Source: an uncultured Stenotrophomonas sp. (GTDB taxonomy: Bacteria; Pseudomonadota; Gammaproteobacteria; Xanthomonadales; Xanthomonadaceae). From it: a stretch of DNA of 56,513 nucleotides. The notes beneath the pieces were generated by a model. The model was not told the origin of the DNA, made no database searches, and saw only the letters and a program-made list of their open reading frames with translations. A program made the position numbers and the translations under genes. Shown here in pieces: positions 1-56,513 of this stretch. How positions within the stretch are numbered: position 1 is the first letter of the stretch; every line of letters starts with the position of its first letter. The DNA lies in contig CAJYNG010000007.1 of NCBI GenBank assembly GCA_913775725.1, positions 1 to 56,513 on the forward strand, written 5' to 3'.

Positions 1-2
1 CC

Positions 3-323
3 ACGGTCGCCACCGCTGGCCTGCGCTTCGACAAGGGCCTGAAGGCATCGTTCCAGCAGGACAGCTGGTTGCACCTGCGTGGCGGTGTCGGCTACCGCCG
101 TGCCTCGGGTGATCGCAGCCAGGTGGCCAACCTGGCCTTCGCCAACAGCAGCACCACCTTCGCGGTCGAAGGCGCCCCCATCGCCGACAACGCGGTGGTG
201 GCCGAGCTGGGCCTGTCGGCATGGCTGACCCCGCGGCAGCAGCTGGAGCTGGGCTACAGCGGCCAATTCGGTAGTGAAAGCCGAAGCCATGCTGCCAACC
301 TGCGGTGGTCAGTTCGCTTCTGA
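3..323 (+). CDS. C-terminal end of an autotransporter beta-barrel (5' truncated by window edge)
   Basis: The reading frame is open from the window edge and ends at the TGA at 321-323, leaving 106 residues of a longer protein. Alternating polar/hydrophobic strands (LHLRGGVGYRR, QLELGYSGQFG) and a final RWSVRF ending in aromatic Phe are typical of the last strands of an outer-membrane autotransporter barrel, where the terminal Phe is read by the BAM machinery. Short periplasmic-turn motifs and residues such as TPRQQLELGYSG fit the type V secretion translocator domain. The passenger domain lies outside the window, so the function (protease, esterase or adhesin) cannot be read. A hairpin about 20 bases after the stop may end the transcript. 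Confidence 0.7.
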   Translation, partial: TVATAGLRFDKGLKASFQQDSWLHLRGGVGYRRASGDRSQVANLAFANSSTTFAVEGAPIADNAVVAELGLSAWLTPRQQLELGYSGQFGSESRSHAANLRWSVRF

Positions 324-341
324 CGAAAGCACTGTCCTTTT

Positions 342-368
342 GCAGAGGTGCCTGATGGTCACCTCTGC
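342..368 (+). terminator. Possible terminator hairpin after the autotransporter gene
   Basis: Perfect 9-bp arms GCAGAGGTG and CACCTCTGC surround a 9-nt loop, starting 18 bases after the stop codon. There is no clean run of T after the stem, so intrinsic termination is likely but not certain. Confidence 0.45.
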
Positions 369-1170
369 GCCCTTCTAATTCCCACACTTTTCTCAATGTC
401 ATCCGGAGAAAAATAGTTGGTGTTACTCTTGCTCTGATTAATCCAATTCCTCTGACTCGCCCTGTAAGACTGGCATTGCGCTCACGTGAGTCCTTTCATT
501 TACACGGCAGCCTCAGCTTCTGCCGAACAGGTGCAGGTTGTAGTTTTCACCAACGATCCGAAAAACAATGCTATTACAGGCAGCAGGGAGCAAACTGTCT
601 GATAGTCCTGCTGCTGGCACGGAATAAGAGGGCGTGCGAATGCCGGCAAGATTGCTGGCCAGCCAGCCCCATGGGAATATATGCATGAAATGCCCGCGTC
701 GGCGTCGTGGCTAAAGATGAGCCGCAGCGCTTGGCTGCGGCCAGTGTGAAGCTGGATAGGAGGCCAACGCAGGCCCGAACATGCGCTACAGCCGCAAGTT
801 ACGCTAGCCAAAAATGATAGATTCAACTACCAGCACATCCTGTTCAAGGGCCATGGCAAGTTGGATCTCAAGAAGGACTGGTTCGGTGATTTCGCTGGGT
901 CAGTGGTGTGTGATCATTCTGTATCTGGCAAGCCCAAACGAAAGCGAACCTCAAACAGATTGCCGACCATAGATAGGGCGGCACCTATCCTCCACTGATC
1001 TACGCCGCAGGGACCAGCCAGAGGCGTCGTCGACTGTTACCGTATTCGGTGGGCGCTCGAAAATACGAACCCTTCCAAAAGTAGTACATCGTCACCGATC
1101 AATAGGTGGTCCGCTGTGAACTGTCTGCATTGGGTCCGATTTTAAAAATGGAAGAGACGGAGCCAAGTGT
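369..1170. other. Long stretch without a convincing gene
   Basis: Both strands carry only short overlapping reading frames with no recognisable protein features. Composition is more AT-rich than the core genes further right. A stretch near 830-1000 can be read on the plus strand as a fragment (NYQHILFKGHGKLDLKKDWFG is part of it) without a proper start, and may be a remnant of a decayed gene. I cannot assign it. Confidence 0.4.
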
Positions 1171-1171
1171 C

Positions 1172-1198
1172 TGGACCAGGTAGTGGCTACCTGGTCCA
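1172..1198 (-). terminator. Hairpin downstream of the protease/partner operon
   Basis: Perfect 12-bp arms (TGGACCAGGTAG and its complement) with a 3-nt loop lie 18 bases beyond the minus-strand stop codon at 1216. An A-rich tract on the plus strand near 1143-1150 gives U residues only further downstream, so it is an imperfect terminator candidate for the two-gene operon. Confidence 0.5.
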
Positions 1199-1215
1199 AA
1201 CAACTCATCAGGCGA

Positions 1216-1767
1216 TTACAGAAGTTCTTCCTTGCCCTGAATCAACTCAGGTTCTGCGGCCCTAATGCCTGCCTGCGACAGCAGGCGCTCCGGTGCGTCG
1301 AGCGCCGCATTGACTGATGCATATTCCACGATTGCTCTACGCGCGGCGCGGGATATGCTCACCAACCTACCCCCTGTCGCCCGTGCGGCAGCTTCAACTG
1401 GAGCACCGTCAGTAAAGAACAACTTAACGCGTGATGTAACAACTACTGGTGCACCGTCATCGGATATTGCAGCTGACAGCTTGTCTTTACCAGCTCCGGC
1501 AACAGGTGGTGCGTCTACGGCGGAACGCTTGACGCGGGTGGAACTACTTGCTGGCTGGCCAAAGTCGGCCCGGTCCTCTACGGCGGTGGGCGTCGCCAGG
1601 CGGAACCTGGTCCCATGTATCTCGAACGAACGACCGCTAGTCTCCGTGGACAACGCGTTGGCGTCGAGGGTCGTAAGAAGCTTGACGGGATCGGTAGCAT
1701 CCTGCGCTTGCGAAGGTGTGGTGATGGCTGCGGATGCAAGGATACTCATCAGAAGGATGGTCTTCAT
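1216..1767 (-). CDS. Secreted partner of the adjacent subtilisin-like protease, propeptide/chaperone-like
   Basis: A 183-residue protein with a clear signal peptide (MKTILLMSILASAAITTPSQAQ, cleavage after AQA near residue 22). A low-complexity middle part is followed by a C-terminal 70 residues patterned like an I9-type subtilisin propeptide: VKLFF..GAPVEAAARATGGRL, IVEYASV, and a closing AAEPEL where propeptides usually have VEPD. The start codon lies one base after the protease stop codon, so translation is almost certainly coupled. Known parallel: Aeromonas sobria serine protease ASP, also kexin-like with a P-domain and lacking its own propeptide, needs the gene just downstream (ORF2) as an external chaperone. 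I infer the same role here: folding aid and temporary inhibitor in the periplasm. The similarity is by pattern and gene order, not by alignment. A longer in-frame start exists upstream at 1884 but it would overlap the protease and lose the signal peptide. Confidence 0.7.
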   Translation of the reverse strand: MKTILLMSILASAAITTPSQAQDATDPVKLLTTLDANALSTETSGRSFEIHGTRFRLATPTAVEDRADFGQPASSSTRVKRSAVDAPPVAGAGKDKLSAAISDDGAPVVVTSRVKLFFTDGAPVEAAARATGGRLVSISRAARRAIVEYASVNAALDAPERLLSQAGIRAAEPELIQGKEELL

Positions 1768-1768
1768 G

Positions 1769-3571
1769 TCAGTGCCCCAAGATGCGAAGTGTGAACGACT
1801 CAAGCTTCCCGCGAGATGCGGCACCGGCAGGGCGTCCCATGTCGGTGGCCTCCAGCGTCCAGGTGCCCTTGCCATTTTCGTCAAGGAAAGCGTTACTCGA
1901 AAGAAGCTGCCAAGCAGAGAAGCTGGCCTGCTTGTTCCAGAATCCCGAGCCTATGGCAGTGTAGGCAGGTTGCACGACGCTGCGGGTGCCGCTGGGCGAG
2001 ATAAGGACGAATTCCACCAGGCGGCTGTTGACGTGATCCAAAGAGAATCCGAGTTGCACGGCCTCAATTTTGCGCGCGCCATCAGGCATCTCGATCTTCA
2101 GTCGGGTCGTGCGCGGCACTGAACTAATGCTCACTTGACGCCTGACGGTATGCCACCCAGTGTCGACCAGAGCACCTAGCGGCTGGAAGGTGGAGGCCAA
2201 ATGGACGGCTCGTGCCGCATCCACCACGCCAAAGCCGTACCAGTTGCTGAAGGCGTGACCGGCGGCATTGGTGATCCACCCCGGAACAAGTTCTCGCCCA
2301 TCGCTGAGTCGGGTCGAGACTTGCTGTGGGTCCGTCTTCCTCGCTGTAACTGCCAGCACGTACTTGACATCACGGAAACTGAGCTGTGGGTTCGCTTCCA
2401 GAATAAGAGCCGCGACACCAGAAACCATGGGTGCTGCAGCAGAAGTTCCGTTCATTTTGGCTGTGTAATCACACGAACGATCAATCAGCGATAGGTTGCT
2501 GTCCAGATCATCTTCGCGATTCTTGTTGATATTGGTGCCGTCTTCGCATCCGGCTATATCGGTAGTGATGATCGCCGGGTCATAAGAGTTTGGGGCTAGG
2601 CCGGGCTCATACTTTTTCTGTATTCCACCTTCGCCACCGAAGCCCGATACCCAGAGTGCTGAGCCGGTAGAGGAATAAGATGAACGTCTACCATCAGCCG
2701 CGACAGCCCCCACTGTGATTGTGTTGAAATAGTTGTTCCGTGGGTCATGTCCTGCTGGGAGGCAGCCGACGTTAAGCTGCTTGGTCTGGTAGCTGCACGA
2801 ATCCAATACTCCAAATGCTGTTTTCCGCGTCGCAGCATTAGTAAAGTTGTTCCCGGCGGCCTTGACGTAAATGCCCCCGCGTCCCGAACGAGTGCTGGAC
2901 ATTGCGCGTTCGTACGATAACTGATCGTTGGTACTGCTTCCAACCGGTAAGTTCGGGCTGACGGAGCTAAGCCCCCAGCTGTTGTTGAAGACGTCAATAT
3001 CGGCCGATTCCTGACCATCCCACCACGCATAGCTGAGATTTTCTTCGGAGGCATAAAGTGTAATTGAGCCACTTTTAGTGGGCTTGCTCTCAAGCCAGTT
3101 GAAGCCCTTCAGCGTGGCTGAGGGCGCGACCCCCCTCACACCTATCCCGTTCCCGCCGACCGCGGCAGCAATGCCTCCTACCATGGTGCCGTGAGCGTTG
3201 AGCGTGGGATTGAGGGGTGTGGGGTCGTTTCGGTTACGCGCGTTGGGATTGAAGTTCCGCCCAGCAATTCTACCGACGTGCGCCCGTAGATCGGGATGCG
3301 CAATCTGCAGGCCATTGTCGATGATGCCGATAGTTACGCCTTCGCCCCGGATGTTGTTGCGGTAGAGGCCGTCGACATTGAGATCATTGCCCGAGACGAG
3401 TGGCGTATCTGCAATAGCACGCTGTCCCGTGTTTTTAAGGTGCCACTGGTACACGGCGAGGGGATCACCAGCATCTTGGGCATTCGCTACGGAGATGGAT
3501 GTCGAGAGAATCAACGCGGTTGCAATGGCTAGCCGATTCAGTCGCCGTAGGGGCGCATGCGTGTAGGTCAT
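1769..3571 (-). CDS. Secreted S8 serine protease, subtilisin/kexin-like with C-terminal P-domain
   Basis: The 600-residue protein has a signal peptide (about residues 1-31, ending VANAQ) and then almost at once the mature kexin-like start DPLAVYQWHLKNTGQ, with no room for an I9 propeptide. The catalytic triad is visible: Asp85 in IGIIDNG, His127 in NAHGTMVGG, Ser377 in NGTSAAAPM, with the oxyanion Asn near 241 in KAAGNNF. From about residue 470 the sequence turns into a beta-rich P/homoB domain (IEAVQLGFSLDHVNSRLVEF, LISPSGT, GTWTLEATD). Cysteines (259, 270, 342, 367) suggest disulfides. Known of the family: extracellular endopeptidases cutting proteins, often toxic to hosts. The next gene begins one base after the stop and probably encodes the missing chaperone/propeptide. 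Upstream AAGGAAA on the minus strand can serve as ribosome site. Confidence 0.9.
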   Translation of the reverse strand: MTYTHAPLRRLNRLAIATALILSTSISVANAQDAGDPLAVYQWHLKNTGQRAIADTPLVSGNDLNVDGLYRNNIRGEGVTIGIIDNGLQIAHPDLRAHVGRIAGRNFNPNARNRNDPTPLNPTLNAHGTMVGGIAAAVGGNGIGVRGVAPSATLKGFNWLESKPTKSGSITLYASEENLSYAWWDGQESADIDVFNNSWGLSSVSPNLPVGSSTNDQLSYERAMSSTRSGRGGIYVKAAGNNFTNAATRKTAFGVLDSCSYQTKQLNVGCLPAGHDPRNNYFNTITVGAVAADGRRSSYSSTGSALWVSGFGGEGGIQKKYEPGLAPNSYDPAIITTDIAGCEDGTNINKNREDDLDSNLSLIDRSCDYTAKMNGTSAAAPMVSGVAALILEANPQLSFRDVKYVLAVTARKTDPQQVSTRLSDGRELVPGWITNAAGHAFSNWYGFGVVDAARAVHLASTFQPLGALVDTGWHTVRRQVSISSVPRTTRLKIEMPDGARKIEAVQLGFSLDHVNSRLVEFVLISPSGTRSVVQPAYTAIGSGFWNKQASFSAWQLLSSNAFLDENGKGTWTLEATDMGRPAGAASRGKLESFTLRILGH

Positions 3572-3851
3572 AATGTAAATTTCCTTCCTGTAGTATGGGT
3601 GCTTGGAAATCGTTCAATGACTTGCGTGGAGATCCTTCTGCATCGTGCGGGCGTGCGCTCCGCGCCCCCTGTGTGGAAACAAGCCCTCCGTTCTCGTGTG
3701 TAAGATGTTTGTGATGTGCTTGGGTGCCGGAGTTGTTCTGAGCTCTGGAGCGGAATCGCCTTGAGCGAAGCCACGTCTGCGGTGGCTCAAATTGGGCCGT
3801 GAGGCGCCATATCTCCAGCGGAGGTCTGCGCCAAGATTTACGCCCTAACGC

Positions 3852-4652
3852 CTAGAAGTGAGTACCGCCATCGATCCTAAGTTCGGTGCCTGTGATGAAG
3901 CGGCCGTCGTCACTCGCCAGCATTGCAACAACACCAGCTACGGTCTCCGGTTTTGCAAATCCCTCGATTAATGCAGGTTGCAGCTTGGCGAACAAGCTCA
4001 TGTCCGCGTCTTCGGGCAGGCCTGCGCCCTTGTTCTGCCCGCTGTGGCCAGAGCCAACAGTCATCCCTGAAGAGATGGAGCCGGGTTGGACGCAAGTGAA
4101 GCGGATTCCATCCTGGGAGTACTCGGAGGCAAGTGCGTGAGTCATCGACTGGATTCCGCCCTTGCTTGCTGCATAAGCAGCCATGTACGGGTGAGCAAAG
4201 GTTGCGGAGGTCGAACTGAAATTCACTACCGCGGCGCTCTTGCTGAGGCGCAAGGCAGGAACAGATTCTCGAATGAGCAGGAACGTCCCGACGAGATTGA
4301 CACGAATTACTCGCTCGAACTCTTCAACGCTCGTTTTGTGAGTGTGCGATGAGCGCAGAATGCCGGCCGCACAAACCAGGACATCCAGCCCTCCAAGTTC
4401 ATCGACTGCGGTTCTTACGCCATTGCAGACTGAATCCTCATCAGAGACGTCCATAATCAGCGTGTGTAGACGGTCCTTGTCAGTCCCAGCTTTTGCCGCT
4501 GTGTCCTCCAGTCCCTCGCTACTAACATCAGCTGCCACGAGCAGAGCTCCTTCCGACAACATTCGAATTGCCGTTGATTGACCAATGCCGGATCCGGCAC
4601 CAGTGATCAATACGCGGCGTCCTTCATACCGCTTCAAAATATCTGTGGTCAT
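3852..4652 (-). CDS. Short-chain dehydrogenase/reductase (classical SDR)
   Basis: A 266-residue classical SDR. The NAD(P)-binding motif TGAGSGIG is at residues 17-24, the structural motif is CAAG near 94-97 in place of NNAG, catalytic Ser is near 146 (NFSS), Tyr160 and Lys164 form YAASK, and the C-terminus has the usual GTELRIDGG. An Asp in VAADVS at about 42 suggests preference for NAD(H). The reaction is oxidation of a secondary alcohol to a ketone or the reverse. It is divergent from a 3-ketosteroid-dehydrogenase-like flavoenzyme, with about 400 bp between, so a hydroxysteroid or similar polycyclic alcohol is a reasonable guess for the substrate. The exact substrate cannot be read from sequence. 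Confidence 0.85.
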   Translation of the reverse strand: MTTDILKRYEGRRVLITGAGSGIGQSTAIRMLSEGALLVAADVSSEGLEDTAAKAGTDKDRLHTLIMDVSDEDSVCNGVRTAVDELGGLDVLVCAAGILRSSHTHKTSVEEFERVIRVNLVGTFLLIRESVPALRLSKSAAVVNFSSTSATFAHPYMAAYAASKGGIQSMTHALASEYSQDGIRFTCVQPGSISSGMTVGSGHSGQNKGAGLPEDADMSLFAKLQPALIEGFAKPETVAGVVAMLASDDGRFITGTELRIDGGTHF

Positions 4653-5049
4653 ACCGTCTGCTCCTGAGTTGAAGGGTTTTGCGTGGGTTGTGCCTATCCG
4701 GTTCCTGTTGGTCGCTCGGAACGCTGAGGTTGTAGCTAGTCAGTGGTTGGTGGGGTTCCGGGAATACAAGCAATCGCCGCTAAACCGCTGCCGCGTGAAG
4801 CGGCCAGCTGGCGGATCTCTCTTTTAATCACTGGAGGTAGGGGGCTTTGTGTCTGTGAAGACTCCTAGCGGCGCGAATGTTGACTTGGCAGAGCCATATC
4901 GGTGCCCTGCCTCTACCCGGTTAATAGCATTTGAACATACATGCAGTATTGTTACGATACAGTGTGTCTAGTGAGTGACACAATGGGCTGCGCCTGCGCT
5001 TGGCCTGCGCAGGTGCGATTCGTGGCAGACCGCGAAGGAGTAGAGGGTG
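4653..5049. other. Divergent intergenic control region between SDR and flavoprotein genes
   Basis: No gene is visible in these 397 bases. The right half holds a sigma70-like promoter and two operator-like palindromes pointing to the flavoprotein gene (listed separately). The left half should contain the SDR promoter, which I cannot place. Confidence 0.5.
4931..4982 (+). promoter_or_regulatory. Predicted promoter with two operator-like palindromes
   Basis: TTGAAC (4931-4936), a 16-base spacer and TACGAT (4953-4958) resemble -35 and -10 boxes. The interrupted palindrome GTAT-TGTTACG-ATAC (4946-4960) overlaps the -10 box. A second inverted repeat, TGTGTC-8-GACACA (4963-4982), covers the likely start point of transcription. 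This is the usual geometry for repression, for example by a TetR-family protein. No regulator gene lies next to it in this window. Confidence 0.5.
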
Positions 5050-6759
5050 ATGAACCGAGAAGTAAGACAGGATCTTTCCGTCGACGTAGTGGTAGTGGGA
5101 TCGGGTACCGGCATGGCAGCTGCACTGGCAGCAAGTGAGGCCGGGCTGTCAGTGATAGTTGTTGAGAAGACGGAGTTGTTCGGGGGATCGACCGCACGCT
5201 CGGGCGGTGCGATCTGGATTCCTGGCAATCCGGCGCTGCGAAGGCAGGGCGGCGCCATTCCGCGCGCTCAAACTGATCGTTACTTGGAGTCAGTGGTAAG
5301 CGGCAGCGCGCCATCGGAGCGCTACGGCGCATTCCTCGACCACGGCCCGGCTGCCGTCGCCATGCTCGAGCGCACAACTGCGCTGAAATTCCGCTGGATG
5401 AGGGGTTATCCGGATTACTTCCCCAATGAGCCTGGGGGCAATGGAGCTGGCAGTTCGTGCGAGGCTGAGCCATTCGACATCAACCGATTGGGCGACCAAA
5501 AGTGCTGCCTGCGGCCCTCCGATGTTGAATCCCCCCTTCCGATGCCTGTGACTGGTGCAGATTACAAATGGTTGAACCTGATCATGCGTACGCCCGCCAA
5601 GAGCATATCGATCGCAGCCAAGCGCCTGCTCCAGGGCGTTTGGGGGGCAATGGCGGGGCGAAAGCTCGTCACCGGCGGACAAGCCATTGCAGCCGGGATG
5701 CTGGACGGCCTTCTGAGGGCAGGAGTGCCGTGCCTAAATGGCACGCGAGTAGTGGATCTGATCCACAATCAAGGGCGCGTTACAGGTGTTATCGCAGAAC
5801 GGGACGGGGCACAATTCCGTATTAATGCCACCTGCGGCGTGGTACTTGCTGCAGGCGGGTTCGATCACAACATGGACATGCGAGCGCAGTACCAATCGGC
5901 TTCCCTGGTAGATGATGTCAGCTTGGGAGCACGCGGCAACGTGGGTGAGGGCATCCTCATGGGCAAAAGAGCAGGAGTTGGCCTGGCGTCCATGGATCAG
6001 GCTTGGTGGTACCCCACAGTGAAGCCAGTTAAAGGCTATCCTCCCATTGTACTGGCTGACAGATCCCTACCGGGCTCTTTCATGATCAATAGCCGCGGTC
6101 GACGATTTGTCAATGAGGCCGAAAGCTACATGGCATTCGGACAGCGGGTACTAGAGCTTGAGCAGCGCGGACAACCCGTCGGGCAGATGTGGATGGTGTT
6201 CGATCAGCAGTACCGGAATAGCTACCTTATGGCCGCGTCCATTCCCCCTCGAAAGAAGCTGCCCTCCGACTGGTATCAGGCAGGAATCGTCGTTGAGGCA
6301 GACACCCCCGCCGATCTTGCAGCCGCTATGCATGTTCCGCAGCAGGTATTTTTTAGCGAGTTCTGTCACTACAACGAGATGGCTACCTCAGGCGTGGACA
6401 GCGATTTTTCGAGAGGCGATAGCGCTTACGATCGGTACTACGGTGACCCGACCATTGCCCCCAATCCGAACCTAAGGCCGCTTGCGGGCAAGTTGTTTGC
6501 TGTCCAGTTTGTGCTGTCCGATCTAGGAACCTGTGGTGGATTGACTGCTGACGCCAATGCGGTTGCCATGCGCAACGATGGAACCCCAATGGATGGTCTT
6601 TACGTGATCGGCAACAATGCAGCCAATGCGTTTGGAGCCGCTTATCCCGGCGCGGGTGCCACGATTGGTCAGGGCATTACATTTGGGTACATAGCCGTTC
6701 AACATATGCTCAGCTCCTCTTCCTCTAAGGCTGCTATTGCATCCGGTGCGCTCGAGTAG
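5050..6759 (+). CDS. FAD-dependent oxidoreductase, 3-ketosteroid-delta1-dehydrogenase-like
   Basis: A 569-residue FAD_binding_2 flavoprotein. The dinucleotide motif VVVGSGTGMAAAL is near residues 14-26, with GGSTARSGGAIWIPGN directly after; the C-terminus has GLYVIGNNAANAF and AYPGAGATIGQGITFGYIA. This ending matches the delta1-KstD group, in which the Tyr of YPG and a nearby Gly polarise the steroid C3 keto group. The expected reaction is 1,2-desaturation of a 3-ketosteroid-like substrate. Fumarate-reductase-type relatives share the fold, so the substrate remains inferred. AAGGAG at 5035-5040 is 9 bases before the ATG at 5050; a GTG three bases upstream is possible but worse placed. The divergent SDR could supply the keto substrate. 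Confidence 0.8.
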   Translation: MNREVRQDLSVDVVVVGSGTGMAAALAASEAGLSVIVVEKTELFGGSTARSGGAIWIPGNPALRRQGGAIPRAQTDRYLESVVSGSAPSERYGAFLDHGPAAVAMLERTTALKFRWMRGYPDYFPNEPGGNGAGSSCEAEPFDINRLGDQKCCLRPSDVESPLPMPVTGADYKWLNLIMRTPAKSISIAAKRLLQGVWGAMAGRKLVTGGQAIAAGMLDGLLRAGVPCLNGTRVVDLIHNQGRVTGVIAERDGAQFRINATCGVVLAAGGFDHNMDMRAQYQSASLVDDVSLGARGNVGEGILMGKRAGVGLASMDQAWWYPTVKPVKGYPPIVLADRSLPGSFMINSRGRRFVNEAESYMAFGQRVLELEQRGQPVGQMWMVFDQQYRNSYLMAASIPPRKKLPSDWYQAGIVVEADTPADLAAAMHVPQQVFFSEFCHYNEMATSGVDSDFSRGDSAYDRYYGDPTIAPNPNLRPLAGKLFAVQFVLSDLGTCGGLTADANAVAMRNDGTPMDGLYVIGNNAANAFGAAYPGAGATIGQGITFGYIAVQHMLSSSSSKAAIASGALE

Positions 6760-7616
6760 TTGCGGATCCGGCTGGCGATGCGTCGAGCCTGGCCCGTATC
6801 CACCTTCGCGGTGATCCAGATGGTCGCATTCATTGAGGACTCAAGCCAACAGTTACGTTCTGGCGGCTTGAGCGGTTACAGAGATATTCAATCGGCAGCT
6901 TCTTGTCGGAGAGATCGTGGGACCTTTAGATCTCCACTTGCTTCTATCAAGCAGAACCTTGTCTACAGGCTCAAGCTGGTAGGGGTGGGAATTGCAGCCG
7001 CTGAGGTTTGCCGCAAGGTAGGCGCCGCTGGGCAACGTGTTGTTTGACACGAGAAGTGAGACGGGCTGGGCGCATGCCTGTTCAAGCGGCTGCGATTGCT
7101 GGAGAAGGAAACATGACCTACAAGTTGGTGGTCCGCATGAGCCTGAACAAGGCGATTGTGCAGGCGGGCCTTGCAAAGAACTCTGAGGCCTGATCACAAG
7201 CGCGCCTAATGGATCGGCTAAGGCGCATGGGAGCAACGCTATCCGCCGCTGGATGCCCTGAGTTGCTCAGAAATCGATTCGCTACCGCTGTACGAGTATT
7301 GGTGATGCCGCATCGAAGGAGGTGCTGGTGGCATCAAAAGCGCGTATGGCATCTCCAAGCACGACCAAATCGTCCATAGACGTCCACCGTTATGCACGGC
7401 TCTCGGGGGTATATTTGGGGGTGCCTTGGGCATTCCGAAAATGTAAATTATTTTAAATTCAATGCCATAAGGATTATTTGTGGTTCGGATAAGCGCACCA
7501 TCTCACGCAGGCGCACCCGAGCGCTGTGCTTTCAGGACGCGGCTCGCGCACTGCCGACCCAGAGGGCTGCCAGATGTGGCCCGCACCGGGCTTGACCACA
7601 CCAAGGAGCAAGCTGG
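6760..7616. other. Long gene-free stretch
   Basis: Over 850 bases with only short, overlapping frames of odd composition and no recognisable motif. The segment near 7437-7490 is strongly AT-rich and may carry the promoter of the lipoprotein gene at 7617. The pattern suits decayed or spacer DNA in an accessory region. I see no intact gene. Confidence 0.4.
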
Positions 7617-8048
7617 ATGAGCAGGCTTCCCGTAGTCATCCTCCTGTGCGTCGCAACGACAGCCTGTGCAGGCCCGATCCGATGGGCTGAACCACAGGAT
7701 TTCAGTTTCTCCGTGGTGGACAACCCGAGGGAGAAGCGATACGACATCGCCCTCGCCTCTTCTGCCATCGCGCCGTTATGCCTCCTGAAGGAGAACTGGC
7801 CTGCTGAAGACGGCACATTTCCGACGGGGTACGAAGGCGCGGTCTTGACCATGACCATGGGTCTTCTGCAGCCCAAAGCTGTCATGACCGCGTACTGCCC
7901 GGGAGGATGTGGCGAGGTTCGCCTGGAGCCAGGCCAGATCCTGCGGTCAAGGATTGCCTATGCAGCATTTGGTGATGCAGAGATCGTCGCAGTTGATCCT
8001 GTCCGCTCGATATCGTTCACCGTTCATCCCTTCTATTGCAGACGGTAG
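7617..8048 (+). CDS. Small putative lipoprotein of unknown function
   Basis: 143 residues. The N-terminus MSRLPVVILLCVATTACAG is a short signal peptide with Cys17 in a lipobox-like position (TTAC), so lipid anchoring is likely but the box is not canonical. The rest is a compact, probably beta-rich domain with Cys residues at about 55, 96, 100 and 140 (YCPGGCGE among them), suggesting disulfides in the periplasm. AAGGAG about 9 bases before the ATG supports this start. I do not recognise the family. It stands alone, preceded by an AT-rich stretch and followed by 160 bases of non-coding DNA. Confidence 0.65.
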   Translation: MSRLPVVILLCVATTACAGPIRWAEPQDFSFSVVDNPREKRYDIALASSAIAPLCLLKENWPAEDGTFPTGYEGAVLTMTMGLLQPKAVMTAYCPGGCGEVRLEPGQILRSRIAYAAFGDAEIVAVDPVRSISFTVHPFYCRR

Positions 8049-8210
8049 TCCATGCCCCACCAGGCATTCCGATCATCGTTGATGGACGCTCTGAGATGTC
8101 TGCTTCTGCGCAGTTTTCAGGCCTGGTTAGGTAAGCAGAACCCTATGGGATCTACGCTCGAATAGAAGTGCGACGCTCCGTATGCAGCGTGTGGTCCTGT
8201 CGGTCGGAAC

Positions 8211-8918
8211 CTACTCCCAGTGATCAGGTTTTAGAATAGGTTTCTTCCCTGTTTGAACCCGGGCAGGCAGCAGCGCGCGCTGCAACTCAACGTCCAGTAG
8301 ATGCGCGCGGGTCCAGTCAGCTTGAGCATCGAGTGAGGTACTCACTGCTCGCCCCGCAGCTCTGCCGCTGACTGGTGGGTGCCGAGGCGTGACCACGCCC
8401 AATCGGACGTGAGGAAAGTCTTCCCTGATGGCTCTGAGCACAGGCTCAACATCACTGTCATTTGAGCAGATGACCATCTGCGCATAACGTCCTGAAGCAG
8501 CATCTCTGTACATCGCCAGCGCGATGTTCACGTCGGTCTGTTTCTCTTCGATTTTCCACACACGGGTACGTCTGCTGCGATCGTAGGCCGTGCCTGGATC
8601 GAAGACAGGGAGAAGGACGCCCTTCCTGTCCATGCTGTGCTTGCCGAGCGTCTTCAGGAATCGCCGTGGATGGAGGTGCTCATGCGCACGCAGGTAATTC
8701 TCCTGAGCGATTACCGATGCGCCGCCATGGGTAGCAAAGCGCCCAAGTGCCATGGCCGTGAAGTAGTGCAGGTGCTGAAGATCGCTGGCAGGATCCTGAT
8801 CCTTGAGGACAATCTCGAAGAGGCGCAAGAGATCGATCCACTTGAAAGAAGTGTTTCGGATGCGCCCGTAGTAGAGATTGTAGCCATCGACGTAAACAGC
8901 GGTCGCAATAGGCATCAT
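8211..8918 (-). CDS. NYN/PIN-like domain protein, probable ribonuclease
   Basis: 235 residues with the NYN signature: AVYVDGYNLYYG at residues 7-18 (first acidic residue Asp11), KQTDVNIALAM in the middle and MVICSNDSDVEPVLRAIRE (second acidic cluster), followed by VRLGVVTPRHP. NYN domains share the PIN/FLAP nuclease fold and coordinate a metal through conserved Asp residues to cut RNA. The protein is a lone-domain cytosolic form, as often found in accessory DNA. Two ATGs occur in a row at 8918 and 8915; AGGA lies about 7 bases upstream of the first. A strong bidirectional terminator lies just upstream, so the promoter must be squeezed into 17 bases or the gene is read from a promoter beyond the terminator; this is unusual. 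Confidence 0.8.
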   Translation of the reverse strand: MMPIATAVYVDGYNLYYGRIRNTSFKWIDLLRLFEIVLKDQDPASDLQHLHYFTAMALGRFATHGGASVIAQENYLRAHEHLHPRRFLKTLGKHSMDRKGVLLPVFDPGTAYDRSRRTRVWKIEEKQTDVNIALAMYRDAASGRYAQMVICSNDSDVEPVLRAIREDFPHVRLGVVTPRHPPVSGRAAGRAVSTSLDAQADWTRAHLLDVELQRALLPARVQTGKKPILKPDHWE

Positions 8919-8935
8919 TTGCGTCCTGCAAACGT

Positions 8936-8963
8936 GAAAAAACCGCCTTTCGGCGGTTTTTTC
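8936..8963. terminator. Bidirectional intrinsic terminator
   Basis: GC-rich stem CCGCC/GGCGG with a TTTC loop is flanked by A6 on the left and T6 on the right, giving U-tracts in both directions. It can end transcription arriving from either side. It sits immediately upstream of the NYN gene start. Confidence 0.85.
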
Positions 8964-9474
8964 GTCCCAAGCCGTTGAATCAACCTAATGACGCGGCAAG
9001 GGAGGAGTAGTGGAGTCATCATATGGCGAAAGTCGCATGTCGGCAACTGGGCCTTCACCGTCATTGATGCCTGTGGCTGTTGCAGCGATTTGATCTGCAC
9101 GCAACGAGCTTCCAATCATTGGAGCCGACCTGGGTAACGGATTCAATGAGGATTCTTGCGTTTCCTCGCGGCCTCCCCAAAACTGACCCGCATGCTCAGT
9201 GAAAACGACAGCAGCGGATGAGGAATGTTGCAACTTGATCTCAAGCGCCTGGTTTTCAGTTGATCTTTCGAACGCGGAAAACTAGCTTCGCAGCGTTGTT
9301 GGCAGACGCCAGTTCGTTATGCCACAACATCGAGACGCCGCATAGGAGCGGTCCTTCGGCGATGGGCCGGATGCAGGTTGAAGCAACCAAGAACGGTGCG
9401 AAATGGAAGCGATCATGGAAGAAGGCACGGTAGCGGCCATGGAATGGTTGATGGCTGAAACGATCTGCTGACCC
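8964..9474. other. Gap with only a doubtful minus-strand frame
   Basis: The clearest frame is at 8985-9233 on the minus strand (about 82 residues from a TTG), ending 22 bases before the terminator at 8936-8963. Upstream it stays open to about 9278 (FSAFERSTENQALEIKLQ) without a good start. It could be the 3' remnant of a lost gene, which would explain the orphan terminator. No function is visible. Confidence 0.35.
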
Positions 9475-10308
9475 ATGCTCCAGCGCATCGCTCGATTCTG
9501 GTCCATAGCATTTTCCCTGGTGGCTCTGGCATTGCTCGGGGCACGGGTCACGCGGGTCATCGACGTGACCTCACACTACTTGGCGATGGCAATCCTGTTG
9601 TTCACCGGCGTGATGATTCGCAAGCAGGCGTCCGGGCTGTCCTTCGCCCGCTTCGCCCTGTGCTGTTGGGCTGACATGCGTCGGTTGACGCTGGCTCTGG
9701 CGCGGCTCGAATGGCGGGTGCATTGCTCGATCCTTGGGAAATTCGCATGGATGAGATCGCCTGTTGAGCCTGATGATCAGGTGTTTGGCTTCACCAGGGC
9801 CGTGGACTATCACGGGGCATTCGTTCTGATGATTTTCCTCGCGTTGCTGGAGGTGCCCATCGCTCACCTGCTGGTGTACTGTTTTGTCGAGGATGACAGG
9901 CGCTTGTTTCTTCATGCCGTCCTTGCGTATTTCACTCTCTACGGAGTGATCTGGATGGTCTCGGATCGTCGCGCTATCGGACGATCTTCCCATCGGCTAT
10001 CGAGCAGGAGACTGCGGGTGCAGATGGGGTGGAGATCGAGCATGGACATTCGCGTACGGGATATCCGCGGTGTAACGCTGCTGTAGTCGAATCTGCGCAC
10101 ATGGGCAAGATCCAGGAAGCTTGATCGCCGGGAGCTGGCGGTGGTTTCTCCGCTGGACGCACCCAACATCGTGCTGGAGCTGGCCAGTCGCGACACTTAC
10201 CTGAGTCTGCTTTCCATCAAGCCGATGCCTCGCTATCTGGCCCTCTTCGTCGACGAGCCGCAGCTGCTGAAGTCAGCAGTAGAGAGCGTAATGAGCGAGC
10301 CGCAATGA
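9475..10308 (+). pseudogene. Membrane protein gene interrupted by an in-frame TAG codon
   Basis: The frame starts at ATG 9475, meets TAG at 10084-10086 (codon 204) and then stays open in the same frame for 73 more codons to TGA at 10306-10308. The region after the TAG reads as good protein (SPLDAPNIVLELASRDTYLSLLSIKPMPRYLALFVDE), continuing naturally from MDIRVRDIRGVTLL. The N-terminal half has hydrophobic segments at about residues 10-50 and 113-155 (HGAFVLMIFLALLEVPIAHLLV, HAVLAYFTLYGVIWMV). The whole 277-codon unit is most simply an inner-membrane protein with a cytosolic C-terminal domain inactivated by one nonsense change. Amber suppression or a base error are alternatives. The family is not recognised. 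Confidence 0.75.
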
Positions 10309-10333
10309 GGCGCACGAGCGGCAGCGAGGGGAA

Positions 10334-10738
10334 TCACTCCCCCCGCATCTGCAATGCCACATACTCCGCCAGCCCCCGGCAGGCCAGCATCAGCCCTTCG
10401 CGCGTGCCGTCGCCGATATCGTCTTTCTCTTCCCCGTCCACGCGCACGCGCTCGGCGGCGTGGTACAGCTCCAGCAGCGACACCAGGCCGGCGGCGGCGC
10501 GGTCCGTGCGTGCGGCGGCAATCGCTCTGCCGGGTGTGCCTGCAGGCCCCTGCCAGGGGTGTCCGTCGGCGGCATCACCGGCTTGGATGCGCTGCAGACA
10601 GCTGGGCAGGTTGATGGGCGCAGGGGCCTCGTTCGCAGCGGCGAAGGCAGCTTCCAACGGCTGCGCCAGTTCGGGCGGCAGGCGCTGAGCGGCCTCGCCC
10701 AGCGTGGCCGTCAGGTACGGATGATGGGTTCTGGACAT
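10334..10738 (-). CDS. Conserved-looking small protein of unknown function
   Basis: 134 residues, mostly helical and Ala-rich (TLGEAAQRLPPELAQPLEAAFAAANEAPAPINLPSCLQRI; then LVSLLELYHAAERVRVDGEEKDDIGDGTREGLMLACRGLAEYVALQMRGE). No signal peptide or membrane segment, so probably cytosolic. ATG 10738 has GAGGAT about 9 bases upstream. The frame stays open further upstream through a strongly structured stretch, but that reads as RNA structure rather than protein (see the regulatory feature). I do not recognise the family. Confidence 0.7.
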   Translation of the reverse strand: MSRTHHPYLTATLGEAAQRLPPELAQPLEAAFAAANEAPAPINLPSCLQRIQAGDAADGHPWQGPAGTPGRAIAAARTDRAAAGLVSLLELYHAAERVRVDGEEKDDIGDGTREGLMLACRGLAEYVALQMRGE

Positions 10739-10754
10739 GCGGGCATCCTCGTCA

Positions 10755-10972
10755 GGCACAGAGGCGCCGCCACGATAGGGTGGCGGGCGATGCGTGGCTT
10801 CCAAGACCGGGTCAACGAAACGGCGGGCACAGGGCCCCCACGCACCGCCCGCCGTCGATCGGCGAACGGATTGCCAGCCGGCGTCGCTTCTGGGAGGGCG
10901 ACGCCGGCTGGCAAGCGTATACATCGTTGACAACACGGGCTTGGAAGTCCCGACCACCTTTGCGGGTGGCAA
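10755..10972 (-). ncRNA. Candidate structured leader or small RNA with three hairpins
   Basis: Read on the minus strand toward the gene at 10738 there are: small stems around CCACC/GGTGG (10954-10969) and CGGG/CCCG (10936-10952); a 17-bp perfect hairpin (arms 10871-10887 and 10898-10914, 10-nt loop); and a 7-bp hairpin (10767-10773 with 10780-10786). Successive strong stems just ahead of a start codon resemble a cis-acting leader or a C4-type antisense RNA, but I cannot match it to a named family with certainty. Confidence 0.4.
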
Positions 10973-11320
10973 TTCATCATGCGCACGCGAAATCCCCGCC
11001 CGCCAGTCGTTTGTTTCGATGGCATCGGGTGATCTGAAAGGAAAAATGAATTATCGCGATTGGCTTGTTTCTGGCGCTGCAATGCCAGAAGCGACATATC
11101 GCGCAGTGCGGCCAACAACTGGAAATCTGTAGGCGTCAGCGCTATGGCAAGGCCTGGAAAGGCCTACGAAGTAAAGCTGGCTTAACAGCCCCGGCAAGGC
11201 TCCACGGACACCATAACAAACACGAACGCCCAAATGCGCCGCCCGCTTCTTGATTCTCCTCACAGACCGCTTCCGGTACCCCGTCACATACTGCAGGCAC
11301 ATACCCCTCGAGACCCGCTC
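10973..11320. other. Gap between the structured leader and the DUF3011 gene
   Basis: About 350 bases without a gene on either strand. It is AT-richer than its surroundings near 11035-11060 and should contain the promoters for both directions. Nothing specific recognised. Confidence 0.35.
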
Positions 11321-12085
11321 ATGCGTCGCCACGCCCTGTCGCTCACCGTCGCACTGTTGTCTGCCGCGTTCGCAGCCCCGGCCATGGCCGCTGTGCCGTT
11401 CCTCAACGCCAGCTGCCCGGGCGGCATCGATGTGCACGCCGATGAGGGTGGGCCGGTCTACGTGCAGGGCCGCGAGACGGCGTTGAAGCGCTTCAACGAT
11501 CGTTATTTCGAAGCACGCGATGCCAACACCGGCATCACCCTGTCGATCAGCAGCAACGAGGACGGCACGCCGCAGATCAGCTACACCGGCCGAGGCGGCG
11601 CCAATGGCATCTGCCAGGTCAGTGCGAGCGGAACGCCCTCACCGTCTGAACATCGTGACCACCGTCGCCACGATGATGACAACGACGCCGCGCTGCCGCG
11701 CGAAGTCACCTGCGAGTCCACCGGCCAGCAGCAGGTGTCATGCGATCTGAATACCCGTGGCAATGTGGAAATCGTGCGCCAGCTCAGCCGCACCCGCTGT
11801 GAGGAAGGCAAGAACTGGGGCCTGTCGCGGCATTCGGTGTGGGTCAATGGCGGCTGCCGCGCGGTGTTCCGCAATGTGTCTTCGGTGACTACCCCGGCGC
11901 CGGCAGTCGATACCGCGCTGGGTGCCTGCAACATGCGCAAGGGCGCGCAGGGCGCACTGGTCACCCAGATGCCGGTGGGCAGCGATTACCAGGAGCTGAT
12001 CATCGATTATCCGGATGGTCGTTTCCTGTGCATGATGCGCAACAACGGCCAGGTGCAGAGCGTGACGCCGGTTCGCCGCCATTGA
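11321..12085 (+). CDS. DUF3011-domain secreted protein
   Basis: 254 residues with a signal peptide (MRRHALSLTVALLSAAFAAPAMA, cleavage near 23). Residues about 130-190 carry the DUF3011 pattern: VTCESTGQQQVSCDLNTRG, then VRQLSRTRCEEGKNWGLSRHSVWVNGGCRAVF, with regularly spaced Cys and Trp. The domain occurs in Xanthomonadaceae and other Proteobacteria, in envelope proteins, with no proven function; it looks like a small disulfide-bonded beta domain. A His/Asp/Arg-rich linker (SEHRDHRRHDDDND) precedes it and could bind metal. The ATG at 11321 is chosen because it places the signal peptide at the N-terminus; an earlier in-frame start would add 29 polar residues. Confidence 0.8.
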   Translation: MRRHALSLTVALLSAAFAAPAMAAVPFLNASCPGGIDVHADEGGPVYVQGRETALKRFNDRYFEARDANTGITLSISSNEDGTPQISYTGRGGANGICQVSASGTPSPSEHRDHRRHDDDNDAALPREVTCESTGQQQVSCDLNTRGNVEIVRQLSRTRCEEGKNWGLSRHSVWVNGGCRAVFRNVSSVTTPAPAVDTALGACNMRKGAQGALVTQMPVGSDYQELIIDYPDGRFLCMMRNNGQVQSVTPVRRH

Positions 12086-12155
12086 CCAGCACGCCTCAAC
12101 CACCCGCTGAAACTGGAGCCTTCTGACCTTGGTGATGGTTGAGCAGCAGTAGGCG

Positions 12156-12174
12156 ATCCCCTGCCTCAGGGGAT
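12156..12174. terminator. Hairpin between convergent genes
   Basis: ATCCCCTG and CAGGGGAT arms with a 3-nt loop lie between the stop of the DUF3011 gene and the stop of the minus-strand gene at 12212. No T-run on either side, so termination may need Rho. Confidence 0.45.
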
Positions 12175-12211
12175 GAACCTTGCGTCTGGATCACTGCGCC
12201 AGTGTCGAGAG

Positions 12212-12739
12212 TCAGTTCTTATGGGTCGGGTTCTTGCTCTTTGGCGGATTGAGCGGGCCAACAGTGACGGTGCCGCTGCCACCGCCGCAGTTTCCATGGC
12301 AGCCGCCACTGACCGGTGCGCCACCACGACCGCCACCGCCTTGACCGGCACCTGATCCGCCACCTGACCCGGTACCACCCGCTGCCGGTGGCGGGGCCGT
12401 TATGGGCTCACGCGAGGTTCCGTTCCAGTCGCGACTGTCTGTCATCTGGTAGGTCACACAGTACGAACGGTTGCACACGATGATCTTGGAGCCGGGGTGA
12501 ATTGAAGGCTCGAAGGTCCCATGGTTGTTCTGGTTTGTTACTTGTGTATACCTCACCAGGAACGCCTTTGTAGCGACGTCCGGGATGGGAGTCTGTCCGC
12601 CACAGTCGGAGCAGGAAACCGGGCCGTACACGTTGGATGACCAGCCGAATGGCCAGGTCGCGAAGGCGAGCGGCAGCGTTGCACCGACTACCACGATGGT
12701 CGCAAGCGTCAGCAGTATCTTGAGCTTTACTTTGTTCAA
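12212..12739 (-). CDS. Glycine-rich exported protein of unknown function
   Basis: 175 residues. One hydrophobic N-terminal segment (LKILLTLATIVVVGATLPLAFA) acts as signal peptide or anchor. A folded middle part has two Cys pairs (CSDC and the pair in IVCNRSYCVTY). The C-terminal third is a low-complexity Gly/Pro tail containing CHGNCGGG. It lies 37 bases after the gene ending at 12777, so the two are probably co-transcribed. The family is not recognised; an envelope location is inferred. Confidence 0.65.
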   Translation of the reverse strand: MNKVKLKILLTLATIVVVGATLPLAFATWPFGWSSNVYGPVSCSDCGGQTPIPDVATKAFLVRYTQVTNQNNHGTFEPSIHPGSKIIVCNRSYCVTYQMTDSRDWNGTSREPITAPPPAAGGTGSGGGSGAGQGGGGRGGAPVSGGCHGNCGGGSGTVTVGPLNPPKSKNPTHKN

Positions 12740-12776
12740 TTTGGTTCACCCGTTGATGGATTGTGAGCGCGACCGG

Positions 12777-13724
12777 TCATTCGCAGCATGACCGGTAGAT
12801 CGCATCGGATAGGTTCTGCGAGCGGGCAAATTGTTCTGCGTCCATGCCCGTGGACAACCTGCTTACGGATTCCGCCGAGTATTCAGTAGGGTTTGCTCGA
12901 TGCAGGGCCATCCAGTAGGCAAGACTCTTCTCTGTGGATCTCCCGGCGATGATTCCTCTCGCGTGGATGTTCGCGAGGGCTTCAATGGAATCGACGTTGC
13001 CGCGCGACGCAGAGTCCTCCAGGTATCTCACCGCGTTCTGGCGATACTCGACCAGCTTTTCAGGGTCTGAGAGAACGTCACCCAGAGTGCCAATGGCGGC
13101 GCGCGGGTTCTGCGCGTAAACGAGGCGCCCTTCGATCGATCCCTGTGCGGCGGCCAATGCCAGCCAGTTCACATCCAGGATGTCCTTCCTTGCGGTCAGG
13201 CCCCGGCAGTTCTCTATCTCCCGTTCAACTCGTCTGGAGAATCCCTCGCCGAGGCCGATCGACGCATACGCTCTGTACTCTTCGTCATCGCCAGGGTCGA
13301 GCGCTTGCTTGCAGCTGGAAACCCGCGAATGTATCTGATAGCTGGCGTGCCCATCCCCCGCTTTCGAGTTCGACAACTGTGCGTCGATGAAATCCACGGC
13401 ATCGCCGTTGAAATCGGGTTGCGTCATCTCAATCCGGAATACCTTGCGTCCCAATGGAATCTGTGACGCTGCAGCATTGTGGCCAGGGCCCTCGCTGCCG
13501 TTCCGCTGGATGGGCAGAGCGGGTGCCGGGGCTTCGTGTTCAACGTCGCCCTTCGATGAGACCTCGTTGTTCGGAGGGTAGGCAATTGCGAGCGCGGCAA
13601 TTGCAATGGATGCGGCGGCTGCCACTGCGATGTAGGGGTATTTGCTTGCCAAGGGAGTGCTCCGGGGCCGGGGCCGATTGAATGCTCCGGCAGAAGCGTG
13701 TGCGTTTGATCGTTCCTGTTCCAT
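12777..13724 (-). CDS. Membrane-anchored protein with Sel1/TPR-like helical C-terminus
   Basis: 315 residues from ATG 13724 (a GTG at 13757 would add 11 residues; neither has a strong ribosome site). A single transmembrane segment at about residues 30-50 (YIAVAAAASIAIAALAIAY) is followed by a linker and a helical periplasmic or cytosolic part. The segment RYLEDSASRGNVDSIEALANIHARG..AGRSTEKSLAYWMAL is spaced like one Sel1-type repeat (ala/gly at repeat positions), a fold used for protein contacts. It precedes the exported Gly-rich protein by 37 bases. Function unknown. Confidence 0.65.
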   Translation of the reverse strand: MEQERSNAHASAGAFNRPRPRSTPLASKYPYIAVAAAASIAIAALAIAYPPNNEVSSKGDVEHEAPAPALPIQRNGSEGPGHNAAASQIPLGRKVFRIEMTQPDFNGDAVDFIDAQLSNSKAGDGHASYQIHSRVSSCKQALDPGDDEEYRAYASIGLGEGFSRRVEREIENCRGLTARKDILDVNWLALAAAQGSIEGRLVYAQNPRAAIGTLGDVLSDPEKLVEYRQNAVRYLEDSASRGNVDSIEALANIHARGIIAGRSTEKSLAYWMALHRANPTEYSAESVSRLSTGMDAEQFARSQNLSDAIYRSCCE

Positions 13725-14056
13725 GGATCCATGTCTCACGCAGTCGTCATGGCGCACAGACGGCGGAGTCAGTCACCCAGTGAACGACGACGCGCCGGGT
13801 GAGTGTTCCATGCGGCTCAACGGAGATGCCTTTGCCGCGTGTCACGGCAAGGGAAACATTCGCAGGCATTGCGGGATGTGGGTAGAGCCGAATCCGTCGC
13901 CCCCGTGACGCTCATCACGCCTATGGTCTTTTCCTACGCGTCAGGCCGGGCAAACCCTACACGGCAGGGCCCCGTCCCCACCCTGCTGCACCGCCGCGAG
14001 TGGTGTCACACAGCTCTGGCTAGACTGTGCTTCTTTTTCCCCCGCAGGAGGCACCC

Positions 14057-14977
14057 ATGGCCCATCCCATTTCCGTATCCCTGATTGGCGTTCCCACCGA
14101 TGTCGGTGCGGGCCATCGCGGTGCACGGCTGGGGCCGGAAGCGCTGCGTGTGGCCGGCCTGCCGGAGGCGCTGGAGGCGCGCGGCGTGGATGTGCGCGAC
14201 CTGGGCAACCTGGATGGCCCGCGCAACCCGTGGACCGCCCCGGTGGAAGGCTACCGCCACCTGGATGAAGTGGTGGCGTGGAACCATGCGCTGATGGAAG
14301 CCAGCTATGCCGAACTGCAGGCGGGCCGCATGCCGATCATGCTCGGTGGCGACCACTGCCTGGGCATCGGTTCGATCACTGCGGTGGCGCGCTGGTGCCG
14401 CGAGCAGGGCAAGACCCTGCGCGTGCTGTGGCTGGATGCGCACTCGGACTTCAACACCAGCGATGTCACGCCGTCGGGCAACATCCACGGCATGCCGGTG
14501 GCCTGCCTGTGCGGCCTCGGCCCGGATGCGTTGACCCGCCTCGGTGGCACCGTGCCGGCGATCACCCCGTCGCAGATGCACCAGATCGGTATCCGCTCGG
14601 TGGACCCGGACGAGAAGCGCCTGATCAAGACCCACAAGGTGGATGTCTATGACATGCGCTACATCGACGAGAACGGCATGAAGCGCACCGTGGAGGCGGC
14701 GCTGGCCGGCATCGACGAGAACACCCACCTGCATGTCAGCTTTGATGTGGACTTCCTCGACCCCAGCATCGCACCGGGCGTGGGCACCACCGTGCCGGGC
14801 GGGGTGAACTATCGTGAGGCGCAGCTGGTGATGGAAATGATCGCCGACACCGGGCGCATGGGGTCGCTGGACATCGTCGAGCTCAACCCCTTGCTGGACA
14901 AGCAGAATGCCACCGCCGAACTGGCCGTGGACCTGGTCGAAAGCCTGTTCGGCAAGTCCACCCTGATGCGCGATTGA
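14057..14977 (+). CDS. rocF: Arginase
   Basis: 306 residues, the normal length for bacterial arginases. All manganese ligands are visible: His100 in GGDHCLG, Asp127, His129 and Asp131 in DAHSD, and Asp230 and Asp232 in SFDVDFLDPSIAPG. The enzyme hydrolyses L-arginine to ornithine and urea in the cytosol, feeding arginine catabolism. AGGAGG at 14046-14051 is 5 bases before the ATG. The gene stands alone between a divergent unknown gene and a small lipoprotein gene, and is followed by a perfect 10-bp hairpin. From here on, codon use is uniformly GC-rich, marking the start of core-like DNA. Confidence 0.95.
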   Translation: MAHPISVSLIGVPTDVGAGHRGARLGPEALRVAGLPEALEARGVDVRDLGNLDGPRNPWTAPVEGYRHLDEVVAWNHALMEASYAELQAGRMPIMLGGDHCLGIGSITAVARWCREQGKTLRVLWLDAHSDFNTSDVTPSGNIHGMPVACLCGLGPDALTRLGGTVPAITPSQMHQIGIRSVDPDEKRLIKTHKVDVYDMRYIDENGMKRTVEAALAGIDENTHLHVSFDVDFLDPSIAPGVGTTVPGGVNYREAQLVMEMIADTGRMGSLDIVELNPLLDKQNATAELAVDLVESLFGKSTLMRD

Positions 14978-14987
14978 CGGCTCCGCC

Positions 14988-15010
14988 TGAACGGATCTGT
15001 GATCCGTTCA
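14988..15010 (+). terminator. Hairpin after arginase
   Basis: Perfect 10-bp arms TGAACGGATC and GATCCGTTCA with a TGT loop, 10 bases after the stop codon. No T-tract follows, so it may act as an RNA-stabilising stem or a Rho-aided terminator. Confidence 0.5.
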
Positions 15011-15139
15011 CACCCGCTCCACGCGTCTGCCGCCAGATTGCACTTCACGCGGCGGTGGTGGGCATTGGCCTTCTCCCGCCGAGCGAAACAATCCCATCCG
15101 CGAATGAAGCGGTGTAGCGGTGAACCCAAGGAGAAGCCC

Positions 15140-15277
15140 ATGAAGCGCGTAGTTGCCCTGATGCTGTTGTCGATGTTCTCGGTGGCCCTGCTGGCCGGTT
15201 GCAACACCATTGCCGGTGCCGGCAAGGACGTGCAGAAGGCGGGCGAGAAGGTCGAGGACACCGCGAAGGGCCGTTGA
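15140..15277 (+). CDS. Entericidin A/B-family small lipoprotein
   Basis: 45 residues: signal peptide MKRVVALMLLSMFSVALLAGC with a textbook lipobox LLAGC, then NTIAGAGKDVQKAGEKVEDTAKGR. The IAGAGKDVQKAGE motif is the entericidin hallmark. Entericidins are membrane lipoproteins linked to stress and stationary phase; EcnB can promote lysis and EcnA counter it. Only one copy is present here. AAGGAGA about 8 bases before the ATG gives a good ribosome site, and a strong terminator follows. Confidence 0.9.
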   Translation: MKRVVALMLLSMFSVALLAGCNTIAGAGKDVQKAGEKVEDTAKGR

Positions 15278-15298
15278 GCCCTGCACGGAACGGAAAGA

Positions 15299-15330
15299 GA
15301 AAAAGGCCGGGGATCTCCCCGGCCTTTTTT
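15299..15330 (+). terminator. Intrinsic terminator after the entericidin gene
   Basis: GGCCGGGGA/TCCCCGGCC stem flanked by A5 and T6: a complete intrinsic terminator for the plus strand and a possible one for the minus strand. Confidence 0.9.
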
Positions 15331-15478
15331 GTGCGCACATTCTGTAGGGCTGTGGAAGTGGAGTGAACCATTCAAGCAGGTGAGCATCTATTTCATTGCC
15401 GGTTGACCGGTATTCAACGGCCGCTGCGCGAAGCTGGAGCCACGGTAAGAACGCCGTTGCAACCAAGGATTCCCAGCA

Positions 15479-15700
15479 ATGAACAAAGACATCATTTCCG
15501 GCAAGTGGTCGCAGCTGAAGGGCAAGGCCCAGGCCAAGTGGGGCGATCTGACCAACGACGACTTCGATGTGGCCGAGGGCAATGCCGAGTATCTGGCCGG
15601 TCGCCTGCAGGAACGTTATGGCTGGGCCAAGGATCGCGCTGAGAAGGAAGTCCGTGAGTTCCAGGACAGCGTGAGCAAGGACTACCCGGACTACAAGTAA
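15479..15700 (+). CDS. CsbD-family stress protein
   Basis: 73 residues with the family start [49 protein letters not shown] (quoted in part: W10, GDLT, AEGN and LQERYG are the conserved points). CsbD proteins are small, hydrophilic, helical proteins induced by general stress (sigma-B controlled in Bacillus; YjbJ in E. coli). Function is unclear. A single gene with its own terminator. Confidence 0.92.
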
Positions 15701-15717
15701 GCGCTTCGGTTTCCCCC

Positions 15718-15760
15718 ACAGCACAACGCCCGCACCGAGAGGTTGCGGGCGTTGTGCTGT
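15718..15760. terminator. Long perfect hairpin between convergent genes
   Basis: 17-bp perfect arms beginning ACAGCACAACGCC and a 9-nt loop, between the CsbD stop and the minus-strand stop at 15774. It can serve both directions. Confidence 0.75.
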
Positions 15761-15773
15761 CTGGGCGGGAGGA

Positions 15774-16574
15774 TCAGCGTGCCGGCGGGTCCGGCACGTA
15801 GCGGTTGGGGAAGGCCTGCGGTTCGCGCGGCAGGCGTGAGGGCGAATCCACCAGGATGCCGCGTGCACGCAGGTTGCGGGCGCTGTCGTAGCGCAGCTGC
15901 AGGACCTGGGCCGGGCTGCGGCTGGCGCGTTCGAAGTCGGTATCGCGTACCGAAGACTGCTCGCGTGCGCCGTGGCCGGTGCCCAGCGCTGGCGCCTGCG
16001 ACTTGCTGGCGTAGCCCTCGATGCGGCTGGCGCTGGCATCGGCGGCAGCCTCGGCCTGCGCGGCCGGAGCGGGCAGCGGCAGGCCACGGCGCAGGATCGG
16101 CTCCGGGCGCCAGCGACGCGCTTCCTCGAACACCGCCACGCCGACCACGCCGATGTTGTCCGGGCGACCGGTGCGGCTGGCATAGCTGCCGCTGGGGCTG
16201 CTGAACACGAACTGCGCCACTTCATCCTGGCTCTTGCGCCAGCCGGTGATGTCGGCGCGCTGGCCGGGGTTGAGCACGTAGCCGGTCTGAGAGGGATCGG
16301 CATCCTCGCCGGAGATGGCGTTGACGCCGTCCACCGACAGCACCACCAGCACGCGGCGCGGGCTGTCGTTGTACAGGCGCACCGCGTAGCGGTGGCCGCG
16401 CTCACCGGCCACCCAGCGCTGACCCTCGGCGGGGTAGCTGCGCAGTTCGGTACCGCGGTCGCGGTCGACCAGGGCCATGCGCACGGGGCCGCCCTCGTAC
16501 ACCGGCGGTGGCATCGGGGCGGGGCGGAAGCCGGCCAGGGGCAGGATCAGCAGCAGGGGCAGCAGGCGTTTCAT
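15774..16574 (-). CDS. Exported protein of unknown function
   Basis: 266 residues. N-terminal MKRLLPLLLILPLAGFRPAP is a signal peptide without a lipobox Cys. The first domain (residues about 30-140: GPVRMALVDRDRGTELRSYPAEGQRWVAGERGHRYAVRLYNDSPRRVLVVLSVDG is the core, quoted as landmarks VDRDRGTEL, YPAEG, YNDSPRRVLVV) looks beta-sandwich-like, and the C-terminal third is Ala/Arg/Ser-rich and probably disordered. The ATG 16574 is chosen over an upstream in-frame start because it begins the signal peptide. Divergent from trpS with 108 bases between. I do not recognise a named family. Confidence 0.75.
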   Translation of the reverse strand: MKRLLPLLLILPLAGFRPAPMPPPVYEGGPVRMALVDRDRGTELRSYPAEGQRWVAGERGHRYAVRLYNDSPRRVLVVLSVDGVNAISGEDADPSQTGYVLNPGQRADITGWRKSQDEVAQFVFSSPSGSYASRTGRPDNIGVVGVAVFEEARRWRPEPILRRGLPLPAPAAQAEAAADASASRIEGYASKSQAPALGTGHGAREQSSVRDTDFERASRSPAQVLQLRYDSARNLRARGILVDSPSRLPREPQAFPNRYVPDPPAR

Positions 16575-16682
16575 CGGGCGTCTCCAGCGGGGTTGCGTGA
16601 ATGAACGCGCCGCAGGCCCTGACGGGGTTGGTGGCGTGCAAGGTAAACTGGCCCCGTTCATCGAAGGTTACCCCACGCAGTC

Positions 16683-17978
16683 ATGACGACCCGAGTCCTT
16701 ACCGGCATCACCCCCTCCGGCACGCCCCACCTGGGCAACTACGTTGGCGCCATCCGTCCGGCCATCGCGGCCAGCCGCGCGCCGGGGATCGAGAGCTTCT
16801 TCTTCCTGGCCGACCTGCACAGCCTGATCAAGTCCCAGGACCCGCAGCGCACCCAGCGCGCGACCCTGGAGATCGCGGCCAGCTGGCTGGCCTGCGGCCT
16901 GGACCCGGAACACGTGTGGTTCTACCGCCAGAGCGACATCCGCGAGACCACCGAGTTGATGTGGTTCCTGACCGCCATCGCCAGCAAGGGCATCCTCAAC
17001 CGCGCGCACGCCTACAAGGCGGCGGTGGACAAGAACCGCGAGGAAGGCGTGGACGAGGACGCAGGCGTCAGCGCCGGCCTGTTCATGTACCCGGTGCTGA
17101 TGGCCGCCGATATCCTCATCTTCAAGGCCAACCAGGTACCGGTGGGCCGTGACCAGATCCAGCACATCGAGATGGCGCGCGATTTCGCCCAGCGCTTCAA
17201 CCACGTGTACGGCAAGGAGTATTTCCCGCTGCCGGACGTGGTGATCGACGAGCAGGTGGCGACGCTGGCCGGCCTGGATGGCCGCAAGATGAGCAAGAGC
17301 TACCACAACACCATTCCGCTGTTCGTGCCGCGCGAGGAGCTGAAGAAGCTGGTGTTCTCGATCCTGACCGATTCGCGCGCACCGGGCGAGCCGAAGGACA
17401 CCGAAGGCTCGGCGCTGTTCCAGATGTACCAGGCCTTCGCCACCCCGGAACAGACCGCCGAATTCGCCAAGGCGTTCGCCGCCGGCATCAGCTGGGGTGA
17501 TGCCAAGCAGCAGCTGTTCGAGCGCATCGACAGCGAGCTGTCGCCGCTGCGCGAGCGCTACAACGCGCTGATGGCCGAGCCGGAGAAGATCGAAGCGTTG
17601 CTCAAGCGCCGTGGCCAGCAGCTGCGCGAGCAGCTGGCGGCCCCGCTGCTGGACGAGCTGCGCCATGCGGTGGGCCTGCGTGACCTGTCCACCGCCGGCG
17701 ATATCGCCAGCGAGGATGCCGGCGTGGCCCGCGTGGCACCACCGCTGTTCAAGCAGTACCGCGAGAAGGATGGCCGTTTCTACTTCAAGCTGACCGCCGG
17801 TGACGGCACGCTGCTGATCCAGAGCGAAGGCTTCGATTCGCCGCGCGATGCGGGGCAGTTGATTGCCGTGATCAAGCAGGCCGAGCAGGGCGACCAGCTG
17901 CAGAGCGAGCTGTTCAAGCTGGACGCCGAAGTGGACGCGGTGTTGGCCGCCCTGGCCGTGCTGCGCGAAGGGACCTGA
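16683..17978 (+). CDS. trpS: Tryptophan--tRNA ligase with an extra C-terminal domain
   Basis: 431 residues. Class I signatures: TPHLGN at residues 14-19 (HIGH equivalent) and KMSKS at 202-206. It charges tRNA-Trp with tryptophan in the cytosol. Ordinary bacterial TrpS has about 330-340 residues; this one carries about 90 more. The added part, near residues 360-400 (GRFYFKLTAGDGTLLIQSEGF, SPRDAGQLIAVIKQ), is patterned like a YegP/DUF1508 repeat (FRLKA.NG..I..SEGY). The extension is inferred to be a fused accessory domain. Confidence 0.97.
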   Translation: MTTRVLTGITPSGTPHLGNYVGAIRPAIAASRAPGIESFFFLADLHSLIKSQDPQRTQRATLEIAASWLACGLDPEHVWFYRQSDIRETTELMWFLTAIASKGILNRAHAYKAAVDKNREEGVDEDAGVSAGLFMYPVLMAADILIFKANQVPVGRDQIQHIEMARDFAQRFNHVYGKEYFPLPDVVIDEQVATLAGLDGRKMSKSYHNTIPLFVPREELKKLVFSILTDSRAPGEPKDTEGSALFQMYQAFATPEQTAEFAKAFAAGISWGDAKQQLFERIDSELSPLRERYNALMAEPEKIEALLKRRGQQLREQLAAPLLDELRHAVGLRDLSTAGDIASEDAGVARVAPPLFKQYREKDGRFYFKLTAGDGTLLIQSEGFDSPRDAGQLIAVIKQAEQGDQLQSELFKLDAEVDAVLAALAVLREGT

Positions 17979-18000
17979 TCGCCGGGCCTGCCTGCCCTTT

Positions 18001-18096
18001 GTAGAGTCGAGCCATGCTCGACTTTGCTCCGCCTCTGTAGAGCCGAGCCCATGCTCGGCTGGGTCGCAAAGCAGCCGAGCATGGGCTCGGCTCTAC
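18001..18096. repeat. SMAG-type palindromic repeats: one single and one inverted pair
   Basis: A single GTAG element (GTAGAGTCGAGCC plus complementary half, 18001-18023) is followed by two copies of a variant (GTAGAGCCGAGCCCATG...) facing each other at 18037-18060 and 18073-18096. The facing pair folds into one large hairpin. Stenotrophomonas maltophilia genomes are known to carry hundreds of such GTAG elements. It lies after trpS and may stabilise or end its mRNA. Confidence 0.9.
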
Positions 18097-18182
18097 AGGG
18101 AAGCACCCCGCCGGCACGACCGTGGCACAGCGCCCGTGGCATGATGTTCGCGCGCCTCCGGCGCGATGACATGGAGTCTGCG

Positions 18183-18479
18183 ATGGCCTGGTTGTCGCTG
18201 CTGCTGTTCCTGCCCTGGTTCCTGCTGCTGGGCAGCCTGTACTGGCTGTTCCCGCGCCAGCCGCGTACCGCGCGGCGGCGCCTGTTCGATGGCACCACCC
18301 TGGTATTGGCTTTCGCGCTGAGCATCGTGTCGATGCTGTGGGGCTACCGCATCGGCGTGGTGCAGCCCGGCGCCGGCCCGATCTGGCCACAGGTGCTGGC
18401 GGTGCTGTATGCCTACGGCGCGTTCCTGGCAGTGCTGGTGCTGGCGTTGCTGTTGCGGCCGCGCTGGCTGGGCCGGTAG
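18183..18479 (+). CDS. Small inner-membrane protein of unknown function
   Basis: 98 residues with three predicted membrane helices (WLSLLLFLPWFLLLGSLYWLF, TTLVLAFALSIVSMLWGY, VLAVLYAYGAFLAVLVLALLL) separated by a basic loop PRQPRTARRRLF. GGAG at 18173-18176, 6 bases before ATG 18183, decides the start over ATG 18171. Repeats flank the gene on both sides. Family not recognised. Confidence 0.75.
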   Translation: MAWLSLLLFLPWFLLLGSLYWLFPRQPRTARRRLFDGTTLVLAFALSIVSMLWGYRIGVVQPGAGPIWPQVLAVLYAYGAFLAVLVLALLLRPRWLGR

Positions 18480-18489
18480 CCCCGCCTTT

Positions 18490-18591
18490 GTAGAGTCGAG
18501 CCATGCTCGACTGCACGCGCCCTCCGTAGAGCCGAGCCCATGCTCGGCTGATGCCTGGCAGAAAGGCAGCCGAGCATGGGCTCGGCTCTAC
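18490..18591. repeat. Second SMAG cluster: one single and one inverted pair
   Basis: The same arrangement as at 18001-18096: a single element at 18490-18512, then facing copies at 18526-18549 and 18568-18591. The two clusters bracket the small membrane-protein gene and look like a duplicated unit, differing only in the linker sequence. Confidence 0.9.
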
Positions 18592-18683
18592 AGAATCTGG
18601 CCTCCGACCAAAGCCGCATCGAACCCGGGCCGCCTGCGCGCCTACCATGGGGGTCTGTTCCCGATCCTGCCAGGTGCGTGCCG

Positions 18684-19616
18684 ATGACCGCCGACCCCAG
18701 CATCCACACCATCGATACCGGCTTCCAGCGTCCCGACTTCGACGCGGCCTATCTGATCGTTGAAAACGGCCGCGCCGCGTTCGTCGACTGTGGCACCGGC
18801 CTGTCAGTGCCGGCCATGCTGCAGGCGCTGGCGGACACCGGCCTGGGCGCGGAAGCAGTGGACTGGCTGCTGCTCACGCACGTGCACCTGGACCACGCCG
18901 GTGGCGCTGGCCTGCTGATGCAGCAGCTGCCGAACGCGAAGGCGGTGCTGCACCCGCGCGGTGCGCCGCACATGATCGATCCGACGCGGCTGATTGCCGG
19001 TGCCACCGCCGTTTATGGTGCCGAGGAAATCGCCCGCAGCTATGGTCGCATTGAAGCGATTCCGGAGCAGCGTGTGGTGGTGGCTGAAGACGGCCACCGC
19101 ATCGATCTGGCCGGCCGCGAGCTGTTGCTGCTGCACACGCCGGGCCACGCACTGCACCACTACTGCGTGTGGGATGCGCGCAGCCGCAGCTGGTTCACCG
19201 GCGATACCTTTGGCATCTCCTACCGCGAGCTGGACAGTGCGCAGGGCGCTTTCATCTTCCCGACGTCGTCGCCGGTGCAGTTCGACCCGGAAGCAATGAA
19301 GGCCTCGATCCGGCGCATGCTGGGCTACGACCCGCAGGCGATGTACCTGACCCACTACGGTCGTGTGGAACAGGTGGAGAAACTGGCCGACGACCTGTTC
19401 GAGCAGATCGATGCAATGGCTGCCATCGGCCGTCAGTGCGATGGCCGGCCGGACCGCCACCGCTGCCTGTTGGCCGCACTGCAGGCGCTGTACCTGGAAC
19501 GCGCACAGCTGCATGGCTGTGCGCTGGACGATGCGGCGGTGACTGCGGTGCTGGCGATGGACATCGAGCTCAACGCACAGGGCCTGGCGTGCTGGCTGGA
19601 CCGCATCAGCAGGTAG
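18684..19616 (+). CDS. Metallo-beta-lactamase-fold hydrolase
   Basis: 310 residues. The metal motif HVHLDH is at residues 66-71 (His66, His68, Asp70, His71), with GHALHHY (third-ligand region) and TGDTFGISYRE (bridging Asp) further on and a TPGH before. This subgroup of MBL-fold enzymes hydrolyses thioesters, esters or lactones with two zinc ions in the cytosol; the substrate cannot be read. The C-terminal 100 residues form a helical extension. The stop codon TAG is part of a GTAG palindrome (19613-19635). Confidence 0.85.
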   Translation: MTADPSIHTIDTGFQRPDFDAAYLIVENGRAAFVDCGTGLSVPAMLQALADTGLGAEAVDWLLLTHVHLDHAGGAGLLMQQLPNAKAVLHPRGAPHMIDPTRLIAGATAVYGAEEIARSYGRIEAIPEQRVVVAEDGHRIDLAGRELLLLHTPGHALHHYCVWDARSRSWFTGDTFGISYRELDSAQGAFIFPTSSPVQFDPEAMKASIRRMLGYDPQAMYLTHYGRVEQVEKLADDLFEQIDAMAAIGRQCDGRPDRHRCLLAALQALYLERAQLHGCALDDAAVTAVLAMDIELNAQGLACWLDRISR

Positions 19617-19635
19617 ATCCACGCCATGCGTGGAT
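19613..19635. repeat. GTAG palindrome supplying a stop codon
   Basis: GTAGATCCACG with its complementary half. The TAG at 19614-19616 is the stop of the preceding gene. The same 23-base sequence in the opposite orientation is found at 28484-28506. Confidence 0.85.
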
Positions 19636-19712
19636 GACGTGGGCCCAGGCTGCGCCGTGATGTCACGACCACGTTACACTCTGGTGACTTCCAAGCTAGC
19701 CGTGGTACTGCC

Positions 19713-21374
19713 GTGAATCCGATGCGCGTGTTGCTGCTGTCGTCCTGCCTGTTTGTCGGTGGCCTGGCCCACGCGGCCAATGACCTGCCCGGCGGCGGCA
19801 TCGATCCGCAGGCACTGTCGCGCCACGTGCGTGTGCTGGCGTCGGATGAATTCGAGGGCCGCGCGCCGGCTACCGAAGGCGAAGAACGCACGGTGCAGTA
19901 CCTGATCGAGCAGTTCCGCAGCTATGGCCTGCAGCCGGGCGGCGTGGACGGCAGCTGGGTGCAGCCGGTGCCGTTGGTGCGCGCGCAGCTGGAGGGCCCG
20001 GCCAAGGCCAGCCTGTCGCTGAAGCAGGGCAACCGCGCGCTGGCCAACGGCGTGGACGTGACCCTGCAGAGCCTGCAGCCACGCAAGCGCGTGCAGATCA
20101 AGAATGCCCCGCTGGTGTTCGTCGGTTACGGCATCGACGCGCCAGAACGCCAGTGGAACGACTACAAGGATGTGGACCTGCACGGCAAGATCGCCGTCGT
20201 GCTGATCAATGACGCCGATTTCGAAGCCGATGCGCCGGGCGCGTTCGACGGCAAGGCCGTGACCTACTACGGCCGCTGGACCTACAAGTTCGAGGAAGCT
20301 GCGCGCCGGGGTGCCGAAGGCGTGCTGATCGTTCACGAGACCGCGCCGGCTGCGTATGGCTGGGCCACGGTGAAGAGCTCGGGCACCTCGCCGCTGTTCG
20401 ACATCGAGCGCGGCCAGGCCGAGGCGATGGCGCAGCACACGCCGTTGCGTGGCTGGATGCAGCGCGAGCTGGCCGAGGCGATCTTCGCCGACGCCGGCCT
20501 CGACTTCGATGCCGAGAAGCGCAAGGCGATGCGTGCAGACTTCCGCCCGGTGGCACTGGACAACGCGAAGCTGAGCGTGGATTTCGCGCTCAAGCGCGAG
20601 CAGGTGGTGACCCGCAACGTGGTGGCCAAGCTGCCCGGTGGTGAACACGCCGACGAGGCCGTGATCTTCTCCGCGCACTGGGATGCGTTCGGTATCGGCC
20701 AGGCCGACGCCAAGGGCGACCGCATCCGCCGTGGTGCGATCGACAACGCCACCGGCGTGGCCACGGTGCTGGAACTGGGCCGCGTGTTCGCCGCCGGCCC
20801 GCAGCCGCAGCGCACGCTGTACTTCGTTGCCCTCACCGCCGAAGAGAAGGGCCTGCTGGGCGCCAGCTACTACGCCGCGCATCCGCTGGCGCCACTGGAC
20901 AAGACCGCTGCAGTGCTGAACATCGAAATGTTCAGCCCGGATGGCCCGACCCGCGACATCGCTTCGTGGGGCAAGGGCCGGGTGTCGCTGGAAGGCGATC
21001 TGGAACGCGTGGCCAAGGCCCGCGGCCGCAGCTACAGCCCGGACCCGAACCTGGAAGCCGGCTTCTTCTACCGTGCCGACCACTTTGCCTTCGCCCGTCT
21101 GGGCGTGCCGGCGATCACCATCGGCCCGGGCCTGGACAAGCTGGACGGCGGTGTTGAAGCCGGCCGCGCGCTGCGCGAGAAGTACTTCGCCGACTGCTAT
21201 CACCAGGCCTGCGATGCCTGGACCCCGAGCTGGGACCCGAGCGGCCACGCTGCCGATACCCTGCTGGTCTATGACCTGGGCGCCGAGCTGGCCAACAGCC
21301 GCCGCTGGCCGACGTGGGAAAAGGAATCGGAGTTCCGCGGCGCGCGCGACAAGAGCGAAGCGGCCCGCCGCTGA
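19713..21374 (+). CDS. Secreted M28-family zinc peptidase with PA domain
   Basis: 553 residues from GTG 19713 (ATG at 19722 is an alternative). Signal peptide to about residue 21 (GGLAHA). A PA-type insert lies around 130-230, and the M28 core carries zinc ligands: His322 in SAHWDAF, Asp344 in GAIDNATG, catalytic Glu377 and ligand Glu378 in TAEEKG, and His457 in YRADHF. The position that is Asp in many relatives (NLDM) is Glu405 (NIEMFSPDGP). Members remove amino-terminal residues from peptides in the periplasm or outside the cell. A GTAG palindrome pair follows the gene. Confidence 0.92.
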   Translation: MNPMRVLLLSSCLFVGGLAHAANDLPGGGIDPQALSRHVRVLASDEFEGRAPATEGEERTVQYLIEQFRSYGLQPGGVDGSWVQPVPLVRAQLEGPAKASLSLKQGNRALANGVDVTLQSLQPRKRVQIKNAPLVFVGYGIDAPERQWNDYKDVDLHGKIAVVLINDADFEADAPGAFDGKAVTYYGRWTYKFEEAARRGAEGVLIVHETAPAAYGWATVKSSGTSPLFDIERGQAEAMAQHTPLRGWMQRELAEAIFADAGLDFDAEKRKAMRADFRPVALDNAKLSVDFALKREQVVTRNVVAKLPGGEHADEAVIFSAHWDAFGIGQADAKGDRIRRGAIDNATGVATVLELGRVFAAGPQPQRTLYFVALTAEEKGLLGASYYAAHPLAPLDKTAAVLNIEMFSPDGPTRDIASWGKGRVSLEGDLERVAKARGRSYSPDPNLEAGFFYRADHFAFARLGVPAITIGPGLDKLDGGVEAGRALREKYFADCYHQACDAWTPSWDPSGHAADTLLVYDLGAELANSRRWPTWEKESEFRGARDKSEAARR

Positions 21375-21375
21375 G

Positions 21376-21449
21376 GTAGTGCCGGCCGCTGGCCGGCAAC
21401 TTCCTGCTCTTTCCGGAGGTTCATGAGGTTGCCGGCCAGAGGCCGGCAC
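21376..21449. repeat. Facing GTAG palindromes, second sequence family
   Basis: GTAGTGCCGGCCGCTGGCC at 21376-21400 faces a near-complementary copy at 21428-21449. The unit can fold as two small hairpins or one large one. It lies between the convergent stops of the M28 gene and the small membrane-protein gene. Confidence 0.85.
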
Positions 21450-21462
21450 GACCGGGTGTTTG

Positions 21463-21795
21463 TCAGCGCCGACGCAACAGCGTCCACGCGCCCCAGCCAC
21501 TGGCGGCGAGCGCTGCCAGATAGCAGGCCACCATCGTACGCAGGCCAACCGGTGATCCTGCATTGATGCCGCGATGCAGGCGCAGTTGCAGCGAGCTGTG
21601 GCCGCTGCCCAGGTCCACCGCCAGCTGCAGCGCCAGCGCGCCGCAGAACACCAGCAGGGCGACCCCGAAGCCGATGCGCGGCCACGCGGCCTGTGCGTTG
21701 GGACGGCGCAGCAGCCAGGCCAGTGCCGTGGCTGCGGCCAGCATCGCCGCGATCCACATCAGTGGCATGGCAGGAGACGCAGCGGCCACCGGCAT
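21463..21795 (-). CDS. Small membrane protein of unknown function
   Basis: 110 residues from ATG 21795 (21768 and 21759 are also possible; none has a clear ribosome site). Three hydrophobic helices: LMWIAAMLAAATALAWLL, IGFGVALLVFCGALALQLAV, MVACYLAALAASGWGAWTLL. The short distance (31 bases) from the upstream symporter gene suggests co-transcription. Not recognised. Confidence 0.6.
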   Translation of the reverse strand: MPVAAASPAMPLMWIAAMLAAATALAWLLRRPNAQAAWPRIGFGVALLVFCGALALQLAVDLGSGHSSLQLRLHRGINAGSPVGLRTMVACYLAALAASGWGAWTLLRRR

Positions 21796-21826
21796 TGCAC
21801 CGGTGGCCGCGATCAGGGCAACGCGC

Positions 21827-23161
21827 TTACTTGCGGGTGCCGTCGAGCCAGTTCGGGCCCTTGTTGGTGAGGAAGAACACATAGACCACCAACGATACCG
21901 CGATCGTCGCGGTGACGTAGATGGCGAACCAGTCCACATGGCCGGTCTTCAGCGCGCCCTGGTACAGCAGCGGGGCGGTGCCGCCGAACAGCGAGTTGGC
22001 CAGCGCATAGCCCAGGCCCACGCCGAGAGCACGCACATGGGTGGGGAACAGCTCGGCCTTCACCACCGCGTTGATGGAGGTGTAGCCGGTGAGGATGACG
22101 AAGGCCATGGCCAGGGTCAGGAAGGCCAGGGTGGCGTCATGCTGGTGCGGCAGCTGGGTGATCAGGTACCAGCTGTACAGCACGCCGCCGGCGCCGAAGA
22201 ACACCAGCAGGGTCTTGCGGCCGATGATGTCCGACAGCCAGCCACCGACCGGCTGCAGCACCATCAGGAAGGCCAGCACGCCCAGGTTGATCAGGGTGCC
22301 GGTCATCGGGTCGTTGCCGGCGAAGGCGCTCTGGATCATCTTCGGGCCGTTCACCGAGTAGGTGTAGAAGGCCACGGTGCCACCGGCGGTGATCAGGAAG
22401 CACAGCAGCAGCGGCCGCCACTGGTGCACGAACAGTTCGTACATCGAGCCGGACTTCTGTGCCTTGCCCTCGCGCGCGGCTTCGATGGACGACTCCGACA
22501 GCGATTCGTCCATGCCCCGGCGCAGCCAGAACACCACCACCGCGGCGATGCCGCCGATACCGAAGGCGATGCGCCAGCCCCATTCGGAGATTTCCGGCTT
22601 GCCCCAGAAGGTCAGCATCAGCAGCAGGGTCAGCTGGGCCAGCACATGGCCGCCGACCAGGGTGACGTAGTGGAAGGAGGACAGGAAGCCGCGGCGGCCG
22701 GGAATGGCGGCTTCGGACATGTAGGTGGCGCTGGCACCGTACTCGCCACCGGTGGCGAAGCCCTGCAACAGGCGTGCGAACAGCAGGATCACCGCAGCCC
22801 AGATGCCGATGCTGGCGGCGGTGGGGGTGATGGCGATGAGGAACGAGCACAGCGCCATCAACGTGACCGAGACGGTCAGCGCCAGGCGGCGGCCGTGGCG
22901 GTCGGCGAAGCGGCCGAAGAACCAGGCGCCGATCGGGCGCATCAGGAACGTTGCGGCGAAGATCGCCCATACGTACATGGTGGAGTTCTTGTCGTCCGGC
23001 GAGAAGAACTGCGATTCGAAGTACACGGCGAACACCGAGTACACGTAGACGTCATACCACTCCACCAGGTTGCCGGCGGAGCCTTTGAGGGTGTTGGAGA
23101 TCGACCGCCGCAGGGCGGCACGGTCGTTCGCGGGTACAGCAGGTTGGGACGTGGTGCTCAT
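21827..23161 (-). CDS. MFS metabolite:H+ symporter, KgtP-like
   Basis: 444 residues with 12 predicted membrane helices. The start SAGNLVEWYDVYVYSVFAVYF and the loop GRFADRHGRRLAL belong to the metabolite:H+ symporter branch of the major facilitator superfamily; the sequence TFLMRPIGAWFFG is close to the alpha-ketoglutarate permease KgtP. Probable job: proton-driven import of a dicarboxylate such as 2-oxoglutarate. Start ATG 23161 gives the usual length. Divergent from a YedA-like exporter with 223 bases between. Confidence 0.85.
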   Translation of the reverse strand: MSTTSQPAVPANDRAALRRSISNTLKGSAGNLVEWYDVYVYSVFAVYFESQFFSPDDKNSTMYVWAIFAATFLMRPIGAWFFGRFADRHGRRLALTVSVTLMALCSFLIAITPTAASIGIWAAVILLFARLLQGFATGGEYGASATYMSEAAIPGRRGFLSSFHYVTLVGGHVLAQLTLLLMLTFWGKPEISEWGWRIAFGIGGIAAVVVFWLRRGMDESLSESSIEAAREGKAQKSGSMYELFVHQWRPLLLCFLITAGGTVAFYTYSVNGPKMIQSAFAGNDPMTGTLINLGVLAFLMVLQPVGGWLSDIIGRKTLLVFFGAGGVLYSWYLITQLPHQHDATLAFLTLAMAFVILTGYTSINAVVKAELFPTHVRALGVGLGYALANSLFGGTAPLLYQGALKTGHVDWFAIYVTATIAVSLVVYVFFLTNKGPNWLDGTRK

Positions 23162-23384
23162 CTGGGTGGGAATCCTCGATGCGGCGCGTCCGTGCGCAGG
23201 GAAAACGGCGCCCGGCCTTGGGGCGGCGCGGCCGGGCAGCCCTCTTGGTACTGCATCAGCCGTCAACACGGGGTAGCAGACCAGAGCAGGGTGCATGGAT
23301 GGATGACAGCGTGCCACCGTATGGGGTCCCGGACCATACTCAAAACGTCCTAGAATCCGCCTTCCCCCGGCTCCCTGGTGTGTC

Positions 23385-24290
23385 ATGTCGGCTCCCCCTT
23401 CTTCGTCTGCGGCTGCCCCCCGGGGTGGCCTTGTCGCGCTGGCATTGCTGCTGGTCTACGTGGTCTGGGGCTCGACCTACCTGGGCATCGCCAAGGCCCT
23501 GCACGGCGGCGCGCTGCCGCTGACGATGGTCTCCGGCAGCCGCTTCATCATTGCCGGTGGCCTGATGTTCCTGGCCTTGCGCCTGTTCTGGAAGCTGCCG
23601 AACCCGACGCTGCGGCAGTGGCGCAACCTGGTGGTGATGGGCGTGACCATGCTGGTGCTGGGCAATGGCATGGTGGTGCTGGCCGAGCGTGAAGTGTCTT
23701 CCGGCCTGGCCGCGACGGCGGTGGCTTCGGTGCCGTTGTGGATGGCGCTGTTCTCGGCGCTGCGCGGCCAGCACGCCAGCCGCGGCGAATGGCTGGGCAT
23801 CGCGGTCGGTTTCATCGGCGTGGTCTGGCTCAATGCCGGCAGCAGCCTGACCGCCTCGCCCACCGGGCTGGTACTGCTGCTGATCGCACCGATCGGCTGG
23901 GCGTTCGGTTCGGTGTGGTCACGTGGCCTGGACCTGCCGGGCCCGTTCATGACCGCTGCCGGGCAGATGATCTGCGGCGGCGTGCTGCTGGTGCTGATCG
24001 GCCTGGCCGTGGGCGAACGCCCCACCACGCTGCCCGATACCGGTGGCTTGCTGGCGATGGCCTACCTGTGCGTGTTCGGGTCCATCGTCGCGTTCACCGC
24101 CTACGTGTGGCTGCTGCAGAACGTGCGCCCGGCGCTGGCCGGCAGCTACGCGTACGTCAATCCGGTGATTGCCGTGCTGCTGGGCGCTGCATTGAATGGT
24201 GAACGCTTCGGCTGGCGCGATCTGCTGGCCATGGCGGTGATTCTTCTGGGTGTGGTGGTACTGACGATGGCAAGGACACGAAAGAAATGA
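23385..24290 (+). CDS. EamA-family exporter, YedA-like
   Basis: 301 residues with ten predicted helices in two EamA repeats. The opening LVYVVWGSTYLGIAKALHGGALPLTMVSGSRF contains the YedA signature (WGSTYLGI; quoted in parts). These drug/metabolite-superfamily proteins export amino acids or small toxic compounds. The stop overlaps the next start (ATGA at 24287-24290), so it is translationally coupled to rarD. Confidence 0.88.
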   Translation: MSAPPSSSAAAPRGGLVALALLLVYVVWGSTYLGIAKALHGGALPLTMVSGSRFIIAGGLMFLALRLFWKLPNPTLRQWRNLVVMGVTMLVLGNGMVVLAEREVSSGLAATAVASVPLWMALFSALRGQHASRGEWLGIAVGFIGVVWLNAGSSLTASPTGLVLLLIAPIGWAFGSVWSRGLDLPGPFMTAAGQMICGGVLLVLIGLAVGERPTTLPDTGGLLAMAYLCVFGSIVAFTAYVWLLQNVRPALAGSYAYVNPVIAVLLGAALNGERFGWRDLLAMAVILLGVVVLTMARTRKK

Positions 24291-25183
24291 GCATGGACGA
24301 GAAAGAACAACGCCGGGGCCTGCTGGTCACCGCCTCCACCTTCGTGATCTGGGGGTTGGTGCCGGTGTACTGGCACCTGCTCAACGAGGTGCCCTCGTTC
24401 CAGATCATCGCCCACCGCATCATCTGGAGCACTGTGATGGTGCTGGGCTGGCTGCTGCTCAGCTCGCGCCTGGGCTGGTGGAAGAAGATCGCTGCGCAGC
24501 CGCGCGCGTTGCCGATCCTGCTGGTGTCGAGCCTGACCATCGCCTTCAACTGGGGCCTGTACATCTGGGCGATCAATGCCGGCCACGTCATCGAAACCAG
24601 CCTGGGCTATTTCATCAACCCGCTGGTGAACGTGCTGCTGGGCGTGCTGGTGCTGAAGGAGCGGCTGCGCCGCCTGCAGTGGGTAGCGGTGGCGATGGCG
24701 GCGGTGGGCGTGGCCTGGCTGACCATCGACGCCGGCACGCCGCCGTGGATCGCGCTGGGCCTGGCCTGTTCGTTCGGCCTGTATGGCCTGCTGCGCAAGC
24801 TGGTCTCGGTCGACCCGGTGGCCGGTCTGGGCGTGGAAAGCCTGTACCTGTTCCTGCCGGCGCTGGCGTTTGCGATCTGGGCGGAGAACGGCCACGGGGG
24901 TGCGTTTTTCCATGGCTGGGGCTGGCGCAACGACCTGCTGCTGATCTTCGGCGGCGCGATCACCGCAGTGCCGCTGATCGGCTTTGCCTACGGCGTGAAG
25001 CGCATTCCGCTGTCGCTGGTCGGCATCCTGCAGTACATCGCGCCAAGCCTGCAGCTGCTGCTGGGTGTGTTCTTCTTCCACGAAGCGTTCGACACCGCCA
25101 AGGCGATCGGCTTCGCCGCGATCTGGGCCGGCCTGGTGCTGTTCGTCGGCGACAACATCCGCACGATGCGCGCCAAGCGCTAG
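24287..25183 (+). CDS. rarD: RarD protein, EamA-family permease
   Basis: 298 residues, about ten helices. FVIWGLVPVYWHLLNEVPS and EIIAHR-type IIAHRIIWS are the RarD hallmarks. E. coli RarD is annotated as a chloramphenicol-sensitivity protein; real substrate unproven. Overlaps the YedA-like gene by four bases, forming a two-exporter operon. Confidence 0.92.
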   Translation: MSMDEKEQRRGLLVTASTFVIWGLVPVYWHLLNEVPSFQIIAHRIIWSTVMVLGWLLLSSRLGWWKKIAAQPRALPILLVSSLTIAFNWGLYIWAINAGHVIETSLGYFINPLVNVLLGVLVLKERLRRLQWVAVAMAAVGVAWLTIDAGTPPWIALGLACSFGLYGLLRKLVSVDPVAGLGVESLYLFLPALAFAIWAENGHGGAFFHGWGWRNDLLLIFGGAITAVPLIGFAYGVKRIPLSLVGILQYIAPSLQLLLGVFFFHEAFDTAKAIGFAAIWAGLVLFVGDNIRTMRAKR

Positions 25184-25200
25184 TGCCGGCGGGGCTGCGG

Positions 25201-25295
25201 GGGTCGGATCCCTCCGCAACGCGGAGGGCTCTGACCTCTGTTCCGTCCGCAGCCTTGGGGTCAGGGCCCTTCGCAGAGCGAAGGGATCCGAACCC
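25201..25295. repeat. Two imperfect copies of the GGGTCAGATCCC palindrome
   Basis: 25201-25236 (GGGTCGGATCCCTCCGC...) and 25257-25295 (GGGGTCAGGGCCCTTCGC...) are diverged copies of the palindrome found intact at 28520-28558 and 55589-55627. Confidence 0.8.
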
Positions 25296-25303
25296 GCTTC
25301 CAC

Positions 25304-25338
25304 CCAAAAAAGAGCGGCGCCCCGAGGGGCGCCGCTCT
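25304..25338 (-). terminator. Intrinsic terminator of the TonB-receptor gene
   Basis: 13-bp stem (arms 25311-25323 and 25326-25338) followed on the minus strand by six U residues; 55 bases after the stop. Confidence 0.92.
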
Positions 25339-25392
25339 GCTTCCATCCACAGCCAGGAGAGAGATGGCTGTGGCGGGAACGCGGTTGCAGGC

Positions 25393-28218
25393 TTAGAAGC
25401 GCTGCTGGTACTTCATGTACATGAAGCGGCCGATGTCGAAGCCACCGTAGTAGGTGAAGCTGCTGTTCGGCTGGCTGTACATGATCGGACCCTGGTGGTT
25501 GAACACGTTGTTCACGCCCAGCGACACCGTGCCATCCCACGGCAGGCTGTAACGCACCTGCAGGTCGTGGAAGGTGTTGGAGCCCACCTTGTTGGTCGGC
25601 GACGCGCTGGTGTACGACGAGTTGAAGCCCGGCATGTTGCACTCGTCCATGTACGAGCACTTCTCCTTCATGCTGGAGTAGTAGCGCGCGGTCCAGCCGA
25701 TGCCGAGGTCGCCGTACTGCCAATCCAGGTTGAAGGTGGAGCGCACGCGGAAGTCGCCCGCCCAACCGGTTCGCTGTTCCACCGGCGTGGTGGCGGCGCT
25801 GTCGTTGCGCTGTTCCAGGTAGTCGGTGTAGGTGGTGTTCCAGTTGACGGCGAACTTGCCGAACGCGGTTTCCGGCAGGCGGTAACGCACGTTGATGTCA
25901 TAGCCGGCGGTTTCGCGGTAGCCCGCGTTGACCAGCGAGCGGTCCAGCGAAGCGACCTGGCCGTTGCTGCCACGGGTGAAGCGGCCGCAGGCGGCATCCG
26001 AACCCTGCACGTAGCACTGTTCCAGGATGTTGGTGGCCGACTCACCGACAATGGCGTTGTCGATGCGGATCTTCCACCAGTCCAGGCTGACGTCCAGGCC
26101 CTGCACGAAGTCCGGGCTGTAGACCAGGCCCACGGTCCAGGTCTTGGCGGTTTCCGGCTTCAGGTTCGGGTTGGAACCCGAGCTGAAATCGGTGGTGGCC
26201 TGCTGGCCGGGCTTGGTGGCCACGCTGCCATCGCTGTTCAGCTGGCGGAAGTTGGCCGGCACCTTCAGCGCCTGGCAACGGGCGGCAACGGTCGGGCTGG
26301 TGGCGGCGGTACCGAAGGAGGTATCGCACGGGTCGGTGAACGAGTCACGGCTGCTGACGGTGCCGCCGTACAGGTCATCCACGGTCGGCGCACGGAAGCC
26401 GGTGCCGTAGGTGGCGCGCACCAGCAGGCTGTCGATCGGCTTCCACTTCAGGCCGAACTTGCTGTTGGTGGTCGAACCGAAGTTGTTGTAGTCCGAGTAG
26501 CGACCGGCCACGTCCAGCGACAGTTCGCGCGCGAACGGCAGGTCGGCCAGCAGCGGTACCTGCAGCTCCAGGTAGATCTCGTTGAGCGAGTAGTTGCCGC
26601 GGGTCGGCTGGCCGCCGGTGCCGGCGATCTCGCCCTTCTGCACCATCATGTCCGGCGTGTAGCTGGCTTCCTCGCTGCGGTGCTCGAAGCCCATCGCGGC
26701 CAGGATGTCGCCGGCCGGCAGGGTGAACAGCGAGCCGGAGATGTTGCCGCTGGCCACCTTGGTGGTGCTCTGCATCTTGTCGACGAAGCGGGTGAACAGG
26801 TAGTCCTGCACGTCCTGGTTGCTCAGCGAGCCCGGGCCGGTGTAACCCATCGGCGCGGCCGGATTCCACGGCACGCAGCCGGCGATCACCGCGCCCGGCG
26901 CACCGCAACGGGCCACGTTGCCGTCCATGAAGGACGGGCCCACGGCCAGGTTGACGTGCGGCTGGTACATGCTGCCGGTACCGATGCGCTCGCCTTCGTT
27001 GCGGTTGTACATGTAGTTGACGTTCCAGTCCCAGTACCGCGAACCGGTTTCGAAGCTGCCTTCCAGGCCGATGCTGGCGCGCTTGGTTTCCAGGTTGTTC
27101 TCGGTGCCGCGTGGCAGTTCCTCGGTGCGGTGCGCGAACAGCGCGTCCTGGCCCCACAGGTTGAACGCGCTGTCCTTGGACAGGGCGGCACGGCTGCCAT
27201 TGCGGGCCTGTGCGGCGCTGACCGAGTACGGGTAGCCAGCCAGGTGCTTGGTCGATTCGCGCTTGCTGTACAGCGCGTCGGCGACGATGCGCAGGTTGTC
27301 GGTGATCGAGAAACCACCGTTGGCGAACACCGAGGTGCGCTCCAGGCCGGTCAGCAGGCTCATGTTCGACTTGGTGTTGGCACCATCGGCCGGGTCCGGC
27401 GCATGGAAGTTGCCGGCCTTGCTCGGGTCGCCGCCCGGGCCCACGGTCAGGTTCTTGCCACCGACGGTGACGTAGCCCCACGGGGTGTTGCCGTTGAGGC
27501 CATCGTTCGGGTGGCGCGGGCCGTTGGTGTAACGGCTGAACTCGCGGTCCTTGCCCAGCACCTCGTCTTCCTTGGTGCGCTCGGCGCCCACGCTGAACCA
27601 GCCGCGATCGAAGGTCTTGCCGAAGGTCGCGCTGTAGGCGCGCTTCTGGCCGTCGCCTTCACCGTACTGGCCGACGTAGACGCTGGCTTCGCCACCATCG
27701 AAGTTCTTGCGGGTGATGATGTTGACCACGCCGGCAATGGCATCGGAGCCGTACAGCGCGGAGGCACCGTCGGTCAGCACTTCCACGCGCTCGACGATGG
27801 ACGACGGGATCGAGGCCAGGTCGGAGTAACCGCCGGCGCTGACGCCCATGCGGCGGCCGTCGATCAGCACCAGGCTGCGTTCCGGGCCAAGGTTGCGCAG
27901 GCTCACGTACATGCCGCCGAAATCGCGCGAAGAGGTCAGCGACGAGGCGCGGCTCATGCTCGGTGCACCGGCGGCAGGAATGTCCTGCAGGATGTCGGCG
28001 ACGTTGACGTAGCCCTTCTTCTCGATCTCGGCGCGGTTGAGCGCGACCACCGGCTGTGCGGTTTCGACACTGGCCTGGCGGATGCGCGAGCCGGTGATCT
28101 CGATGCGGTCGAGGTTGGTCGGGGTATCGCCGGCGCTCTGTGCGAAGGCGGGGGTGGTGCAGCTGGCGGCCAGCGCGATGACGATCGCGTTGCGCAGCGG
28201 ATTGGTTTTCAGGGACAT
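25393..28218 (-). CDS. TonB-dependent outer-membrane receptor
   Basis: 941 residues. Signal peptide to about residue 26 (SCTTPAFAQ), TonB-box-like LDRIEITGSRI, plug domain (ADILQDIPA, SLVLIDGRRM, YGSDAIAGVVNIIT), then a large 22-strand barrel ending YMKYQQRF with the final Phe needed for BAM assembly. It imports a scarce substrate across the outer membrane, powered by TonB; the GSRIR plug type is common among Xanthomonadaceae receptors for carbohydrates or peptides rather than siderophores, but the substrate is unknown. ATG 28218 is chosen over an earlier start at 28248 because it begins the signal peptide. Confidence 0.93.
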   Translation of the reverse strand: MSLKTNPLRNAIVIALAASCTTPAFAQSAGDTPTNLDRIEITGSRIRQASVETAQPVVALNRAEIEKKGYVNVADILQDIPAAGAPSMSRASSLTSSRDFGGMYVSLRNLGPERSLVLIDGRRMGVSAGGYSDLASIPSSIVERVEVLTDGASALYGSDAIAGVVNIITRKNFDGGEASVYVGQYGEGDGQKRAYSATFGKTFDRGWFSVGAERTKEDEVLGKDREFSRYTNGPRHPNDGLNGNTPWGYVTVGGKNLTVGPGGDPSKAGNFHAPDPADGANTKSNMSLLTGLERTSVFANGGFSITDNLRIVADALYSKRESTKHLAGYPYSVSAAQARNGSRAALSKDSAFNLWGQDALFAHRTEELPRGTENNLETKRASIGLEGSFETGSRYWDWNVNYMYNRNEGERIGTGSMYQPHVNLAVGPSFMDGNVARCGAPGAVIAGCVPWNPAAPMGYTGPGSLSNQDVQDYLFTRFVDKMQSTTKVASGNISGSLFTLPAGDILAAMGFEHRSEEASYTPDMMVQKGEIAGTGGQPTRGNYSLNEIYLELQVPLLADLPFARELSLDVAGRYSDYNNFGSTTNSKFGLKWKPIDSLLVRATYGTGFRAPTVDDLYGGTVSSRDSFTDPCDTSFGTAATSPTVAARCQALKVPANFRQLNSDGSVATKPGQQATTDFSSGSNPNLKPETAKTWTVGLVYSPDFVQGLDVSLDWWKIRIDNAIVGESATNILEQCYVQGSDAACGRFTRGSNGQVASLDRSLVNAGYRETAGYDINVRYRLPETAFGKFAVNWNTTYTDYLEQRNDSAATTPVEQRTGWAGDFRVRSTFNLDWQYGDLGIGWTARYYSSMKEKCSYMDECNMPGFNSSYTSASPTNKVGSNTFHDLQVRYSLPWDGTVSLGVNNVFNHQGPIMYSQPNSSFTYYGGFDIGRFMYMKYQQRF

Positions 28219-28483
28219 CCGTGAAATCTCGTGTTTCAGGAAAAACAAGCGCCCGTTCTATGGGCGCGTGGGGTGCTGCAAACCAACGTGGGGGGCGCGA
28301 TTCTAGAGTGTTTTCATTCGTAACTGTTTGTCTCTGCGCCGCGGATGAGCGCGAAAATGAATCGCAACCAACAATCCACAGATGCGTTGTGCGCAGCGTC
28401 ACGCGCGCTGCGATTGCGACGGGCAGAGGCATCGGTAGCGGCGGATTTCCTGCAATCTGTAGCAGCGCGTGTGCACAGGCATT

Positions 28484-28506
28484 CATCCACGCATGGCGTG
28501 GATCTA
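28484..28506. repeat. GTAG palindrome (minus orientation)
   Basis: Exact reverse complement of the element at 19613-19635 (ATCCACGCATGGCGTGG... ending CTAC). Confidence 0.85.
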
Positions 28507-28519
28507 CTGCACCGAGATC

Positions 28520-28558
28520 GGGGTCAGATCCCTTCGCGTAGCGAAGGGATCTGACCCC
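28520..28558. repeat. Perfect GGGGTCAGATCCC palindrome
   Basis: 18-bp perfect arms (28520-28537 and 28541-28558) with a 3-nt loop. The same design, with changes only near the loop, recurs at 55589-55627. Confidence 0.88.
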
Positions 28559-28565
28559 GCCAACG

Positions 28566-28594
28566 AAAAAGGGACGGAGCCTTCGCTCCGTCCC
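28566..28594 (-). terminator. Intrinsic terminator of the exporter operon
   Basis: GGGACGGAGC/GCTCCGTCCC stem followed on the minus strand by five U residues, 34 bases after the stop of the last permease gene. Confidence 0.92.
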
Positions 28595-28628
28595 CCTGCG
28601 TGATGCGCAGTCCACCGCTGCGTGATGC

Positions 28629-29951
28629 TCAGGTTTCGCGTAACGCCGTGGTGATCGGCAAACGCGCCGCGCGCAGCGCCGGGAACAGACCGCCGACCAG
28701 GCCGATGCCCAATGCCCATTTCAGGCCGGTCCACAGCAGTTCCGGCGAGACGTGGAACTTGAACACCACCGCGCTGAAGTTGCTGCCGATGGTGGACACG
28801 CTGTAGCCATTGAACAGCAGCCACGCGACCGCACAGCCGAGCAGGCCACCCAGCAGCGCCAGCAGCATCGTTTCCAGCATCACCGCCGTCACCACCGGCA
28901 GGCCGCGGAAGCCGATCGCACGCATGGTGGCGATCTCGCGGGCGCGCGTGGCCACGGCCGCATACATGGTGTTGAGCGCGCCGAACACCGCACCGACCGC
29001 CATGATCGTGCCGATCACCTTGCCAAGGATGTCGATCAGTTTGGTCAGCCCGCCGCCCTGCTTGCTGTAGTAGACGCGGGTGGTTTCCACGTCCAGCTTC
29101 AGGCGCGGGTCGGCGGCGACGGCGGCCTTGAACTGATCGAAGCCGGCCTTGCCATCGGTGCGCACGCTGATCGACTGCCAGGCGCTGCGCTGGTAAGTGG
29201 TGGCCAGCGTATCGGCGTCGGTCCACAGTTCCGAATCATGCGCATCGCCGGTGGCGAACACACCCACCACGGTCCAGGTCTGGTTGCCCAGCGTCAGCGT
29301 CTTGCCAACGTCCAGATCGTGGAACTGGCCCCTGGCGCCCTGGCCGACCACGATCTCGCGCAGGCCAGTGGCGAACTTGCGGCCTTCGACAATCTTGACC
29401 TTGTCATGCACCGCCCACGCCTGCGGGCCGACGCCGCGGAACTGCGCGTTGACGTCGGTGCCATCGGACTTCGACACCAGGTTGACCACCTGCGACAGCT
29501 CCGGTGACAGCAGCGGCCGGCCTTCGGCATCACGAGTGATGCCGGGCAGGGTGGACAGCGTCGGCACCTGTTCGCGGGTGATGACCGAATTGGTTTCGGC
29601 CTGCGAGCCGCCACGCAGCACGATGGCGGTGGTGTCATCACCGGTGTTGTTGAGCGTGGCCTGGAAGCCTTCGCCCATCGCCAGCATCGCCACCAGCACG
29701 CCGACCACGCCGGCGATGCCGACCACGATCACCGAGGACGCGCCCCAACGCTGCGGCAGGCTGGCCACGCCGATCCGGGTGGCGGCCAGTGCCAGCCGTC
29801 CACCACGGGTCAGCAGCAGCCACAGGGCCACCAGCACGGCTACGGCCAGCACCCCGACCCACGGCAGGCTGATCCACAGCACCAGGCCGATCACCAGCAG
29901 CAGCACCGTCACGCCGTTGCCCAGCCACTTCTTGAGTTTGCTCTTGAACAT
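28629..29951 (-). CDS. ABC exporter permease, MacB/FtsX type (second permease)
   Basis: 440 residues. N-terminal membrane hairpin (VLLLVIGLVLWISLPWVGVLAVAVLVALWLLL read as two helices), then a MacB-type periplasmic domain (residues about 95-310) and three C-terminal FtsX helices (MAVGAVFGALNTMYAAVATRAREIATMRAIGF is the typical motif region). Last gene of a four-gene operon with adaptor, ATPase and another permease. The extra N-terminal hairpin sets it apart from the first permease, suggesting the two form a heterodimer. Confidence 0.9.
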   Translation of the reverse strand: MFKSKLKKWLGNGVTVLLLVIGLVLWISLPWVGVLAVAVLVALWLLLTRGGRLALAATRIGVASLPQRWGASSVIVVGIAGVVGVLVAMLAMGEGFQATLNNTGDDTTAIVLRGGSQAETNSVITREQVPTLSTLPGITRDAEGRPLLSPELSQVVNLVSKSDGTDVNAQFRGVGPQAWAVHDKVKIVEGRKFATGLREIVVGQGARGQFHDLDVGKTLTLGNQTWTVVGVFATGDAHDSELWTDADTLATTYQRSAWQSISVRTDGKAGFDQFKAAVAADPRLKLDVETTRVYYSKQGGGLTKLIDILGKVIGTIMAVGAVFGALNTMYAAVATRAREIATMRAIGFRGLPVVTAVMLETMLLALLGGLLGCAVAWLLFNGYSVSTIGSNFSAVVFKFHVSPELLWTGLKWALGIGLVGGLFPALRAARLPITTALRET

Positions 29952-29964
29952 GTCGGTGTCCTCC

Positions 29965-31122
29965 TCAGCGGCCGGCCAGTGCGTCGACGATCTTCAGGCG
30001 CTTGGCACGCAGCGCGGGCAGCAACCCGACGATGATGCCGATCACCACGATCAGGCCCAGCCCCATCAGCCAGGTCGGGGTCGGTACGTGTGGCGGCAGC
30101 ATGCCCATGCTCTTCGGGCCGATCGCCGGCAGGATCAGCGCGGCCAGGCCCATGCCGATCAGGCCGCCGAGGCCGATCAGCAGCACCGACTCCACCATCA
30201 CCAGGGTCAGCACGGTGCTGTCCTTGAAGCCCAGTGTCTTCAGCGTGGCCAGTTCCGGCACGCGCTCGCGCACTGCCTGGGCCATGGTGTTGCCGGTCAA
30301 CAGCAGCAGGGTGAAGAACACCGCGCCCATGATCGAGGTGACGATCATGCCGATGTCTGCGAACTGCTTGACGAAGGCCTGCTGGAAGGCTGATTCGGTC
30401 TGGGTCTTGGTCTCGTGGTCGGAGTTGGCCGAGATCGCATCGATCGCCTGCGCCACCCGCGAGGACTGGTCAGGGTTGTCCAGCGTCACCGTGTACCAGC
30501 TCACCTGGTTCTTGATGTAGTCGTTGGATTCGTCGAAGTACTTCCAGTTCATCATCAACTGGCGTTCTTCGTTGGCCGCCAGAGCACGGTCCTTGGAACG
30601 GTAGATGCCCTTCAGTTCCAGCGGCCAGTCGTTGCTGCCGCCCCGCGGGAAGATGGTTGCCTGCAGCGGGATGGTGTCGCCGATCTTCCAGCCGAACTGC
30701 TTGGCCAGGGTTTCGCCGACGATGGCGCCGGTGCGGGTCTGCTTCCAGTCTTCCAGCTGTGCCGGGTCGATCTGCAGTTCGCGGTAGACATCGAAGTAGT
30801 TGGGCGACACCGAGAAGTTCGGGAAGAAGTTCTTCGGGTCCTGATAGATGCCGCCGAACCACATGCCGTAGGCCACGTCGCGTACACCGGACACCTGGCG
30901 CACCTGCGCTTCCAGGCGGATCGGCAGCGACTGGGTGATCGACAGTCGCGAGGCCACCACCAGGCGGTTGGCGCCTTCCACGCTGCCACCGGAGGTGAAC
31001 GCCACGCGCACCGAGTCGAGCATGCCGAACAGCAGGAAGGCGGCCACCACCGAGAGCAGGGTCAGCAAGGTACGGGTGCGGCTGCGGAACAGCTGCGCCC
31101 ACACCAAAGAGAAGTATTTCAT
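29965..31122 (-). CDS. ABC exporter permease, MacB/FtsX type (first permease)
   Basis: 385 residues: one N-terminal helix ([20 protein letters not shown]), a large periplasmic MacB-core domain, then three helices with [13 protein letters not shown], the conserved FtsX coupling motif. 13 bases separate it from the second permease and 14 from the ATPase gene. Likely acts with both as a mechanotransmitting exporter rather than a pore. Confidence 0.9.
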
Positions 31123-31136
31123 CGCCGTGGCCTCCG

Positions 31137-31826
<690 letters not shown>

Positions 31827-31928
31827 GGGTGGTTCTCCACGGAAGGCGGGAAACGGGGAAGCGCACCTGCGGTGGCCGCGGGCGTGCGTCGAGCGGTGTT
31901 GCCGGCGGCGCCCGTGGGCGCCAGGCCG

Positions 31929-33179
31929 TTACTGCGCTTGTTTCTGTTGCACCTTGGCGCCATCGCGCAGGGTGTCCGGCGGGTTCACCACCACCGATTC
32001 ACCTGCGCTCACGCCCTTGAGAATCTGGCGGTCCTTGCCCATCGCCTGGCCAGCCTCGACCGTGCGCTGCTGCACGCGGTTCTCATCACCGAGCACGAAG
32101 GCCACCGAGGCGCCCTCGCGCTGGACCACGGCGCCGCCCGGCACGCGCACGCCCTGCGGCTTGGCGGCCGCCTGCGGCTGCGCCTGTTCCAGGAAGCTGA
32201 CCCGCACGCCCATCTCCGGCACGATGCGCGGGTCCTTCACCTTCAGCGCGACGCGTACCTTCACCGTGGCCTTGCCGCGGTCGGCGGTGGGGATGATGGC
32301 GATCACCTCACCAGGGATCTTCCATTCCGGGTAGGCATTGAGCGTGGCTTCCACCGGCATCTTCGGCTGCACGCGGCCGATGAAGGCCTCGCCGACCTCG
32401 ACTTCGATCTCCAGTGAATCCATGTCGACGATGGTGCCGATGCCGGTACGGGTGAAGCCGCCGCCGGCCGATAACGGCGAGACGATTTCGCCCGGCTGTG
32501 CCGCCTTGGCGGTGACCACGCCGGAAAACGGCGCGCGCACCACGTTGTTGTCTACGCCGAGATCGGCAATGGCCAACTGGTCGTGGGCGACCTTGACGTT
32601 GCGTTGTGCGGTGTCCAGCTGTGCGCGCAGGCTGTCGCGCTGGGCCACGGCCTGGTCGTACTGCGAGCGCGAGACCAGCTGCTGGCCGACCAGCGCCTGC
32701 AGGCGGCTGGCTTCGGCGGCGGCCTGCTTCTGCTGGGCCTCCAGCCCGGCCACCTGGCTGCGTGCGGCCTGCAGTTGCGAGGCGTACAGGCTGCGCTGGG
32801 CGTCGGCATCGATCGGGTCCAGCGTGGCCATGATCTGGCCCTGCTCCACACGCATGCCTTCCTCGATCATCACCTCGCGCACCTTGCCGGTGATCTTGGC
32901 CGAGACCGTGGCCATGCGCCGGGCGACCACGTAGCCGCTGGCATCGAGCACCGAACTGCTGGCGTTGCCCTGCTGGATGGCCACGGCGGGCGCGGTTTCC
33001 ACCTCCATGGCCGGCGCACGGCCGAACAGGAAGGCGACGGCGGCGGCGATCAGCAGCACGACCACGATGATCGCGATCCACAGCCAACGACGGCCACCGC
33101 CATTGCTACCACCGGAGGCGGGCGGCGGCGATTTGCGGTCGATACGGAGTTCCTTCAACAGCTCGGCAGAGGCGTTCAT
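31929..33179 (-). CDS. Periplasmic adaptor (HlyD/MacA family)
   Basis: 416 residues from ATG 33179 (33188 is equally possible). A cytosolic N-terminus with KELRIDRKSPPPASGG, one membrane anchor (WLWIAIIVVVLLIAAAVAFLFG), then the lipoyl/coiled-coil hairpin (about residues 120-210, Ala/Gln-rich: QLQAARSQVAGLEAQQKQAAAEASRLQALVG as landmark in part) and beta-barrel part. Links the inner-membrane ABC exporter to an outer-membrane channel, which is not in this operon. First gene of the exporter operon, divergent from a second ABC operon. Confidence 0.92.
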   Translation of the reverse strand: MNASAELLKELRIDRKSPPPASGGSNGGGRRWLWIAIIVVVLLIAAAVAFLFGRAPAMEVETAPAVAIQQGNASSSVLDASGYVVARRMATVSAKITGKVREVMIEEGMRVEQGQIMATLDPIDADAQRSLYASQLQAARSQVAGLEAQQKQAAAEASRLQALVGQQLVSRSQYDQAVAQRDSLRAQLDTAQRNVKVAHDQLAIADLGVDNNVVRAPFSGVVTAKAAQPGEIVSPLSAGGGFTRTGIGTIVDMDSLEIEVEVGEAFIGRVQPKMPVEATLNAYPEWKIPGEVIAIIPTADRGKATVKVRVALKVKDPRIVPEMGVRVSFLEQAQPQAAAKPQGVRVPGGAVVQREGASVAFVLGDENRVQQRTVEAGQAMGKDRQILKGVSAGESVVVNPPDTLRDGAKVQQKQAQ

Positions 33180-33381
33180 TCGTTCCATCACAGGCGTTCG
33201 GGCGGGTGTGGCCGGAAGAGCGGACGGCGGCGGTTCCGGCGGTGGAGCGTGCGGCACAGCATGAAGGCAGGTACGGCGATGACGGCAGTGACAGCTGTCA
33301 CCCGATGACACTGACGGCGGCAACTGCGAAATGTGACCACGGCGGCACAGGATGGCAACGTCCCCGCTACCGGTACCGCCC
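33180..33381. promoter_or_regulatory. Divergent control region rich in TGAC half-sites
   Basis: A 14-bp perfect palindrome (GTGACAGCTGTCAC, 33288-33301) stands in a cluster of TGAC/GTCA half-sites between 33279 and 33336 (GATGACGG, AGTGACAG, CTGTCACC, GATGACAC, CTGACGG, TGTGACC). It lies midway between two transporter operons. The DesR-like regulator encoded at 36275 is a good candidate to bind here. Confidence 0.55.
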
Positions 33382-34278
33382 ATGAATCCGATCGCCCCGT
33401 CGCTGGCCCGCCTGCAGCAGGTGCAGGTGCGCTACCGCGACCATACCGCCCTGCATGGCATCGACCTGCAGGTCCGCGCTGGCCAGGTGCTGGCATTGCT
33501 GGGCCGCAACGGTGCCGGCAAGAGTACCGCGATCAGCGTGCTGTTGGGTCTGCGCCGCGCCGATGACGGCCAGGTCGAGCTGCTCGGCGGTGACCCGCAG
33601 CAGCGCAGCAGCCGCCTCGGCCTGGGGGTGATGCTGCAGAGCACCAGCCTGCCACCGATGCTGCAGGTGGACGAACTGGTGGCGCAGGCCAGCGCCTGCT
33701 ATCCGAACCCGATGCCGCTGCAGGAGATACTGCAGCGCGCCGGTCTGCAGGCACTGGCACGCCGCCGCTACGGCCAGCTTTCCGGTGGCCAGCAGCGCGC
33801 GGTGCAGTTCGCCATCGCGCTGTGTGGCCGGCCGCGCGTGCTGTTCCTGGACGAGCCCACCACCGGCCTGGATATCCAGGCGCGGCAGGCGATGTGGCAG
33901 GCGATCCGGCAGCTGGTGGCCGAAGGTTGCGGCGTGCTGCTGACCACCCACTACCTGGAAGAGGCCGAAGCGCTGGCGCAGCAGGTGGTGGTGCTGGAGC
34001 AGGGCCGGGTGCTGGCCGATGCGCCGTTGAGCGAGCTGCGCCTGGCTGATCGGCCGCGCCGCATCCGCTGCCGCAGTGTGCTGCCTGCTGAAGACGTGCA
34101 GCAGTGGCCGGGTGTGCAGCAGGTGCAGCGCGACGGCGAGCACCTGCAATTGCTGGCAAGCCCGGCCGAGCCGGTGGTGGCGCGCCTGCTGGCCGCCGAT
34201 GCGCAGCTGCGCGAGCTGGAAGTACAGGGCGCGGCGCTGGCCGACGCTTTCCTCGACATGACCCGGGAGGCCGCATGA
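33382..34278 (+). CDS. ABC transporter ATPase (ABC-2 export type)
   Basis: 298 residues from ATG 33382 (33352 would add 10). Walker A GRNGAGKST, signature LSGGQQRAVQFAIA, Walker B LFLDEPTTGLD, H-loop TTHYLEEAEAL, plus a C-terminal regulatory tail of about 80 residues, usual for antibiotic-, lantibiotic- or lipid-exporting ATPases. Overlaps the permease gene by four bases (ATGA), then a sensor kinase and a regulator follow: the YvfS/YvfT/YvfU-like order known from Bacillus. Confidence 0.93.
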   Translation: MNPIAPSLARLQQVQVRYRDHTALHGIDLQVRAGQVLALLGRNGAGKSTAISVLLGLRRADDGQVELLGGDPQQRSSRLGLGVMLQSTSLPPMLQVDELVAQASACYPNPMPLQEILQRAGLQALARRRYGQLSGGQQRAVQFAIALCGRPRVLFLDEPTTGLDIQARQAMWQAIRQLVAEGCGVLLTTHYLEEAEALAQQVVVLEQGRVLADAPLSELRLADRPRRIRCRSVLPAEDVQQWPGVQQVQRDGEHLQLLASPAEPVVARLLAADAQLRELEVQGAALADAFLDMTREAA

Positions 34279-35057
34279 ACACGATGACCCGTACCGGCAC
34301 CACGCCCACGCTGGCATCTGCCTGGCGACAGGCACTGCGCCCATACCGCGCCGAGCTGGTGGCCGAAATGCGCCGTGCCTGGCGCACGCCGGCGTTCGCG
34401 GTGCCCTCGCTGCTGTTCCCGGTGTTGTTCTATCTGTTGTTCGGCGTGCTGCTCGGGCGCGGTCATGCGCCGCTGTACCTGCTGGCCACCTACTGCGTGT
34501 TCGGTGCGATGGCCCCGGCCCTGTTCGGCTTCGGCGTGCAGCTGGCGCTGGACCGCGAAGGCGGCCTGCTGACCCTCAAGCGCGCGCTGCCGATGCCGAC
34601 GGCGGCACCGCTGCTGGCACGGCTGGCCATGGCGATGATGTTCGCGCTGCTGGTGGCGTCGTTGTTGATCGGTGTGGCACACGTGTTCGGTGGCGTACAG
34701 CTGCACGCGCTGCAGGTGCTGCAGCTGATGGCGGTGGCGGGACTGGCCGCGCTGCCGCTGGGGGCGATCGGCCTGCTGATCGGCAGCCATGTCAGTGCCA
34801 GCGCGGCACCGGCGATGGTCAACCTGGTCTACCTGCCGCTGGCCCTGCTGTCGGGGCTGTGGCTGCCGCTGTCGGCGCTGCCCCAGCTGTTCTCGACGAT
34901 GGCACCGCTGTGGCCGACCTGGCATCTGGCGCAGCTGGCGCTGCCGGTGGTCGGACTGCCGTCGGTGGGCAGCGTCGTCGGTCATCTGCTGGTGCTGCTG
35001 GCGGTCACCCTCGTGGCGTTGCTGTTGGCACGGCGTCGCCTGCGCCGGATCGGCTGA
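34275..35057 (+). CDS. ABC-2 type permease
   Basis: 260 residues with six predicted helices. The opening AEMRRAWRTPAFAVPSLLFPVLFYLLFGVLL is the typical ABC-2 entry (quoted in parts: RRAWRTP, FPVLFYLLFG). Translational coupling to the ATPase through the ATGA overlap. Forms the membrane part of the exporter. Confidence 0.9.
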   Translation: MNTMTRTGTTPTLASAWRQALRPYRAELVAEMRRAWRTPAFAVPSLLFPVLFYLLFGVLLGRGHAPLYLLATYCVFGAMAPALFGFGVQLALDREGGLLTLKRALPMPTAAPLLARLAMAMMFALLVASLLIGVAHVFGGVQLHALQVLQLMAVAGLAALPLGAIGLLIGSHVSASAAPAMVNLVYLPLALLSGLWLPLSALPQLFSTMAPLWPTWHLAQLALPVVGLPSVGSVVGHLLVLLAVTLVALLLARRRLRRIG

Positions 35058-35063
35058 ACTGGC

Positions 35064-36278
35064 ATGATCGGCAACGTTCGTCCCCGCCTGGATCCTCCCG
35101 TGTCGTCGAGCTGGCTTGCGTCCCTGCTGCGCCCTGCGCCGGATTCGGCCGTGGCCGAACTGCTGCGACGTGGCAAGTCGCCCTGGAGCGGAGCGATCCA
35201 CCTGCTGTGGTCAGTATGGATCTTCCTCACCCCGGTGCTCGGCAATGGCTTCACGCTGCGCTGGCTGCTGCTGACCCTGGCCAGCTATCCGCTGTTCCTG
35301 CTGCTCTATGCCAAGGTGATGCTGGCACCCCGGCACCATGGGTGGCGCTATGCGCTGGGCATGATCGTGCTCGCCTTGGTACTGCTGCCGTGGTACCCGT
35401 CGGGTCTGAGCTACTTCGTGTTTGGTTGCGTGATGATCCGCATGAGCAGCCGTGGTGGCTGGTGGGTGTACCTGTTGCAGCTCACCGGGCTGAACCTGTT
35501 GTTCTGCGGTGCTGCGCTCTACTTCGGCTATCCGTGGCAAGCCATGGTGTGGATGCCGGCGGTGTCGTTCATTGTCGGGCTGGTGGTGAACGTGGAGGCC
35601 TTGAGCCAGCAGCGCGACGTTGCCCTGCAGCTGTCGCAGGACGAAGTACGGCGGCTGGCGACAACTGCCGAGCGCGAACGCATCGGCCGCGACCTGCATG
35701 ACCTGCTCGGTCACACCCTCTCGCTGATCACCTTGAAGCTGGAACTGGCACGCAAGCTGTACGACCGCGATGACGCGCGTGCACGGCAGGAGATCGGTGA
35801 GGCCGAGGCCATCGCCCGCGAAGCGCTGGCACAGGTGCGCAGCGCGGTGACCGGCATCCGTGCCAGCGACCTGGCCGGCGAACTGGCGTCTGCCCGTCTG
35901 CTGCTGGAATGCCAGCAGGTGCACTTGCAGTACACGACGCCACCGCCGATGCCGGTGGACGTGGAACGTGGACTGGCGCTGGTGCTGCGCGAGGCGGCCA
36001 CCAATATCGTGCGCCATGCGCAGGCGACCCGGGTGCAGGTGGATTTCATGCTGGAGGACCGACAGTTGGCGATGCAGATACGCGATGACGGCCGCGGTGG
36101 CGTGCAGGCCGAGGGCAATGGACTGTGCGGTATGCGCGAACGTGCGGCGGCGCTGGGTGGCCAGCTGACGCTGCAGTCGCCCCGCGGCGAAGGCACGCTG
36201 CTGACCGTGCGCGTGCCCTTGGGGGCCGCCACCATGCCGCCGTCCTCGGCATCGCTGGCACAGGGAGGGCCGGCATGA
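35064..36278 (+). CDS. DesK-like sensor histidine kinase
   Basis: 404 residues. Five or so N-terminal membrane helices (45-175) without a large periplasmic domain, a linker, then HisKA_3: RIGRDLHDLLGHTLS with phospho-His212; N-box REAATNIVRHAQAT; G-box DDGRGG..GNGLCGMRERAAALGG. DesK-type kinases sense membrane state or lipid-active drugs. Starts 6 bases after the permease stop; overlaps the regulator by four bases. Confidence 0.93.
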   Translation: MIGNVRPRLDPPVSSSWLASLLRPAPDSAVAELLRRGKSPWSGAIHLLWSVWIFLTPVLGNGFTLRWLLLTLASYPLFLLLYAKVMLAPRHHGWRYALGMIVLALVLLPWYPSGLSYFVFGCVMIRMSSRGGWWVYLLQLTGLNLLFCGAALYFGYPWQAMVWMPAVSFIVGLVVNVEALSQQRDVALQLSQDEVRRLATTAERERIGRDLHDLLGHTLSLITLKLELARKLYDRDDARARQEIGEAEAIAREALAQVRSAVTGIRASDLAGELASARLLLECQQVHLQYTTPPPMPVDVERGLALVLREAATNIVRHAQATRVQVDFMLEDRQLAMQIRDDGRGGVQAEGNGLCGMRERAAALGGQLTLQSPRGEGTLLTVRVPLGAATMPPSSASLAQGGPA

Positions 36279-36877
36279 TCCGCATCCTGCTGGCCGAAGA
36301 CCAGGCGATGGTGCGCGGCGCACTATCGGCGCTGCTGGGCCTGGAGCCGGATATCGAGGTGCTGGGCAGCGCCGCCGACGGCGAAGCTGCATGGCGGATG
36401 CTGCAGCAGCTGAAGCCGGACATCCTGGTCACCGACATCGAGATGCCCGGTCTGTCCGGGCTGGAGCTGGCGCAGCGCATCGCCCGCCATGATCTGCCGA
36501 TCAAGGTGGTGATCGTGACCACCTTCGCCCGTGCCGGCTTCCTGCGCCGTGCGCTGGAAGCGGGCGTGCTGGGCTACCTGCTGAAGGATGCGCCGGCCGA
36601 GAACCTGGCCGATGCACTGCGCAAGGTGAAACAGGGCATCCGCGCGATCGACCCGCAGCTGGCGCTGGATGCGTGGTCGCAGGCCGACCCGCTGACCGAC
36701 CGCGAGCGCCGCGTGCTACGGCTGGCGGGGGAGGGCCGCACCGCCAGCGAGATCGCCGAGCAGCTGGGGTTGTCGCACGGCACGGTGCGCAATTACCTGT
36801 CCGAGTGCATTGGCAAGCTGGGTGTGGCCAACCGGATCGAGGCGTACCGGCTGGCGCGGCAGAAGGGGTGGTTGTAG
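36275..36877 (+). CDS. DesR-like response regulator (NarL/LuxR type)
   Basis: 200 residues. Receiver with acidic pair Glu8/Asp9, phospho-Asp54 in LVTDIEMPG and Lys in YLLKDA; C-terminal LuxR helix-turn-helix (LTDRERRVLRLAGEGRTASEIAEQLGLSHGTVRNYLS, landmark residues only). Cognate partner of the overlapping kinase gene. Probable targets are its own operon and the divergent exporter. Confidence 0.93.
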   Translation: MIRILLAEDQAMVRGALSALLGLEPDIEVLGSAADGEAAWRMLQQLKPDILVTDIEMPGLSGLELAQRIARHDLPIKVVIVTTFARAGFLRRALEAGVLGYLLKDAPAENLADALRKVKQGIRAIDPQLALDAWSQADPLTDRERRVLRLAGEGRTASEIAEQLGLSHGTVRNYLSECIGKLGVANRIEAYRLARQKGWL

Positions 36878-36884
36878 GGGACCG

Positions 36885-36998
36885 GTAGCGCCGGGCCATG
36901 CCCGGCGGATCATTTCCGCGCCTGCGGAGAGGTGTCACTTTCTTTGCACGAGCAAAGAAAGTGACACCCCCACGCGGTCGCGGAAACGATCCGCCGGG
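36885..36998. repeat. Nested palindrome joined to a GTAG element, acting as a bidirectional terminator
   Basis: A GTAG element (36885-36907) overlaps a nested inverted repeat: CCCGGCGGATC (36901-36911) pairs with 36988-36998; TTTCCGCG (36913-36920) with CGCGGAAA (36979-36986); and the core GGTGTCACTTTCTTTGC (36931-36947) with its complement (36952-36968) around a 4-nt loop. It lies between convergent genes and probably serves as terminator for both. Confidence 0.85.
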
Positions 36999-37016
36999 AA
37001 CGCCCGGCGAACCCTT

Positions 37017-37553
37017 TCAATCCTTCCCGCGCGCCATCGCCTGGAACACCCCATCGCGCCGCACCCACAGGTGGAACAACGCCGCACCCACATGCATCAG
37101 CACCGTGGCGAACAACACATACGCCAGCAGGCTGTGCGCATTACGCAACGCGGCGTACAGCGCCGGGGTGTGTGGCACGATCGGCGGCAGATGCAGGCCG
37201 CCCCACAGCACGATCGGGTAGCCACCGGCCGACAGCATCGCCCAGCCGATCAGCGGCATCGCCAGCATCAGCGCATACAACATCCAGTGCGAGGCCTTCG
37301 CTGCCAGCACCTGCCAGGCGGGCAGGTCGGAAGGCAGCGGCGGTGGGCGATGGCGCAGCCGGTTGTACAGGCGCAGCAGCACAAGCACGCCGATGGCGAT
37401 GCCCAGTGGGCGATGTAGATCGATCAGCATTGGCCGCAGGTGCAGCGAGGCGACCATGGTCACGCCGATGAACAGCATGGCGATGATCATCAGTGCCATG
37501 GACCAGTGCAGCACCCGCGCCAGCAGGTTGAAGTGGCCGTTGCCGGTGCTCAT
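37017..37553 (-). CDS. Cytochrome b561-type membrane protein
   Basis: 178 residues with four helices (LLARVLHWSMALMIIAMLFIG; LIDLHRPLGIAIGVLVLL; ASHWMLYALMLAMPLIGW; AHSLLAYVLFATVLMHVGAALFH). The histidines in HW, HR, HW/YA and AH..MHV would bind two hemes. It moves electrons from quinol or another donor. The ATGA overlap (37550-37553) with the catalase-like gene upstream indicates that it donates electrons to, or takes them from, that enzyme. Confidence 0.92.
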   Translation of the reverse strand: MSTGNGHFNLLARVLHWSMALMIIAMLFIGVTMVASLHLRPMLIDLHRPLGIAIGVLVLLRLYNRLRHRPPPLPSDLPAWQVLAAKASHWMLYALMLAMPLIGWAMLSAGGYPIVLWGGLHLPPIVPHTPALYAALRNAHSLLAYVLFATVLMHVGAALFHLWVRRDGVFQAMARGKD

Positions 37554-38653
37554 CGTGCGGCCTCCTTCGGTTGCTCGACGTTGCCGGTGGCGCGCTCGCG
37601 TTCGCGGCGGTTGAAGGACTGCGAGTACACCGCCGAGCGGGCGGCCAGGATCGGATCATCACTGCCGCGCACGCCGCTGGGCAGGATCAGCGGATCGAAG
37701 TTGATCTGGCCGCAGGCGCCTTGTTCCTGCGACAGCATGCGGTCCAGGCTGAGTATGCCGGCGACCACCTGCTCACGCGACTCGGGCCACGGCACCGACG
37801 GATCATCAATGGCATCACCGGGCTCGGCGGTGGTCACGACCAGGTTCCAGCGTACCGGGCCGCTGGCCAGGCGCTGCTGCAGTTTCTGGCTGAGGAAATC
37901 GACACTGGCCTGCTTGCGCGTTTCCGCATCCATCTCCACCACCGGCGCCTGTGGCTGCCAGCGCCAGCGCACGGCACGCTTCTGGCCCTGCGCATTGGTG
38001 AACCAGAAGCTGTTGACGCTGTTGAAGGTGGTGTCGGCCCAGCTGCTGGTCCACGGTGCCGTCTTGGCCCACTGCTGGAACGCCTGTGCACTGGGGTATT
38101 TCGCCAGCACTGCAGCCATTTTCTGTGGGTCGGGCTTGCCAGTGACCGGGTCCGGGATGGAGGCGCGTGTCTGCTCGTAGAACGCCTCGGCATCGGGCAC
38201 GGCGAAAAACGGGAAGCTGTTCATCGCCATCCGCCATTCCTGGCCGTCATCGCTGACCATCTGCACCGCGAGGCTGCGCACGCGTGCGGTGTTGTCGGCA
38301 CCGTAGGGGTCACCGCCGCCGATCGACAGGCGGCCCATCACCGGTACGCGTGGCTGCGAGAACACGCGGGCGCTGGACAGGGTAGGGGCCTGCGCGCTGG
38401 GTTCGAACCAGCCGCTCACGCAGATGCCCTTGCTGTGTGCGCGTCGGAAGCCCGGATGGGCCGGGCCGGTGGCCTCGATGGTGTCGGTGAAGCGCTGTGC
38501 GGTCAGGCGGTCGCCGATCCAGCCGGCCAGCCAGGCGAAGGCCAACGCGACGGCACCCAGAATGAGTGCGATCAGTGCGATCCAGGGCAGCGGCGAATGC
38601 GTGCGCGGTGCGCCCGGTGTCTGGCCGGCGCGGGTGTAGCGGAAGAGCGACAT
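37550..38653 (-). CDS. Catalase-related peroxidase (SrpA/mini-catalase type), membrane-anchored
   Basis: 367 residues, N-terminal membrane helix (WIALIALILGAVALAFAWLAGW), then a reduced catalase fold: catalytic His73 in RRAHSKGICVSG, and at the C-terminus the heme-ligand motif R..A.Y..SF.RR with Tyr343. The mini-catalases lack the wrapping and C-terminal domains of full catalases and act mostly as peroxidases. Directly coupled to the cytochrome b561 gene, a pairing found in several Proteobacteria. Probably removes peroxide or organic peroxides in the periplasm. Confidence 0.92.
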   Translation of the reverse strand: MSLFRYTRAGQTPGAPRTHSPLPWIALIALILGAVALAFAWLAGWIGDRLTAQRFTDTIEATGPAHPGFRRAHSKGICVSGWFEPSAQAPTLSSARVFSQPRVPVMGRLSIGGGDPYGADNTARVRSLAVQMVSDDGQEWRMAMNSFPFFAVPDAEAFYEQTRASIPDPVTGKPDPQKMAAVLAKYPSAQAFQQWAKTAPWTSSWADTTFNSVNSFWFTNAQGQKRAVRWRWQPQAPVVEMDAETRKQASVDFLSQKLQQRLASGPVRWNLVVTTAEPGDAIDDPSVPWPESREQVVAGILSLDRMLSQEQGACGQINFDPLILPSGVRGSDDPILAARSAVYSQSFNRRERERATGNVEQPKEAAR

Positions 38654-38769
38654 GGTCGGAGTCCTGCCTTCACGGAGCGTGTGGGTGGTCGACCCACACA
38701 TCCTCGCAGAACCCGGCCGGGGCCGAAATTCAATTTTTCGTCAGATTTGCCGGCCCCATCAGGGCAGCT

Positions 38770-38792
38770 GGCGCCGGGCCATGCCCGGCGCC
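38770..38792. repeat. GTAG-family-like palindrome
   Basis: 10-bp arms GGCGCCGGGC and GCCCGGCGCC with a CAT loop, 5 bases after the minus-strand stop at 38797. The same core as the element at 36885-36907. Confidence 0.75.
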
Positions 38793-38796
38793 TCCC

Positions 38797-40164
38797 TCAG
38801 GCGTAACGCGCCTTCAGCATTGCCCATGCCGAACGCAGCGCCAGTGCTTCACCACCGGCCGGACGGCCCGGGCGTTCACCGTCGTTCCAGGCGTATACGT
38901 CCAGATGCGCCCAGAGCTGGCCGTCTTCCAGGAAGCGTTCCAGGTACAGCGCGGCGGTGACCGAACCGGCCATGCGCGAACCGGCGTTGGCCAGATCGGC
39001 GATGCCACTGGTCAGGTAACGCAGGTAGGGGCGCCACAGCGGCATGCGCCAGACCGGGTCGCGGGTCGCATCACCGGCCTGCAGCCACTGCTGCGCCACG
39101 CTGTCGTCATTGCTGAAGAGCGCCGGTAGATCCGGGCCCAGCGCAATGCGCGCGGCGCCGGTGAGGGTGGCAAAGTCCAGCACCAGGTCGGGTTTCTGCT
39201 CGCTGGCGAAGGTCAGTGCATCGCACAGGATCACGCGGCCTTCGGCGTCGGTGTTGTCGATCTCCACGCTCAGGCCCTTGCGGGTGGCGATCACTTCGCC
39301 CGGGCGGAAGGCGTCCGGACCGATCGCGTTTTCCACCGCCGGCACCAGCAGGGTAAGCCGTACCGGCAGCCCGCGTGCCATCACCAGGCCGGCCAGGGCC
39401 AGTGCGTGCGCGGCGCCGCCCATGTCCTTCTTCATGTTGCGCATGCCGTCGGCCGGCTTGATGTCCAGGCCGCCGGTATCGAAGCACACGCCCTTGCCGA
39501 CCAGCACCAGTGTCGGATCGGTGTCCTTGCCCCAGCGCAGCACGACCAGGCGCGGTGCGCGGTGCGAGGCGCGGCCCACCGCGTGGATCGCCGGGAAGTT
39601 CTGCTTCAGCAGTTCGTCGCCGGTAATCGCCTCGACCTGCGCGCCGTGCGCATCGGCCAGCGCGCGCGCGGCGTCTTCCAGCTGCTGCGGACCCATGTCT
39701 TCGGTCGGGGTGTTGACCCAGTCACGCACGCGCAGGCTGGCGGCGATCAGGTCAGCCACTTCGCCTGTCGGCTCGGCCACCAGGCGCGCCGGCGCACGGT
39801 GGCGCTTGCGATAGCGGTCGAAGCGGTAGCTGCCCAGGCCCCAGCCCAGCTGCAGCAGCGCCAGTTCGGCGGCCGGCAGTTCGCTGGCCAGCTGCCACAC
39901 GCTGCCTTCCGGCAGGGCATGCGGGGCATGCGAATAGCTGTAGGCATCGGCACGATCACCGATACCGATCACCGCTCCGGCCAGGCCATCGGCGCCGGGC
40001 AGCAACGCCGTGGTGAAGGCACCGGCGGTGAAGCCCTGCGACGCCAGCCATGCCTGGGTGGCGGCCGGCTGGCCGTCCTTCCAGGCCGCGAACTGCTCGC
40101 GGTCCAGTACGTACAGCGGCAGTGCTGCGGCGGTGTCGGCAGTGAAACCAGTGATCTCGCTCAT
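38797..40164 (-). CDS. M17 leucyl aminopeptidase-family protein
   Basis: 455 residues. Active-site run GKGVCFDTGGLDIKPADGM..MKKDMGGAA (Lys and Asp zinc ligands) and NTDAEGRVILCDAL, the M17 signature. Removes N-terminal residues, preferably Leu, from peptides in the cytosol with two metal ions. The N-terminal domain (about 1-140) is not similar to classical PepA, which suggests the PepB/other subgroup. Start lies 3 bases after the HAD hydrolase stop codon (40168). Confidence 0.93.
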   Translation of the reverse strand: MSEITGFTADTAAALPLYVLDREQFAAWKDGQPAATQAWLASQGFTAGAFTTALLPGADGLAGAVIGIGDRADAYSYSHAPHALPEGSVWQLASELPAAELALLQLGWGLGSYRFDRYRKRHRAPARLVAEPTGEVADLIAASLRVRDWVNTPTEDMGPQQLEDAARALADAHGAQVEAITGDELLKQNFPAIHAVGRASHRAPRLVVLRWGKDTDPTLVLVGKGVCFDTGGLDIKPADGMRNMKKDMGGAAHALALAGLVMARGLPVRLTLLVPAVENAIGPDAFRPGEVIATRKGLSVEIDNTDAEGRVILCDALTFASEQKPDLVLDFATLTGAARIALGPDLPALFSNDDSVAQQWLQAGDATRDPVWRMPLWRPYLRYLTSGIADLANAGSRMAGSVTAALYLERFLEDGQLWAHLDVYAWNDGERPGRPAGGEALALRSAWAMLKARYA

Positions 40165-40167
40165 GCG

Positions 40168-40887
40168 TCAGGTACTCCGGGGTGCGGCAGCGTCGAGGTT
40201 GGTATCCAACCAGTCGGCCAGGCCGGTGAGGGTGTCGAACTGCAGGTCCGGCTGCAGCTGCGGATGGGTCCAGGTGGCTGCTTCGCGGTTGATCCAGCAG
40301 CCGCGCAGGCCGGCGGCGATCGCTCCGGCTACATCCATTTCGGCGTGGTCGCCGACGTGCAGTACCTGTGCCGGCGCAACACCCAGTCGGGTGCAGGCGG
40401 CGTGGAAGATGCTCGCTTCCGGCTTGGCCGCGCCGTGTTCGCGCGCGCCCAGCTGGAAGGCGAAATGATGGGCCAGACCGATCCGCTCCAGATCGGCATT
40501 GCCGTTGCTCAGCGCTGCGACCGGCACCCGTGCGGCAATCCGCGCCAGCGCATCGATCGCGTCGGGGTAGCATTCGACCTGGTTGCGCGCGGCGAAGAAC
40601 ACTTCATACGCCGGCTCCAGCAGATCCAGGCTGGCACCACTGGTGTGCAGCGCTTCGTGCAGGGTCAGCCGGCGCAGTGCGCTCAGGTCGTGATGGAGGT
40701 GCGGATGGGCGTGGTACAGGCGCTCGCGCAGTTCGCGCATCGCCGCCACCGGATACATCTCGGCCGTGGCGGGGCTGTGTTCACGCATCCACTCGTGCAG
40801 GACCAGGTCGATGCGGGCGCCGATCGGAGCGAACGGCCACAGCGTGTCGTCAAGGTCGAGGGTGATGGCTTGGACGGGGAAATTCAC
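40168..40887 (-). CDS. HAD-family hydrolase, YigB-like
   Basis: 239 residues. Motif I LDLDDTLW (nucleophile Asp11, Asp13), motif II ALSNGN, motif III KPEASIF and motif IV HVGDHAEMDV. Phosphatase of small phosphorylated metabolites such as FMN in the YigB group. Only 3 bases from the peptidase gene, so they form an operon. Confidence 0.92.
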   Translation of the reverse strand: MNFPVQAITLDLDDTLWPFAPIGARIDLVLHEWMREHSPATAEMYPVAAMRELRERLYHAHPHLHHDLSALRRLTLHEALHTSGASLDLLEPAYEVFFAARNQVECYPDAIDALARIAARVPVAALSNGNADLERIGLAHHFAFQLGAREHGAAKPEASIFHAACTRLGVAPAQVLHVGDHAEMDVAGAIAAGLRGCWINREAATWTHPQLQPDLQFDTLTGLADWLDTNLDAAAPRST

Positions 40888-40918
40888 CCCGCCATTCTAC
40901 CCCTGCCCGCGCGGGCTT

Positions 40919-42028
40919 TCATTCCAGCAGGCGTGCCCAGCCCTGCATGCCGTCCAAGCGCGCCAGCACCAGCTTGATGCAGACCAGCAGCGGCACCGCC
41001 AGCAGCAGCCCGATCATGCCCCAGGCCCAGCCGAACACCATCAGCGCGAGGATCAGCACCAGCGGTGATAGTTTCATGCGCCGGCCCAGCACGATCGGGG
41101 TCACCATCTGCCCTTCCAGGGTATGCAGGGCCAGGTAGGCGGCGGCTGGCAGCAGCGCCTGCAGCGGGTCGCGGAATTCGACGAAGCCCATCAGCAGCAT
41201 CAGTGCCACGCCGATCAGCGGGCCCACGTAGGGGGCGAAATTCAGCAGCGCGGCCACCGTGCCCCAGAGCAGGGCTTCCTGCAGCCCGATGCCAAACAGC
41301 ATCAGCACGCCGGCGAACACCAGCCCGACCAAGGTGTTGATCACGCTGATGGTCAGCACATAGCGCGAAACTTCGCGCTCGATCGAGCGCAGGATGTCAC
41401 TGGTGAATCGCTGCTGCTGGCGGTTCGGGAACAGGGCGATGGCCGCGCGCTGCAGGCTCTGCCCATAGATCATGAAGAACAGGGTCAGCAGCACCACCGC
41501 CAGCACCGATGCGGCCAGCCGCGGCGCACGGGTCAGCATGCGGTACGGGTCGTCCATCTGGGTGCGGATCACCTGCACCTTGCGGTTGCTGTCACCACCG
41601 GCCACGCGGGCGAAGTTCTCCGCCGCCTGGTTGGCCTGCTGCACCGGTTTGGTCAGGTCCTGCACCTGGCGGGCGACCTTGCGCAGCTGCTGCGGTGCTT
41701 CCTGCGCCCACTCCATTGCCGGCCCGATCAGCTGCACCGCCAGCGATCCGGTCACGCCCAGGCCGGCGCCGAGGATCAGCAGCGCGCCCAGCGCACGCGG
41801 AATCCACAGCTTCTGCAGCAGACGCAGGATCGGATTGCCGACCAGCGCGAAGAACATCGCCAGCAGCACCGGCAGGATGATGTCCTGCGCCGCCCATAGC
41901 GTGTAGCCCACCGCCAGGGTTGCCAGCACCACCAGCGACATCGGACCGCGCGGGCGCGATGCGGGCGGCAGCGGTGCGTCGGGCCGTTCGGGGTCGGCCG
42001 GTGACGGGGACAGGAGGGACTCGCTCAT
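40919..42028 (-). CDS. AI-2E-family transporter (permease)
   Basis: 369 residues. An N-terminal disordered Pro/Ser-rich tail, then eight helices in the PerM/YdiK/TqsA pattern: LPVLLAMFFALVGNPILRLL near the start, PYVGPLIGVALMLLMGF, ALHTLEGQMVTPIVLGRRMKLSPLVLILALMVFGWAWG. Members export autoinducer-2 or sodium/protons; the true substrate is not shown by sequence. Start at ATG 42028. Confidence 0.93.
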   Translation of the reverse strand: MSESLLSPSPADPERPDAPLPPASRPRGPMSLVVLATLAVGYTLWAAQDIILPVLLAMFFALVGNPILRLLQKLWIPRALGALLILGAGLGVTGSLAVQLIGPAMEWAQEAPQQLRKVARQVQDLTKPVQQANQAAENFARVAGGDSNRKVQVIRTQMDDPYRMLTRAPRLAASVLAVVLLTLFFMIYGQSLQRAAIALFPNRQQQRFTSDILRSIEREVSRYVLTISVINTLVGLVFAGVLMLFGIGLQEALLWGTVAALLNFAPYVGPLIGVALMLLMGFVEFRDPLQALLPAAAYLALHTLEGQMVTPIVLGRRMKLSPLVLILALMVFGWAWGMIGLLLAVPLLVCIKLVLARLDGMQGWARLLE

Positions 42029-42095
42029 CGACGCACCAACCGGGAAGGGGAGCGCATTATCCGCCGGCCGCGATCGGCGCGGCGGATTCCATGCA

Positions 42096-42545
42096 TCAAC
42101 GTTCGGACAGCTCGGTGGCCGCTTCGGCCGGGCGCGGCTCGCGCAGTTCCGGTTCGGGTTCCGGTCGCGGTGCGGGCCGTGCGTCGGTGGCGGAGGCCGC
42201 CGCCTGCGCCTGTTCGCTGGCCTCGTCGGCTTCTTCGGCCGCGTCGTCGGCGGTGGCTGCGGCCTGCGCCGCCATCGCCGTGGCGAATGCCGCCTGTGCA
42301 CTGGCGAACAGGTTCGAGACCGAACCCACCATCTGCAACCAGCGGGCACCGTTGACCTTGCCCGGCACTTCCAGCTTGCCGGCGATGAAGCCACCGGCCA
42401 GGCCGACCACCACGATGCGCAGCGGCGACCAGCCTTTTCGCCAGACGTCGCTGAGCGTGGACCAGTGGTCCTGGGTTTCGACCAGGCGCACGGTCACCAC
42501 CTGTTCGCAGCGTTTCACCCGCCGCTGCAGCGCACCGAACTTCAT
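42096..42545 (-). CDS. Small protein with one membrane segment and Ala/Glu-rich tail
   Basis: 149 residues. One hydrophobic stretch (PLRIVVVGLAGGFIAGKL) and a C-terminal half rich in Ala, Glu and Pro (coiled and disordered). Overlaps the holin-X gene by four bases (42542-42545), so it belongs with that cluster (YqjK position). The position next to YqjD/YqjE-like genes makes a YqjK-type role likely, but the sequence similarity is not visible. Confidence 0.7.
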   Translation of the reverse strand: MKFGALQRRVKRCEQVVTVRLVETQDHWSTLSDVWRKGWSPLRIVVVGLAGGFIAGKLEVPGKVNGARWLQMVGSVSNLFASAQAAFATAMAAQAAATADDAAEEADEASEQAQAAASATDARPAPRPEPEPELREPRPAEAATELSER

Positions 42546-43012
42546 GGCTTGCCCTCAGGCAGCTGCACATCGGCATCAGGATCGTCTTCGCTGGGCTCGT
42601 CGAACAGGCCCAGGCGTGACAGCTGGCGCCGGGTGGCGTGCATGCCGGTGTGGTGGAAGAAGTAGGACACCCGCCAGATCGCATAACCGGTGACGGCCAG
42701 GCTCAGCAGCGAGGTGATCAGCAGGGCCTGCAGCCAGCTCAGGCCCCAGCTCTGCAGCAGGGCGATGAGGGTGGCGGCCATCAGCAGCCAGGCCGAGGCA
42801 CCAAATACGATCGCCACGCCGGCCCAGGCCAGCGCGCGGCCGAACGCGCTGCGTGCCAGCGCGAAGTCGGCCGAGGCCAACCGGCGCAGCGAACGCAGCG
42901 AATGCTTGGCCGAATCGGCGGCGGCACGACCGGCCGCGCCGACCTGACGGATGCTCTCATCCAGCGGCGGGGTGGCCGCCGGATCAGGGGCTTGCGCGTT
43001 GTCTTCGCTCAC
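42542..43012 (-). CDS. Putative holin-X/YqjE-like membrane protein
   Basis: 156 residues with two adjacent helices (LAWAGVAIVFGASAWLLMAATLIALL and LLITSLLSLAVTGYAIW) and a preceding amphipathic part (AGRAAADSAKHSLRSLRRLASADFALARSAFG, landmark). This is the holin-X/YqjE arrangement. Despite the family name such proteins are chromosomal, associated with the inner membrane, and sit beside YqjD. Not a phage holin. Confidence 0.8.
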   Translation of the reverse strand: MSEDNAQAPDPAATPPLDESIRQVGAAGRAAADSAKHSLRSLRRLASADFALARSAFGRALAWAGVAIVFGASAWLLMAATLIALLQSWGLSWLQALLITSLLSLAVTGYAIWRVSYFFHHTGMHATRRQLSRLGLFDEPSEDDPDADVQLPEGKP

Positions 43013-43020
43013 GCCGCGGC

Positions 43021-43386
43021 TTACTTGTCGCTGCTGCCGCGGGCCAGCTTGGCGATGATCCAGCCGGCAGCGAAGGCCACGCCGAACGAGGCCAGCGGAC
43101 GTTCACGGATCAGCTCCGCGGCGCTGTCGATCAGGTCCTTGCCCTTGTCCATCAGTGCGTCGACCTGTTCCTTGGCAGCGGCACCACCGAACTCGGCAGC
43201 GGCCAGACCGGACAGCGCGCTGTCGGAAAGTTCGGCCTTGACGTTGGCCTTGCCGATGCGCAGTTCGTCGCCGGCTGCGCCGGTTGCACCCTTGATCGCA
43301 CCGCCGGCGGCCGTCGCGGCCTGCTTCAGGTGGGAACCGGCTTCACCCAGGTGTTCCTTCAGGTTCTCGGTATTGGTGGGGCTCAT
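43021..43386 (-). CDS. DUF883 family protein, YqjD/ElaB-like
   Basis: 121 residues. A helical, Ala-rich N-terminal part (LKEHLGEAGSHLKQAATAAGGAIKG) and a C-terminal membrane tail with the YqjD hallmark RERPLASFGVAFAAGWIIAKL. YqjD in E. coli is inner-membrane-anchored and binds ribosomes in stationary phase. First gene of the DUF883/holin-X/unknown cluster; only 8 bases separate it from the next gene. Confidence 0.9.
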   Translation of the reverse strand: MSPTNTENLKEHLGEAGSHLKQAATAAGGAIKGATGAAGDELRIGKANVKAELSDSALSGLAAAEFGGAAAKEQVDALMDKGKDLIDSAAELIRERPLASFGVAFAAGWIIAKLARGSSDK

Positions 43387-43487
43387 CGAATCACTCCTGT
43401 TGCGATGGGGGAACGGGTGTCGGCGGTGCCGACCTGGACTGACAGCAATAGCATTGCCGGGGTATAGGGGGTGTTACGGCAGGGCGA

Positions 43488-44921
43488 TCAGCGCATCACG
43501 AGCTGGCCCTGCTGCTGGCCATTGTTGCGCAGCACGCGTACCACCAGGGTCGGCGGGCGCTGCTGGAAGTTGGCGCGCCAGCTGGCCAGGTCGGCGAATT
43601 CGCCCACCGTGGCATCGGTGATGATGTCGCCCTGCTGCAGGCCGTTGGTGGCCGCGCGGCTGCCGCGCTTGACCTCGCTGACCAGCACGCCGCCGACACC
43701 GGACTGGCGCAATGACTCTGGCAGGTCGACGAAGGTGGCCCCGGTCAGGCGCGGGTCCAGGCTCTCACCGGTGACCGCGCGCGCCTGTTCCTTCAGCGTT
43801 GCCTTGATCTGCAGTGGCTTGCCTTCGCGGCGTACGTCCAGCGTCAGTGCGCTGCCGACCGCGGCCAGGCCTTCCACGTTGTGCAGGGCTTCGGCGCTGT
43901 CCACGCGTTGGCCATTGGCCGAGACCACCACGTCGCCCGGCTTCAGGCCGGCAGCGGCGGCGGCCGAACCGGCCAGCACGCGGGTGACCAGCGCGCCGCG
44001 GGTTTCGCCCAGGCCCAGGCCCTGCGCGATCTGCGCGGTCAGGTTCTGGCTTTCCACGCCCAGCGTGCCGCGCACCACCACGCCGTGTTTGACCAGCTGG
44101 TCGACCACGCTGCGCGCCAGGTTGGACGGAATCGCCAGGCCCAGGCCGATGTTGCCGGCCATGCTGCCCTGCGGGTTGAAGCTGGCGGTATTGATGCCGA
44201 CCAGCTGGCCCTGCAGATCGACCAGTGCGCCACCCGAGTTGCCGGGGTTGATCGACGCATCGGTCTGGATGAAGTTCTGGTAGCCCAGCCCGCGGATGCC
44301 GCTGCGGCCCACCGCCGAGACGATGCCCGAGGTGACCGTCTGGCTGAAGCCGAACGGGTTGCCGATGGCCACCACGAAGTCGCCCACGCGCAGCTGGTCG
44401 CTGTTGCCGAGCTTGATGTCGGTCAGGTTCTGTGCCGGGATGCGGATCAGCGCGATGTCGGTATCGCGGTCCGAACCGAGGAACTCGGCCTTGACCGTGC
44501 GCCCGTCGGCCAGTGTCACCTGTACGTCATCGGCGTTGTCGATGACATGGTGGTTGGTCAGCACCAGGCCCTCCTTGGCGTCGATGATCACGCCCGAGCC
44601 GAGCGATTCGTTGATGCGCTCCTGCGGGATGTCCGGGAACAGGCGGCGGAAGAACGGGTCGTTGAAGAAGGGGTTGCGCACTCGCACCACCTGCTTGGTG
44701 TTGACGCTGACCACCGCCGGCATCGCCTTCTCCAGCATCGGTGCCAGCGACGGCACCGCCTGACCGGCCACCGAGGCCGGCAATGCCGCCGTGGTCGGCA
44801 GGACTGCTGGCAGCGGCGCGGCGTCGGCACGATTGTCCAGGTGCGCGTTGATGCCGGTGGCAACGAAGCCACCGAAGGCGGCGGCGATTGCGAGCGTGAG
44901 CAGGGTGGGAAGCGGTCGCAT
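43488..44921 (-). CDS. degQ: Deg-type periplasmic serine endoprotease
   Basis: 477 residues. Signal/anchor helix at the N-terminus (LPTLLTLAIAAAFGGFVATGI), catalytic triad His125 (TNHHVID), Asp155 (RDTDIALI) and Ser229 (NPGNSGGAL), then two PDZ domains (about 260-360 and 380-470). It degrades misfolded proteins in the periplasm. Length and sequence suit DegQ; DegP is the alternative. The following region upstream is a 490-base gap. Confidence 0.9.
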   Translation of the reverse strand: MRPLPTLLTLAIAAAFGGFVATGINAHLDNRADAAPLPAVLPTTAALPASVAGQAVPSLAPMLEKAMPAVVSVNTKQVVRVRNPFFNDPFFRRLFPDIPQERINESLGSGVIIDAKEGLVLTNHHVIDNADDVQVTLADGRTVKAEFLGSDRDTDIALIRIPAQNLTDIKLGNSDQLRVGDFVVAIGNPFGFSQTVTSGIVSAVGRSGIRGLGYQNFIQTDASINPGNSGGALVDLQGQLVGINTASFNPQGSMAGNIGLGLAIPSNLARSVVDQLVKHGVVVRGTLGVESQNLTAQIAQGLGLGETRGALVTRVLAGSAAAAAGLKPGDVVVSANGQRVDSAEALHNVEGLAAVGSALTLDVRREGKPLQIKATLKEQARAVTGESLDPRLTGATFVDLPESLRQSGVGGVLVSEVKRGSRAATNGLQQGDIITDATVGEFADLASWRANFQQRPPTLVVRVLRNNGQQQGQLVMR

Positions 44922-45413
44922 GGGAGTCGGTTCGCTGGCGTGGGTGGGGGGCGGTTCGGCCCTACGGTAAAACATGCTGAATGAGTGTGTCGCGATCTGG
45001 ATAAATGCGCCATGAAAACCACAGGCCGCGAAAGGCGGGTGCGGAGGATGGCAACAAGGCTGTGGCGACGCCCGCAGGGGCGATTCCTGCACCACTGAAG
45101 ACCATCGCGCGGCGCGTGGACACAGACTGATACTTGCGCAGTTCCGCGCAACCGGGTGCCGCAATGCGTCACAGCGCGCACTGGATGCTGCATCCGTACA
45201 ACGGCACGCAGCGGCCATCTTCGACCACGCGGTTGATGTGGCGTAGTCCTTAAAAAAAGGGGTTTCCTGTAAACCCGCCGCTCCTGCGGCAGTGGTGGGC
45301 TACACCATTGCCGTCGCATCAGATGCGATTGCTGGCGCGTGCCCCGTTCCACGATCGTCAATGTCGGTATAGCATCGCCCCGTTTTGATACTTAAGGCCC
45401 CCAGGAGGGCAAC
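44922..45413. other. Divergent gap between degQ-like and histone-like genes
   Basis: 492 bases without a gene. Two hairpins are visible (GGGTTT/AAACCC near 45260-45273 and GCCGC/GCGGC near 45275-45288), possibly a terminator or an attenuating structure. The part next to 45413 has an AGGAGG ribosome site for the histone-like gene. Confidence 0.45.
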
Positions 45414-46334
45414 ATGAGCAACGGTAATGGTGTGTCGGTCGTGACCGACGCCGTCGAGAACGTCAAAGAAACCGCCACCAACGTTGGCGAGACCATCGCC
45501 CACGCCGCCGAAGACGCCGTGAAGTCGGTCAAGAAGACCGTCAAGCGCGCCACCAAGGCTGCCGGTACCCGCGTTGCCAAGGCCAAGAAGGCTGTGGCCA
45601 AGGTCGAGAAGACCGTTGCCAAGAAGGCCGAGAAGGCTGCCAAGTCGGTCGGCAAGACCGTTGCCAACGCCAAGAAGAAGCTGGAAGCCGCCAAGAAGAA
45701 CGCCAAGGCCGAAGCCGCTGCCCTGAAGAAGGAAGTGGCCAAGAAGAAGGCAGCTGCAGGCAAGGCTGTGACCAAGAAGGCCGCCGCTGCCAAGAAGACC
45801 ACCAAGGCCGCCACCAAGGCTGCCGGCAAGAAGGTCGCCACCGTGAAGAAGGCCGTCACCAAGAAGGCTGCCGTCGCGAAGAAGACCGTTGCCAAGAAGA
45901 CCGCGGCCGCCAAGAAGGTTGTCGGCAAGAAGGTCGCTACCGCCAAGAAGGCCGTGGCCAAGAAGACCGTCGCCGCCAAGAAGGTCGCTGGCAAGAAGGC
46001 CGTGGCTGCGAAGAAGGTTGTCGGCAAGAAGGTTGCCGCCACCAAGAAGGTCGCCACCAAGAAGACCGCGGCCGCCAAGAAGGTTGTCGGCAAGAAGGCT
46101 GCCGTCGCCAAGAAGGCCGTCGGCAAGAAGACCGCCGCTGCCAAGAAGGTTGTCGGGAAGAAGACCGCCGTTGCCAAGAAGGCAGTTGGCAAGAAGGTTG
46201 CCGCCACCCGCAAGACGGTCGCCAAGAAGGCTGCGCCGCTGAAGAAGGTCGCCGCCAAGAAGGCTCCGGCCAAGAAGGCTGTTGCCAAGAAGGCACCGGC
46301 CAAGGCCGTGCGCAAGGTCGCCAAGCGCAAGTAA
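45414..46334 (+). CDS. Histone-H1-like lysine/alanine-repeat protein
   Basis: 306 residues. The first about 40 residues resemble the YqjD-type helix ([29 protein letters not shown]); the rest is dozens of KKA/AKK/VGKK units ([18 protein letters not shown]). Net positive charge is extreme. Such H1-like proteins (AlgP, HctB types) bind DNA and can condense it, or bind RNA. The underlying DNA is a tandem array of 18-45-base units, hence prone to length change. AGGAGG just before the ATG is a strong ribosome site, and a GC-rich terminator follows. Confidence 0.93.
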
Positions 46335-46348
46335 TCGCGCCGTGACCG

Positions 46349-46382
46349 AAGGCCCTGCCACCCACCGGGTGGTGGGGCCTTT
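46349..46382 (+). terminator. Terminator after the histone-like gene
   Basis: GGCCC..CCACC/GGTGG..GGGCC stem with flanking AA and TT. A good stem, short T-run. Confidence 0.75.
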
Positions 46383-46441
46383 CGCGTATCTGGGGCACGG
46401 TCTGGGGCAAGATGCAGGTTCTTCCTGCTGGAGCCCCGGGC

Positions 46442-47137
46442 ATGCGCGGTATCGACTTCAGTTCCTGGCAGGGCGTGTTGTCCACGTTGGCCGGCCTGGT
46501 CCTGATCACCCTGCTGGGCGTGGGCATCCGCCTGCTGGTGATGCAGACCCTGCAGCAGCGTCGCGAACGCGAGAACCGGCAGATCAACGAACGGCTGCGC
46601 ACGCTGATGGCGGCCTACAAGACCCTGGGCGGTTCGTTCACTGGCGAACTGGGTGTGGATCCCAGCCATCGCCGTGACCTGCGCCAGCGTGAAGATGCCG
46701 AGGGCATCGCCGAGCCTCGCTCGGATCGGGCGCGCCGCATCCGTGATGCCGTCGAGGCCGCGCTGTCGGACATCCTGTTGCTGGGCACTGACGAACAGGT
46801 GCGGTTGGCCGCGCGCGCTGCCAACGAACTGGCACAGGGGCGGCCGGTGCACACCCACGAACTGGTGGTCTCGCTGCGCGACTTCGTGCGCGAAGCACTG
46901 GATCTGGCGCCGATTCCGGCCGACCTGCAGATTCCACCGCAGGGGCCGACCCGGCCCGGTGCCAGTGGTGGCGGCAAGGGCCGCAACGACGGCGATGCCA
47001 AGGGCGGTCGCGCGGGTGGTGGTGGTGGTGGTGGCGGTGGCGGAATGGGGGCCGGCATGGGCGGTGTGGGCCTCGGCGCCGGCGCCGCTCTGGGCGCCGG
47101 CCATGCGTCTGCCAGCGATGAAACGGACGCGCGCTGA
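46442..47137 (+). CDS. Membrane-anchored protein with coiled-coil and Gly-rich tail
   Basis: 231 residues. One N-terminal membrane helix (LSTLAGLVLITLLGVGIRLLVM), a helical cytosolic part (QQRRERENRQINERLRTLMAAYKTLGG; RDAVEAALSDILLLGT, ARAANELAQG), then a Gly-rich low-complexity tail (GGGGGGGGGGMGAGMGGVG). ATG 46442 with GGAG 9 bases before. Not recognised as a named family. Confidence 0.75.
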   Translation: MRGIDFSSWQGVLSTLAGLVLITLLGVGIRLLVMQTLQQRRERENRQINERLRTLMAAYKTLGGSFTGELGVDPSHRRDLRQREDAEGIAEPRSDRARRIRDAVEAALSDILLLGTDEQVRLAARAANELAQGRPVHTHELVVSLRDFVREALDLAPIPADLQIPPQGPTRPGASGGGKGRNDGDAKGGRAGGGGGGGGGGMGAGMGGVGLGAGAALGAGHASASDETDAR

Positions 47138-47152
47138 GCACGTCCGCCGGGT

Positions 47153-47512
47153 TCAGCGCGTCAGCTCGTAGAGCGGCACGAACCCGCCGTAGATCATCCG
47201 CGCGCCGTCGAACGGCATCGGATTCTTCGCAGGATCAAACCGCGGGTCTTCCATCATCTTCTTCATGCCGGCGTCGCGGGTCGGCTTGTCCGGCCATTCG
47301 ATCCAGGAAAACACCACCGTCTCGTCTGGCGTGGCTTTCACCGCGCCGAAGAAGTCGGTGGTCTTGCCGTGCGGCACGTCATCGCCCCAGCACTCGACCA
47401 CGCGCAGCGCGCCGTATTCGATGAAAACGGGATCTCCTGTGCGTGCGTGGGCGAGGAACTTCTCCTTGTTGGCGGTGGGCACCGCCAGGACAAAACCATC
47501 GATGTAGCTCAT
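47153..47512 (-). CDS. DUF1428-domain protein
   Basis: 119 residues, MSYIDGFVLAVPTANKEKF and FSWIEWPDK mark the DUF1428 (YbaA) family, a small dimeric alpha/beta-barrel (ferredoxin-like) fold of unknown function. Start at ATG 47512 gives the full family length. Convergent with the preceding gene. Confidence 0.92.
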   Translation of the reverse strand: MSYIDGFVLAVPTANKEKFLAHARTGDPVFIEYGALRVVECWGDDVPHGKTTDFFGAVKATPDETVVFSWIEWPDKPTRDAGMKKMMEDPRFDPAKNPMPFDGARMIYGGFVPLYELTR

Positions 47513-47603
47513 TGCCTGCCTCCGGATGGACCGTGCCGCATGCACGGCCTTCAAGTACCCGACGAACCAGGGCGTCGTGGATCGACATCCTGTGTGCGCC
47601 TGT

Positions 47604-50009
47604 TCAGCCCGGACCACCGGGCAGCGGCGCCAGCACCGTTTCCGGTGGCTGCTGGCCGGCCAGGTGGCGCACGAAGTAGTCCCACATGCGGTGCGTGTAG
47701 GTGGCGTCGTTGCGGAACAGTTCGTGGTCCTGCCGGGCCAGGTACAGCAGGTCGTAGCTGCGCTGGGCCTTGTTCAGGGCGGCGGCCAACTGCAGGGTCA
47801 GCGCCGGTGGCGCGTTCTCGTCCAGCTCGCCATAGACCAGCAGCAGATGCCCGCGCAGATTGCCGGCCAGTGCCGCATTGTCGAGCCCGGCAAAGGGCGC
47901 CGGCACGCCATCGACCATGGCCGTAGCTGGCAGCACGCCACCGAACAGCCGGTCCATGCCGTGCAGGGCGCCGCCGTACATGCCCTGGAAATTGTGGCTG
48001 CCGGCCGAGGCCACGCCCACCCTGTAGAACGCCGGATAGCGCAGCAGGGCGCGCGCTGCACTGTAGCCGCCGAACGAATGCCCGTAGATGCCGACCCGCT
48101 GCAGGTCGATGCCCGGGTAGCGTTCGCCCAGCTGGCGCAGCGCAGCCACATGGTCATCCAGCTGCACATCGGCGGCGCGCAGGAAGCTGCTGTCATGGAA
48201 CGCCTTGTCGCGGCCACCGGTGCCGCGCGCATCGATGCTGACCACCATGAAGCCGAGTTCGGCCAGGCTGGCGCGTGACACCGGGTTCAAGGCAGACACC
48301 GCCTCGGCGTAGGTCACCGGCGCATTGCTGATGAAGGAACCACCGTACATCGCGTCGATCACCGGGAAGCTGCCGTCATCGCGATAGTCACGGGGCAGGT
48401 AGACGGTGGCGAAGATCGGCGTGCGCCCATCGGCGGCCAGCAGCCGCTCGCGCCGTGGTGGACGCCAGCCGGCAGCAACGATCGCGCTGTCATCGGCTGT
48501 TTCCAGCACCATCACTTCACGGCCGTCATCGCTGGCCCGCAGCACGGTGCGTGGTGGCTGGTCGAGACGGGAAACGGTATCCACCAGATAGCCACCGCCA
48601 GGCGACAGCGCCTGGGGGGCGCGCGCGCCGAACAGCGCACCGGTACCGGCATCGGCCATGTGGTCGTTGTCATCGGCGGCCAGGCGTTGGATCGGGCCGC
48701 CCTGCAGCGATACCCGGTACAGGCCGCGCACGTAGGGGTCGCCACCGTCGACGCCACCGGCGCTGAAGTACGCCCAGCCACCCGCAGCGTCCACACCCAG
48801 CAGGTCACGCACCACCCATTTGCCGCGGGTGAGCTGGCGCAGCACCTTGCCATCGGACAGGCGCACCCGGTACAGATGGCCCCAGCCATCGCGCTGCGAG
48901 AACCACACGGCGGTGTCCTGCCCGGGCAGGATGGCCACCGCGGGCCGGTTGTAGGAATACACGTTGAGCTGCAGGCGAGTGTCGCTGGCTTCTTCCAGAA
49001 CCGTACGCAATGCACCGCTGTTGGCATCGATCTCCACCAGGCGCAGCCTGCGCGGTGTGCCGAAGTGCGCGATCACGGCATACAACCGATCACCGTCCCA
49101 ACCCAGGATGCCGGCCTCACTGAGCGTGTTCCAGCCCTCGGGCAGCACGATGTCTTGCTGCCTGCCGCTGAGGATATCGATCATATACAGGCTGTCGCGG
49201 ACCTGCTGTGCATCGCCCAGCACCCCCAGCTTCACGGTATGCACGCGCGGCCGCGCGCTGTGGGTCGGGCTGCTTTCCAGATAGGGGTAGTCCTGCAGCG
49301 CGCGTTCGTCGTAGCGGATGCCGGCCACGTAGCGACCGTCCGCTGACCAGCCAACCGCGAACGGGCGCACCGGCATCCGGCCCTGACGGTGTGGAATACC
49401 ACGCAGGGTGAAGTCCGGCAGTACGCCATAGCCATGACCGGTTTCACCGCCGTGGGTCAGTACCTGCGGCGCCGTTCCAGCGCGCTGCAGCCACAGATTG
49501 TCATCGCGTACCTGCAGCCAGGCATCACCGTCGGGCGACGGCAATGCATCGGCTGGCGGCGACGCCTGTTGCGCGGCCGTGCACTGCAGGCGTGGCCATT
49601 GGCAGTTGATCGCCGCCTCGCCGTTGAACTGCAGGCGCAGGCCATCATCCAGGACCTGCACGCGGTTCAAGCGCAGGCGTGGCCCGCCGGCACCGAGAGG
49701 TGCAACTGCAGCGTCCAGCGCATCGGGTTCGAACAGGATCTGGCGCGTGGCCTGGACTGGATCGACCAGTATCGCCTGGCGCCGGCCGTGCGCGTCTTCG
49801 CGTTCGTACCAGAAGCGCCCATCGGCCAGCCAGTGGGGCAGGACCGAAGCATTGCGCAGCGCACCGCGCAGATGACTGTCATGCACGCGTTCGGCGCGCT
49901 GGTAGTCAGCGGCCTGCTGCGCGTGCGCAGCGTGGATCGGAAACAGGAGGGCAGCGCAGGCCAGGAGGGCGGCGCGGACAGGCATCAGCAGCGGATCTGA
50001 AACGTGCAA
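47604..50009 (-). CDS. S9 (DPP4/prolyl-oligopeptidase-like) secreted peptidase
   Basis: 801 residues from a TTG at 50009: AGGAGG lies 5 bases before it, far better than at the ATG 49985. A signal peptide follows (LLACAALLFPIHAAHAQ). A beta-propeller covers about residues 60-500, then an alpha/beta hydrolase: nucleophile Ser in GHSFGG near 643, Asp near 727 (GELDENAPP) and His near 757 (RQDHELF). The enzyme is expected to cut dipeptides or short peptides, often after Pro or Ala, in the periplasm. It is rather long for a bacterial DPP but fits the S9B-type. Confidence 0.92.
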   Translation of the reverse strand: MHVSDPLLMPVRAALLACAALLFPIHAAHAQQAADYQRAERVHDSHLRGALRNASVLPHWLADGRFWYEREDAHGRRQAILVDPVQATRQILFEPDALDAAVAPLGAGGPRLRLNRVQVLDDGLRLQFNGEAAINCQWPRLQCTAAQQASPPADALPSPDGDAWLQVRDDNLWLQRAGTAPQVLTHGGETGHGYGVLPDFTLRGIPHRQGRMPVRPFAVGWSADGRYVAGIRYDERALQDYPYLESSPTHSARPRVHTVKLGVLGDAQQVRDSLYMIDILSGRQQDIVLPEGWNTLSEAGILGWDGDRLYAVIAHFGTPRRLRLVEIDANSGALRTVLEEASDTRLQLNVYSYNRPAVAILPGQDTAVWFSQRDGWGHLYRVRLSDGKVLRQLTRGKWVVRDLLGVDAAGGWAYFSAGGVDGGDPYVRGLYRVSLQGGPIQRLAADDNDHMADAGTGALFGARAPQALSPGGGYLVDTVSRLDQPPRTVLRASDDGREVMVLETADDSAIVAAGWRPPRRERLLAADGRTPIFATVYLPRDYRDDGSFPVIDAMYGGSFISNAPVTYAEAVSALNPVSRASLAELGFMVVSIDARGTGGRDKAFHDSSFLRAADVQLDDHVAALRQLGERYPGIDLQRVGIYGHSFGGYSAARALLRYPAFYRVGVASAGSHNFQGMYGGALHGMDRLFGGVLPATAMVDGVPAPFAGLDNAALAGNLRGHLLLVYGELDENAPPALTLQLAAALNKAQRSYDLLYLARQDHELFRNDATYTHRMWDYFVRHLAGQQPPETVLAPLPGGPG

Positions 50010-50219
50010 GGCAACCTCCTGTTGCAATCGACGACGAATCACAAATGCACGCGCGCCGCGCGCGTATGCCAGACGCAGCCTGAATCAAGGCAAAAAATTC
50101 AGCAATGCGAAGACCGCTGTTTTCAGGGAGCGTTGTGGCGAATAACGGAGAATTTACATTCCCGATGCGATGGCGCCCTGGCGCTGCTGCACACCATAAG
50201 AAAGTAAAGGTGTACCCCC

Positions 50220-50792
50220 ATGAAGAATTCGCTGATTGCTCTGGCCCTGGCCGCTGCCCTGCCGTTCACCGCCTCGGCTGCTGAGAACCTGTCCTACAAC
50301 TACGCCGAAGCCGACTACGCCAAGACCGACATCGACGCGTTCAAGGCCGACGGCTGGGGCGTGAACGGTTCGTACGGCTTCCTGCCGAACTTCCACGCTT
50401 TCGGTGAGTACAGCCGCCAGGAAATCGACCACACCAACATCAAGCTGGACCAGTGGAAGATCGGCGCCGGCTACAACGTTGAAATCGCTCCGACCACCGA
50501 CTTCGTTGCCCGCGTCGCTTACCAGAAGCGCGACCAGAAGCACGGCCTGGACTTCAACGGCTACAGCGCTGAAGCGGGTATCCGCACCGCCTTCGGTGCC
50601 CACGCCGAAGTCTACGGCATGGTCGGCTACGAAGATTTCTCGAAGAAGCACGGCATCAATCCGGAAGGCCAGTGGTACGGCCGCCTGGGTGGTCAGGTCA
50701 AGCTGAACCAGAACTGGGGCCTGAACGGCGAGCTGAAGATGAACCGCGACGGCGACAAGGAATACACCGTCGGCCCGCGTTTCAGCTGGTAA
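50220..50792 (+). CDS. ax21: Ax21-family outer-membrane beta-barrel protein
   Basis: 190 residues. Signal peptide to residue 21 (LPFTASAA), then eight predicted strands in a small barrel (LSYNYAEADYAKT; WGVNGSYGFLPNFHAFGEYS; AGIRTAFGAHAEVYGMVGYEDF) ending FSW. Members are common in Xanthomonadaceae; earlier claims that Ax21 is a sulfated signal molecule were withdrawn. Its role in the membrane (biofilm, vesicles) is unclear. Terminator-like hairpin follows. Confidence 0.92.
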   Translation: MKNSLIALALAAALPFTASAAENLSYNYAEADYAKTDIDAFKADGWGVNGSYGFLPNFHAFGEYSRQEIDHTNIKLDQWKIGAGYNVEIAPTTDFVARVAYQKRDQKHGLDFNGYSAEAGIRTAFGAHAEVYGMVGYEDFSKKHGINPEGQWYGRLGGQVKLNQNWGLNGELKMNRDGDKEYTVGPRFSW

Positions 50793-50830
50793 TTGCTTCC
50801 TTGGCGCGCCTGCGCGCTGAAGATGCCTCG

Positions 50831-50856
50831 ACAGGCCCGGCTCATGCCGGGCCTGT
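50831..50856 (+). terminator. Hairpin after the Ax21 gene
   Basis: ACAGGCCCGGC/GCCGGGCCTGT arms with a TCAT loop, 38 bases after the stop. Confidence 0.7.
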
Positions 50857-50982
50857 TGCGTTGTGACGACCCGGAACCGCAGCTGAGCATGTTCCGAGGC
50901 CGCTGCTGCGTTGCAATAAATTGGATTCCGCTGCTCCCGGCGCGGGCCTACGGTGGGCACTTCGTATCGTCGGATCCATGTG

Positions 50983-51660
50983 ATGCCGCCTGCCGTTCCC
51001 GCTCTGCCCCTCGATCGGCCCCGCCGCCTGGCAATGCTGGCGCCGCATCCCGTGCTGCGTCTGGGGGTGGAGGTGGTGCTTTGCCAGCACGGTGGCGTGC
51101 AGGTCTGTGGCAGCTTCACCCGCGAAGGTGATCTGCTCGATCTGCTGCAGCGCCAGCCGGATGGCATCGACCTGTTGCTGATCGACCTGCTGGCGCCGTG
51201 CGGACCCGAACAGGGCCTGTCCCTGTTGCGGCTGTTGTCGCGGCGCTGGCCGCTGCTGCCGGTGCTGGTGCTGTCTGCGCACTGCAATGCCAGCACGGTG
51301 ACCATGGCGATGCAGGCCGGCGCGCGCGGCTTTCTGTCCAAGGAAACCACGCCGGAGATGTTGCGGCGCGCAGTTGACGTACTGGCGCGTGGGGGCCGCT
51401 TCGTGCCCCCGGAGTTGCGCACGCAGTTGAGCCGATCGCGCATGCGGCGCACACCGGCGCCGGTGCTCACGCCCTTGAGCCGACGTGAGTGCGAGGTGCT
51501 GCGGCTGGTCCTGCAGGGCTGCACCACCGGGGAGGTGGCGCGGCGCTTCGGGCGCACGGCCAGTACGGTCAGCACGCAGAAGCGGACCGCCTACGAGAAG
51601 CTGGGCATCCACAGCGATGGTGAGCTGTTCCGCATCCGGCACCTGCTCGAATGCGGGTGA
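50983..51660 (+). CDS. LuxR-type regulator with degenerate receiver domain
   Basis: 225 residues. The receiver-like part keeps the phospho-acceptor-position Asp68 in LLLIDLLAP and the conserved Lys in FLSKE, but lacks the acidic pair (MLAPHPV where DD is normal), so normal phosphorylation is doubtful. A LuxR helix-turn-helix follows (LSRRECEVLRLVLQGCTTGEVARRFGRTASTVSTQKR). RcsB-like orphan. ATG 50983 is chosen; GTG at 50953 is also possible. No kinase gene in the neighbourhood. Confidence 0.85.
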   Translation: MPPAVPALPLDRPRRLAMLAPHPVLRLGVEVVLCQHGGVQVCGSFTREGDLLDLLQRQPDGIDLLLIDLLAPCGPEQGLSLLRLLSRRWPLLPVLVLSAHCNASTVTMAMQAGARGFLSKETTPEMLRRAVDVLARGGRFVPPELRTQLSRSRMRRTPAPVLTPLSRRECEVLRLVLQGCTTGEVARRFGRTASTVSTQKRTAYEKLGIHSDGELFRIRHLLECG

Positions 51661-51666
51661 GCGGGC

Positions 51667-52056
51667 TTATTCGCCCTGGTACTGCTTCTCTTCCACCAGC
51701 GCCGAACCGGCCACGCGGTTGATCTCGTTCTTCACCTGCACGCGCTCGCCATTGGTGCCATAGACACCGCGTGCCAGCTGGATGAAGGCATCGTCGAACA
51801 CCTGGGCCGCTTCCTTGTCGCGCAGCTGGTCCTGGATGTCCCACATGCGCTCGTTGATCGCCTTCAGCTGCTGCTGCAGCGCAGCCAGGGCCGGCTGTGC
51901 CTGCAGCTGCTGCTGCAACAAGGGCAGCAGGCCGTCCAGTTCGGTGCGCACGTTGGCCAGCTTGGCCGCATCGTCGATGCGCTCGGCCTTGATCTGGAGA
52001 ATGGTGATCTTGTCGATCAGCTCGCCGATCGATACCGGGGTCAGGATGGCGTCCAC
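51667..52056 (-). CDS. DUF6165-family protein
   Basis: 129 residues from GTG 52056, with AGGAA 9 bases upstream. The start MDAILTPVSIGELIDKITILQIKAERI is the family hallmark; the rest is helical (LQQQLQAQPALAALQQQLKAINERMWDIQDQLRDKEA, landmark only). Seen in other bacteria beside sulfotransferases or glycosyltransferases; function unknown. Confidence 0.8.
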   Translation of the reverse strand: MDAILTPVSIGELIDKITILQIKAERIDDAAKLANVRTELDGLLPLLQQQLQAQPALAALQQQLKAINERMWDIQDQLRDKEAAQVFDDAFIQLARGVYGTNGERVQVKNEINRVAGSALVEEKQYQGE

Positions 52057-52234
52057 GCGGTTGGTTCCTGGAAACAGGGCGCCATGATACCGCGCTGCTG
52101 GCATGTGGCCCCGATTCACGGGATTTACGCCGAATTTGCGCCACGGGCCCGGCAGCACCCTCGATCTGTTACGGCCACCGCCTCGACACTGCGTTCCCGG
52201 CGGCATGACCGCCTTCGACGAGGAACACAGTGCA

Positions 52235-52933
52235 GTGAACAGCAAGGGGATGATGGCGGCGGTGGTGGCCGCCCTGGCAGGGCTGCTGGGGATCGGCAGC
52301 GCGCAGGCACAGGTGCAGGTCAGTGGCAGTGCCGTATTGACCAGTGACTACGTGTGGCGCGGCAGCTCGCAGAGCGACGGCGATCCGGCGGTGCAGGCGA
52401 GCGCGAAGGTCTCGATCCCATCGGGCTGGTATGCCAGCGCGTGGGGTTCCAGCGTTTCGTTCAAGCCAGACAATGGTGCGCGCAGCGAGTTCGACCTGGT
52501 GGCGGGCTGGTCCGGCGCGCTGGCCCCGGACTGGACCCTGGATGCCAACCTGACCCGTTACGTGTACCCGGGTACCGGCCGCGCGCTGGACTGGACCGAG
52601 CTCAACACCACGTTGACCTGGAAGCAGCGCACCTGGCTGCAGGTCGCGCATTCCACCGATGCGCTGGCCGGCGGCCATCGTGGCACCTATGCCCAGCTGG
52701 GCGTGCGGGTGCCGCTGCACGAGCGCTTCCGCCTGGAAGCCGCGGTGGGCCAGTACTGGTTGGCCACCGCACAGGGGCCGGATTACCTGCATGGACAGCT
52801 CAGTGCCATCGCCTCGCTGGCCCCGGCATGGGAACTGCGCGCCACCGTGCACGACACCGACAACGCGGCCAAGCGCCTGTTCCCCGGCAACGCCGGTGGC
52901 CGATGGGAGTTGGCACTGCAGGGCAGCTTCTAG
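52235..52933 (+). CDS. TorF-family putative porin
   Basis: 232 residues from GTG 52235 (ATG 52205 and 52250 also possible). Signal peptide to about residue 22 (IGSAQA), then the TorF pattern VQVSGSAVLTSDYVWRGSSQSDGDPAVQ (quoted in part), strands such as LVAGWSGALAPDWTLDANL and a final SF. An outer-membrane barrel with unknown substrate. The stop TAG overlaps that of the convergent MFS gene in a CTAG (52930-52933). Confidence 0.85.
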   Translation: MNSKGMMAAVVAALAGLLGIGSAQAQVQVSGSAVLTSDYVWRGSSQSDGDPAVQASAKVSIPSGWYASAWGSSVSFKPDNGARSEFDLVAGWSGALAPDWTLDANLTRYVYPGTGRALDWTELNTTLTWKQRTWLQVAHSTDALAGGHRGTYAQLGVRVPLHERFRLEAAVGQYWLATAQGPDYLHGQLSAIASLAPAWELRATVHDTDNAAKRLFPGNAGGRWELALQGSF

Positions 52934-54123
52934 CTGGCCGCCGAGGCCTGGCGCGCGCGCAGCGCGCCGGGCAGCCACAGCAGCAGGGCCAGCGCGGCCA
53001 CCGCAGCACCGGCCACGCAGACGCCGGTCCAGCCAAAGCGCTGGTAGACCTGCGCCGACAGCAGCGAACCCAGCGAACCGCCGATGAAGTAGCCGGTCAT
53101 GTAGCCGGCATTGAGGCGGTTGCGCGCTGCCGGTTGCAGTGCATAGATCAGGTTCTGGTTACTGACGTGCAGCAGCTGCGCGGCCAGGTCCAGCACCACC
53201 ACGCCGACCAGCAGCGCCAGCAGCGAGTGTGCCGACAGCCCCAGCGGCAGCCACGAGAGCAGCAACAGCACCAGCGCGATGGCGGTGGCGCGGCCGGTCT
53301 GGCCGCGGTCGGACATGCGGCCGGCCAGGCCGGCCGCCAGCGTGCCGGCGGCGCCGACCAGTCCGAACAGGCCGATGGTGGCGTCGCTGTAGGCGTAGGG
53401 CGGTTGTGCCAGCAGGAACGCCAGTGGCGTCCAGAAGATCGCGAACATGGCGAAGCTGCAGGCGCCCAGCAGCGTGCGCTGGCGCAGCACCGGTTCCTGT
53501 ACGAACAGCACACCGATCGAGCGCAGCAACGCGAAGTAGCCAAGGCCGGCGCTGTGGTGGAAGCGCGGCAGGCCGCGCTGCAGTGCCAGTGCGGTCAGCA
53601 CCAGGGTGCCGGCGGCGATCGCGTACACCAGCCGCCAGTCGCCAAGGCTCGACAGCAGTCCCGCCACGGTGCGTGCCAGCAGGATGCCCAGCAGCAGGCC
53701 GCTCATCAACGTGCCGACCACGCGACCGCGATGTTCCGGCGCGGCCAGCGTAGCGGCGAACGGCACCAGCACCTGTGCCACCACCGAGAACAGGCCGGTG
53801 ATCGCGGTGCCCACCAGCAGCCAGGTCAGCGACGGCGCGCAGGCACTGATCACCAGCCCGCCGGCGGACAACAGGCTCATCACCACGATCAGGCGGCGGC
53901 GTTCGAACAGGTCTCCCAGCGGCACCAGCAGGATCAGTCCGGCCGCATAGCTCAGCTGTGCGGCAGTGACCACCATGCCAACCTGGCCGAACGGCACACC
54001 GAAGGCATCGGCGATGGTGTGCAGCAGCGGCTGCGCATAGTAGTTGCTGGCCACGGCCACGCCGGTAGCCACCGACATCAGCAGCACCTGCCAGCGGTGC
54101 AGAGGGGGGAGGGACGGACTCAC
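52930..54123 (-). CDS. MFS transporter, probable drug or sugar exporter
   Basis: 397 residues from GTG 54123 (54171 ATG is alternative). Twelve helices; opening LMSVATGVAVASNYYAQPLLHTIADAFGV and motif A GDLFERRRLIVVMS (quoted in parts) belong to a YcaD/YfcJ-like DHA-type subgroup. Divergent from a LysR gene with 98 bases between; the LysR protein likely controls it. Confidence 0.88.
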   Translation of the reverse strand: MSPSLPPLHRWQVLLMSVATGVAVASNYYAQPLLHTIADAFGVPFGQVGMVVTAAQLSYAAGLILLVPLGDLFERRRLIVVMSLLSAGGLVISACAPSLTWLLVGTAITGLFSVVAQVLVPFAATLAAPEHRGRVVGTLMSGLLLGILLARTVAGLLSSLGDWRLVYAIAAGTLVLTALALQRGLPRFHHSAGLGYFALLRSIGVLFVQEPVLRQRTLLGACSFAMFAIFWTPLAFLLAQPPYAYSDATIGLFGLVGAAGTLAAGLAGRMSDRGQTGRATAIALVLLLLSWLPLGLSAHSLLALLVGVVVLDLAAQLLHVSNQNLIYALQPAARNRLNAGYMTGYFIGGSLGSLLSAQVYQRFGWTGVCVAGAAVAALALLLWLPGALRARQASAAS

Positions 54124-54221
54124 GCGGTATTCCACAAAGCGGGATGCACAGTGTCCGCGTGCTGCGGCCATGATGGAAATGAATCATCATCATCCATGCC
54201 ATCTGTAAACGAGATAGTTGG

Positions 54222-55109
54222 ATGAATCTCAAGCAGCTCGAATTTGCCGTCGCCCTGGCCGAAGAGGGCAATTTCACCCGCGCCGCCGAACGCTGCCATG
54301 TGGTGCAGTCCGCGTTGAGTCACCAGATTGCCTACCTGGAGCAGGAACTGGGCACGCCCCTGTTCGAGCGCCTGCCGCGACAGGTGCGGGCGACGGCAGC
54401 GGGTGAGGCGCTGCTGGTGCACGCACGCCAGGTGCTGGTCAGCCTGCGCCACCTGCGCGCTGACGTGGCCGCGGTCAGTGGCGAGGTGCGTGGTCTGCTG
54501 GCGATCGGGCAGATCTCCTCGCTGACTGACATCGATGTGGTGGCGATGCTGGCAGCCTTCCAGCAGGCGCACCCGCAGGTGGAGTTCCAGCTGCGGGTCG
54601 ACAAGAGCGAGGACCTGATCGCACAGGTGCAGTCGCGCGACCTGGATGTGGCGCTGGTCGGGTTGTCACCCTCGGCCGGCCTGGACGGGGTCTGCCACCA
54701 GATGCTGCAGGAAGAAGACCTGGTGGCGGTGCTGGCGCCGTCGCACCGCCTGGCCCGGCGCAAGCGGCTGCCATTGACCGAACTGCAGGACGAGGCGCTG
54801 GTCGACTTCCCGCGCGGCACCGGTGCGCGGCGGCAGACTGACGATGCCTTCGCCGCCGCTGGCCTGCCGCACACCGTGCGCTTCGAGGTCAATCTGATGG
54901 AGCTGGTCGAGCGCTTCGTCCGCCACGGGCTGGCGGTCGGCATCGTGCCGGCGTTGATCGCCGAAGGCTTTGAAGGCGTGGTGCGGATTCCGCTGCAGCC
55001 GACCCCAACCCGCCGCGTGCACCTGGTCTGGCAGCGGCTGCCGACACCGGCGGCGCGGGCGTTCGTCGAGGCCGTGCTCAGCCGCGCAGGCGCAGGCTCA
55101 GGCCCTTGA
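54222..55109 (+). CDS. LysR-family transcription regulator
   Basis: 295 residues. HTH at residues 2-60 (LKQLEFAVALAEEGNFTRAAERCHVVQSALSHQIAYLEQELG, landmark only), then the periplasmic-binding-like effector domain. It is divergent from the MFS transporter, the normal LysR/target layout. Its 3' end overlaps the convergent DUF1456 gene by 32 bases. Confidence 0.95.
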   Translation: MNLKQLEFAVALAEEGNFTRAAERCHVVQSALSHQIAYLEQELGTPLFERLPRQVRATAAGEALLVHARQVLVSLRHLRADVAAVSGEVRGLLAIGQISSLTDIDVVAMLAAFQQAHPQVEFQLRVDKSEDLIAQVQSRDLDVALVGLSPSAGLDGVCHQMLQEEDLVAVLAPSHRLARRKRLPLTELQDEALVDFPRGTGARRQTDDAFAAAGLPHTVRFEVNLMELVERFVRHGLAVGIVPALIAEGFEGVVRIPLQPTPTRRVHLVWQRLPTPAARAFVEAVLSRAGAGSGP

Positions 55110-55545
55110 GGAAGTTGCGCAGCATCTGGTCCAGGCAACGCCGGTAATTGGTGTGGCCGGGCTGGCGGAACAGCGCGCCCACTTCCGACTTGGACACGTT
55201 GAAACCGGCGCTGGCGAAGATCTCCATCAGATCGACGTCGCGCAGCTGGAAGGCCACGCGCAGCTTCTTCAGCACCAGGTTGTTGTCGATGCGGGTTTCC
55301 ACCGCGCGCTGCGGCTGGCTCTCGTCGCGACCGCGCAGGTGCACGATCAGGCCGTCGAGGAAGTGCGCCAGCGCGCTGTCGCTCATCGCCTCGAAACCGG
55401 CTTCGTCCTCGCGGCGCAGCCAGGCCTTCACCTGCTCGGGGTCCACGGCGAAGGCCGGGTCGGCCATCTGGCACAGGGTCACCACGTGGTGGTCGCCCAG
55501 GTCCAGGGAGTAGCGCACGCTGCGCAGGACATCGTTGTTGATCAT
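55078..55545 (-). CDS. DUF1456-family protein (YehS-like)
   Basis: 155 residues. MINNDVLRSVRYSLDLGD.. is the conserved start; two repeated helical segments (SVRYSLDLGDHHVVTLCQ and NNLVLKKLRVAFQLRDVDLMEIF) show the internal DUF1456 duplication. Function unknown; cytosolic. The stop lies inside the LysR gene. Confidence 0.93.
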   Translation of the reverse strand: MINNDVLRSVRYSLDLGDHHVVTLCQMADPAFAVDPEQVKAWLRREDEAGFEAMSDSALAHFLDGLIVHLRGRDESQPQRAVETRIDNNLVLKKLRVAFQLRDVDLMEIFASAGFNVSKSEVGALFRQPGHTNYRRCLDQMLRNFLKGLSLRLRG

Positions 55546-55588
55546 GGCCCAATTGTACCGGTCACCCCGGCAAGTGGGGTCGCAGCCG

Positions 55589-55627
55589 GGGGTCAGATCC
55601 CTTTGCGGAGCAAAGGGATCTGACCCC
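55589..55627. repeat. Perfect GGGGTCAGATCCC palindrome
   Basis: 16-bp arms with a 7-nt loop, near-identical in design to the copy at 28520-28558. Confidence 0.88.
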
Positions 55628-55706
55628 GGATCTGGCTGATCCGGCAACACAGAGACCAACCGACGGTGCCAGAATGGGGGTCTGGTTTTCCCCCTGGAGT
55701 TGCCTG

Positions 55707-56459
55707 ATGACCCGCACTGTCCTGATTACCGGCGCCACGTCCGGCTTCGGCGCCGCCGCCGTCCACCGCTTCGCCCAGGCAGGCTGGAAGGTGATCGCCA
55801 CCGGCCGTCGCGGTGAACGCCTGCAGCCGCTGGTCGAGCGCTACGGCAAGGACGTGGTGCATGCGGCCGCCTTCGACATCCGCGATCCGGTCGCGATGGA
55901 AGCCGCGCTGCTGGCACTGCCGCCGGCCTTCGGCGAGATCGATCTGTTGGTCAACAATGCTGGCCTGGCGCAGGGCACCGCGCCGGCACAGAGCGCCAAG
56001 CTGTCGGACTGGACCACGATGATCGACACCAACATCACCGCGCTGGTGACCCTGACCCACCGCCTGCTGCCGCAGCTGGTGGAGCGCAAGGGCGCGATCA
56101 TCAACATTTCGTCGGTGGCCGGCGTCTACCCGTACCCGGGCGGCAACGCCTACGGTGGCACCAAGGCTTTCGTCAGCCAGTTCTCGCTGGGCCTGCGTTC
56201 GGACCTGCACGGCACCGGCGTGCGCGTGACCACGATCGAGCCGGGCATGGCCGAGACCGAGTTCACCGTGGTGCGTACCCATGGCGACCAGGCGGCGTCG
56301 GACAAGCTCTATACCGGCGCCAACCCGATGACCGCCGAGGACATCGCCGAACAGATCTTCTGGGTGGCCAGCCTGCCGCCGCACCTGAACATCAATCGCC
56401 TGGAGCTGATGCCGGTCAGCCAGTCGTTCGCCGGTTTCCAGGTCGCCCGCGAAGGCTGA
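55707..56459 (+). CDS. Short-chain dehydrogenase, YdfG-like
   Basis: 250 residues. TGATSGFGAA (residues 9-18), NNAG, INISSVAGVYPYPGGNAYGGTKAFV (catalytic Ser, Tyr, Lys; quoted in part) and EPGMAETEFTVVR, which is the YdfG hallmark. Probable 3-hydroxy-acid dehydrogenase/malonic-semialdehyde reductase, NADP-dependent. GGAG 9 bases before ATG 55707. Confidence 0.93.
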   Translation: MTRTVLITGATSGFGAAAVHRFAQAGWKVIATGRRGERLQPLVERYGKDVVHAAAFDIRDPVAMEAALLALPPAFGEIDLLVNNAGLAQGTAPAQSAKLSDWTTMIDTNITALVTLTHRLLPQLVERKGAIINISSVAGVYPYPGGNAYGGTKAFVSQFSLGLRSDLHGTGVRVTTIEPGMAETEFTVVRTHGDQAASDKLYTGANPMTAEDIAEQIFWVASLPPHLNINRLELMPVSQSFAGFQVAREG

Positions 56460-56468
56460 CGGCCGTTT

Positions 56469-56513
56469 GTAGAGTCGAGCCCTGCTCGCCTGTTGGTCTA
56501 CCACCAGTCGAGC
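56469..56513. repeat. GTAG element, cut by the window edge
   Basis: GTAGAGTCGAGCC begins at 56469, with its facing partner starting near 56491 and running off the window. Confidence 0.8.

What the first reader, a model, noticed from the sequence alone, without database searches (positions are those of the whole stretch)
1216..3571. Kexin-like protease with its propeptide supplied as a separate secreted protein
The protease goes from signal peptide directly to the mature start DPLAVYQWHLKNTGQ and has a P-domain. Its own propeptide is missing. One base later starts a secreted 183-residue protein whose C-terminal part is patterned like an I9 propeptide (GAPVEAAARATGGRL...AAEPEL). The known parallel is ASP and ORF2 of Aeromonas sobria, where the downstream protein is a chaperone and inhibitor. 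If correct, this is an ASP/ORF2-type pair in Stenotrophomonas, and the partner could be a new chaperone family.
Basis: partly seen in the sequence, partly recalled or inferred. Interest (0 to 1): 0.8.

Follow-up and report, generated by a model that had tools for sequence, protein, structure and literature searches.

The report
Protease with separately encoded folding partner
A secreted bacterial protease appears to have its folding-helper segment encoded as a separate neighbouring gene, as in one well-studied Aeromonas enzyme, and its relatives carry that helper as a gene downstream, a gene upstream, or fused in front.

Summary
A kexin-like protease (window 1769-3571, minus) lacks a propeptide, and one base after its stop lies a gene for a small, apparently secreted 183-residue protein. 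The protease's best PDB sequence match is ASP of Aeromonas sobria. The partner's predicted fold ranks ORF2 of the ASP-ORF2 complex first among 350,542 PDB chains, with subtilisin and furin propeptides close behind, though E-values are weak. In 91 genomes of the genus both genes occur in the same 38 and neither in the other 53. Of 96 near-complete proteases at 74 named loci, 88 have a partner domain: 82 downstream (one frameshifted, one cut by a contig end), 3 upstream, 3 fused N-terminally. It is a divergent branch of the ORF2 family, not a new chaperone family: the window partner has no Pfam hit, but 10 of the 45 aligned members do hit ORF_2_N. It lacks ASP's Arg566 segment and ORF2's Gln-Pro-Lys tail. 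What goes beyond the published pair is the cis/trans exchange, with two genomes holding both forms. Chaperone function is inferred by homology, not tested.

The parts
1769..3571 (-). ASP-like subtilase, 600 aa, no propeptide
   Evidence: ORF; Pfam S8 + P_proprotein, no prodomain; best PDB sequence match ASP 3hjr/3wqb, about 1e-81
3479..3571 (-). signal-peptide-like N-terminus (residues 1-31), followed about 5 residues later by DPLAVYQWHLKNTGQ
   Evidence: by eye on the translation; no predictor run
2228..3346 (-). S8 catalytic domain (residues 76-448); triad D85, H127, S377
   Evidence: they align with ASP D78, H115, S336 (triad named in PMC5638518); D-H-S in 81 of 81 aligned proteases
1784..2068 (-). 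P domain (residues 502-596), without the roughly 20-residue insertion that carries Arg566 in ASP
   Evidence: tail lengths; ASP segment printed
1768..1768 (-). single base between protease stop (TGA) and partner ATG, suggesting translational coupling
   Evidence: spacing of -1, +1 or +2 in 62 of 84 downstream partners at the named loci
1216..1767 (-). partner gene, 183 aa, divergent ORF2-type external propeptide/chaperone
1705..1767 (-). partner signal-peptide-like N-terminus (residues 1-21)
   Evidence: by eye
1597..1689 (-). partner N-terminal region (residues 27-57): two short helices and a beta-hairpin
   Evidence: AF2, block pLDDT 63 to 90; covered by the profile match to ORF2-type partners
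1237..1479 (-). propeptide-like domain (residues 97-177), beta-beta-alpha-beta-beta-alpha-beta
   Evidence: AF2, pLDDT above 90 for most of it; Foldseek rank 1 = ORF2
1219..1236 (-). C-terminal tail (residues 178-183, GKEELL), expected to lie in the substrate cleft
   Evidence: position after the last strand; analogy with the ORF2 tail, PMC5638518 passages; not modelled

Best explanation
This is an ASP/ORF2-type operon: a subtilase with a P domain whose propeptide function is supplied in trans by the next gene. Both proteins are exported with signal peptides. In the periplasm the partner's propeptide-like domain docks on the catalytic domain, helps it fold, and lays its C-terminal tail in the active-site cleft, so that it also inhibits the enzyme until the partner is removed or degraded after secretion. 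Shown here: gene anatomy, homology of both genes to ASP and ORF2, predicted fold of the partner, co-occurrence, shared history of the two genes. Inferred from the published ASP/ORF2 work: folding assistance, inhibition, tail in the cleft, order of events.
For: Protease closest to ASP among solved chains. No prodomain in cis. Partner fold: rank 1 of PDB = 3wqb_B, probability 1.00, 87 columns, TM 0.63 by target; pro-subtilisin, Tk-propeptide and furin/PC1 prodomain at ranks 3-6, fervidolysin at 16. Of the 45 members of A3, 10 hit Pfam ORF_2_N (best 2.3e-10) and 11 Fervidolysin_NPro-like (best 2.6e-8) at E up to 1. An ORF2-type profile finds ORF2 in the PDB at 1.4e-8 and matches A3 with score 54.3 against a shuffled maximum of 18.4. 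In two Pseudoalteromonas genomes absent from A3, the only hit at E up to 10 is the gene after the ASP homologue (E 0.011 and 0.55). The same 38 of 91 genomes of the genus hold both genes. In 16 genome groups with several pairs (37 pairs), partner and protease distances correlate at 0.960; 0 of 2000 within-genome swaps reach it. Relatives carry the partner-type domain N-terminally, where a classical propeptide sits.
Against: The window partner alone has no Pfam hit at E up to 10. The Xanthomonadaceae-only profile A2 matches the ORF2-type profile weakly (22.0, shuffled maximum 15.5) and misses ORF2 in the PDB, as does a single Pseudoalteromonas partner; the link rests on intermediates and on fold. 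Foldseek E-values are weak and nearly tied (rank 1 0.039; rank 2, the unrelated NONO, 0.042 with probability 0.41). The tail ends ELL, not Gln-Pro-Lys, and the Arg566 segment reported to contact ORF2 in ASP is missing. Some relatives have no detected partner. Correlated distances can come from duplication of the pair as a unit. No complex was modelled.
Confidence: 0.9

Rival explanations
1. The partner is only an inhibitor (immunity-type protein) that protects the periplasm; the protease folds without help.
For: Propeptide-like proteins are inhibitors too (general knowledge; ORF2 inhibits ASP, PMC5638518 passages). A solitary partner gene without an ASP-like protease exists in one genome of the same family (G134, L050, genus not named). 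5 of 96 near-complete proteases have no detected partner.
Against: For the homologous ASP the partner is reported to be needed to become the mature form (PMC5638518, passages); the domain takes the place of a classical N-terminal propeptide in L132, L133, L137.
Confidence: 0.06
2. The partner is an unrelated secreted protein that merely shares the transcript.
For: No Pfam hit and only a chance NCBIfam hit for the window sequence.
Against: Fold, profile and co-occurrence evidence.
Confidence: 0.02
3. The window copy is a recently acquired, perhaps unexpressed extra copy; it is a genuine pair but has no role in this strain. (Compatible with the best explanation.)
For: Low third-position GC (0.63 and 0.57) against 0.73-0.86 in the two other pairs of the genome; in the 91 genomes no other copy is closer than 65% (protease) or 57% (partner).
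Against: Both reading frames and the catalytic triad are intact.
Confidence: 0.3

Closest known systems
ASP and ORF2 of Aeromonas sobria (PDB 3hjr, 3wqb, 2mk4; Pfam PF18492 ORF_2_N)
   Same: Propeptide-less S8 protease with P domain; partner with apparent signal peptide encoded just downstream; propeptide-like domain after an N-terminal region; C-terminal tail after the last strand
   Different: Window partner not detected by PF18492; tail GKEELL instead of one ending Gln-Pro-Lys; protease lacks the roughly 20-residue Arg566 segment; three pairs in one genome
Intramolecular propeptides of subtilisins, fervidolysin (PF22148) and furin/PC1 prodomains
   Same: Core fold; 11 of 45 aligned members match PF22148
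   Different: Encoded as a separate gene in most members found here, with its own apparent signal peptide
Kexin/furin proprotein convertases
   Same: S8 catalytic domain plus P domain
   Different: They carry their own prodomain in cis (general knowledge); E-value about 54 orders of magnitude weaker than to ASP

Membership tests
ASP-type propeptide-less subtilase | S8 catalytic domain with D-H-S triad plus P domain | tested here: met
ASP-type propeptide-less subtilase | no N-terminal prodomain in cis | tested here: met
   35 residues before the mature-like start; no prodomain hit
ASP-type propeptide-less subtilase | ASP is the nearest solved relative by sequence | tested here: met
ASP-type propeptide-less subtilase | extra occluding segment with Arg566 | tested here: not met
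   23 residues after the WTLEATD motif in the window protease against 42 in ASP and 41 in Pseudoalteromonas; short (19-24) in 77 of 81, long in 2, 2 unscored by the motif but short by eye
ASP-type propeptide-less subtilase | activity depends on the partner | not testable with these tools
   needs expression with and without the partner
ORF2 (PF18492) | Pfam ORF_2_N score above cut-off | tested here: not met
   window partner: no hit; 10 of 45 aligned members hit at E up to 1; of 20 relatives scanned one by one, 6 exceed the cut-off (L119, L122, L131, L134, L155, L159)
ORF2 (PF18492) | profile and fold similarity to ORF2 | tested here: met
   hhalign A3 against A4; Foldseek rank 1, weak E-value
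ORF2 (PF18492) | gene directly downstream of the protease | tested here: met
ORF2 (PF18492) | C-terminal Gln-Pro-Lys tail in the active site | tested here: not met
   tail GKEELL; penultimate Pro in 29 of 47 distinct tails of the 81 pairs; placement in the cleft could not be modelled
Inhibitor_I9 (Pfam) | sequence match to I9 | tested here: not met
   no I9 hit listed for the window partner (E up to 10) or for any of the 45 members of A3 (E up to 1) or 13 of A2 (E up to 10)
Inhibitor_I9 (Pfam) | propeptide-like fold | tested here: met

The most novel reading that the evidence does not exclude
The subtilase propeptide is an exchangeable module: within one protease family the same domain occurs as a separate gene downstream, as a separate gene upstream, and as an N-terminal fusion, and two genomes (those of L132 and L137) hold both trans and fused forms. 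The three pairs in the window's genome, with different partner tails (ELL, ETK, EQI), may be orthogonal chaperone-enzyme pairs whose tails encode partner choice.
Probability: 0.5. Interest if true: 0.7.

Novelty: new variant of a known kind. Interest (0 to 1): 0.5.

Why it matters
A propeptide acting in trans was described for ASP/ORF2 and, by the authors' own search, asp-orf2 operons were found in five genera (PMC5638518, passages). Here the arrangement reaches Stenotrophomonas, Xanthomonas, Lysobacter, Pseudomonas luteola, Pigmentiphaga and several delta-proteobacterial and Bdellovibrio-like genomes, and relatives show the same domain in cis. That gives natural comparisons for an old question: what must a propeptide do that only covalent linkage, or only separation, allows? 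Tandem and paralogous pairs offer ready tests of pairing specificity.

Tried and rejected
Led nowhere or weak: phmmer of the window partner (one chance hit), of a Pseudoalteromonas partner (none) and the Xanthomonadaceae-only profile (chance RRM hits) against the PDB. Foldseek of the fused domain of L133 was not specific: heavy-metal-binding, RRM and other folds outrank the first subtilisin propeptide (rank 24, probability 0.69), so the cis/trans claim rests on sequence. A link between the last tail residue and S1-pocket residues: no clear pattern on reading the columns (no statistical test). A one-chain model of protease plus partner: the mixed alignment put all 28 partner rows in the wrong region, so it was not submitted. 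VIA-align was not available.

Considered and rejected: a brand-new chaperone family; an orphan partner in G701 (a protease remnant lies before it); partner loss in G092, G140 and G175 (partner present but divergent).

Cautions on counts. The iterated HMM was built on and searched only ORFs near proteases, so its E-values are for a small set; one search gives the off-target control. Two further HMM matches (L094, L095) are to the N-terminus of the following protease and are counted as no partner; so of the 86 adjacent matches, 84 are partners (80 beside near-complete, 4 beside incomplete proteases). The status of 11 proteases was assigned by hand. 'Near-complete' means matching the window protease from residue 60 or earlier to 570 or later; 5 shorter ones are left out of the 96. 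The whole-genome search with A3 missed the upstream partner of L128 and the fused domain of L133, so a blank there is weak evidence of absence. L137's fused domain has no HMM or prodomain hit of its own; it is assigned by similarity to L133 and L132.

Full report
What is there. On the minus strand, 1769-3571 encodes a 600-residue protein with an S8 domain (9.3e-42) and a P domain (3.1e-11) and no prodomain. Thirty-five residues precede DPLAVYQWHLKNTGQ. One base after its stop, 1767-1216 encodes 183 residues with a signal-peptide-like start (signal peptides judged by eye).

What the protease is. Among all PDB chains the best sequence matches are ASP of Aeromonas sobria (3hjr, 3wqb; about 1e-81), far ahead of furin (about 1e-27) and kexin (about 1e-25). 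The alignment is collinear from the mature-like start into the P domain and pairs D85, H127 and S377 with the ASP triad. One ASP feature is missing: about 20 residues near the end of the P domain, which in ASP carry Arg566. The stretch is short in 77 of 81 proteases, long only in the 2 Pseudoalteromonas among them, and unscored in 2; the Vibrio protein L159 and the unnamed L151 and L152 also have it, by eye.

What the partner is. Alone it has no Pfam hit and only a chance NCBIfam hit. With 44 relatives (A3, 45 sequences) AlphaFold2 gives a confident domain at residues 97-177 and a plausible N-terminal hairpin. Foldseek ranks ORF2 in the ASP-ORF2 complex (3wqb_B, probability 1.00) first of 350,542 PDB chains. 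Pro-subtilisin, Tk-subtilisin propeptide and furin/PC1 prodomain follow at ranks 3-6. The E-values are weak and nearly tied (0.039 for rank 1; 0.042 for rank 2, the RNA-binding protein NONO, probability 0.41), and RRM-like folds are scattered below, so the weight lies on the ranking and the probabilities. Of the 45 members of A3, 10 hit Pfam ORF_2_N (best 2.3e-10) and 11 Fervidolysin_NPro-like (best 2.6e-8) at E up to 1. A profile of partners from Vibrio, two Pseudoalteromonas and two unnamed relatives (A4) finds ORF2 in the PDB at 1.4e-8 and matches A3 with score 54.3; 60 column-shuffled copies reach at most 18.4. The Xanthomonadaceae-only profile A2 scores 22.0 against a shuffled maximum of 15.5, so the intermediates matter. 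Searching two whole Pseudoalteromonas genomes with A3, which holds no Pseudoalteromonas sequence, gives as only hit at E up to 10 the gene directly after the ASP homologue (E 0.011 and 0.55, positions compared with L138 and L150).

How regular the pairing is. In the 91 genomes of the genus that were searched, the partner (E up to 1e-6) and the protease (E up to 1e-60) each occur in 38, the same 38 (compared, Fisher p 1.7e-26, not corrected for ancestry). The window's genome has three of each; the other two pairs are split by contig ends. In one genome (G748) the partner is broken, and in another (G683) the protease is truncated. A family sample of 198 genomes gave 12 with the partner (E up to 0.001) and 15 with the protease (E up to 1e-40). 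Of the mismatches, G092, G140 and G175 do have a divergent partner; G014 shows none on its 4.5-kb contig; G134 has a partner but no protease match.

Named loci. A scan of named genomes returned 74 distinct loci (the best 80 of 143 confirmed relatives were kept). They hold 96 near-complete proteases: 80 with an open downstream partner, 1 with it frameshifted, 1 with it cut by the contig end, 3 with the partner upstream (L122, L128, L139), 3 with the domain fused N-terminally (L132, L133, L137), 2 followed by another protease, 5 with none found (second copies in L090 and L104, Variovorax L115 and L116, Bordetella L121), and 1 undecided at a contig end. Control: among 2934 ORFs of 100 or more codons in those loci, the partner HMM hits 86 adjacent ORFs (84 partners, 2 protease N-termini) and 5 others, which are the 3 upstream partners and 2 of the 3 fused domains.

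Farther out. In the family of Pseudoalteromonas 9 of 98 genomes have the protease (E up to 1e-60), and 9 of 9 have a partner-like gene next to it by eye. In a class sample 11 of 369 genomes have the protease at E up to 1e-30; of its 12 more distant loci (L055-L066; L063 and L065 are one gene), 4 show a partner by the HMM and 8 do not, of which 7 are followed by a second kind of small protein.

Cis and trans. The upstream partner of L128 and the N-terminal domains of L133, L132 and L137 are the same protein domain (blastp 8e-27, 2e-22, 2e-12 in a four-sequence set). The genomes holding L132 and L137 each also have a trans pair with the partner upstream (L185, L184). The link of this group to the partner family is by HMM: L128 8.7e-6, L132 0.0037, L133 0.029, L137 none, plus weak Fervidolysin_NPro-like matches for L132 and L133 (0.031, 0.026). 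The AF2 model of the L133 domain is confident (pLDDT 86) and has the same order of strands and helices in its core, but Foldseek does not single out propeptides for it.

Shared history. For 81 pairs the protease and partner distances correlate at 0.968; in 16 genome groups with several pairs (37 pairs) r is 0.960 and 0 of 2000 within-genome swaps reach it (mean 0.675, maximum 0.947). This shows co-inheritance; physical contact is not shown.

How it most likely works. By homology with ASP/ORF2 (PMC5638518: passages seen; the 2015 structure paper was not held): both proteins are exported, the partner assists folding, and its C-terminal tail blocks the cleft until it is removed. In ORF2 the last residues Gln-Pro-Lys lie near the catalytic residue. 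In the 81 pairs here a penultimate Pro is found in 29 of 47 distinct tails (Pro is 4.6% of all partner residues), the last residue varies (R, L, M, N, W, Q, K, T, Y among 31 non-redundant pairs), and the window's own tail is GKEELL. No tool here could test folding, inhibition or the complex.

Literature. Searches of the held library found the ASP papers; in the listings I saw no account of this pair in Stenotrophomonas or Xanthomonas. I saw listings, and passages of PMC5638518, PMC12285256, PMC7250499 and PMC2605481. PMC5638518 reports asp-orf2 operons in Vibrio, Shewanella, Chromobacterium and Pseudoalteromonas besides Aeromonas. Most subscription papers are not held, so absence there is not established.

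Verdict. A real, well-supported ASP/ORF2-type pair. By homology it works like ASP/ORF2, but the partner lies outside the Pfam cut-off of the family and the pair lacks two ASP/ORF2 details, hence new variant of a known kind. The most interesting part is the wider family, in which the helper domain moves between trans and cis.

Noticed in passing
window 1-9000: Third-position GC of the ORFs here (about 0.57-0.66) is well below that of several genes further on (0.81-0.91), and the pair's own GC3 is below that of the two other pairs in the genome (0.73-0.86); this end of the contig may be an acquired region.
   Followed up: partly
L050 5619-6314 minus (G134): A solitary partner gene: no ASP-like protease in the 12-kb locus and none in the genome at E up to 1e-40. 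Unexplained: a lost protease, or an inhibitor of another enzyme.
   Followed up: partly
L094 7993-9804, L095 10254-12065 (Xanthomonas arboricola): The third protease of the array begins with a stretch matching the partner's signal peptide and first residues, joined straight to the protease mature start, as if a deletion fused the start of one partner to the next protease.
   Followed up: partly
L057, L058, L059, L060, L061, L064, L066: More distant P-domain proteases of the same class are followed by a second kind of small protein of about 200 aa (WYDGDEKRSVWVNPE..., ending in R). Its profile A6 matches A3 with score 41.1 against a shuffled maximum of 17.3, but A2 only with 14.1 and A4 with 23.1 (no shuffles run for those two).
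   Followed up: partly
L115, L116 (Variovorax), L121 (Bordetella sp.): ASP-like proteases without a prodomain and without a significant partner match in the genome (best E up to 10: none, none, 0.99). The same search also missed two real partners elsewhere, so an unrecognised helper remains possible.
   Followed up: partly
L041-L044, L047, L048 and L090-L111 (Xanthomonas): Tandem arrays of two or three protease-partner pairs, several with one decayed or incomplete copy (L092, L099, L111); a large gene that looks like a TonB-dependent receptor lies upstream in L041-L044, L047, L048 (by eye).
   Followed up: no
window 69-323: An open frame ending ...LRWSVRF near the contig start looks like the end of an autotransporter barrel (by eye).
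   Followed up: no
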